Shown one piece after another: positions 1-64,000 of a stretch of DNA of 64,000 nucleotides. The first letter of the stretch is position 1. Each line of letters opens with the position of its first letter. The translations under genes and the position numbers were made by a program. The DNA lies in assembly GCA_942159475.1 (NCBI GenBank), contig OW804096.1, positions 140,171,442 to 140,235,441 of the forward strand, given 5' to 3'. This DNA is from Sthenelais limicola. Its lineage: Eukaryota > Annelida > Polychaeta > Phyllodocida > Sigalionidae. The notes beneath the pieces are model-generated. The model worked only from the letters and a program-made list of their open reading frames with translations, did not search any database and was not told where the DNA came from.

Positions 1-127
1 ATTGTATTCATTCGATAAATCTGTCTGGCTATGTTAAACTATATTTTGAAGCTCATTTTTGTCTTAAATTTGGGTTATTTGAGAGGATTGGTGAGGGCCA
101 ATTGTACGTTTTCTGAAGATCTTACCC
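1..127 (+). repeat. family-A MITE, 3' part cut by window edge
   Basis: Matches the right half of family A (ATTTGGGTTATTTGAGAGG..., then CTGAAGATCTTACCC). The left part lies outside the window. Confidence 0.7.
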
Positions 128-263
128 TCTAAGGTGTTTCATGAGATACATAATTTGGGGTGTTTGTTATTAAGGCCCATATCCCCTGCTACGGCCGGCC
201 GCCCAACTATAATACTTCACCATTGTGTTTGTCATTCATCGGTTATGGACCAAGAGTACTTTA

Positions 264-497
264 GTGTCAGATTTTCATGAATGTACATTTGACAGCTGTA
301 CACATTTAGTAAAATCTGCTAAATTAGGATGTGATTTAGTCAATACTAGGTACATTTGAGTATATTCGACATTGCCCTGATTCTAGCAATCTGTTTGGTT
401 AGGTTGAAATGTATTTTGAACTTTATTTTCGTCTGAAATTTGAGTTATTTCAAAGGATTGGTGAAGGTGAATTGCAGATTTTCTGGCGACTTCACCC
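264..497 (+). repeat. family-A MITE
   Basis: Diverged full-length copy starting GTGTCAGATTTTC and ending TTCACCC, flanked on both sides by TTTA (260-263 and 498-501), which looks like a 4-bp target-site duplication. Confidence 0.75.
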
Positions 498-501
498 TTT
501 A

Positions 502-1127
502 GCAGATGTGGTAATGGACACCGCACTTATTATGTTTTCTAGGCCACATGCCCGATATATCATATATAGATTTCTTTGCTACACAGTTACGGTCTACTTC
601 TAGGTTGTATCACAAGGATGAGATGTAATGCTACTCTGCTACAGAAAACCTGGGGTATTTCTCTTCTAGAAATCATATAAGGTTTAAGATCAAGGACGGA
701 AAAAAAAGGTAAAACTCATTGACAATTCATTGTACATTGTAATATAAGAACTCTAACTAGGTTATACAATGTTGTGCAGAATGAATGCAGGGATATAATG
801 TAATGACCGTTACATCAGCTGGTATCAGGCTGACAAGATAATGGAGAACAATTTTCATAGAGAAATCCTATTTTCTAAATTGTAACTATATTCCAGTGGA
901 GTATATGCGATATCTGTAAATTATTATGTTAGTTTCTAGATAACATGAAACAAAGGGGAATAAAGATAATTATATAAACTTACTCTTTGGTTTATGATAG
1001 ACCTTGAATATGTATCTAGTTGCGCTGATGCACTTTACCTTCTCCCCGCTACTGATTGGCTAAAAATAGGAGTTTTGTTACAAGAAAAATAAGTCTAATA
1101 GTTTTAATGAATAGATATATTTCCCAG
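502..1127. other. no gene seen upstream of ABCC
   Basis: AT-rich sequence between a family-A MITE and the first recognised ABCC exon. No promoter motif I would defend; a 5' UTR exon could lie here. Confidence 0.3.
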
Positions 1128-18055
<16,928 letters not shown>

Positions 18056-18097
18056 TGCCTGAAGGATTTGCCAGCTGCTTCAACCCATACTTCTAAT

Positions 18098-18445
18098 AAT
18101 AGGGGATCTGCATAGCCGCCATTTGGATTCTTGATTCGCATGGAAATAAGGGACTAATGGTACAGTCTAAAATCTATAGAAATGATGTAATGTTCAGCAT
18201 GGAATATTTATCAATGCTCTATTGTCAATATCCATGTGTTATATATAGTTCCATAACACAAGTTCCCATGTTTCCCATCATGCATTTGTTTTTTATCGAT
18301 GATTATACAAGCTCTGAAATTGGCAAACAGATTCTAGCAATTTTCGATAAAATATCGTCAAATATTTGTATATCAGATTTCAACAGAATCCATCCCAAGA
18401 TGCACTGTAACAGACATGCGCAGTGGCACATGCAAATCCTCTATT
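18098..18445 (+). repeat. family-C MITE, full length, in ABCC 3' UTR region
   Basis: About 348 bp, starting AATAGGGGATCTGCATAG and ending GCAAATCCTCTATT, so the ends are inverted repeats. The termini of the family carry the octamer ATTTGCAT or its complement. It starts 43 bases after the ABCC stop codon. Confidence 0.75.
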
Positions 18446-19009
18446 GTAGAATTGAAGCAGAATCTGATAATTTGGTTATGCGGATATATATATAGTGAAT
18501 CTAGCATTCCCACTTCTTATTATATATTGTAACTTAAAAGAAACATTAGAGCTGAAATTGTTTTCTGTGATACTAATCACCATTAAGGCAATATCATATT
18601 TACGCTCTTTGATAATATTGAATAGGCCTAATGCCATTTACATGTGGATTGTGTCAGATCAATATGATTAGTGGAAACATTGTCATTTGTATTGTTGGAA
18701 TAAATCTGTTTGATTAAATGAGTTGGACATAATAGTGTTGTAGGAAGAATTTCATAATTTGGTTAGGGGGACTGGCACCTGTTTAATAACTGGTACCGGA
18801 GCAAAGCGAAATAGCAGAATAATGATAATCCGTTATTCCTGTTTCATAACTCTGAGCGGAACAGATATCCGCTATTCTGCCACTAAGTTATGTTTTCCGG
18901 AATTTAAAAGGGAGTCCGCAAATAAATAATTCCTGATATCAAGTTAAATAATAGCAGATAAACACTTTTGGTTATATGTAATGTGTTACAGCAAAATAAG
19001 TCACAAAAT
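18446..19009. other. gene-free, no clear element
   Basis: AT-rich. Only a weak inverted pair was seen around AATAGCAGAATA (about 18810) and its rough complement (about 18875-18890). Confidence 0.25.
18699..18704 (+). promoter_or_regulatory. candidate poly(A) signal of the ABCC gene
   Basis: AATAAA lies about 645 bases after the ABCC stop codon, downstream of the family-C MITE. If it is used, the whole MITE is part of the 3' UTR. It is a candidate only, because single hexamers are common in AT-rich DNA. Confidence 0.3.
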
Positions 19010-19228
19010 CCATTTTTTTGCGAAGTTACTAAAACGATGACCTTTGAAACACAAGGATATATTTAATACATTGTCTTGAAATATTTTGGTACATATAATT
19101 CACATGATTGAAAGCGCTAAACCACCTAAAATGGAGAATATTCCAAGAAAGAAATCTTGTGGATAAATCAGTTTGGAAAGTCTGATTTTTGCGACCCGTG
19201 ACTCCTTTTTTTGGAACACATCACATTT
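19010..19228 (-). repeat. family-B MITE fragment
   Basis: Retains the AACGATGACCTTTGAAAC...TACATTGTC interior and the TGCGACCCGTGACTCC...GGAACACATCACA terminus of family B. Confidence 0.6.
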
Positions 19229-19961
19229 GTGAACTCAATCCAGTGCTGCCTCCTAGCCTCAGGAGGGGCACTCACCTGAGTAGAGCTGACAGGTCCATTA
19301 TTTTGATTTTAAATATGTTTATTCAGCAGAGTGAAATTATGCAGTTACACACTATTCTCATTCGAGGCTGATATGGATAGAACAATCTTACAAAAACAAT
19401 TTCATCTATACAATTTTAAAGAAAAAATATATCGTTCGAAATTTGGCAAAGGAACGATTATCATACTAAATCACAAAGTATAAACACAATAAAACTGTCA
19501 GCCGGGCAGCATCCTATTTCTACAATCCGAGGAGCTTCATTTGAGTTATATCGAGGACAATATACAAAGTATCATTCAAAGAAGGAAGTCAAGCACGACT
19601 GAAAGGGCCACTCACCCAAAAAATCCCATCAGGTAACAAAATAACAGGAGACACATAGGTGGATATCATACCGTCCTCACAGAAAATTATCTGGATCAGG
19701 TATTACCCATACATTCTGGCTGTTTGAGAAGGCATTTATAATATACAAAGTTTTTTAATCTGATTTTTAAAGAAGGTCGGGTCGTTCGCAACCTTAATTT
19801 CTCTAGGAAGAGAGTTCCAGAAACTCAGAATTCTGCCAAAGAGACTCCTTCTGCCAGGCACACTTTAATATGATATAATTATAAACAAGCACTTATTAGG
19901 ATTTCCTGAATGTTAACATCATTCGAATCTGCCTGATATCATGTTCAATATAGGCCTATAT
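19229..19961. other. gene-free, unidentified
   Basis: AT-rich intergenic DNA. GGTCGTTCGCAACCTTAATT at about 19786 and the following AGGAAGAGAGTTCCAGAAAC resemble the conserved end of some retroelement ORFs, but no frame is open. Confidence 0.2.
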
Positions 19962-20062
19962 ATTTGCGACTTAAGACTCACTTTTGTTTGACACATGACA
20001 TATATTTTGAACTTTATTTCCGTCTGAAATGTGGGTTATTTGAGAGGATTGGTGAAGGTGAA
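19962..20062. repeat. family-B end joined to family-A fragment
   Basis: TTTGCGACTTAAGACTCAC...GACACATGACA (family-B terminus) runs directly into the ATTTTGAACTTTATTTCCGT...GATTGGTGAAGGTGAA segment of family A. Confidence 0.55.
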
Positions 20063-20226
20063 TACAGGACCAGCAACACAAAGCTGCTTGCTGGTCCGGG
20101 ACATGACTCTTTCTCCAACCAACTTGTGGGGGCGCCACTGCACGCAGGCACATGCATCTGCCGCAAAAATTTAATACTAGATGGCGCCACATCCCGTGCA
20201 CCAAGTAGAATCTTAGGGGGTCATTT

Positions 20227-20450
20227 GGGTCAGATTTTCGACAAATGTACAATTCAACTTCGCCAATCTTCTCAAATAAACCAAATTTCAGACGACAATA
20301 AAGTCTAGAATACAGTTCAACCTAATCAAACAGATTGCTAGAATCAATGCAGTGCCGAATATACTCGAATTTACCCAATAATGGCCAAATTGCAGCCTAA
20401 TTTAGCAGAATTAACTAAATGTGTACAGCTGCCAATAGTACATTTTCTGA
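20227..20450 (-). repeat. family-A MITE, 3' terminus cut at the LINE junction
   Basis: Starts GGGTCAGATTTTCGAC and follows the family to ACATTTTCTGA, where the match stops. The last ~13 bases of the terminal repeat are missing and LINE sequence follows. Confidence 0.7.
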
Positions 20451-20509
20451 TATCTCCAGCTAAGGGAGGTTTTCAAGTTCTCTGTTGTTGTTACAATAAT
20501 AATAAGCAC

Positions 20510-21391
20510 ATGTTATACAAGAAGGCCTACAGAGTCAATTGGAAACAAGATTCCCCAATTAAAGTAGAGTTTTTCGCGGCCTTAGATGCGGACAAAGTGT
20601 GGGAACTAAGACCCAGACAGAAAAAGACCACCCTAAAAGAAGAGGGAATGGAAGTAACAGAGAAGGAAGAAAGAGGCTTTGGCATCAAAAGGGACACACC
20701 GTTAATCCTCCGCCAACGATACAACAGAGTCAAAATGATCGCAGATGCAGCTGACAAGAAAGGGTTCGAACATAAAATTATCAGAGGAGGAATAATAATC
20801 AACAGAGTGACATATAGACACGACCAATTAGAAGGTGTACCCACTGAACTCCTTCTCTCTCAGCTAAGCAAAAGAGAAGATGAGAACACGGTTGTATTCT
20901 TTACTTGCAACAGCCCTCTTTCAAACCACTATAGGGCTCCTTTTGCTATCGATCAGCACAGGTTTGAAAACGTGGAGCAATACTTATTCTACAGGAGAGC
21001 TAAAATAGCAGAAGATCCGGATAAACCTGCCATGGCCCTCAAAACCCTAGACCCAGTCGAATGCAAAAAATTCATGGGAGCTCTAACTGCCAACGTGGAT
21101 ATATGGGAACAACACAGGTTAGAAATAGTAACAAGAGCATGCAAGGCCAAGGCTAAATATCACAAACAAGTGAGAGACTTCCTAAGGTTAACAGGAGATC
21201 GTAAAATCGGGGAAGCTTCCAACAATAGAGAATGGGGCATTGGTATGGGGTTAAATAACCCTGAAGTGCTCAACACAACCCTGTGGCCCTCACAAGGAAA
21301 TATTATGGGCAAAGCCTGGATGGCCGTCAGGCAGAAGTTAAGCAGAAGTGAAAAAGATCTGATGCAGGAAGATGCCGAGGATTCCGAGTAA
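20510..21391 (+). CDS. LINE ORF1 protein with C-terminal NADAR (YbiA-like) domain
   Basis: The open frame runs from 20381, but its first ~24 residues come from the adjoining MITE, so I start at the ATG at 20510 (293 residues). The N-terminal ~125 residues are basic and charged; they include a short block, IIRGGIIINRVTYRHDQL, that I cannot assign to a family. Residues ~129-277 match the NADAR/DUF1768 fold: FFTCNSPLSNHYRAPFAID, then FENVEQYLFYRRAKIAED, a KTLDPVECKK helix, TGDRKIGEAS, NREWGIGMG, and NIMGKAWMAVRQKL. The conserved glutamate of VEQY (residue 156 from this start), EAS and WGIG are all intact. Known members are N-glycosidases of riboflavin intermediates (YbiA/RibX) and guanine-ADP-ribose hydrolases (DarT-NADAR). 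I see no esterase, PHD finger, CCHC knuckle or typical L1 coiled coil. Its role in the element is unknown. Confidence 0.85.
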   Translation: MLYKKAYRVNWKQDSPIKVEFFAALDADKVWELRPRQKKTTLKEEGMEVTEKEERGFGIKRDTPLILRQRYNRVKMIADAADKKGFEHKIIRGGIIINRVTYRHDQLEGVPTELLLSQLSKREDENTVVFFTCNSPLSNHYRAPFAIDQHRFENVEQYLFYRRAKIAEDPDKPAMALKTLDPVECKKFMGALTANVDIWEQHRLEIVTRACKAKAKYHKQVRDFLRLTGDRKIGEASNNREWGIGMGLNNPEVLNTTLWPSQGNIMGKAWMAVRQKLSRSEKDLMQEDAEDSE

Positions 21392-21434
21392 TATGCCTGT
21401 CATAAAATGAACAAGATGTCTTCCAACCATCGAA

Positions 21435-24359
21435 ATGGAAGGTAAATGGGCAGATAACAACAAAACTTCCCTAAGGCTAGTCTCGCTAAATATAAATGGT
21501 TTTAATAATTCCTTGAAGAGAAAACATATATTAGATGAATATAGACAATGGCCTAATACGATCGTGGCCTTGCAAGAGACACATTCCAAACCTACCATAG
21601 AAAAGATCTGGAACACTCAATGGCCAGGCGAAATAAAATATTCGCATGGAACATCCGCCTCAAGAGGAGTATTACTATTGGTATCTAAAGATTTAAAAAA
21701 TAAAATAACAAATGAGGGTAAGGACAGTGACGGTAGATGGCAGTATATAATAATTACCTGTGAAAAAGTGAAAATGTGTATAATGAATGTATACGCGCCA
21801 ACAGCAGACTGCCCCAAAGACCAAAAAACCCTGTGGAAAGAGCTATCAAAATGTATGGATAAATTGAAATATGACCAGTGTGTAATAATGGGTGACTTTA
21901 ATGTTGATCTGTCTAACAAAAAAACCTCTAAAGTAAGCAAAGAGCTGTCTTATTTTGTAATCGAACAAGACCTGTCCGATATAATAGCAGAGAGAGAAAA
22001 TGGTAACCCCCCTCATACGTGGGAAAGAAATGAGCAGGAATCTCGTATAGATTATATTTTTATATCTAAAAATTTGATAAGCAAGGTGGAGTTAAATGAA
22101 ACAAATTCTACCCCTCACTCAGATCATAAAGAAACAAGAATAATGCTTCATACGGGTGCTCAAGGTAGGGGTAGAGGGTATTGGAAAATGAATTCGGCCC
22201 TCCTAGAAAATGATCGCTTTATTGCCAAAATTGAAGAGTTGTGTAGAAATGCTGTAAATGATAATCTTAACCCCAAATTAACGTGGGAATTCTTCAAATT
22301 AAAAGTTAGGGAAGAGGCCATAGCAATATCTAGCCAAATGGCGAAAGAAAGAAGAAAAAGTGTACTAGATAGAAATAACAGATTGAATGTTCTCGATAGA
22401 AAAAAAAGGCTTAATATTGAAGAACGGCATGAAAAAAATGAGCTACTTAAGCAAGCTAGAGAATATGATTTAAATAAGGCAGAAGGAGCCCTAATAAGGT
22501 CCAAAGCCAAATGGGCAGTTGAAGGAGAAAGACCTTCTAAGTTCTTTTGCGCCCTTGAAAAATACAGAGGAGAAAAAAAAGTTATAAACACCTTAAACAT
22601 CGATGGTAAATTATCCGATTGTCCCAAGAAAATACTCGAGGAAGGTCATAATTTCTATTCTGAACTGTATTCTAGTAAATGTGTCAACCGCAATGTGGCG
22701 GACGATTTTACAAATCGACAGCAATTTGTCCAGTTAGATGAGACTGATAATGGAATATTATGTGAAGAAATAACAGAGCCTGAAGTTGAAAAAATTGTAA
22801 AACAAATGAAGAAAAACAAATCACCTGGTTGCGATGGTTTTACTGTGGAGTTTTTCCAGAAATTTTGGTACACCATAAATGATATGTTCATGAATATGCT
22901 TCATCAATGCTTGGGAGAGGGAGAAATGACAGAGAACCAAAAACGTGGCATAATTAGTGTTATTCCAAAGAAAGGGAACGACCCCTCTTACATAAAAAAT
23001 TGGAGACCCATCACCTTACTCAATGTCGATTATAAAATTATATCAAAAACAATAGCCTCAAGGTTAAATCTCTTTCTCCCAAGCATAATACATGAGGACC
23101 AACTTGGCTTTGTGAAGGGAAGGTTCATTGGAACCGCTATTCGAAAAATCGATGACATTATTTCTTATCTTGAACACGAAAAAGAGAGTGGTATCATTGC
23201 ATCTCTAGATTTTACCAAAGCCTACGATTCCATAGAGTGGACCTTTTTAAGGAAAGCAATGGAAGCACACAACATTAGCGATTTATTCATAGGTTGGATA
23301 GAAACTCTTTTTAAAGGTTCCAAGGCGACTTTCATGAACAATGGATTCTCTTCTCAATGGTTCTCGGTGAACAGAGGGATGAAACAGGGTGACCCCCTAT
23401 CATCCTCTCTGTTCACCATCGTTATTGAAAAACTTGCTGAAAATATTAGGAAAAATAATGATATACTGGGGATAAATCTTGCGGATTCTCAAACTAAAAT
23501 CACCCAATTTGCGGATGATATTACAATTTCTGTGAAGGACGAAAAGTCCTTATTATGCGCTATTGAATGTGTAGAATCCTTTTCCCTAGCCTCAGGCCTT
23601 TGCCTGAATAAGACCAAATCTAATGGTTTCCTAATAGGAGAAATAAGTGTAACAAGTGAAAAAGTAAAAGAAATTAAGTGGGTCAGCTCGATGAAAATCT
23701 TGGGAGTTACTTTACTATACCCAAGAAATGAAAAAGAACTTAGAAAAATAAACAGCGACGATATTATAGTAAAGGTGAGAAATGTTATAGCTCAATGGAA
23801 GTGTAGATCTCTAACCATGAAGGGACGAATTCTTGTCTGCAACGTGTTTTTATTACCCTTGTTTCAACATTCGCTGTCATGTATATCCTTTGATAAAGCC
23901 GTGTTACAAGAAATTAATGAAATAATGCTCAACTTTGTATGGAAAAATGGATCGCATAGAATTGGTGTGGCCTTTTTGGCCCAGAAAAGTGATAATGGAG
24001 GATTAGGTTTACGCTTAATAAATGAGATATATGAGGCCAATAGAATAATGTGGGTGAAAAGAATCATGCATGGAGGTAACAGCACGTGGTACAAGTCCCT
24101 AGAAGCCTTTCATGGTAGAAAAGTGGATAATATACTATTATCTAGATACAAACCAACCAATGCTTTGAACGAATTCTATGCCGACCTATTCAGATTGTGG
24201 AATAGACATTATTACAAGCACGAGCCTACAGAGCCTGCTCAGTTGTTCAAAGAAAGACTATGGTGTAATAGATTTATAAAAGACAAAAAGCAGATGATAT
24301 ATTATAAGAGTTGGGAGTTGGGAGTTGGGTTGATTTTTATGTTAATGGTACCGCCTTAA
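21435..24359 (+). CDS. LINE ORF2: AP endonuclease and reverse transcriptase
   Basis: The start ATG follows the ORF1 stop by 43 bases. Endonuclease residues 14-235: LNING (N19), QETH (E48), NVYAPTAD, GDFNVD (D154, N156), SRIDYIF, SDHK (D230, H231). Reverse transcriptase residues ~430-760: KKNKSPGCDGF, NWRPITLLNVDYKI, QLGFVKGRF, SLDFTKAYDS (D592), RGMKQGDPLS, QFADDITI (D694, D695). These motifs place it in the L1/Tx1 group; the residues for nicking and polymerisation are all present. The frame leaves the family alignment at about 24310 and stops at 24359 (MLMVPP), because of a tandem duplication; the rest continues in the frame of the next entry. Expected role: target-primed reverse transcription in the nucleus. 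Confidence 0.93.
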   Translation: MEGKWADNNKTSLRLVSLNINGFNNSLKRKHILDEYRQWPNTIVALQETHSKPTIEKIWNTQWPGEIKYSHGTSASRGVLLLVSKDLKNKITNEGKDSDGRWQYIIITCEKVKMCIMNVYAPTADCPKDQKTLWKELSKCMDKLKYDQCVIMGDFNVDLSNKKTSKVSKELSYFVIEQDLSDIIAERENGNPPHTWERNEQESRIDYIFISKNLISKVELNETNSTPHSDHKETRIMLHTGAQGRGRGYWKMNSALLENDRFIAKIEELCRNAVNDNLNPKLTWEFFKLKVREEAIAISSQMAKERRKSVLDRNNRLNVLDRKKRLNIEERHEKNELLKQAREYDLNKAEGALIRSKAKWAVEGERPSKFFCALEKYRGEKKVINTLNIDGKLSDCPKKILEEGHNFYSELYSSKCVNRNVADDFTNRQQFVQLDETDNGILCEEITEPEVEKIVKQMKKNKSPGCDGFTVEFFQKFWYTINDMFMNMLHQCLGEGEMTENQKRGIISVIPKKGNDPSYIKNWRPITLLNVDYKIISKTIASRLNLFLPSIIHEDQLGFVKGRFIGTAIRKIDDIISYLEHEKESGIIASLDFTKAYDSIEWTFLRKAMEAHNISDLFIGWIETLFKGSKATFMNNGFSSQWFSVNRGMKQGDPLSSSLFTIVIEKLAENIRKNNDILGINLADSQTKITQFADDITISVKDEKSLLCAIECVESFSLASGLCLNKTKSNGFLIGEISVTSEKVKEIKWVSSMKILGVTLLYPRNEKELRKINSDDIIVKVRNVIAQWKCRSLTMKGRILVCNVFLLPLFQHSLSCISFDKAVLQEINEIMLNFVWKNGSHRIGVAFLAQKSDNGGLGLRLINEIYEANRIMWVKRIMHGGNSTWYKSLEAFHGRKVDNILLSRYKPTNALNEFYADLFRLWNRHYYKHEPTEPAQLFKERLWCNRFIKDKKQMIYYKSWELGVGLIFMLMVPP

Positions 24360-25060
24360 ACCTCATAAGCTGCAATGCAAAAAATATATATTGTGAATTA
24401 ATTAAAAAAAGGAAGATGGAGAGAGAAAAGTTTGATGAGTGGCAAAGGTTGTTAGATATGGACGATGACCAATTTGATCAGGTAGACTGGAAAAAATGCT
24501 TTTCGTTACCATATAAAGCCACAACAGAAACTAGATTGCAAGAACTTCAATTCAAGATTCTTCATAAAATAATTACATGTAATGTGCACTTAAAAAATAT
24601 TAGAATCATCAACTCTCCAAGGTGTAACTACTGTAATCTAAAAGATGACATCGTCCATTTCTTTGTCAAATGCAAACTTAATACCAACATATGGCAGAAT
24701 ATTTTGAGATGGATACATGAAGTAGGGTACTTAAATACAAACAAAAGAGGTAAAAACCTTGTGTCTGTGAACAAAGGTAGAATGGTAGTAGTTCTTCAAG
24801 ATATAATGTTTGGTTTTGAAGGAGACGAACAATGTGTAAAAATTATAAATTGGATTGTCCTGCAGGTCAAAGGCATAATACATAAGCAAAGGTTGTTCGA
24901 CCAAGGTAAAATAAATGTATTAAATGTATTTTCCGAGCTCAAAATGAGATGCAATGTAACTCTCTATTCAATTTCAACCTGTTTAGCCCAGAGAGAAAAA
25001 AAGGCAATGTGGAGAAGGCTTAAAGATGACATACAAGAAAAAATCGACAGTCTAAAATAA
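24311..25060 (+). CDS. LINE ORF2 C-terminal part, frameshifted
   Basis: Continuation of ORF2 after the frameshift, ending at TAA 25058-25060. It carries the L1/Tx1 C-terminal signature TRLQELQFKILHKIITCNVHL, followed by a zinc-knuckle-like CNYCNLKDDIVHFFVKC (C-x2-C-x8-H-x4-C) and then a basic tail. It has no start codon of its own; the ORF opens at TTG. It should be read as the broken end of the same protein, not a separate gene. Confidence 0.85.
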   Translation: MGVGSWVDFYVNGTALNLISCNAKNIYCELIKKRKMEREKFDEWQRLLDMDDDQFDQVDWKKCFSLPYKATTETRLQELQFKILHKIITCNVHLKNIRIINSPRCNYCNLKDDIVHFFVKCKLNTNIWQNILRWIHEVGYLNTNKRGKNLVSVNKGRMVVVLQDIMFGFEGDEQCVKIINWIVLQVKGIIHKQRLFDQGKINVLNVFSELKMRCNVTLYSISTCLAQREKKAMWRRLKDDIQEKIDSLK

Positions 25061-25381
25061 CAACTAGAATTGCCTCCAACTGGTGTCTACCCTTGCCTTC
25101 TCCGCAAGGCCCAACCTCGATAGCTCGTTCCATTATATATAAGCCCGAAAATTCCAAAGGTGCTGCCACCTGAGGACAAACGGTGAAAGCGTTTACCCGA
25201 AAGAATCAACACTATCGCCATCTAGCGTTTTATGTTTCACAACTAGCGGACCCACCTCTATGGTGCCAAAAAATAATCGCATGTTGTTTCCTACCTGAAT
25301 TTTCCTTTTATGTACGATTACCCTGCCCATCATATATGTCAATGTCGGAAATAAAATATTTGCAAAAACAAAAAAAAAAAG
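25061..25381 (+). other. LINE 3' UTR and poly(A) tail
   Basis: After the ORF2 stop there is a short UTR with a stem-loop (AAACG at 25178-25182 paired with CGTTT at 25190-25194), an AATAAA-like GGAAATAAAATATT at about 25348, and an A-rich tail broken by single C and G bases. The stem could be the template feature recognised by the element's own RT; that is inference. Confidence 0.6.
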
Positions 25382-25486
25382 CAGTGAACAAGTCCACAGT
25401 CGTTATTGACGAAGTTGATACACTGCTGTAATTAATCAAATTTTAATAATACATTCTTATAATAAAATCGCAAAGTACCCATCCTC

Positions 25487-25712
25487 TGGAATGGCACCCT
25501 CTCTCCCCACACTTCCCCCTCTCCCTCTTTTCCCTCCCCCTCTTCTCTGTCTCTCATACCTGTTTTTCTCTCACAACCCCATCTCCGATCCCCCCCTCCC
25601 CTCTTCCTCATGCTCCCCCTCCCCGCTTTCTCTCCCTCCCCTCTCTCCCTTCCCCTACATCCCCTCCCTCTTCTCTTCCCCCCTCTTCTTTCCCTCCCCC
25701 TCCCCCTGTTGC
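25487..25712. repeat. polypyrimidine tract (C/T on + strand)
   Basis: About 225 bases, almost all C and T on the top strand (CCCTCTCC-type words). It opens spurious proline/serine and arginine/glycine frames on the two strands, which I do not call as genes. It lies about 105 bases after the LINE tail. Confidence 0.8.
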
Positions 25713-26184
25713 TCATGAATCAACCACAAAAAACCACAAAAAAGGAGCTCAGAAATTACCTTGAACCATTTACCCCCCCCCTACCTAGGGCCATAGACCC
25801 CACACCTCATAGGCTGGGCATGCCTGACTCAAAAACTTGGCATCTCTGTAGTTAGGTTTCCCTGGACGTAGTTTGTGGGAAATGACATAGTATCTCATAT
25901 AGGGGCTTTCCCAGGCTATAAATAGAGTGTAGAGATCGCAATTTAAAAAATTGTGACATAAAGAAACCCCTCTTTTCTACCTCTTTTTGTAGAAATCGAT
26001 CTAGCTTTATATTATATGGATATCTAGCGCACATGAGCTGAATTACACAACGATACGTATTCTCACAGATTGAATCACAGACATTACCAATCGTATGTTT
26101 GGCTGTTAGTGAACGGCAAATCGTATATGTATATATATATACTTCGCCAAATATAAACAGATCTCTTGGCATATTATTATGTAT
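25713..26184. other. gene-free
   Basis: Contains a C8 run near 25770 and a short TA-rich stretch near 26130. No supported gene. Confidence 0.3.
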
Positions 26185-26340
26185 GTTGAATTGTTTTATA
26201 CATAACCAGACAGATTTATTGAATGAATACAATACAGATATATACTCATATATACTAGTATTTATCAATTTCCACTCTAATTTAGCAGAATTTGATGGAT
26301 GTGTAGAACTGTATATTGTGCATTTTTTGAAAATCTGACC
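26185..26340 (-). repeat. family-A MITE, partial
   Basis: Second-subfamily sequence (AACCAGACAGATTTATTGAA) running to the terminal CATTTTTTGAAAATCTGACC. The other end is missing. Confidence 0.65.
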
Positions 26341-26482
26341 AAGAAGCTGCGGGGGCACTGTAATGTACGTCAGAGTTTTATTTTTAACTTAATCTATGGA
26401 AATCAACCTTCTGGGAGAAATGCAGGTTTTCCAGGTAATCCTGTTGATCCTAATCTAGATCTCCTTCTCTGTTCAATCGTTC

Positions 26483-26638
26483 AATAGGGGATTTGCATAG
26501 CCGCCATTTTTAATCTTGATTTGCATGGCATTATGGGACTAATGGTACAGTCTAAAATTTATAGAAAACATGTCATGTTCAGCATGTAATATTTAACAGT
26601 GCTCTAATGTCAATATCCATGTGTTGTACATTTTTTGA
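26483..26638 (+). repeat. family-C MITE, left half
   Basis: Starts AATAGGGGATTTGCATAG and follows family C to TGTTGTACAT, where a 1.6-kb insertion interrupts it. The right half resumes at 28285. Confidence 0.7.
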
Positions 26639-26641
26639 TAT

Positions 26642-28144
26642 TATAGCACGCCCCCTGGGGAGAATCAATTAAACCCTCATCAATGACCTGTTTTGATATC
26701 GGGTAGAGCATTCGGTTCTTCAAAGGGTTTTATAACTTGCACTGTGGAGATTCTGTGGAGCACGTTTGAGAACAAAATGGAGCATTTTGGTGGAAATCAA
26801 TGAAAACGAGGGGAGGAGGGAGACAGAGGAAGAGTAGGGGAAGCCTTTAGTTAGTAGAAAGCTTTAATTAGTTCCCAAGCTTATAATCACACAGGCATGA
26901 GCAACCAAGAAACTTCAGAAGGGCTTATATCAAATATGGTTATACCAAATGAAGTTAAATGTAATGATACCTTGGTCGTGTTCCCGGTCGACCTATGTCC
27001 AACCTCACCATACTCCCTCTCCCTACGTAGATGATACGACGATAATAGACTGTAACTATCACCACCATCTCATCCCATTATTTAAATATCACCAAACGTC
27101 GCCAAGTTATCATCACAACCATAGAAAACTGTTACCCGTCATAAACTGAATGTTTGCTATTACTAGCTGTTGAATTATCATACTTATAAATATACGTTTC
27201 TCCCTGCAATTAATTGTAAAAAGATTGATGGCATCAGGGTGGAACGAAAATCACCTGAATTTGTGAGACTGTTCTCTGATGTTTCCTGAATAAAGATTTC
27301 TCAAACGTGAAAAAAAAGTACATGATTCCAAGTTCAATGCCATAATATACAATACCATAAAATCTTAAATTGACTACATAAATAAGTTACAAATAGTTTG
27401 CAAGAGATAATGAGAAGAGAGATGGATGTCTTTCAAATTCTAACGAAACAAAACAATATAAAGAATAATGCAATTGAATTAAAGAAAAAGGCTATTTGTG
27501 TATAGCTGTATAAATATTGTATTGGAGGGATAATTTTGTATAGAGAGTTTACATTAACTAGTCAGGTCACTCTGTCTCTGTGTCAAATGTTGTTATCCCT
27601 CTCATGACAACACAGATTTGGAGGGGTGAGAGTGAGGGGGCGTTGGCTTTCTGCTCATATCTGCTCATATCTGCTCATATAAATTGTGTTTTTTTAGCGT
27701 TGTATTAGCATCAACATCAAATTGAGACTGGGAGATACATATGGAAATATGAGCAGATTAAGAAATTAAAATAAGAATAACCTCTAACAATCATGAGAGA
27801 TACCCTTTAATAGGTGCCGGGATTCTAATAAAAATGAATAAGAGAAAGGAAATAGGAGAGGAGAGGATGAAGAGAGAAACAGTCAGGTGTTGAGGCAGGC
27901 AGTTAAGGTATCTCAATGTTATGTGGTGGGGGAGGGAGGCAGAGGTTGGGTCCTGTGTCATATGACAGGAGGACCCTTTGAATAACAGTAATGACCCTGG
28001 AGGAGAAAGGGCACGGTGGCTAGATGAGGGGCGAAAGGGAGAAAGGGTATGAAGGTTGAAAGGGAGGGAGAGATTTGAGACAATGAACTGATTGTTGGTC
28101 ATTTGATGATGGTCTAATTGATCCTCCCCAGGGGTTGTGCTATA
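26642..28144. mobile_element. 1.5-kb element with 30-bp terminal inverted repeats, no transposase
   Basis: The ends 26642-26671 and 28115-28144 are inverted copies (27 of 30 positions match; the core is CCTGGGGAG). The interior has no supported coding region, so this looks non-autonomous. It separates the two halves of a family-C MITE and is followed at once by a foldback palindrome. Superfamily not assigned, because no clean target duplication is visible. Confidence 0.5.
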
Positions 28145-28146
28145 AA

Positions 28147-28269
28147 GCACTTGGAAGACTTTAGTCTCTAATGACGGGTCCACCAGGGTTATAAATGGTG
28201 CAACTCGCTATCGCTCGTGCACCATTTACCCTGGTGCACCCGTCATTAGAGACTGCCGTCTTCCAAGTA
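28147..28269. repeat. foldback palindrome (about 120 bp)
   Basis: Arms of about 50 bases are near-perfect complements. For example, CTCTAATGACGGGT at the left pairs with ACCCGTCATTAGAG at the right, and CTTGGAAGAC with GTCTTCCAAG. They enclose the loop ACTCGCTATCGCTCG. Confidence 0.75.
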
Positions 28270-28284
28270 CTAAATAGAAGCCTC

Positions 28285-28466
28285 CATCGTTCCCATCATG
28301 CATTTGGTTTTCATAGAACATTTATAAAAACTATGATATTCGTGAAAACATTCTTGCATTTTTTTTACAAAAATGTTCCCAAATTTTCGTATGTCAGATT
28401 TCATCAAAATCCATCTCATGATGCACTGCAACAGACATGCGCAGTGAGACATGCAACTCCCCTATT
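28285..28466 (+). repeat. family-C MITE, right half
   Basis: Resumes the family-C sequence (CCCATCATGCATTTGG) and ends ATGCAACTCCCCTATT. It is the partner of 26483-26638. Confidence 0.7.
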
Positions 28467-29242
28467 GTATTCCCTTTTCACGCATGGTAATTATTTCAAT
28501 CATGAGGTGGCATGTAAATTGCCTACACAACATTTAGTAAGCTTGTAAGACTTACCCCCTCTTTAAAATTGTTTAAAACCTACTGCAAGGCTACATAGCC
28601 CCCACAGTAAATGTGGTAACATGATATGTTAATTTATATTTATTTTATATGTATTTCTCTTCTACGTATCATAGAAACACTTATGTTCTTGTTGTAGTGA
28701 AGTAGAGGGTTCTGTCGGAAGAACTGTCAAGGCAGAGATATGTGACCCGTTTTTCCGAGTAATCATATATATTTGGAAAAATAAAGTTTCAATATATATA
28801 TTATTTAGTTCCAATAAACCAATTGTTTTTCAATACCTTTGCTGGAATAAAACAGCTTCATTCAACTGATTCTTTGTTGGAGTTTCCAGTGCAAAAAGGC
28901 TCATGTAAAATCATTTAAGAGTGTAGCCATGCCGACGCCTCTTTAATCACTCAAATGAATTGTTTCTGATTGATTAAAAATGGGGTTCATCGGAGAATCT
29001 CAAAATTCATTAAATTCTTTGATTTATTTGTGTTTGACATGGAATACAACCTTGTTCATCCTATGAGTCAGTTGGGTAGCGCCATTTCCTGTTTCCGATG
29101 GCACTAAAATTATTGATGAGAATGCATGCACAAATCCCGTAAACAGCTGCCCATGATTTAATGGCTTGGCATAGATCTATAATAGGTTCAGTCTTGGATA
29201 TGGGGAAGATGATATTTACATGGGCTTCTGTGCATACCTGGT
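28467..29242. other. gene-free
   Basis: AT-rich intergenic DNA. No repeat family or gene recognised. Confidence 0.3.
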
Positions 29243-29475
29243 GGGTCAAGTCTTCAGAAAACGTACAATTGGCCTTCACCAATCCTCTCAAATAACCCAA
29301 ATTTAAAACGAAAATCAGGTTCAAAATACAGTTCAACATAACCAGACAGATTTATTGAATGAATACAATGCAGAATACACTCAGATATACCTAGTATTTA
29401 TACATTTTCATTCTAATTTAGCAGAATTTGAGAGATGTGTAAAACTGTAGATTGTGCATTTTCTGAACATCTGAC
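29243..29475 (-). repeat. family-A MITE
   Basis: Starts GGGTCAAGTCTTCAG and ends TTCTGAACATCTGAC. Second-subfamily interior (CAGACAGATTTATTGAATGA). Confidence 0.7.
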
Positions 29476-29855
29476 ACTGATATAGTATGGGATGAATCTG
29501 AAAATTACGTTCTATTCAATTAAAAGATTTTTTTAACATAGTTTTTTTGAAAATAAAATAAAGGTTTGGCACACAAGCTTTTAAGCTTAATGTCTACATG
29601 TGTATCAGTGTGTTTATCCAGAATGGGTAGTATAATTATTGTTATTTAATTGTTTATTCCGCTATGACATTAGATAATATTCTCAGCCATAACTGTAACA
29701 TCTTGATAAAGACATCTCTATCTTAATAAAATAAGGGTTTGGAGCCTAAAACGGCTATCTTCTCTGAAACTGCTGGCCAGATCTCCATTATATTTCACAT
29801 GCACATTGCCAAAAATGGTGCCGAACCATTCCACTATGTTTCATTAACAGAGAGG

Positions 29856-29892
29856 GAGAGGGGCGGGGGGGGAGGGGGAGGGGGAATGGGAG
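29856..29892 (+). repeat. G-rich tract
   Basis: Runs of 4-8 G separated by A or C (GGGGCGGGGGGGGAGGGGGA). It could form a G-quadruplex. Confidence 0.55.
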
Positions 29893-30054
29893 GCAACAAC
29901 AATACAACAGTGACAAAAAAAAACATTTTAACAGGGTTCCATTTGAGGTATGAATGTTAATACAGATACTAACTTACAGACACAACTTGAAAGAGAAAGA
30001 TGGTTGGAGAGGAAACAAGAAGAGTGCATGGGAAGATGTGGGCCCCACTGTCGC

Positions 30055-30087
30055 ACTAGCAAATCCCGTGCACGGGTATTTGCTAGT
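30055..30087. repeat. 33-bp near-perfect palindrome
   Basis: ACTAGCAAATCCCGTG is followed directly by its complement with one extra T. It sits just left of a larger foldback. Confidence 0.7.
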
Positions 30088-30092
30088 CGAGG

Positions 30093-30270
30093 AATATTAT
30101 GATAGTACCACATGAGTAGTAGTCCGGCATAAAGGATCACTTTGACCCGAGATGTTTATTTTCACATGGCACACAAGCCGTAGGCAAGTGTGTTATATCG
30201 AAAGAATGGTCGAGGGTCAATATGATCCTTTATGCCAGACCAACTACGAGATGCGGTAATATTTTTACTC
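30093..30270. repeat. foldback element (about 178 bp)
   Basis: The left arm GGCATAAAGGATCA...TTGACCC pairs with the right arm GGGTCAATATGATCCTTTATGCC. The loop region carries a smaller GCCGTAGGC hairpin inside ACACAA...TGTGT. Confidence 0.65.
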
Positions 30271-30556
30271 CGTAGTGTTAATAGATTAATTATAAATTAC
30301 AACAAAAAGTCCTTTATTTAATTACGAAGTTTCAGCCATTCTTCTCGGACTGATGCTGGCCATGATGCAATAGTGTAGATTATATTGTAACGTCTTCTAA
30401 TTGATGCAACGTTGGTGGCGCTAGTAAGAGTCATTGACAACGCTTTTTCCCACGCAGTGTGGAGATTGGTGCATAGTGGGTGGGGTGTCTATTTTTTTTA
30501 ATGGGCCCTATAATAGGAACAGGATTTGAGAGAAACCATTCTTTTCTTGGACATAT

Positions 30557-30791
30557 GGGTCAGATTTTCAAAAAATGTACAATTCAATTTCGCCAATCCT
30601 CTCAAATAACCCAAGTTTCAGACGAAAATAAAGATCAAAATACAGTTCAACCTAACCAAACAGATTGCTCAATTCAATTTAATGCCGAATATACTCAAAT
30701 TAACCTAGTGTTGGCCACATTGCAGCCTAGTGTAGCAGAATTTACTAAATGTGTAGGGCTGCCAATTGTACACTTTCTGAAAATCTGACCC
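30557..30791 (-). repeat. family-A MITE
   Basis: Full copy with both terminal repeats (GGGTCAGATTTTC and its complement) flanked by ATAT. Confidence 0.8.
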
Positions 30792-31389
30792 ATATACTAG
30801 TCCTGAATACGTTCAGGAGGACGGGAGCCAATCAAATGACTTTATTTTGCAAATTGATAGGCCATACCCATGTGGTACAAAACAATGTACCACACGCTAT
30901 ATACCACACGCTTGTACATACAAATGTTATGTGATACACACTTCACCGTGGAGTAATAATTAATATCACATTACACAATCTCAATGAATAAGCAATTTAG
31001 ATACATACAGTGGAACCTCGTATAAAGACCACCTATCCTTACCAAGAACAGAGAATTATCAACATTGACAAATTTAAAACACTATTGTACATTTACAGGC
31101 AGTTAACTACTTCATACCATCCAGTATAATATGATATTAAGTTATAGCTGATTGGTCGGTAATTGTCATGTGACTAGAAGCATCCAAACGCTCTAATACT
31201 AAACTTTAAAAGATGGAATCCATCTCTCCCTTCCAGCTTTACGTTCAACAGGCGCTATCACTATTAGTTGTGACAATCAACATCACAAGCCGGAGTGAGT
31301 GAAATTAATTACAAGCATATTTTTAAAAGGTTAAACGTTCACAGGATTAATTCCGGTATTATAATTCATGTAGAATACACTCTAATTTA
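30792..31389. other. gene-free
   Basis: AT-rich, no gene. It holds a short repeated word ACCACACGCT at about 30890-30911 and borders the tandem array. Confidence 0.3.
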
Positions 31390-31932
31390 CTGTTATAAAC
31401 ATTATAACAGCAGCAGAATATTGATACATCCAGTCCTATAATTCATAATATGAGTAACTCTTGTATGAACATATAACAGCCGCAGAATATTGATCAAGTC
31501 AGTCCTATAAGTCATAATATGAGTAACACTTGTATGAACATATAACAGCCGCAGAATATTGATCAAGTCAGTCCTATAAGTCATAATATGAGTAACACTT
31601 GTATAAACATTATAACAGCAGCACAATATTGATACATCCAGTCCTATCAGTCATAATATGAGTAACTCTTGTATAAACATATAACAGCAGCAGAATATTG
31701 ATAAATCCAGTCCTATCAGTCATAATATGAGTAACTCTTGTATAAACATTATAACAGCAGCACAATATTGATACATCCAGTCCTATCAGTCATAATATGA
31801 GTAACTCTTGTATAAACATTATAACAGCAGCACAATATTGATAAATCCAGTCCTATAAGTCATAATAATTATGAGTAACTCTTGTATAAACATATAACAG
31901 CCGCAGAATATTGATCAAGTCAGTCCTATAGA
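31390..31932 (+). repeat. tandem array of 69-70-bp units, about 8 copies
   Basis: The word CAGTCCTAT recurs at 31431, 31500, 31569, 31639, 31708, 31778, 31848 and 31921, giving periods of 69-70 (last 73). Units differ by a few bases (GATACATC versus GATCAAGT). The units alternate between two variants, suggesting higher-order duplication. The open frame on the minus strand across it is a by-product of the repeat. Confidence 0.88.
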
Positions 31933-32798
31933 ATATATGTGAGGTTTGTCAGATATGTCTTGATAGCTAAGAATGCAGCTTTAAGAAAACACATTCAGAC
32001 ACAATACTTGGATCAGTTCTTGCTGAGGACAGCATTCCATATATAATAGTAAACTATAACTCGATAATCTATTTGAAAGTTAAACTCACTTTCTAATACT
32101 GATCCCTGAATACTGATCTTTCAAAAACACTAACGCCGTGTAATTCTAGAACTTCGATGAAAAGTCAATTACTTACGTCATCACGGATAATTTTATGTAC
32201 GTCACTGGGATTTGTTAAATAGTTTATGCACGGGTTCGAATTCACTGAGACTCAGCAAGGTCAGTGACAATGTACCCTTTGAACCTATACCGACAGTTTA
32301 GGATTAATAACGATATAACTTAATTGACGATTAATATTAACTATAACTATGTATACTTGGTTAGAGAGGCACCACAATGTACAAACAGATAAACCGACAA
32401 ATTCCCAAATGTTCTGAATTTTGTAGAAGAAAAAGAGCAACTGGGATATTTAGTAATAAGTCATTTGATGTAACATCAAAATTGTACCAACTCTAAATTA
32501 AACTGTAACGGTCATTTTTAAATTCATCCGTTTTCCCATTGAAGGGAAACCCCAAATATGTAATATTTGTCAGCAATCTGATCGATCTCATAATTAAATC
32601 TTTCACCCACTCCCTTTCACCAACTTTGTCAAGAGCTAATTGATTTTGACGTCATCCTGGATAATAAGTCCAGATGAAATCATCCATCTGAAATTAAAAT
32701 TTGATCACAGTGCATTCAAAGGTTTCGCGAAAATGACGTTTCCTCGGACAGATTGATTGCACTACAGCTAGTGAAGCGTTCTCCCATTGTGTCCTTAT
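31933..32798. other. gene-free
   Basis: No supported gene. GGGTTCGAATTC at about 32224 resembles a tRNA T-loop, but no tRNA fold surrounds it. Confidence 0.3.
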
Positions 32799-33033
32799 GG
32801 GTCAGATTTTTAGAAAATGTACAATTAGCAGCTGAACACATTTAGGAAATTCTGCAAAATTAGGCTGCAATTTGGTCAATACTAGGTAAATTCGAGAATA
32901 TTCGGCATTGCATTGATTCTAGCAAACTCTTTGGTAAGGTTGAACTGTATTTTGAACTTTATTTTCGTCTGAAATTTGGGTTATTTGGGAAGATTGGCGA
33001 AGTTGAATTGTACATTTTCTAAAAATCTGACCC
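32799..33033 (+). repeat. family-A MITE
   Basis: Full copy, first subfamily (TAGCAAACTCTTTGG interior). Flanks are TTAT and ATAT, one mismatch. Confidence 0.8.
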
Positions 33034-33221
33034 ATATAAGTTATTATAACACCAGGGGGAGTGGCTGATCAGCCAACGCCTAGCCACTCACTCCTACACG
33101 TACTTCCTCTTGTATGAGTATGAAATGTGTTTATTCATAAACTATTCTGGTTAATCTGGTATCTACGACAATAGGTGAACCTATCTAAGGTGTATCCTGT
33201 TACTATATAACAAATGTATAT

Positions 33222-33455
33222 CGGTCAGATTTTCAGAAAATGCACAATCTACAGTTCTACACATCTTTCAAATTCTATTAAATTAGAGTGAGAATTGATT
33301 AATACTAGGTATATCTGAGTATATTTTGTATTGTATTCATTCAATAGATCTGTCTGATTATGTTGAACAGTATTTTCAAGTTCATTGTTGTCTCAAATTT
33401 GGGTTATTTGAGAGGATTGGTGAAGGCGAATTGTAATTTTCTGAAGATCTGTCCC
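33222..33455 (+). repeat. family-A MITE
   Basis: Full copy, second subfamily (ATTCATTCAATAGATCTGTC), flanked by ATAT on both sides. Confidence 0.78.
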
Positions 33456-33754
33456 ATATGTACTGTCAACGTGACAGTGGTCACCTTGTAAATACTTGTC
33501 ATACTTGTATGTAAAGGTGATATAATCGTTCAGTCCTTTTTCAACTATATATGTGAACGCTTAATTTAGATCAATTTTTCTATAAGGATTGACTGAGAAT
33601 AACAGCCGAAAATAATCACTGAATAAATTAACATATTTAAAAGCTAAAACTAATCTCTTTCCGTCTCTCTCCTTCCTTCCTCATTTTCTCTCCTTCTCCT
33701 CTCAGGGACAGAGCTATACTACTTTCTAACCCACGTTCCACACCCCCATTCAAT

Positions 33755-33855
33755 CATAAAGGGCATAGGGATGCGATTCTCACGGTAGATGGATAAAGGT
33801 CCTCTGCAGTGCAAGATCGCATGAGAATCGGGTTAGTGAACCAAAGCCTTCAAGC
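33755..33855. repeat. short palindromic element (family I)
   Basis: Contains GATGCGATTCTCACG and, inverted, GATCGCATGAGAATCG followed by GGTTAGTGAACC. The same sequence recurs inverted at 45857-45957. Confidence 0.5.
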
Positions 33856-34004
33856 TGATTCTCCTCTCATAATCAACTCAACTTATTTCATCACGTCAAT
33901 TTATATCTTATCACCATATCTAGTCAAATCCTGTATATATATCCAATTCTACAGATTAATAACAGAATAATGACCGACATTGAGGGGCTGTTTGGTGAAC
34001 AATT

Positions 34005-34409
34005 GTGATGTGTTTCAGGAAAATGAGTCATAAGTCGCAAAAAATAGATTTTGAGATACCATATTTGAAAAGAGGAGATCAAGCCGATTCCAATGATAGT
34101 AAACAGTCTAATAATTTAATAAGTATTTTTAGATTTTAAGTTTGATATTTTCATTTTTGAAAAAAAAATGTTTCCAATATTTCTTGGGGTCAATAAACGG
34201 TAAAGTAACTAAATGTAGTCCATATGAGGACCTTTAAAACGAAAGGATATATTACATAGATTGTCCTGAAATTTGATACATCGATTGATATGGCTATAAG
34301 TGATAAACCCTCCAAAAGATAGAACATTCCAATACTATGATCCTGTGAAAAAACACTTTGAAAAATATCAATTTTGCAACTTATGACTCATTTCCCTAAA
34401 ACACGCCAC
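34005..34409 (+). repeat. family-B MITE, full length
   Basis: About 405 bp, starting GTGATGTGTTTCAGGAAAA and ending with the inverted form, flanked by AATT on both sides. Interior AT-rich with no open frame. Confidence 0.8.
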
Positions 34410-34549
34410 AATTCACAGGGGAAGCCAATGGATTATACACATACAGTGCACGAGCAGGCCCTAAATGGAGGATATTAATCACTTTAGTCTCTGCCTAGAT
34501 GCTTATAACCTTTAGACTATCCGAGGCAATGTCTAAAGCTGGCTATAGA

Positions 34550-34784
34550 GGGTCAGATCGTCAGAAAATGCACAATTCGCCTTCCCCAATCCTCGCAAAT
34601 ATTCCAGATTTAAGACAGAAATGAGGTTCAAAATATAATTCAACACAACCGAACAGATTTGTGGAATCAAGGCAAAACCAAATACACTCAAATATACCAC
34701 GTGTTTATCATTTGTCAGCCCAATTTAGCAGATTTTACAAAATGTGTAGAGTTGCCAATTGTACATTGTATGACGATCTGACCC
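34550..34784 (-). repeat. family-A MITE
   Basis: Full copy starting GGGTCAGATCGTCAG, flanked on both sides by TAGA (34546-34549, 34785-34788). Confidence 0.8.
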
Positions 34785-35220
34785 TAGACAATACTTATGT
34801 GTATCAGTGGATGTATCCTCCTTAACGTGACACATCCATACTTGATTCCACTGGGAAACTTCAGAGGGCACCACATATATGTCTTAATCTGGCATATCTA
34901 GTATCTATATGCAAGACATAACTCAGGCACATGTCAAGGATTCTGCCTAGTGACTGGAGCCAAAGCACCAATATATCACAGATGTATGCTGGATCAGGCC
35001 CATTCACGGATGGATTTTCAACGGAAGAAATTCAATCTGATTCTAAATCCAATGTTATCTAACATTGGAGATCTTGGACAAGTGAAAACGATTTAGAAAC
35101 GACAGTTTTTCGGTATTCCTTCGGGATCTAATTAACGACTAGATAGTATTAATAGATAATAAAAGAGATTTCAAACATTCTCCACTGGGAAACTTATTAC
35201 GAACGGCACAAGCTCTATAT
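34785..35220. other. gene-free
   Basis: Intergenic sequence between two family-A copies. Nothing recognised. Confidence 0.3.
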
Positions 35221-35455
35221 GGGTCAGATTTTAAGAAAATGTACAATTGGCAAATCATCATATTTTGTAAATTCTGCTAAATTGGAATGAAAAACCATCA
35301 ACACTAGGTATATCTGGGTATATTTAGTATTGCCTTGATTCTAGCAATCTATTTGGTTTCGTTGAACTATATTTTGAACCGGATTTTTGTCTTAAATTTG
35401 GGTTATTTGAGAGGATTGCTGAAGGTGAATTGTACAATTTCTGAAAATCTGACCC
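35221..35455 (+). repeat. family-A MITE
   Basis: Full copy with both terminal repeats, flanked by ATAT (35217-35220, 35456-35459). Confidence 0.8.
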
Positions 35456-35690
35456 ATATCACAATTTACCTGTACCCTCGGTCTACTTTGATGCAGTGCC
35501 CATTGGTCTGATTTTTAAAAAATCAGACACGTCGAAACTAGACACGGGTAACTACAATGCTTATTTCAAGTATGTTTCATGTGAAAAAAAACTGTTCTTC
35601 CCCGTCCGTGGGAGTTTTGACGTTAGGTCTGACGTCATAATGGATTAATTGTTCTATATTTAGATGGAATGAACGCGTGGTTGTTCTTAT

Positions 35691-35924
35691 GGTTCGGATT
35701 TTCTGAAAATGCACAATCAACAACCTACACATCTATCAAATTCTGCTCAATTAGAGTGAAAAATGATAAATACTAGGTATATCTGAGTGTATTCTGTATC
35801 GTATTCATTCAACAAATCTGTCTGGTTATGTTGATCTGTATTTTGAACCTGATTTTCTTCTTAAATTTGGGTTATTTGAGAGTATTGGTGAAGGCCAATT
35901 GTACATTATTTGGCAACTTGACCC
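35691..35924 (+). repeat. family-A MITE
   Basis: Diverged copy starting GGTTCGGATTTTC and ending CAACTTGACCC. Second-subfamily interior. Confidence 0.75.
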
Positions 35925-35962
35925 TAAATTACTGTATCAGACACAAAAGTGTAAACGTATGT

Positions 35963-36187
35963 GGGTCAGATTTTCAGAAAATGTACAATTCAAATTCGCC
36001 AATCTTCTCAAATAACCCAAATTGCAGACGAAAATGAAGTTCAAAATACAGTTCAACCCAACCCAACAGATTGCTAGAATCAATGCAATGCCAAATATTC
36101 TCTAATTTACCTAGTATTGACCAAATTGCAGAAGAATTTACTAAATGTGTACAGCTGCCAATTGTACATTTTCTGAAAATCTGACCC
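35963..36187 (-). repeat. family-A MITE
   Basis: Full copy flanked on both sides by ATGT (35959-35962, 36188-36191), a clear 4-bp duplication. Confidence 0.82.
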
Positions 36188-37703
36188 ATGTATCATCGGC
36201 AGTGTCAAAACGACAAACAATGATACATATTCAACTCATGGATACATTATGGGTAAATCTGATCTCTTTCTCACGGATTAAAAACCAAAGGTAATTTTCT
36301 CCCTTCTTTTTCCAGACCCATCTGAAAGTCATTTCGCCAAGACTGAGGGCGATTTTACCCAGTTCTTTTTGCTGCAGGGTTTCGTGACAGTTCACGTTTA
36401 TTTTTCGGTGACCCGCAGAAATTCTGTACACCCGTGTTTTCCTTTATTATCACCCACAAGTGCTGTTTTTTTGGGGTTTTTTTTGTTTTTTTTTGTTTTT
36501 TTAGAAATGTTTTATTGGTCGTGATAATTCTCATTTGCCAATTTACAAAACATATTCAATCAACTTTATAACATCTTGACAATTTAACTTTAATTCAATT
36601 CATGATACTGGTCTATATAATCAATTACACTAGTTCAGTTATTATAGCTACATTCAGGTCTACATAACTTCAGACATGTGACAAACGATCCCAGCTCTAA
36701 TTAATTCTAACATTAATATGTTTAGTCATGAAAATTAATAAACATCAAATTTAGTGATTTAGATTTAGAGTTAGAGTTTTCTATCGGCTAATTCGATTTC
36801 ATTGTGTTTGTATAAACATAAAACATTAGTAAATTAAGAATTTAGTCGAGGGTCAAACAAAGAATATATTTGTAAAGATATATTTGTGGTAATAGCTGAT
36901 AATGCAGCTCCAATCCAACATGTTAGACCATGACCATCCAAGACGAAATTAGAAGTCAGGGCTAAAAAGTATAAATCAAATTAATTGTTATTTATCTCCC
37001 AATAAAGTAGACAGAGACTCTCTCTATATATTGATTAAAATATAGCATTTCTATCTCATGTAATATAGTGTTTTGTAAAGGTTTTTACTAGTCCACACAG
37101 AAACTAAGATAAAGTCAGATACATTATGTATTCAAGCATAAAACTAAGTATTTGTCCTTTAGACCATTCAAATATCCTGCGTTGCAATCATTAGCGCCGA
37201 GGTTATTTTTGGTCAAGGCTTCATACATTTTTTCATTTTTTTAACACGTTATTTATCCAGGGATTATAAAAGGGTTTTGGCATTTGCCAACCCTAATTAA
37301 TCGCCTGATTTACACCCCGACCCTGGCATGTTTACTTACGAATAGAGTAATGGATATATAGGAACAAGGTTTTAATGGATGATGTTGGAATAAAATACAT
37401 TGTATAGGATGGTCTGATCATACACCGTTACCTTACCGTGTTCAAATTAATCCAAGTGATTTTCAAGGTGGACTGATTTCTAATAAAAGAAACTCTGAAA
37501 ATTGCATCCCTCCGGAAAAGGGTATAGGGATAAAATCCAAGGTAGCAACTCGATCTCCTACTAAATTGTGGTCCTGGAAGTCTACTGATTCTGCTTTTTT
37601 ATTCTAATTAGTATGGTGTCTTATTACTTTCCTTCAAGGGACCGATAGAATATATATTATGGAGAGACAAAGGGGATTCCCCGCTATATATATATATATA
37701 TAG
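36188..37703. other. gene-free
   Basis: About 1.5 kb without a supported gene. It includes a T-rich stretch at about 36465-36503 (T runs broken by G) and a TA microsatellite just before 37703. Confidence 0.3.
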
Positions 37704-37936
37704 GTGAAGTCGCCAGATAATGCACAATTGGCCTTCACAAATCCTCTCAAATAACCCAAATTTCAGACGAAAAACTGGTTCAAGTTACAGTTCAACATAA
37801 CCAGGAAGATTTAGTGAATGAATACAATACAGAATACACTCAGATATACTCAGTATTTATCAATTTTATCTGTAACTTAGCAGAATTTTCGAGATGTGTA
37901 GAACTTAAGATTGTTCATTTTCTGATAATCTGACCC
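37704..37936 (-). repeat. family-A MITE
   Basis: Diverged left end (GTGAAGTCGCCAG), intact right end (GATAATCTGACCC), second-subfamily interior. Confidence 0.72.
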
Positions 37937-38517
37937 ATATATATACAGCGTCTGGTCATCCCCCTGCGGCCATCTTGAATCAGGAGATTGACTAGAAACA
38001 ATGTCTGGACCACACTGTAGACAGTCGACCGTTTCATTTTTTTTCGCTGAGGGCTGATGAACAAAACGTTGATGAAATTTGATGCATATATGCGATGTGT
38101 AACAGAAAGATCATACGTTGTTAACATTTATAGGAAATCTAAAAAGATTTTATGTTTGAGTTTTTTTTATATTAGAAAAACACTTTTGCGTCTTGGTGGA
38201 GATTGTAAATATTTCATTATTGCAAAATCATAATTTTTCGGTGGTATTTTTATTGATTAAATACCTCCATGTAAACAAGAGTTTGACCTAAATGACTATG
38301 TCCTGGGCTTATAGAGGTATAGCATAATGGATGAGGTCGTCATAAAATCTAAACTTTTCTTAAACATCTTTTTGTAATTAAGTAACGACAGCTTATACTG
38401 AGGATGATATCTAAAATTGCATATTGTTGAGCTGAATAAAAAATCTTTAAATACAAAATAAGGTTGTAAATAATAAACACAGGATATGCCTGAGTATGTT
38501 ATCCCAGCTAAGAATAT

Positions 38518-38552
38518 GTGATATGTTTTAGGAAAATGAGTCATAAGTATAT
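38518..38552 (+). repeat. family-B MITE terminus
   Basis: Only the end TTTTAGGAAAATGAGTCATA remains. Confidence 0.5.
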
Positions 38553-38699
38553 TTGATCCTATGTATTTGATCTTGCATCTCATCATATCATCACCTCCAT
38601 TATCACCTTCCATAATGATTTGTTCACTTACTGTATAACTATAATTTAATTTCCCAATTTCATGTTATTTTGTTGAAATATAACCAAAGCAAATCAAGA

Positions 38700-38819
38700 T
38701 TCCAGGCACTCATCGGAAGACCTGGGTACTCAGTTATCTGTTTATCCAGACGTCGAATAACCTGTATTATATAAGATCATTAATAAAAGAATCCTTAAAT
38801 TGAATTGAATTGAATTGGA
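38700..38819 (+). mobile_element. probable LINE 3' tail ending in (AATTG)n
   Basis: A short unique stretch runs into AATAAAAGAATCC and then repeats of AATTG (38798-38819). A simple-repeat 3' tail is typical of CR1/L2/RTE-like LINEs. No coding part is present, so this is tentative. Confidence 0.35.
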
Positions 38820-39632
38820 CACTTTGGAAAAATTACTTTTAGATTGGTTGGAAAAGAATGGAATACAATTTCGAAAATATTTCTTTTTTTTCCAACGTTA
38901 AGTGAATTTGCAGCTTCAAACTTTGACATTAATCTTGATAAAACTGTTTAGTTGTGTCCAGACAAAAGGTGGATACTTAATACTGAAGAAACATCTACTT
39001 CGTGAAATGAACAGGTACTAGTTAAATGTCAGGGGGGTCAGAGAGTGTTGACCCACAGACGCTTTAGAAAGACTTCTCATTCGACATCAATAAAAAAAAT
39101 CATAAAAAATGTTTCATAAGGTTTTGTTTCTTCTTTTCCCACCTTTCTGAACGTCATTTTGACCTATACATTGTAAAGGATGTTTAACTTGTTGTTGGTT
39201 TCATGAAATATGACATTTTTATTGCGGTGGCCCGCCGAAATATAAATGTGCTTCCGTAGTGTCTCTTAGTATCGTAATTGCTGAGTTTCATGTGTTTGAA
39301 TTCCAGTGAAATAAGTCCAAAAGTCAAAAGGTCGTAGGGGTGGGTCTCAATAGATTTGATATGGACAAGAGAAAATGACTGAGATCATTGAGATCTAATA
39401 CTATATGATGTTTCGAATAGGAATAAATACGATAGATAATTTAAGAGGTAATTTAGATACAGTTTTCTGTTGTTTTTTTATATCGAGAGTCAACGCCTGA
39501 GACCCATCCCTGGCAGATAGTGCGTATTTTTCGTAATGTATTTAATATTGTATTGGCCTTAACGAAATAAAGAAGAAGAAAAATGTCCTCTCAGCCGATT
39601 GTGTCAATAGGAGCTGTCAACGGAAGGCTAAA
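38820..39632. other. gene-free
   Basis: No supported gene or named repeat. Confidence 0.3.
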
Positions 39633-40140
39633 GGCCGACGCACACAGTCAAGATCTCAGATGTTCTCACGTTTTGGAATCAAATCATGCAGATTTCTTTT
39701 TAAATCGTGTCCATTTTTATGGCGCACACAGTCACAATTTCAGGGAAAATTTGGTGAAAACCTGAGATCGTGAGAATTGTGCACACACACTCACGATTTC
39801 ATGAAATAATCTGGCCACGATTTGGTTCATATACTCAATTTAAGTAAATTTACAGTTTTACAGTTTTGGAGAGAGTATTATTTGGCCAATAATTCTATGG
39901 ATTTATTTTATAGAGTGCATTGTCAAGAGTATCCATTTTTGTTTTATTCCCAAAACCGTGAAAGAAAAATGCAGCATTTCCCAATAGACCACAGCTAGCT
40001 CTGTTTCACAAACATGTCTATTTGAGACAGCTATAAAAAAATATTTAACGCGATGGCATGTATTTTTTTCCCTTTTATGTGGGAAAATGAGAATATACAA
40101 CTCATCGTGACCCCTCCAAATCCTGACTGTGTGCGACGGC
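39633..40140. repeat. possible DNA-transposon remnant with short inverted ends
   Basis: The left end GGCCGACGCACACAGTCA has an inverted match at the right end, TGACTGTGTGCGACGGC. CGCACACAGTCACAATTTCA and GCACACACACTCACGATTTC recur inside. No transposase frame. Confidence 0.4.
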
Positions 40141-40194
40141 ATGAGAGATGCAGGCTGACTGTCACCACTCAACTGAGTGCTTACCATCAATATG

Positions 40195-40552
40195 CGATGT
40201 GTTTTAGGAAAATGAGTCACAAGTCGCAAAATTGATATTTTTCAAAGTGTTTTTATCATAAGATTTCTTTATTAAAATGTTCTGATTTTAAGAGTGAGAG
40301 TAGTACTCATAGTCTATGAATCCATGTAACAAATTTCAGAACATTGTATTAATTATATCCTTGCGTTTTGAAGGCATTTGTATGTAGTATAGGCCTATTT
40401 AGTTACTTTACTGCTAATTACCCACCCAGAAACATTGTATTAAAAATAACATATTAAAAATCAGAACATTTCAATAAAGAAATCTTATGAAAAAAACACT
40501 TTGAAAAATATCAATTTTGCGACTGATGACTCATTTTCCTGGAACACATCAC
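40195..40552 (+). repeat. family-B MITE, full length
   Basis: Starts GATGTGTTTTAGGAAAATGA and ends with the inverted form CATTTTCCTGGAACACATCA. A stray family-B segment (TTTGAAAAATATCAATTTTG) follows at about 40605-40630. Confidence 0.78.
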
Positions 40553-41009
40553 AACTATGGTACATTTATTCCTATGACGCCGAGCGCCGATTTTGTGAAT
40601 AAAACACTTTGAAAAATATCAATTTTGCGACTTTTCTGTCAGACATTACATCTTTCATCCGCCAGAGGGCGCCCTGCCCTCGTCAGAAAAAGGTCTCACT
40701 GAACATGGGGCTAATTAGAGCTAATTAGTTATAAACAAAACAAAATAATTTTAAACAAAACCATTTTAATTACAACAATTCTTAAAAATATGAGTCCTGT
40801 TTAGCAAATAATTACTCAAATTCCATTTGATATGCATGTGTGATTAGAAATTAGTTTAATTTTCTGGTAAAATAAAAATGCTCAGTAAAGTGTGAATAAT
40901 CACTGTTCAGGGCTTGTATTGCCTGTCCTGCATCAGTCCCGCTTACAAGTTTGCCAAAGTAGTTCGTAGAAATCGACGGTATGAGATGGCTGGCGGAAAC
41001 AATACAAGA

Positions 41010-41244
41010 GGGTCAGATTTTCAGAAAATGTACAATTGGCAGCTGTACACATTTAGTAAATTCTGCTAAATAAGGCTGAAATGTGGCCAATACTAGGTAA
41101 ATTCGAGAATATTCGGCATTGCATTGATTCTAGCAATCTGTTTGGTTAGGTTGGACTGTATTTTGAACTTCATTTTCGTCTGAAATTTGGGTTATTTGAG
41201 AGGATTGGTGTAAGTGAATTGTACATTATCTGAAAATCTGACCC
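41010..41244 (+). repeat. family-A MITE
   Basis: Full copy, first subfamily, flanked on both sides by AAGA (41006-41009, 41245-41248). This is the clearest target-site duplication in the family. Confidence 0.85.
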
Positions 41245-41592
41245 AAGATCTTTTCACTCACAAAAACAATGCACATATGAATGTCAAAACCCACTGATTA
41301 ATATTCCTTGTGTTTATGTTATTCCTCTCCTCTTTCGTTTATGATTTCTTTCTGGATCTCGTTATGAGCATTCCATTTATATTTTAATGACTTTCTTATT
41401 TTGATCGCATCATGCTCGCTCATATTCCGAGCAGTTTTATCATCATGATTACAGTTTGTCAGACGGTACTGCAAAACATCAATTTTCCATCCGCCATTGC
41501 GCACAAATGCATTCCTTTCCTCTCCGTTTCTCCCCTAATTAAAGGTTTCGGTTTCATTGTATGTCATTTTCTGCTTGCTCTTCGTGATGACC

Positions 41593-42190
41593 AATAGGGG
41601 ACTTGTATAGCCACCATTTTGATCATTGTTTCGCATGGATTTATGGGATTAATGGTACATAATGAAATACGTAGAAAACATGCCGTGGCCCACATGGAAT
41701 AGTTAGGCAAAAAAAATAATAGGTGTGTTTCCGATTCATCTAGCTGAAAATATATGTTGGGGTTGGGGCGATGGTAACGGTTCTTTTTCTATTTTTTTTT
41801 AGTAAAACCACCTCCGAGGAACTGAAAAAAATGTCTATTTCATAACAACAGTAGTCTTCAACATGAGAAATGTAATAATAATTTAATAATCAGGTATGGT
41901 CAAAAAAGAATTTAGGTAGGGGAAGGTTATTCTAGGTAGGGGAGGTAAATCGGAAACACACCTATTTTTTTCTTGGCCTTATCAATGATCTAATGTCAAT
42001 ATCCATCTGTTATACATGTCTCCATAACACAAGTCCCCATCTTCCCCATCATGCATTTGTTTTTAATTTCATTCTTGCAATCTTCGATAAAAATGTTGCC
42101 ACATATTTGTATGTCAGATTTCATCCGAATCCATCCCAGCATGCACTGTAACATGCAGACATGCGCAGTGGCACATGCAAATCCCCTATT
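41593..42190 (+). repeat. family-C MITE carrying a nested element
   Basis: Starts AATAGGGGACTTGTATAG and ends CACATGCAAATCCCCTATT. It is interrupted at 41706-41978 by family D; removing the insert restores family-C colinearity exactly. Confidence 0.8.
41706..41978. mobile_element. Harbinger-like MITE (family D), nested, TTA duplication
   Basis: 273 bp with inverted ends: ATAGGTGTGTTTCCGATT at the left and AATCGGAAACACACCTAT at the right, with outermost bases GGC and GGCC. TTA flanks both sides (41703-41705, 41979-41981). A 3-bp TWA duplication is the PIF/Harbinger habit. No transposase is present. Confidence 0.7.
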
Positions 42191-42388
42191 GTGTACCGGT
42201 GTCCAAATTTGAAAGTATTTTCATAAATTACAATATCAATATCCATAACAATAAGTGGAGCGAACGGAAATGTATTGATATTGTAAAATATTTGTATTGT
42301 ATGTTTACAATAAAAATTGGAATTGGGTTTTCTTTTAGCTTTAAGATATTCATATGAGGATTCAAAACCAAAAAAGAAACGTTAATGG

Positions 42389-42480
42389 AATATTTATTGG
42401 ACGAGATTGCGTAGCAATCGAGTCCATTAAATATTCAATTACTAGCCTGAGCAGCAAGTTCCATTCACTATTTATTGCAT
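42389..42480. repeat. family-E-related hairpin
   Basis: AATATTTATTGGAC-GA-GATTGC pairs with GCAATC-GA-GTCCATTAAATATT around a GTA loop, followed by a family-E-like GTTCCATTCACTATTTATTG. Confidence 0.6.
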
Positions 42481-42502
42481 TTCTCAAGTGTAATGCGCAT
42501 AT

Positions 42503-42737
42503 GGGTCAGATTTTCAGAAAATGTACAATTGGCAGCTGTATACATTTAGTAAATTCTGCTAAATTAGGCTGCAATTTGGTCAATACGAGATAAATTCGAG
42601 TATATTTGCCATTGCATTGATTCTAGCAATCTGTTTGGTTAGGTTAAACTGTATTTTGAACTTTATTTTCGTCTGAAATTTGGGTTATTTAAAAAGATTG
42701 GCGAAGTTGAATTGTACATTTTCTGAAAATCTGACCC
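42503..42737 (+). repeat. family-A MITE
   Basis: Full copy, both ends intact, flanked by ATAT. Confidence 0.82.
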
Positions 42738-43058
42738 ATATAATGAATGGAATACTACTGCCCTGTTTCCCGGCAGTCTTTTCCTTTCTTTCCCTTGATC
42801 TTCTTGATTACGCCTTGCCGTACTGTTTAAACACAAGCCTAGGTAAATATTTGATGTCATCTAATTAGCGTAGTACTTGCTTCTAGTAATTAACCTAATT
42901 TCACAAATGTGAATATGTGAGAAGAAAGATTGCAAATTACCTTTCTAGAGTGTAATGCGTCTAATTATTATGTTAATGATCTTTGCCATGAGTGTGAAAT
43001 ACTAGTGGCTTTGCTTTACATTTACTCTACACATGCAAACTTGACGTTGAATACAGAT

Positions 43059-43447
43059 GTGATCCGTTTTAGGAAAATGAGTCATAAGTCGCAAGATCTG
43101 GATTTTGGGATATTACAATATTTGAAAAAAGGAGATCAATGTGATTCCAATTATTTAAACACTAGGGTACCTAACATGTATTTCTATATTTTAAGTTTGA
43201 CATTTTTATTTTTGAAAAAAAAGAAAAAAGTTTGCAATGTTTCTGGCTGCGTAAACCAGTAAAGTAACTAAATATACTCCATAAGAATGCTTTCAAATGC
43301 AATGATATATTTAATACAATGTCCCAAAATTTGGTGCATAGATTCATATAACTATAACTGCTAGACCCACTGAAAATCAGAACATTTCACTAAAGAGACC
43401 TTTTATCCATTTTGCGACTTATGACTCATTTTCCTGAAACACATCTC
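43059..43447 (+). repeat. family-B MITE, full length
   Basis: Starts GTGATCCGTTTTAGGAAAA and ends TTTTCCTGAAACACATCTC, flanked on both sides by AGAT (43055-43058, 43448-43451), a 4-bp duplication. Confidence 0.82.
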
Positions 43448-43758
43448 AGATTATTATACAGCAGGATGGAATAATTACCTGAGTAAATTCCTGATTCTGA
43501 GTGATGTGTTATTCATGTTTTAGAGTCTGCCTTGGAGTTCTATGCAGGAGCTATACCCGCCTTAGTTGGAGACTAAAACGATGAATAACCTCCATTCCAT
43601 AGAGATCTAAAAGAAATCAGTGGGAATACATTTTTATAGGATTTTGAATGAAGTGAAAGTGAAAGAATGAAGTGAAAGAATTAAAGCAATTAATGAATGA
43701 GAGCATTAATCAATACAGAGAGAGAATGGGACGAGCCGCCAGTAATCGAAAATTTATT

Positions 43759-43925
43759 GGACGAGTGCTTATGTGAACGAATCAATACATTTTGTATTAC
43801 GACGGCGAGTTCTATTCTATATTTATCATATAGGCCTAAAACTTGATCAAATATCATGTGTAAATCTGAAAAAAAGTAGCCGATTTCGTGAAAGATGTGT
43901 ATGGCTATGGATTTGTTGATGTGTT
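43759..43925 (+). repeat. family-E repeat
   Basis: Second copy of the sequence at 5516-5760 (CTTGATCAAATATCATGTGT, GTGAAAGATGTGTATGGCTA). Confidence 0.6.
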
Positions 43926-44975
43926 GATTAATTCCCTTCATCTTTAAGTTCATATAATATTAATATCTTACCTTATCTTAAGACCTAGAAAAGATGAATT
44001 AAAAATAATGTACTTTGAATTTTGTAATCAAATGACTATTAATTTATTTTACATCACAGCCAAAAGTGACACTTTAATTAATGTTTTATAAAATTAATTA
44101 CGAAAACTGAACAAAGTGAGATTAGCTATATTTTCTGGCATCTTATCATATTCTTGCCGCTATGGTTGATGAAAAGAATCTAAAAAGGCTCTTTATTTCA
44201 ATCCAATCCAATTAGTAAACTGTTTAAGTTGTTAAAGGTAAATACCAGTGTTATCAGCACTGCTGCAGGCGGGAATTCAAGGAACTAATGCATGAAAGAA
44301 TAGGAGTAACGCTATCTTTTTCAAAACTTAACTTATATGTGTTATTGAATAACTTAGTGCCTGTGCCTTATGCAACCAGGCAACTTCTGAGAATATCAAC
44401 GCTTGTCGCTGAAATGTATAAATTTCTGTTGTCCTGAATAAACATGATTTAAAATCAAAATCAAAATTCATCTTGAGAAAGAACATGGTTGGGTGAATAC
44501 AAAAAGCAAAAAAAGGATGTTATTTCATTATTTTATATTTTAGGGAAGACTGGAGATTACTACTGGTTATTTATTACTCCTATTCTTCATCCATCACCTT
44601 TTCATCGTAGTTTTCTTATAGCCACCTAGATAGCCCTATTTTTCTATGTGTATGCTACAAGTTATAGTTATGTTTTACCATCAGGTAATGGCCAATCATA
44701 CCAGACCTAGTTTCACTAGGACTGAGGCTATTTCCTACCTCTTGCATACAGGTGATATCCTATCTATATTGACTTTGTTATATTTACTTATACATGTACT
44801 TGTTCCTGTATCGATTGACAAATACTCTTAATAAAATAAAATTCACTATGGAGGTCAATAGGGGAAATGAAACTCTGTTTTTTAAATTTGGGGGGTAGAA
44901 TAATATGTCAGTTATGTATTTTCAGATTATAAAGGAAATTGCATGATTCAATCATCTGATATTCTGAAAAAACTC
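43926..44975. other. gene-free; possible LINE tail inside
   Basis: TCCTGAATAAACATG followed by repeated AAAATC (to about 44468) could be a LINE 3' tail. Otherwise nothing supported. Confidence 0.3.
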
Positions 44976-45165
44976 CTTTTCCTCATTGACTTCTATAGTA
45001 ATTGGTAGTAAATTTCAGTGGTTCCTGAAATACACAATAATCCAATGACATATGGTTTTCATTGGCTTTTTAGGTTCCCACAACCACATTCTTTTTCAAT
45101 CCAAAGCTTAAACAAAATTCCACGATTCCTTCTTATTTTGAACGCTGGCATTTATCCTTAATGAA
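44976..45165 (+). repeat. family-H repeat
   Basis: Resembles 57523-57676: both contain TAGTAAATTTCAG, CCTGAAATA, AATCCAAAG, ATTCCA.GATTC and CTGGCATTTA in the same order. Confidence 0.5.
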
Positions 45166-45176
45166 AAGAGATAGAT

Positions 45177-45411
45177 GAGTCAGATTTTCAGAAAATGTAC
45201 AATTGGCTGCTCTACACATTTAGTAAATTCTGCTAAATAAGGCTGCAATTTGGTCAATACTAGGTAAATTCGAGTATATTTGGCATTGCATTGATTCTAG
45301 CAATCTGTCTGGTTAGGTTGAACTGTATTTTGAACTTTATTTTCGTCTAAAATTTGGAATTTGTGAGAAGATTGGCGAAGTTGAATTATACATTTTCTGA
45401 AAATCTGACCC
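45177..45411 (+). repeat. family-A MITE
   Basis: Full copy with slightly altered left terminus (GAGTCAG instead of GGGTCAG). First-subfamily interior. Confidence 0.78.
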
Positions 45412-45856
45412 AGTTATTGCATACCCAGAAGGAAGGGAGGAACCTTGGAAATAGAGAGAGAAACATGAGATTCAGGCTCAGGAGACGTGGAGGGAGTCAA
45501 ATTCAAACTGTGCAAAGAAGACTACAAATCGTGCGACGAAAAAGCGTGGGGAAGTGTGTATAAAAAGATTTAATCAGTTGAGGAGAATCGTGACAGATCG
45601 TGACAACATCCATGGGACACGAATAGTCACTTGAAATCTGTAGTAAATATTTAAATTCCAAATGTAAAATTTATCTTTGAACTGATTTAAAAAGTAATTT
45701 CTGCTAGTGTGAACTGTATTTTGAATCTGATTTTTTTCGGAAATGCGGGTTGTCTTAGATGAAGGCAAGTATCTCATCATTCCTCACCACCTACAGAACC
45801 AGTACAAACCATTGCAAGGCTTACCACAGAGCTTACCGCAGCCAGTGGAGACCACT
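45412..45856. other. gene-free
   Basis: No gene recognised. A short piece near 45710-45750 (GAACTGTATTTTGAATCTGA) is a family-A remnant. Confidence 0.3.
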
Positions 45857-45957
45857 CTTTAGGCCCTAGTTCACTAAGCCGATTCTCATGCGATCTCTAC
45901 GCCGAAGAGGTCTCTTTTCCACTAAATCCTGTGAGAATCGGATTGGTGGACAAGGCC
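45857..45957. repeat. short palindromic element (family I)
   Basis: AAGCCGATTCTCATGCGATC at the left, and inverted GTGAGAATCGGATTGGTGGA at the right, both facing an AGAGG.TCTC centre. Related to 33755-33855. Confidence 0.5.
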
Positions 45958-46015
45958 CTTTACTCTATCCATATGTACACTTGTTCTAATTGGATACGAC
46001 ACCAGGGGCTGCTTC

Positions 46016-46858
46016 TCCCCCTGCTTCTCCTCCTACTTCTCCCCCTGCTTCTCCCCCTGCTTCTCCTCCTACTTCTCCCCCTGCTTCTCCTCCTACTTCT
46101 CCTCCTGCTTCTCCTCCTGCTTCTCCTCCTGCTTCTCCTCCTCCTTCTCCCCCTGCTTCTCCTCCTACTTCTCCTCCTGCTTCTCCTCCTCCTTCTCCCC
46201 CTGCTTCTCCTCCTCCTTCTCCTCCTGCTTCTCCCCCTGCTTCTCCTCCTCCTTCTCCCCCTGCTTCTCCTCCTCCTTCTTCCCAGCTTCTCCCCCTGCT
46301 TCTCCCCCTGCTTCTCCTCCTCCTTCTCCCCCTCCTTCTTCTCCTCCTTCTCCTCCTGCTTCTCCCCCTGCTTCTCCCCCTGCTTCTCCCCCTGCTTCTC
46401 CCCCTGCTTCTCCTCCTCCTTCTTCCCAGCTTCTCCTCCTGCTTCTCCCCCTGCTTCTCCTCCCCCTGCTTCTCCCCCTCCTTCTTCTCCTCCTTCTCCT
46501 CCTGCTTCTCCTCCTGCTTCTCATCCTGTTTCTCCTCCTCCTTCTCCCCCTCCTTCTTCTCCTCCTTCTCCCCCTCCTTCTTCTCCTCCTGCTCCTCCTG
46601 CTTCTCCCCCTGCTTCTCCCCCTGCTTCTCCCCCTGCTTCTCCCCCAGCTTCTCCCCCTGCTTCTCCCCCTGCTTCTCCTCCTTCTCCTCCTCCTTCTTC
46701 TCCTCCTGCTCCTCCTGCTTCTCCTCCTCCTTCTCCCCCTCCTTCACCTCCTCCTTCTCCCCCTGCTTCTCCTCCTGCTTCTCCTCCTTCTCCCCCTCCT
46801 TCTTCTCCTCCTGCTCCTCCTGCTTCTCCTCCTCCTTCTCCCCCTCCTTCTCCTCCAG
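46016..46858. repeat. ~840-bp polypyrimidine minisatellite (TTCTCCYCCTGC-type 12-mers)
   Basis: Long tandem array of 12-base and 15-base variants of CTTCTCCTCCTG with a strict C/T bias on the + strand. It produces long open frames in several phases: proline/alanine/serine, leucine or serine/cysteine/phenylalanine on +, and glutamate/glycine/lysine on -. I read these as artefacts of low complexity, not genes. The regular 12-base period shows repeated slippage. Confidence 0.92.
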
Positions 46859-47067
46859 TTGCCTGACCATGCATTGCATTCAATGTGGCATCACTCAGCA
46901 CTATTATTGGTGCCGCACACTTTCTCTACATTACTCCTCGCACTAGCAATATGCGTAGCCACTGCAGCATCAGGGCCTTCAAGGTCTTACAGCTGGCTGG
47001 CTGGGGGAAGGAAGGAAGGGGGTAGAGACGGGCCCGGTGCGGTGGAGAACGGGGAGAATGTATAGAG

Positions 47068-47261
47068 GGGTCAGATCTACAGTTCTACACATCTCTCAAA
47101 TTCGGCTAAATTAGAGTGAAAAATGATAAATACTAGGTATATCTGGATGTATTCTCTAATGTATTCATTGAATAAATCTGTCTGGTTGTGTTGAACTGTA
47201 TTTTGAACCTGATTTTTGCCTTAAATTTGGGTATGTTGTACATTTTCCGAAGACTTGACCC
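47068..47261 (+). repeat. family-A MITE, internally deleted
   Basis: Shortened copy flanked on both sides by AGAG (47064-47067, 47262-47265). Confidence 0.75.
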
Positions 47262-47352
47262 AGAGAGTATAGAATATGTGGTGGGACAATCCAACCCCTC
47301 CCCCCCCCCAGCCCCTACCCAGTTCAACACACCTCAGGGTAATTCAGGTATG

Positions 47353-47480
47353 GGGTCAGATTTTCCGAAAATGTACAATTAGCAGCTCTACACATCTAGG
47401 AAATTGTCCTAAATTAGGCTAAATAATGAAGAATACCGGGTATATATGAGTCTATTTGGTATCGCATTGATGAAAAGTAA
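47353..47480 (+). repeat. family-A MITE, left half
   Basis: Starts GGGTCAGATTTTCCGAAAA and decays after about 125 bases. Confidence 0.65.
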
Positions 47481-48198
47481 TACTTCTGTTATATTAAACT
47501 GCAATCAAGGTTTCAGATTCTTCATATGGGTCCGTCAGTATTGAGACTTTTACTTCCCCATCGTCGCTTTGTATGGCGCAAATAAGTGCAAGGTCACCAG
47601 CATTGTCTTTCCTCCCACACATACTAATCATATCCAAGATAGATCAATAAGAAATTGACGCACTGTCCATGAGTTTTAGCAATCACATTAGGTGCAATTG
47701 ACTGGCCTATCGACATTACTTCCTTATGGATAACATTCTCATTCCCATTAGAATCACCACCAAGAGGATGATATATATTTTCTGAGTAATTGTCCAAATT
47801 GTTCTCTGAGGGATTATTTAGTGACCCAATAGATAATAAATCAAGAGAGAAAAATACTTTTCAGGGATCTTTTAGTTAGGTTTTCCCATTGCCAGGCTAT
47901 TGCCCCTTATTTGGTGGCAGCCATTTTTAAAATGGCCGCCACTGCCGTAATAATAATAATTCAAGATGGCGCCATATCTGAAATTAATCCTGAGACCCTA
48001 ATCTACAACTCTACCAAGTCTCATGCTTTTATGACAAAATGCACGATTGTTATGAATTTTGTTTCATATAGATCTGCCTCACTACAAGTAAAACCAGATT
48101 CATATAATGCTCTTTGTCATCTTTTATTTGTTCTTGCTGATTAACTACCAACTTATCCTATGCTTAAATAACAGATGATGATATAATTCATATATATA
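47481..48198. other. gene-free
   Basis: Includes AGCCATTTTTAAAATGGCCGCC (a small palindrome at about 47920) and CAAGATGGCGCC. No supported gene. Confidence 0.3.
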
Positions 48199-48604
48199 AT
48201 GTGTTTCAGGAAAATGAGTCATTAGTCGCAAAATTGGTGTTTTTCAAAGCGTTTTTTTCACAAGATCACATTATTGGAATCTTCTGATTTCTGGGGAGTG
48301 TGTCACTTATAGTTATGTCAATCGATGTATCAGATTTCAAGACAATCTATGAAGTATATCCCTTGGTTTTATAGGTCCTCATATGGACTACATTTAGTTA
48401 CTTTACTGTTATTAACCACCAGAAATATTGGAAACTTTTTTTTTTCAAAAACGAAAATATCAAACTTAAAATCTAGAAATACTTAATAGATTATTAGACT
48501 GTTTACTATCATTGGAATCAGCTTGATCCCATCTTTTCAAATATAATGGTATCTCAAAATCTATTTTTTGCGACTTATGACTCATTTTCCTGAAACACAT
48601 CACA
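48199..48604 (-). repeat. family-B MITE, full length
   Basis: Both terminal repeats present (TTTCAGGAAAATGAGTCATT and TGACTCATTTTCCTGAAACA). Probable ATAT flanks. Confidence 0.78.
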
Positions 48605-49066
48605 TATTGAAATGACATTTTCTATCCAAAAAATAATGATCACAGGAGCCTTGGCTAAGAATACATCTGTTTTTGCAGAGTTTTTGCAGAGTTTAGTAGC
48701 ATAAATAAATGTTTTAAATAGCAAAAATTGCAAATTGAATGTATTAAGTAATCCTTAGGAGCATTACTCAAGTTCTTCAAAAGTGATTGATATCAGGATA
48801 TGTCACTAACTTTTTGTTCATGTATACAAAAATATATGGATTATATAAGTTATATACGATAGTTCTTAATGGTCACTCACTATAACACTGTCAATTTAGT
48901 TACAAATACTCCTCAGGATATGTATAGATTTAATCAATAGACTGTATTCACATTTGGTACATATACTCTTCATACTGACTGTGCTAGATATACCAAACAT
49001 AAACATATACTGAGCGTGGGTCCTTGTGGAGAAATCACCAAGAAATATCATTCTGGCAAGTGATTT
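48605..49066. other. gene-free
   Basis: AT-rich DNA between two family-B copies. Nothing recognised. Confidence 0.3.
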
Positions 49067-49545
49067 GTGATCCGTTTTAGGAAATTGAGTCATAAGTCAC
49101 CAAATATGGATTTCGAGATATCGCCATATTTGAAAAGAGGAGATCAAGCTGATTCCAATGATAGTAAAAACTAGGACACCTAATATGTATTTCTATATTT
49201 TTAGTCTGATATTTTTATGTTTGAAAAAAAAAGTTTGCAATGTGCCTCGATGGGTAATTGCCAGTAAAGTAATTTAATATACCCTCGCAAACCCCGGAGT
49301 TCGGACCCCAAGTCGAACTCGAAAGGCAAGGCAATTGCCAGTAAAGTAATTAAATATACCCCATATCAAGGCCTTCAAAATGCAAAGATGTATTTGATAG
49401 AATGTCCTGAAATTTGTTACATGGACTTATATGAATATAACTGCTTAACCCTCTAAGAATCATTTCAATGAAGAGATCTTGCAAATAAATCACTTGAAAA
49501 ATATGAATTTTGCGACTTATGACTCATTTTCCTCAAACACATCAT
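49067..49545 (+). repeat. family-B MITE with internal duplication
   Basis: Flanked on both sides by ATTT (49063-49066, 49546-49549). It is longer than other copies because GCCAGTAAAGTAATT.AATATACC occurs twice around a ~48-base GC-rich insert (about 49283-49331). Confidence 0.78.
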
Positions 49546-50477
49546 ATTTTTCCGTGTCATGAGACAAAATTGACTGAGGGCTGTGAAAGAGGTGTTTATT
49601 TGCCATTGTGTATGGGTGAGTTAGCACCCAACAAAATTACATTGTTCAAGGGATATAACCACCAGTTACACTGTCAGAACTGAATGATAATAATTGATAC
49701 TGATGTTTCTGGTGAAAACATAGTGAACATTTGATGGAAATTAGGGTCAGACCACAGGCCCTGCCCACGACATGTATGTCGCACTTGGTCAAAGTGGTGC
49801 ATAACATGAAAATTATGTCGCACTTGAGCTCGCTTGGCGCATACAAAAAATAGGTCCGGCAGCAAAGCCTGATCACCGGAAGTAAAAAATTGTGTATTCA
49901 TGAGCCGTCACTTCCGACGATGGAATCGGCGATCGTTCAGCTAATATCTGTGGAAAAACTAAATATAAAGATTCAAAATAAAAAGTTCTGTCGAATAATG
50001 ATATCTAAAAAAATGATTTTGCTAAAGTATATGCATGTAGACCCACCATGAACACAAGATTCTAAAGTTAACCTAGGCAGTCCCAGGGTGCTTGTGTACC
50101 CAGCTGTTGTTTTGTAAGTAGATTGAAGCTTTGTTATGATTTTGCGGAACTCATATTATCGCCCACTAGAATATTTTTACCGATTTTCTCTGGAAATAAT
50201 AAAGCTAGGGACTTTAAATGAAAAGTGCAATCGAAGAATCATATGTAAAGATGCGATTTTGCTAAAGTATATTGTCGATAATCATTTATTTAATTAATAA
50301 GCCACGGCGACCCGACAGGCTCCTACTGAACAAGGCTCTCATCAAACCAAGCGCTCTGGCCAGAGGGACTATTTTCTTCATCGTTCGCAAAATACATACA
50401 AAATGGCGGAATACTGAATTTAGTTCTTTTATTGGATTTATTTATATTTCTTTATTTATGAAAGGGATGTAATAAAT
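49546..50477. other. gene-free
   Basis: No supported gene. It contains a repeated word TATGTCGCACTTG at about 49776 and 49816. Confidence 0.3.
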
Positions 50478-50627
50478 ATGGAATGGACCTCGGGCACCAT
50501 CTGGCGACTTGTTATGCATCTCGGTTGCGGCGGGATACCTCGGGACTACGCTGCGCTCCGTCCCTCTGTATCCGCCGCAACCTTGATGCATAACAAGTCG
50601 CCAGATGGCGCCCTCGGTCCATTCCAT
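50478..50627. repeat. 150-bp foldback palindrome
   Basis: Arms of about 60 bases: ATGGAATGGACC pairs with GGTCCATTCCAT, CCATCTGGCGACTTGTTATG with CATAACAAGTCGCCAGATGG, and GGTTGCGGCGG with CCGCCGCAACC. The loop is about 30 bases (ACTACGCTGCGCTCCGTCCC-like). The arms are nearly identical, so the element is probably recent or kept by gene conversion. Confidence 0.85.
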
Positions 50628-51204
50628 CCATTTATCACCCTTCCGGTCCATATCACTCATTTTGGGGTGTATTTTTCCAATGTTTGTAATGCTAAGCACA
50701 CAATTTCATAGATGCTTATCATTATATTGATTGTTTTATTATCTTTTTTTTCTGCGAAAAGGATTTTTTATTTTGAAAAGGATTTTTTAAATAAGAAAAA
50801 AAGGATGAGAACATGGGACAACTTTTTTCCAAAATAATCGGCCAGATAATATGATATGTAAATATCACCCAGAGGTTGATACAACTTTCCTATGGTGTAG
50901 CCTATGGCTCTCCCTGCAGTTCCACCATCAGGTATTGTTAAACTCGCATACATGTGTAGAAACAGGAAAACTATGTTGATAAGTAATAAACTTGAGTTAC
51001 ACAAAGATAACCCTAGAGCTCTATGAAAATCAATTAATAACGTAATTTGCCAGACGAATAAAAAAGACAAATGCAATTCAGCTACTTAATGACAAAGGGA
51101 AGCAGGTCACTCCAGAAATATTGGATGAAGTTATAAATAATGACCTAACTCCCGTTATATTCTCTATGAGTCACTTCAGGATATGTCCCCATTACACATC
51201 ATTT
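50628..51204. other. gene-free
   Basis: AT-rich. Tandem GGATTTTTTATTTTGAAAA-type repeat at 50760-50790. Confidence 0.3.
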
Positions 51205-51424
51205 GGGTAAGATTCCCTGAAAATGTACAATTTCCCCTCACAAATCATCTCAAATAACTCAGATTTAATACAGAAATTAGCTTCAAAATGCAGTCCAACA
51301 TAACCAAACAGATATTTTTAATCAAGGTCATACCAAATATACTCAAATTTATCTAGTATTGGACATTTTTCGGCTTAATTTAGAAGAATTGTAAAGTTGA
51401 CAATTGTACATTTAAAGGTGACCT
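51205..51424 (-). repeat. family-A MITE, diverged
   Basis: Starts GGGTAAGATTCCCTGAAAA. Interior follows the family, right end replaced by AAAGGTGACC. Confidence 0.6.
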
Positions 51425-52253
51425 AACACATTTATACAAGGATGCTATATGCTTACTTAATATACCAGGCGATTCTCTGATCTAGGTCAGATCATATGGG
51501 TCTCTTTGTTTCCCCATACCAATGTACATGTACAAGCATTACTTGATACTAGAGGAGTAACCTTGCCCATTTCATAGTACAGTGATATAGCCTAGCAGAT
51601 CAATATGTTTTTTATTGGTAGTATTTTATCAGTATAACAATATTCTGAACATCCCAAGTAATGCACTTGTCAATTGTAGCCTGTCTAACTTAGAGTTGAC
51701 AACAGCAAACAACAATGTAAACAGTCAAATTTACGGCAAACTCGACCTACAACTCAATCTTGCCCTGACACTTGTAACGTTGTCTACCAAAAAATCTAGA
51801 GTGGGGACCCCAATTAAATTTTACTGTTTTGTAAGGTAAAAATCTATTAGAATATGATATGTGAATTTAAAAAAAATCTGATTACTTTTTCCTGATGAAA
51901 TAGGTGAAAATGTGCAAAATATGACGTTTTTCCCATAGTGGCCTATGATAAAGCTTCCCTCATGCGATTGACCCCACAGTTGGGAAATAAGCCTGGAAAG
52001 GTACCTAATGAATGGTATTTTTGGAATCAGCATACTTTGAACTATGAATGGAGCAATTTCGGGGAAAATCTAATGACTTTTCGAAATTGTGGCCAGCCTC
52101 CTTAAAAAACACATCAAGCGTGAATTAAAAATTACGAATCGGTACTTTAAACTTTAATTTAAAGGTATACATTTAATCAGGGAAGATGTAATACCCGTTG
52201 TTTTGTGTATGACAAATGGTGTTACTAGTGTTTGTAATTAAATCAACAATCAA
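51425..52253. other. gene-free
   Basis: Intergenic. No gene or clear element. Confidence 0.3.
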
Positions 52254-52605
52254 AAATGTACATTTCGCCTTCACCAGTGCTTTTAAATTACAAAAATAAG
52301 ATTCAATACACAATTAGAGGATATCTAAACAGACTGGTTGAATCAAGGCAATACTAAATATACTTCGATATACCAAGTATTGACCATTTGTCTGTCTAAT
52401 TTGGCATAATTAACTAAATAATGTTGGTATGCTAATTTAAGACATAAATGAGCTTCAAAATGCAGTTTAACATAACAGAACTGATACTTTAAATCAATAT
52501 ATTACCAAATATACTCAGATATACCCAAAATTTATCATTTTTCAAGCAGAAATTACTAAATATGTTTAGAGCTGCCAATTGTACATTTTCTGAAAATCTG
52601 ACCCA
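52254..52605 (-). repeat. family-A MITEs, nested or tandem remnants
   Basis: Two overlapping partial copies in the same orientation, the second ending CATTTTCTGAAAATCTGACC. Confidence 0.55.
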
Positions 52606-52660
52606 GATGCCCATCCCAGGCACATAGGCCGGATGTAAGATATAGGTCATGTAGGTTATT

Positions 52661-52750
52661 GTAGCATGCTGATTAAACTGGTCATATCCTTTCAACCCGT
52701 TTATTTGTGTTTTGTAATATTATTAGAGGCAAGTACATAGAAGGAAATGG
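52661..52750 (+). repeat. 90-bp direct repeat, copy 1
   Basis: GCTGATTAAACTGGTCATAT...TAGAAGGAAATGG, nearly identical to 54925-55014. Confidence 0.75.
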
Positions 52751-52816
52751 TCTGACCTCAGCTTGTTAAAGCTGCATTCCCAGCAAACCAAAACAAATAT
52801 AACCAAACTTTCTTTT

Positions 52817-53862
52817 ATGTGATGTGATAAAGGAAATTGATTCACAAGTCGCAAAAATAATATTTTTCAAAGTCTTTATTTTACATGATCACTTTATTGG
52901 AATATTCTGATTTTTGGAGAGCTTATCACTTGTGAATATATCGATCAGTGTATTAAATTTCATAACAATCTATGTAATATATCCTTTCGTTTTAAAGGTC
53001 CTCATATGGACAATATTTAGTAACTTTAGTGGTTATTGCTCCACAGAAATATTGCAAACATTTTTTTTTCAAAAACGAAAATATCAAACTTAAAATCTAG
53101 AAATAAGTCAGAAGTCGCTTAATTGGTATATTTCAAAGTGATTTATTCACAAGATCTCTTTGTTGCAATGCTCTAATTGTTTAGGTTATCTAGTCCTTGA
53201 GGTTGCATGAATCCAGTCATATACCAAATCTAAAGTATTAAATGTATTCAAGTAATTCTCGTAATCTCGGTTACAGTGTGTGTGGTGTGCGAATTTAACA
53301 CCAGTGGTAATTGTTGCTCCCACCACTACCCAGAAGCTGTCAATGAAGCTTCTGGTTTCAGTGCTAAAACAACACATTTGTTAGACAATCAACTGCCGTT
53401 TCAATCTTTGATCAATTACAGAAATTCTTTTGATATATAACATTAGTTTATACCTCAAAATCATACTTTTATGTAAGCATTTGAGTATGCAGAACTATAG
53501 TGCGGCACCTCTTCCCTAGCACTTGACCATAGCTTGACATAGCAGAGGAAGAATGCGCTGTGTCCATATTAGTTCCACATTTAAACAAAAGCGGTGGCTA
53601 GATCGAATAGCGGTATTTGGGATAGCAACAATTGTATGGTCATTCTGTGAAGTATATAGTTACTGTACTAGTAATTGTCCAGCAAAAAATATTGCAAATA
53701 TTTTTTTGAAAAAAAGGTATAAAACCTAAAACTATGGAAATACTTATTTCACGTCCTAATGTCTACCATCAACAATCAGCTTGATCTCATCTTTTCAATT
53801 TTGATGATAACTTTAAACCTTTTTGCGACTTGTGACCCTATTTACTGAAAAACATACAATAT
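52817..53862 (-). repeat. family-B MITE split by later sequence
   Basis: The left part 52817-53180 and the right part 53636-53862 (GCGACTTGTGACCC end) both belong to family B. About 450 bases of unrelated DNA lie between them, with a second family-B terminus at 53100. Confidence 0.55.
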
Positions 53863-54924
53863 TATGACTCTCCAAGAGAAAGCCGCAGCCAATTATCATA
53901 AAAAGAGATTCATGCGTCCTCCAAATACAAATGAGAATTTAGAAACCCTGCAGTAAACACAACTGGACAGAAACCTCCCAAATGTTTGTCAAATGACTTA
54001 TAGATGGGTAGGAAAAGAATTAAAGAAGTAGAAAATGATACATTTTTGACCGACATTAACTGAGAATGCTACTTTAAAAACTAACCTTCCAGTGGAGTGA
54101 ACGTGTTGATCATTGCATTGGATGAGGCACGCAGCAAGGATCTAAATGGTGAGTCTAGTCTCAAGGCTATGATTTTGTTATTCTGCTGGTATAATAACAA
54201 TCACAGTAGTCATTTAAGAACTATATTATTGGGCTCCAGACATTAGGGCCCATGAACATTGGATGTAAGGGCCCACCCACCTTCAGACGTTTAATATATC
54301 TGAAGGTGGATAGGCCCTAACATCTGAAAATAAGCGAAACTTGGCCCTATCATCGATGGACGCTAACGTTGTTGGGCCCTAATGTCTGTAGACCATTTTA
54401 TATATATGTGTAGTGAACAGCAGATTTGGTGGGGGGGGGGGGGGGGGGGGGTCATGAGTCAGAGTGTTGCGAAAAGACCAGACAAAAGATTTATTTGTAT
54501 GCACCGAGTTATATTAAACTCAAGAGTATCACAGGTTTAAATTTGACAGTGGTAGTAGAGCTTGATTTGAACAACAGAGTAATCGTCTGTAGTGTAATAA
54601 GTCTGTAGTGTCAAGCGAGGGCGGATTTCCCTTGCGAAGGAGATGCACTCTTCCCCTACCATCCTCAAATGTCTTCATGCGTGATCGTACATGGCCCCCT
54701 GTTGTAACCAGCCAGTAGTTTGTGTTGCATCCGGCTCTGGTAGAAGTGCCCTTCGCTGCCGCTAGGTGTTGATAGTGATGATACAGCAGTGATATTGATG
54801 TTGTCAGGCGGACCGGCTACATATATATGTTTTATTTGGGATGATACTACATGCTAAAGGATATGTAATATTGGAATGTTCTGAGGACGTTGGTAAAATA
54901 AAACCATGATATATATTCTACATT
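53863..54924. other. gene-free, with poly-G run
   Basis: Contains a run of about 20 G at 54431-54451 and repeated GGGCCC.A motifs near 54230-54390. No gene. Confidence 0.35.
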
Positions 54925-55014
54925 GTACCATGCTGATTAAACTGGTCATATCCATTCAACCCGTTTATTTGTGTTTTGCAATATTATTAGAGACAAGTAA
55001 ATAGAAGGAAATGG
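54925..55014 (+). repeat. 90-bp direct repeat, copy 2
   Basis: Near-identical to 52661-52750, in the same orientation, 2.3 kb away. Confidence 0.75.
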
Positions 55015-56401
55015 AACATAGTAGATGGACGGGGCATGTTTCACCTTCCTATACAACCACTTGAATGGCTTTTTGGCTGCAGTCTGAATAACCAACCAAA
55101 TCCTAAAGTCCTTTGTTGCGTCCCAAAGTCGTCACCTGTACAACCTGTGTAATATTACAGACTTTTCTTCTTTTTTTGCACATATTACGCATAGCCAAAA
55201 TCCATAACAAAGACACCTTTTCCTATTACAATCTCGATATTCCTATTCCTTGAACAAATAGTTTCATTGCACTGACTATTTCTTCATTACAGAGATCTTT
55301 TCACCCATGACAAGGAGTCTTTTTACTATGACAACTCTCCTATCACCCATGACATGTGCCATCTGCTGCTATTGCACATGGCACTTAGTTTTTTTTGAGA
55401 TATGACACTGATGGATCTGTTCTTTTTGCTCTAAACCTTTCTGTCATGCATAGACTAGCGCACCTTGATTATTTATTATTTTTGATACATATATAAATAT
55501 ATGTGTAGTAATGAATTCCATCAACTCATAGCCGTTAATTTAGAGGCAATAGTTTTAAAACAATTCCTAAAATAATATTTCTTAAAAATAAAGGAAATGT
55601 ATCATCTAATAACCAACTTCACTTTGGTCTGATTTCTGGTCTATGAGAATAGCCTAAGGGATTTAGTGCCAGTCTACTAGCTAATATTCAAACACCACAT
55701 AGTAGTATACACAAATGAGGGAGTCCCTCAGGCATTTGACATGCTATGTGTTCACTTCTGTGAGAAAAAGAAAATCCGAAATCCAAGAAAGTATCTATTC
55801 GGATATTATGATATCCATAAGTTATGTTGATTATGTCTTAGGATATCTTAGAAAAGGAAAATGATATTCGAAAAAGAAAAGTGTTGGATTTGTTGGATAT
55901 TTACTATGACACATATATATCCTGACAGTTTGGGGACAAAACATCCTTTGTTCACTTTTCAGACTGTGAATCTATTTTAGGACTAGCCTGGCGACACTAT
56001 GTGTGGGTTTGATTATTTTGGCTCAAATAATAATATCCTTTATTCTGTTGTTCGCTGTGTGAGTACAGTTCAAGCCATTTTTTTTTATTTTTGTATCATT
56101 ACAAAGAAAACAAATTCATGTTTCAGGAAATGTATAATTTTTCAAACTATTTCCATCATTTCTGGCACCAGTGTATGTAAGAACTTCGCCCAAATACATT
56201 TACATTTATTTCTTTATTAGTTGAAAAAGGCAGGAAGAATGTCGGCGGGGTTTGCTTTTTGTTTGGTTTGGTTAGTTTCACCTCTGCTAGTAGTAATTAA
56301 AAGTTAGCAGATATACTGTGGTTTTATTATTTTATTCTGTGAAATTCCCTATTTCATGAAACGGGGTTTGGCCTGACGAAGTCAGGCTTCATTTAGGTTA
56401 C
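55015..56401. other. gene-free
   Basis: No supported gene. A short perfect hairpin GCCTGACGAAGTCAGGC at about 56372-56388 probably belongs to the 3' UTR of the minus-strand LINE fragment. Confidence 0.35.
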
Positions 56402-56690
56402 CTAAATTTTGTCATACAATTTGGTTTCCCATAGGAAATCAAGAATATTTTTGTTCCCAGATTCCCGGAAAATACTCTGCATTGTCCTGCGATTTTGCAG
56501 GAATTTTATTCTGCTTCTCTTGGTTGCCTGACAATGTATTAAGAGATGTTCTACACTCAGTTGAGTGTTGCATGTCTGACATACAGGAGCCACTTCATCT
56601 TTTAGAAGGTGCATGTGAGTCACACCAAAATTCAAAGATGATAAACTGACAAGACCCGATAGGTGATACTGACCCGTCTTTGTACCGGTC
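56402..56690 (-). pseudogene. 3' end of an RNase-H-type LINE ORF2
   Basis: The minus-strand frame contains FGVTHMHLLKDEVAPVC, then CNTQLSVEHLLIHC, and ends at a stop (KLYDKI). This is the C-terminal 'LTHxxLL...PxCxxC...LTVEHILxxC' zinc-binding region found after the RNase H domain in Jockey/I-type LINEs. RT and RNase H are not present upstream, so the copy is 5'-truncated. The frame continues past 56690 only because the adjoining G-rich repeat happens to lack stops. Confidence 0.65.
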
Positions 56691-56698
56691 ACACCAAA

Positions 56699-56832
56699 CT
56701 GTCGGCGGGGAGGTCGTTTGGCTGGGATAATGTCGGGCGGGGTGATGGTATGGTGGGGAGAATGTTGGCGGGTAGATTTTTGGCGGGGAGAATGTTGGCG
56801 TGGAAACCAACAGACAATGTTGGCGGGGAAAA
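56699..56832 (+). repeat. GTTGGCGGGGA-type minisatellite
   Basis: Degenerate repeats of about 15-25 bases with the core TTGGCGGGGA (copies near 56765, 56781, 56795 and 56819). Confidence 0.6.
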
Positions 56833-58133
56833 CAACGGACACCAGACACAGGTCTCTACCCTTGTTGGTGTAGAGACTGGGATGGAGGTAATGAGGTGTA
56901 ATGGGACAAAATTGGTGTGGTGTAGGGTTGTCTAGTAAGAGAAAAGATGATTCATTTAAACTTTTCTAATTCATTACTTGTAAGCGGTTTGGCTGTTTGG
57001 CCTCATCAGGTATGTTGGAAAGGTGTGCTCTTCCCTCCATTAGTGTGCTATATAAGGACGACGTAGGGGCTATCAGTAGTCTTGTATAATTATGGCTGCA
57101 TTTAGTTTCTTGTATTATTTTGGTCTCTGTTTCATTCCCTTTGGGTTCATAGGGTGTATTTATTTGGGAACCTATTTATACTATAACTCAAGCCATTGGA
57201 AGGAGTAAAGGCGTCGGTGAGGGCTTAACTTCAGGATCATTATATTGTTTTAATTCTCCTCCCTTGCTATAACTTAGGATCAGAGAGAATACAAATTCTC
57301 TCTTATCCAGTGCCTAGTTTGAGGGGAAAAAATTGTTATTTTGTGTTTTAGGGATGAGGGAAGTTTAGTTCCATGTACTATTGATGTCAAAAGGGGAAAC
57401 TCATCATGATACAAGTTGAGCTGAATAATGCTTCTTTAGTTCAATGACCCCTTCTTTTTTTAATTGGGAAGGTTGAATAATAGTCAGCTATGAATAAGCA
57501 ATCACCGGCTATTGGGGAAAATGCAGAAAATACCCATTTTTCCCATAGGATTCAATAGTGAACAGTAGTAAATTTCAGCAGTCCCTGAAATAAAAGCTAA
57601 TCCCATGCTCAATCCAAAGTTTTAAAAACATTCCAAGATTCATTCAATTTTGATTAAACACTGGCATTTACCTTGAAGCATGTAAACATTTTTTGCTGCA
57701 CAGTAAACTGGATAGAGTCAATGGATTAGACCTCAGCTACATTGTTATCTACTTCATCATATGCCTCAATCACAGCCCCCTCTGCGCACACACACCACAT
57801 TTGGGTCGTATTTAACATGTATTAGATGGGACAGGTCACCCTGAAATTGCTGTCAGAATCACGATTTTAAAAATTTGGGAAAATAATATGCTATCTGTTC
57901 TTAATTCATTGAGGATGTTTTTAGTTTTAAGTGGATCTTGCAGTAACATCAACAATTATTAATCCCTTATTAAATTATTAATTATCCCTATTAATTCATT
58001 ATTTGCATTAGTTTCATCTCTTAACACATGATATGATAAAAACTTCTCATATCCAAACTGTTGAAGAGAGTTTATTATCATAATAGCCAATATTCAATAT
58101 CCACCTCTTATATCATGTTTCTTTGCATTGCAG
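56833..58133. other. gene-free; family-H repeat inside
   Basis: 57523-57676 resembles 44976-45165 (family H). The rest is unassigned and may hold the promoter or 5' UTR of the ankyrin-cGLR gene. Confidence 0.35.
58117..58133 (+). promoter_or_regulatory. candidate splice acceptor for 5' UTR of ankyrin-cGLR gene
   Basis: TTTCTTTGCATTGCAG/G is a good acceptor 154 bases before the start codon, suggesting a spliced non-coding leader. Confidence 0.45.
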
Positions 58134-58287
58134 GGTACAACATCACACATCTCACCTTCAGATTGAGCTCTATCTTGGAACAACAATAGTACTCCACCCT
58201 GACTATGTTCAGAACCTTGACACAAGAACCTGTTTCATGTACCCACACATAGATCATTGTGACCATCATACTTAAACACAATTCACA

Positions 58288-61242
58288 ATGCTTATCCCTA
58301 AAGAATTCATAAAGCAACACTGCCTGATTGCTGAACCAGATGATATTATCAAAGGAGCAGTTGAAGGACATGTAAGACTATTTACACAGGATAAGCTGCA
58401 GCATGTTGATGTTAATGAGTGTAAATATCCAGGTGGATTAGGACTGATACACCTGGCTGTCCACTATGGCCAGCTCGGGGTGGTGAGATTATTAATAGCA
58501 GCAGGTGCTGATGTGGACTTGCAAGGCTCAGGATTAATCAACTTAAAGAAGCTTTTACTCTCACAAAGGGATATAGATGTGAAGGTACCAGGTTTTACAG
58601 CTTTACATAAGGCCACATCAAAGGGAGATCTTGACGTGGTTCAATTGTTATTAGATGCTGGTGCAGATATCAACAAACCTAATGGATACGGCATGTGTCC
58701 TCTCTATCTTGCTGTAGTAAATGGATGTTGTGATCTAGTGCAAATGCTATTGCTAAGAGGTGCTATATATTCAACAACAAAAACACATCTTGCCTCTCAT
58801 CCTTTACATCTCGCAGCAAAAATGGGGCATACAAGCATTATTCAATTATTTCTTGATAGAGGTTATGCAATTGATACTAAGAATAAATCAGATGATACAG
58901 CACTTTCAGTGGCTGCTCGTAGCAATGTACAAACTTCTGTGGATTTCCTATTAAAGCACGGTGCTGATGTGAAGCTAACATCAATAGAGGGCAGTATTAA
59001 GCCAGAAATTCTGAGGGTATTAGTACAGGCTGGTGCCAATGTGCATGGGCGAGAAGGGAATGAAGCCCCACTCCACAATGCTATTCTTCAGGGGGATATT
59101 AGTACTGTAAAGGTGCTTGTAGATGCTGGTGTGAGAATGGATGTGCCAGACTGCGGATCAGGTTATCTTCCTTTAACTACAGCTATACTATCCCAGTCCA
59201 CAGAAATGGTAGAGTATTTATTGATGCAAAATCATGATCCAAATGAAATCTCTAAATTAGACTATGTACAAGGAGATAGACGGACTGCTCTTAGTGTAGC
59301 AGTGACAGTTCTGTCAAATGTTGAGATCATGAGCCTTTTGTTGGAGTATGGGGCAGATGTGAATCTCTGTACTGAGACCGGTGACAATGCTTTACTCGCT
59401 GCAGCCTATGATGGAGAAGATATTGCAGTAGAGCTACTACTTAAGGCAGGAGCCCATGTAAATCATGCAAATGCTTATTCTTCAACTCCTTTGCATCAGG
59501 CAGTGTTTGATGGGTCCATTGAAAAAGTCAAACTTTTGATTGAGTATGGTGCTGATGTAAATGCTAAGGATAAAGATGGTCTTAGACCTTTGCATCTGTC
59601 TGCCACGGTAGGCAAAGAAGACATTGTCAAATATTTATCATCTGCCGGAGCGTCAATGGACAAAGTGTCTATTCATGGTGAAACCGCACTTCATCTTGCT
59701 ACTGATTTTGATAAGCTAGAAATAGTGAAGATACTTATGACAATGGGTGCTAGATGTGATGTCAGAGACCACACTGATACTGTGCCTTTACATCTGGCAG
59801 CAGTGAGAGGACTTCCACACATAGCAGAATATCTAATCCTCAAGAACAAGTGTACAATCAATTACTCAGATGTATTTGGTGCAACTCCACTCCACTTGGC
59901 AACCTTTAATGGTCATGAAACCACTGTTCAAATTCTCCTAGACAATGGGGCTGATAAAAATCTCCCCTACAAAGGAAAACTCCCACTACATATAGCTCAG
60001 TGTTGTGGACATTATTCTTTAGTCAAACTCTTTGATGGTGTGAATCCAGTCTTGGACCATCAGGTGAGCTTAGACACCTTTTTGGAATCAGTGATAAATA
60101 CCACTGGAATTGGGAAAGTAGATGATACTGATCCTGATGTAAAAATCATCAATGAGACAGTGGAATCATATATGAGGGAAGTCCTGGCGAAGGTGGCAAA
60201 CCTTGATCCCCGGTTCACCATGGAAGTTTTTCTATGTGGAAGTGTATCTGAGAACTGTAAAGTTGAAATGCCTAATGAACGAGATATCATGATATGCTTG
60301 ACATGTTTCAATAAAAGCAAAGCATTTGAAGTAGTGGAGGATATTTCTGTAGGACCTCACTATGCAAAAGTGAAAATCATAGATGATGGAATAAAATCCC
60401 TCTGGCCTGAAATGATGGTTGAACCAGCTAATGGTTACCTACTACCACTAACATTGAAGCGAATTCTCATGGACAACATTGCAGATGTTCTATTACAAGA
60501 TGACTTCCAACCACCATCTTGCATCTACTCTTTCCTTAATGGCTTACCTCAACATAGTGTGAGGCAATGTGTTGTAAATGAGACAAGATCTGGTTTCAAG
60601 ATGACACTCTATTGGTGGAGTGGTTGCTACAAAGGAATGGAAATCACTGTTGACATCATCCTTGCATTCCCATTGGAGCATTCTCCAACCAGCTTGATTA
60701 AAAGAGTTCTAAGTACAGACAGCACAAGACCATTTTGTTATCTCGTACCAAAGAGTGTTGACATGTTGAACAAGTACCTATGGCGGGTGTCTACTTCCAA
60801 CATAGAAAAAGAGGAAATGCTATCTGTATCAGAGGAGGCCAGACAATCATACATCAGAGCCAAAGTGCTATTGACACAGGCAGGCTCTCTTGCTGATACT
60901 GCCAATGGAGTCTACCCTGTGCCATCTTACTACCTTAAAACATCTTTTTTCTTTGAACTGGAAAAGTTCCCAGAGAATATTGAATGGCAGGGATTAAAAC
61001 ACTTGGAGAGGATGGTGAGCATATTTGAAAGGTTGGCCAGATGGCTCCGACACAATGAAGGAGTCCCCTCATTCTTTATTGATGGAGGTTTTATCATTAC
61101 AGATATTCAGAAAGATTCAAGCACAAAATACATGTTTCACAATGTTTCAAACATTGTGCAATTCCTTCTGAACCATGAAACCAAAGCCATTGATATTTGT
61201 CCTCGAGATCTATGCCATATTTTGGACATAAATGTCATTTAA
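58288..61242 (+). CDS. Ankyrin-repeat / cGAS-Mab-21-like nucleotidyltransferase (cGLR) fusion, 984 aa
   Basis: Single open exon. The start ATG follows an in-frame stop (TAA 58273-58275), so the N-terminus is fixed unless a splice joins inside. Residues ~20-585 hold about 16 ankyrin repeats, with clear units such as GFTALHKATSKGDLDVVQLL, SSTPLHQAVFDGSIEKVKLL and GATPLHLATFNGHETTVQIL; one near residues 232-255 is incomplete. Residues ~592-980 match the Mab-21/cGAS nucleotidyltransferase. The GS motif (G651-S652) is followed by PNERDIMICL, placing E664 and D666 at the two metal-binding positions, and ITVDIILAF places D789 at the third. Human cGAS has the same NExDVM / DITLA pattern, whereas developmental Mab-21 proteins lack the complete triad. 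This suggests an active cGLR making a nucleotide second messenger for STING-type signalling, with the ankyrin stack as partner or ligand binder; both points are inference. No cGAS zinc thumb seen. No signal peptide or membrane segment, so it is probably cytosolic. Confidence 0.9.
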   Translation: MLIPKEFIKQHCLIAEPDDIIKGAVEGHVRLFTQDKLQHVDVNECKYPGGLGLIHLAVHYGQLGVVRLLIAAGADVDLQGSGLINLKKLLLSQRDIDVKVPGFTALHKATSKGDLDVVQLLLDAGADINKPNGYGMCPLYLAVVNGCCDLVQMLLLRGAIYSTTKTHLASHPLHLAAKMGHTSIIQLFLDRGYAIDTKNKSDDTALSVAARSNVQTSVDFLLKHGADVKLTSIEGSIKPEILRVLVQAGANVHGREGNEAPLHNAILQGDISTVKVLVDAGVRMDVPDCGSGYLPLTTAILSQSTEMVEYLLMQNHDPNEISKLDYVQGDRRTALSVAVTVLSNVEIMSLLLEYGADVNLCTETGDNALLAAAYDGEDIAVELLLKAGAHVNHANAYSSTPLHQAVFDGSIEKVKLLIEYGADVNAKDKDGLRPLHLSATVGKEDIVKYLSSAGASMDKVSIHGETALHLATDFDKLEIVKILMTMGARCDVRDHTDTVPLHLAAVRGLPHIAEYLILKNKCTINYSDVFGATPLHLATFNGHETTVQILLDNGADKNLPYKGKLPLHIAQCCGHYSLVKLFDGVNPVLDHQVSLDTFLESVINTTGIGKVDDTDPDVKIINETVESYMREVLAKVANLDPRFTMEVFLCGSVSENCKVEMPNERDIMICLTCFNKSKAFEVVEDISVGPHYAKVKIIDDGIKSLWPEMMVEPANGYLLPLTLKRILMDNIADVLLQDDFQPPSCIYSFLNGLPQHSVRQCVVNETRSGFKMTLYWWSGCYKGMEITVDIILAFPLEHSPTSLIKRVLSTDSTRPFCYLVPKSVDMLNKYLWRVSTSNIEKEEMLSVSEEARQSYIRAKVLLTQAGSLADTANGVYPVPSYYLKTSFFFELEKFPENIEWQGLKHLERMVSIFERLARWLRHNEGVPSFFIDGGFIITDIQKDSSTKYMFHNVSNIVQFLLNHETKAIDICPRDLCHILDINVI

Positions 61243-61699
61243 ATTACCAAAAGCTTTTTTTGTCAATGTCAAATGGATACAGCTACAACTTACCACTTTA
61301 TTATAACATCTAAGATCAATTCCCAGCATCTTTAAAGTTAAGATGCAATTGATAAATATGATGATATTTATAATGTATAGTATTTACTCTATTACTTAGA
61401 TATTCTCCATGAGTAAGAATTATCCTATAATTCTTGGCTTTTGCCACCCTAAAAAAGTTTTCACGTTTGTTCATCATAGTGGTGATCTCTTTTGTGACCT
61501 ATTCTCGCTTTTTTCTAATATAATTTTTTTCAATAGATTAGAATCAAATAGACAACCGAATGAATAATTCTAAAAATTTATACTAAACTAATCAAAAGAA
61601 CAATGGACCTCATGCTAACTTTACTTCACAAATACGAAACTCTTATAAATGGCTAACTTTACTTAATTCACATTTTGCTCATTTATTAACATACCCCCA
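61243..61699. other. 3' flank of the ankyrin-cGLR gene
   Basis: AT-rich, no coding. No AATAAA close to the stop; the hexamer at 61764-61769 belongs to the following retroelement fragment but might be used. Confidence 0.35.
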
Positions 61700-61717
61700 T
61701 GATTTCTGATGATTTCC

Positions 61718-61758
61718 ACCCTCTGAAGAAGCCCAAGAAAGGCGAAATGCGTCAGGGT
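61718..61758 (+). ncRNA. minimal hammerhead-ribozyme-like motif
   Basis: Stem I ACCCT/AGGGT (61718-61722, 61754-61758), core CTGAAGA (61723-61729), stem II GCC/GGC with an A-rich loop, conserved GAAA (61744-61747), then TGCGTC where GTC would be the cleavage triplet. Stem III is only two pairs (A-U, U-G), as in retrotransposon-associated minimal hammerheads. One extra A (61730) before stem II could impair activity. Confidence 0.5.
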
Positions 61759-62028
61759 CGCCAAATAAAAGACTACAAAATTAACAACATGGTTTGTTTC
61801 AGTTGAGTTGCCTCAAATCTTTCAACTATTAATTTTTCAACACAACTCAATATCCTGAATGGGAACCTGGAACAACTGTGAAGGCCAACGTGATTGTGCG
61901 GTCACCCCCAACCAACGACCTCCAACCCTGGATTAACGGACCGACGCATCTGCAAAGATCCAATCACAGATAGGTCCAGACAGACCCACCCAAGGCCAAC
62001 CATTGATTTACCCCTAATATTGCCATCC

Positions 62029-62346
62029 ATGGATATGGCTGACATGAACTCCAAAGACAAGACACCAGATAAACCAAGCAACTACAGCAAACCTCGCATA
62101 CCAGACGACGCTGTACCATACTACAAAGTGTACCGCAAGGTCACACTAAACGCCCATAGATATAAATATCATGTGGACCACCTTCAAGCCTGCATAGATA
62201 ACCGGGCAACCCCCAAAGGATTGCAAGTCCAGATTATCCCACAGATACCAGAGAAAGATGTGGACTTCCTGCTGAAGTGGGAAGATACCCACTGGGATTT
62301 CAGTCTAAACTTAACTCGGCAACTCTTAGACTACTACAAGGCATGA
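62029..62346 (+). pseudogene. N-terminal ORF fragment of a Penelope-like element
   Basis: ATG at 62029 (MDMADMNSKDKTPDKP). The frame gives YRKVTLNAHRYKYHVDHLQ...KWEDTHWDFSLNLTRQLLDYYKA, a helical region with no catalytic motif, then TGA at 62344-62346. Beyond it the same frame continues with a second stop (about 62386) and a basic LVEDQISTLGKKRQRKTEE tail, so at least two nonsense changes have broken it. Family assignment is by context and the later NLSS motif. Confidence 0.45.
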
Positions 62347-62590
62347 TACACCACCAGTATTGAGCAGAAACAAACTGCGATTGAGTAACTGGCCAAGAAA
62401 TGCTCCGTGGAAACCATGGAATACATACACGGGCTGGTCAAGACACTAGTCGAGGACCAAATCTCAACACTAGGCAAGAAACGACAAAGAAAAACAGAAG
62501 AGTAAAAAAATACAAGCAGGAAGAAAACCCAAGGTACATCAAAAACCTCTCTAGCCGTTCCGTTGGCCGTAATGGAAATTAAAAAAAAAT

Positions 62591-63880
62591 AAAAATGTGG
62601 TTAAAGGCCCTAGATAGTCCAGGAGAAGGAGGTGTAGAAGAAGAATATTTAGGAAATAAAGTAGGACACTGCTATACCTATGACATTGGTCAGAAGTTGG
62701 TGGACTTCTGCCCGCCGGCCACAGGCTGAATTGACGTCCAACCAAGTATACGCCTCGATGCCTCGATGCTCGATACTAGGGTGTCGATGGTGCACCCTCC
62801 CATCACGCTTGATAGCCCCGGCCTGGGCGGCCTGCCCTGGGACATGATGTTGGAACAAATGTGAAAAAGCTGCTTGGTCTGGGATTTTACCACACAAGGT
62901 TCAGATTGGAAGTCCTAGGTGCTAACCATTTGACCATAGAGGACTGTAGAGATGATGCATATAAACAATTGGCATATCTGGACTTCACCTTATAGTATAC
63001 CTGTATTAGTAGACCTGTTATGTAATAGCTGCATTGGTGGATAGCCGTGAATATTTCATACCTGTTATGGACGTCCATACATGGATGTTGGGGATATATG
63101 TACTTCTCCCAGATGATGCCCATATTCTGAGATTCACAGTGAAGAAGAAAAAGAAGAAGAAACAAGAAATAGTTAACAGTGATCAGTTTACATTTATATA
63201 TTTATTTCTGGTTCATGTAGAAGATTGCGTTTCCAAGGGAAACGAAGATTGATGTCAGTTAAATATAAAATTCGATAGGGAGGTATAGTAGGAGGGAGTG
63301 GAAGGGGAGACAGAACACATGAAATCCTTATCCCATATATGACTGGTCAGTCCATGTAATTCTATTGGTCCCTTTAACACTTTGCATATGAGGCATCTTA
63401 TTTCTCAGCTTGCCACTTTAATTCACACATGGTCTACCCTTTAATTCACACCTAAACGCCATCCCCTCCCCCTCCCAGCCATTACCAGCATGATTCTGAT
63501 TTCATCTACTGATATCAGAATCAACAGATTCTTCACACTGATATCCAGGATGGGAGGAGCCAAGATGCTATCAATGATTGACAGATCTCACCCCAATTCA
63601 ATTTGATTGATGATAACATCAATCTAAAAAGGGGAGAAGGAAGAGGAGAATGAAGTAGAGGAGGGGGAAGTACGATGAGGTGGAGGAGAGGGAAGAGGAA
63701 GTGCAGAAGGAGGGGAGAAGAGGGAGCAGGAGAAGTAAAGATGCATTGGGAAAAGAAAGTAAATATTGGCATGTAAGATTGCATGTGCATGAGTATTCAC
63801 ATGAGACGTAGACACACATCAAGATCCGCATTTTTATAGTCAGGAGTCAGACGGTCAAGTCACCAGACAATGTACCAATT
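62591..63880. other. gene-free; purine-rich tract at 63628-63738
   Basis: No supported gene. 63628-63738 is almost all A/G on the + strand (GGGGAGAAGGAAGAGGAGAA-type), giving false serine/leucine frames on the minus strand. AAGAAGAAAAAGAAGAAGAA microsatellite at about 63142. Confidence 0.4.
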
Positions 63881-64000
63881 GTTATGCGTTTCAGGAAGAT
63901 GAGTCATAAGTCGCAAAAAATAGATTTTGAGATACCATTATATTTGAAAAGATGAGATCAAGCCGATTCCAATGATAGTAAACAGTCTAATAATCTAATA
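63881..64000 (+). repeat. family-B MITE, left part cut by window edge
   Basis: Starts GTTATGCGTTTCAGGAAGAT and continues in family-B order (AAGCCGATTCCAATGATAGT) to the last base. Confidence 0.75.

Follow-up and report, generated by a model that had tools for sequence, protein, structure and literature searches.

A NADAR domain at the end of the L1-type ORF1 protein in LINEs of the polychaete Sthenelais limicola

NADAR domains of the YbiA type, defined by a glutamate at the position of E125 in the last strand (PMC11543638, PMC11125620), have been described in the ORF1 of several Tx1 LINE families of the oyster Crassostrea gigas, and also on the Pol of Gypsy elements of Ectocarpus (Genome Biology 2025; PMC12477816). 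In published assays, NADARs undo the ADP-ribosylation of guanosine, both in RNA (PMC11833690) and in DNA (PMC11125620), and the physiological role of eukaryotic NADARs, including those of animals, is described as unclear (PMC11125620). Among the papers listed in searches of the PMC open full-text library, PMC12477816 is the one report of a LINE-borne NADAR.

Here we analyze an element of this kind in a stretch of 64,000 nucleotides of the S. limicola genome, referred to below as the window. As LINE-borne NADARs are already in print in PMC12477816, the element adds to a kind that was briefly noted there; new relative to that description are a second LINE group, data on selection, and a near-constant junction between the NADAR and the preceding domain.

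The window element and its NADAR domain

The features of the element are listed in Table 1. From the proximity of its endonuclease and reverse transcriptase to L1 ORF2p, the element is assigned to the L1/Tx1 group of LINEs, where the label Tx1 is borrowed from the oyster relatives in PMC12477816. Among the solved LINEs compared, the window ORF2 matches human L1 ORF2p at 3.7e-91 and the best R2 protein at only 3.3e-23. The Pfam matches of the ORF2 frame have E-values of 2e-14 (endonuclease) and 5.9e-43 (reverse transcriptase), and the zf-RVT match in the ORF2 remainder (E 2.4e-5, 25.3 bits) is below the cut-off of 27.5. The ORF1 stop and ORF2 are separated by 43 bases, exactly as given by an earlier model reading of the DNA (the sequence-only reading), and its start of the feature at 20510 is close to the start of the element.

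Table 1. Features of the window LINE copy (positions in the window)
Feature	Position	Strand	Basis
5'-truncated LINE copy, L1/Tx1 group	20507..25381	+	blastn vs near-full-length copy L031
ORF1 open frame, 336 aa	20381-21391	+	ORF listing
ORF1 3' part: RRM end, CTD, NADAR	20507..21391	+	relatives match from about residue 42; L031 comparison
ORF1 CTD, L1 ORF1p-like C-terminal domain	20675..20884	+	
NADAR domain, YbiA type	20909..21340	+	
Codon E199 = E43 of P. nicotianae NADAR	20975..20977	+	alignment to 8bau
Codon R206 = phosphate-binding K50 equivalent	20996..20998	+	alignment to 8bau
Codon E278 = catalytic E125 equivalent, defines YbiA type	21212..21214	+	alignment to 8bau
ORF2 frame, endonuclease + RT	21435..24359	+	PF03372, PF14529, PF00078
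ORF2 remainder, different frame	24329..25060	+	weak zf-RVT match, sub-threshold
Short A-rich tail, 3' end of element	about 25364-25380	+	3' end of element

In blastn comparison with L031 (element at about 125-7036), window positions 20507-24316 and 24329-25381 are 98.8% and 98.5% identical, respectively, and at the break between them (24316-24329) about 187 nt are missing and the frame is shifted. Since this comparison puts the LINE start near 20507, codons 1-42 of the ORF1 open frame (20381-20506) are foreign to the LINE, and the bases of this frame up to 20450 are part of a short dispersed repeat. Cut off inside ORF1 and having lost about 187 nt of ORF2 together with its frame, the window copy is dead. 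No target-site duplication around it was found by eye.

The dispersed repeat is about 230 bp long (window 20220-20450) and has many further copies across the window; by eye, L032, an intact copy of the same LINE family elsewhere in the genome, appears to be inserted into one copy of it. Two likely ABC transporter exons (PF00664, PF00005) are located on the plus strand at 14755-15105 and 16864-17298. The window also holds a 69-base tandem array (31394-31930) and 71 copies of the 12-base tandem repeat CTGCTTCTCCTC (46009-46856), with a strong strand skew. A long uninterrupted frame at 58276-61242 (+) combines ankyrin repeats with a following Mab-21 nucleotidyltransferase-like domain, which we presume could be cGAS-like.

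Residues 177-320 of ORF1 match the Pfam NADAR family (PF08719; E 9.9e-21, 75.1 bits, cut-off 35.1), and ORF1 also matches NCBIfam TIGR02464 (E 1.1e-21, 77.8 bits, cut-off 73.7) and the NADAR of P. nicotianae (PDB 8bau; E 4.4e-9). The sequence-only reading, which recognized a NADAR in this LINE ORF1 and was prepared to withdraw it if no significant NADAR match emerged, is thereby borne out, and the motifs that it quoted (NSPLSNHY, VEQY, GEAS, WGIG and an LMxVR-like end) are present in ORF1. The domain has the YbiA fold and belongs to the YbiA type, its residue at the E125 position being Glu and neither Asp nor His. It differs from the DarT-associated (BC4488) antitoxins, which have Asp there and a DarT next to them, both in this Glu and in its neighbouring ORF, which is ORF2. 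Matches to viral structures show only that viral NADARs have this fold too.

Active-site residues were mapped via the 8bau alignment in 25 ORF1s, namely 24 copies from the S. limicola genome, some of them closely related, and the public protein P0001; the roles of the residues follow PMC11543638, which reports on the NADARs of P. nicotianae and E. coli C7. Residues equivalent to E43, E125, and W89 occur in 25/25, so that the catalytic glutamate, E278 in the window copy, is intact as had been claimed, and W133 has an equivalent in 24. At the R93 position, 16 ORF1s have Arg and 7 have Lys. The position of the essential phosphate-binding lysine K50 holds Arg in 16, including the window family, Lys in 8, and Gln in one, that is, K or R in 24/25. 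Further, both ribose-coordinating glutamates are invariant in a 12-protein alignment spanning the two LINE groups described below. In the alignment, R79 and Y84 of the P. nicotianae enzyme, which contact the pyrophosphate and the adenine, are not obviously conserved; therefore the ligand could differ.

Upstream of the NADAR, full-length ORF1s have a coiled coil, an RRM, and a CTD, in this order, and are thus L1-type ORF1 proteins. A profile built from 12 such ORF1s (11 from the S. limicola genome and P0001) matches human L1 ORF1p with an E-value of 0.0024 and 8bau with 5.6e-29. The suggestion of the sequence-only reading that the NADAR replaces the usual RNA chaperone layout of L1 ORF1p is ruled out, as the full-length copies retain all three domains and the NADAR is appended to them.

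Copies, a second LINE group and selection

The ORF1 was searched against the S. limicola genome (1.13 Gb, 161 contigs), and the best 120 of 54,387 first-look candidates were scored. All 120 match; 119 extend into the NADAR and one ends at residue 185, and 108 are stop-free over the matched stretch as counted from the match list. Scoring only the best candidates favours intact copies, and the first-look total does not measure copy number. Thirteen copies of the window family, L002-L014, each have an open ORF1 frame, 595-602 aa in length, and are 99.0-99.94% identical to each other across about 3.3 kb (78 pairs); the family is young. In L032, the ORF1 frame spans 602 aa (583 if counted from the first ATG) and the ORF2 frame 1274 aa, with 43 nt between them; L031 is broken in its endonuclease part. 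Both of these copies, the two that were examined, end in A-rich tails and are flanked by target-site duplications of 14 bp (L031) and 15 bp (L032), which together with the near-identity of the family copies are marks of recent target-primed insertion. By eye, the 5' and 3' flanks of L031 resemble the ORF2 end of another LINE, which would make it a nested insertion.

To avoid selecting by NADAR, the genome was also searched with the endonuclease, and 150 of 2300 first-look candidates were scored. Ten of these matches, absent from the NADAR and ORF1 lists and apparently of different families, were picked by hand and about 1 kb upstream of each was examined. A NADAR precedes the endonuclease in seven, including L077, where only its second half is seen at the edge of the stretch and extra sequence lies before ORF2; three have no NADAR within the 1 kb. 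L074, without a full NADAR, is by eye cut off in the NADAR tail. L082 has none; in two other copies of its family, L084 and L085, the ORF1 frame is 664 aa long and includes a NADAR (Pfam 2.9e-25 in L084). In L079 nothing NADAR-like was found in about 1 kb upstream of the endonuclease.

In a Pfam NADAR search of the same genome, the best 150 of 5561 first-look candidates were scored; 150/150 are above the cut-off and 148, counted from the match list, are stop-free, in frames of 162 to 827 aa. Among them are LINEs that resemble the window element little in ORF2. For instance, L068 has a NADAR ORF1, and its ORF2 matches L1 ORF2p at only 1.8e-12 and an R2 protein at 4.2e-15; the ORF2 of L069 matches L1 ORF2p at 6.5e-17. 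The ORF2s of L068 and L071 align with 296 bits, and those of the window element and L068 with only 73.6 bits. By these comparisons, a second LINE group, distant from that of the window, has a NADAR-bearing ORF1 of the same layout. By its motifs, this group may lie near CR1/Jockey. In L069, L070, and L071 of this group a GDSL-like ORF stands between the NADAR ORF1 and ORF2. This GDSL/SGNH-like ORF has a Pfam E-value of 0.0086 in L069 (2226-2933), a match too weak to pass the cut-off, was recognized by eye as the second ORF of L070, and has no Pfam match in L071 (2653-3396).

A stand-alone NADAR ORF of 162 aa was seen at L073 (G000:C1:94853900-94857000, minus strand), and 162-aa frames resembling it occur at C1:89380390 and C1:66983187. 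The adjacent 223-aa ORF of L073 has no Pfam match; a motif in it suggests Polinton/adintovirus-like DNA polymerases.

The NADAR on ORF1 is under purifying selection in both LINE groups. Its dN/dS is 0.01-0.13 in nine of 16 pairs of ORF1 copies, dS being saturated in the other seven, and it exceeds that of the N-terminal part in two of the eight pairs for which both ratios are available, so that the NADAR is not always the slowest domain of ORF1. In the second group, dN/dS of the NADAR is 0.055-0.086 among L056, L058, L059, and L064, which form one family; L065 and L066 give 0.39 with very few changes, and pairs from distant families reach 0.30-0.36, ratios that are untrustworthy because dS is above 2. 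Both points that the sequence-only reading put up for checking, a NADAR common to many copies and purifying selection on it, thus hold, and the outcome that it had named as refuting, absence of the domain from other copies, was not observed.

Origin of the fusion

Public proteins of about 85-270 aa, a length range that most whole ORF1s exceed, were searched with a NADAR profile; 610 matched, and 120 of these were listed. Of 122 public proteins, 41 have at least 39 residues before the NADAR, and a LINE CTD was found upstream in 17 of these, using a CTD model built solely from ORF1s of S. limicola. P0001 and P0002 came from ORF1 queries; without them the count is 15/39.

At the junction, 35 of 41 rows, drawn from both LINE groups and the public proteins, have a CTD proline followed, at a distance of exactly 28 residues, by the Asn of the PLSN motif. 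Initially 44 rows were entered; two lack the motif (P0023, P0095) and one is too short. Some of the public rows were chosen by eye, and in three of those so chosen (P0010, P0027, P0066) the CTD match is not significant. Among the deviants, the wrong motif was taken in L039 and L055, L057 is truncated, the residue differs in L062, L067, and L070, and L071 is longer by one residue. Because unrelated elements share the same join, the junction suggests that CTD and NADAR were joined in one old fusion.

In a NADAR tree of 82 rows, picked by group and E-value order from 141 non-redundant ones, each of the two S. limicola LINE groups forms one clade (100/100, 16 rows; 100/97, 8 rows), and the groups stand apart. 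A joint clade of both was not rejected by the AU test, with p 0.072 for 24 rows and 0.052 for 37 rows, the latter set having been named after the tree was viewed. The fusion may have arisen once and then spread or been inherited from far back, or it may have arisen twice at the same place.

Possible function and known systems

L1 ORF1p binds its element's RNA. If the ORF1p of these LINEs likewise coats the element RNA, its NADAR, being C-terminal on the coating protein, would be a putative enzyme that stays attached to the ribonucleoprotein of the element and close to the cDNA while insertion proceeds. The most likely job of such an enzyme would be to hydrolyse ADP-ribose from guanines of the element RNA, or of the cDNA during target-primed reverse transcription, and the template would stay readable in the presence of guanine ADP-ribosyltransferases of the host or the environment. 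We give this reading, in which an ORF1p-tethered putative NADAR hydrolase strips guanine ADP-ribose from element RNA or cDNA, a probability of roughly 0.45. It is favoured because tested NADARs catalyze this reaction, clams contain the guanine-N2 DNA ADP-ribosyltransferase CARP-1 (PMC11209040), and the LINE relatives described earlier are from an oyster; the link from the clam enzyme to the host of the window LINE is only suggestive. Several observations count against it: NADARs outside DarT operons were inefficient antitoxins (PMC11125620), a Lys-to-Arg change in the E. coli C7 NADAR, the residue that the window family has, keeps activity in vitro but loses rescue from DarT1 (PMC11543638), and the contacts made by R79 and Y84 are not obviously kept. 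Further, a search of the S. limicola genome for Scabin-like guanine ADP-ribosyltransferases (PF22596) gave 16 candidates and no matches, and the control genomes were empty too. A search for the haemocyanin domain PF14830 likewise gave no match, again with empty controls, and is uninformative.

Alternatively, the NADAR could act on small ADP-ribose or NAD derivatives, destroying a diffusible NAD-derived immune signal or clearing by-products of RNA processing, with ORF1 merely an available frame. For viral NADARs, a preference for soluble derivatives of ADP-ribose that arise in antiviral conflict or RNA processing was proposed (PMC9503650), and the poor conservation of some pyrophosphate and adenine contacts is in line with this. 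However, the same paper argues that macromolecular ADP-ribosylation is the main target of NADARs in RNA viruses of eukaryotes, and a domain that two LINE groups carry on an ORF1p that binds RNA better fits a nucleic-acid substrate; we consider action on small derivatives unlikely.

It is rather improbable that the NADAR helps to process the element RNA and has no part in counter-defence. Such a role would parallel nematode SNA-3, which is needed for SL1 trans-splicing and is inactivated by mutation of key NADAR residues (PMC9303266), and processing of RNA intermediates was suggested by the authors of the Ectocarpus study (PMC12477816); the biochemical activity of the SNA-3 NADARs, however, is unknown (PMC9303266). 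We also see little chance that the domain is a catalytically silent module which binds ADP-ribose, an NAD cap, or RNA and strengthens assembly of the ribonucleoprotein. Conservation of the fold alone would be expected to give low dN/dS, and the catalytic lysine is replaced by Arg in 16 of 25 ORF1s, but the two ribose-coordinating glutamates are kept in every one of them and across both LINE groups. Finally, a role-less host exon captured once by the window copy, which that copy taken alone would allow, is rejected, since all but one of the 120 ORF1 matches that were scored elsewhere in the genome (best of 54,387) extend into the NADAR, the domain is under purifying selection, and the same fusion occurs in public proteins.

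That many LINE copies keep the domain under selection on their RNA-binding protein (119/120 ORF1 matches and 150/150 NADAR matches among the best scored) offers a concrete setting for eukaryotic NADARs, namely retrotransposon RNA or cDNA with ADP-ribosylated guanine. As intact relatives retain the NADAR under strong selection, our data suggest that in some invertebrates the host may modify the nucleic acid of retrotransposons with ADP-ribose. Removal of guanine ADP-ribose by the LINE protein, if true, would point to a defence against retrotransposons in invertebrates that is based on ADP-ribosylation of nucleic acids. We regard as doubtful the broader proposal that ORF1p-NADAR is one ancient module which erases guanine ADP-ribosylation and which has spread among unrelated LINE groups or been retained in them; in that case many invertebrates would mark retrotransposon RNA or nascent cDNA, an undescribed defence to which the NADAR would be the elements' answer. 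If the domain is not an eraser, it would still be an accessory enzyme domain that at least two LINE groups carry on ORF1p.

The CTD is the last domain of L1 ORF1p. In comparison with its structures (PDB 2ykp, 2yko, 2ldy), the ORF1p of the window family has a NADAR beyond the CTD, at a nearly constant spacing. The P. nicotianae NADAR (PDB 8bau) has K50 where the window element has Arg, its R79 and Y84 are not obviously kept in the LINE NADARs, and the latter, unlike it, are part of an ORF1p. The Tx1 LINEs of C. gigas (Repbase), compared here by description only, are likewise of the L1/Tx1 group with a YbiA-type NADAR in ORF1; their account in PMC12477816, a single sentence with another of interpretation and a supplementary figure, is not known to include data on selection, copies, the junction, or a second LINE group such as those presented here. 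The Ectocarpus Gypsy NADAR is also retrotransposon-borne and of the YbiA type, but the element is an LTR retrotransposon and the domain is N-terminal on Pol rather than on an RNA-binding ORF1p (PMC12477816). Finally, the NADARs of animal RNA viruses (PMC9503650) lie within the replicase polyprotein, unlike those of LINE ORF1, yet there too an ADP-ribose-processing domain is joined to the proteins of a replicating RNA element.
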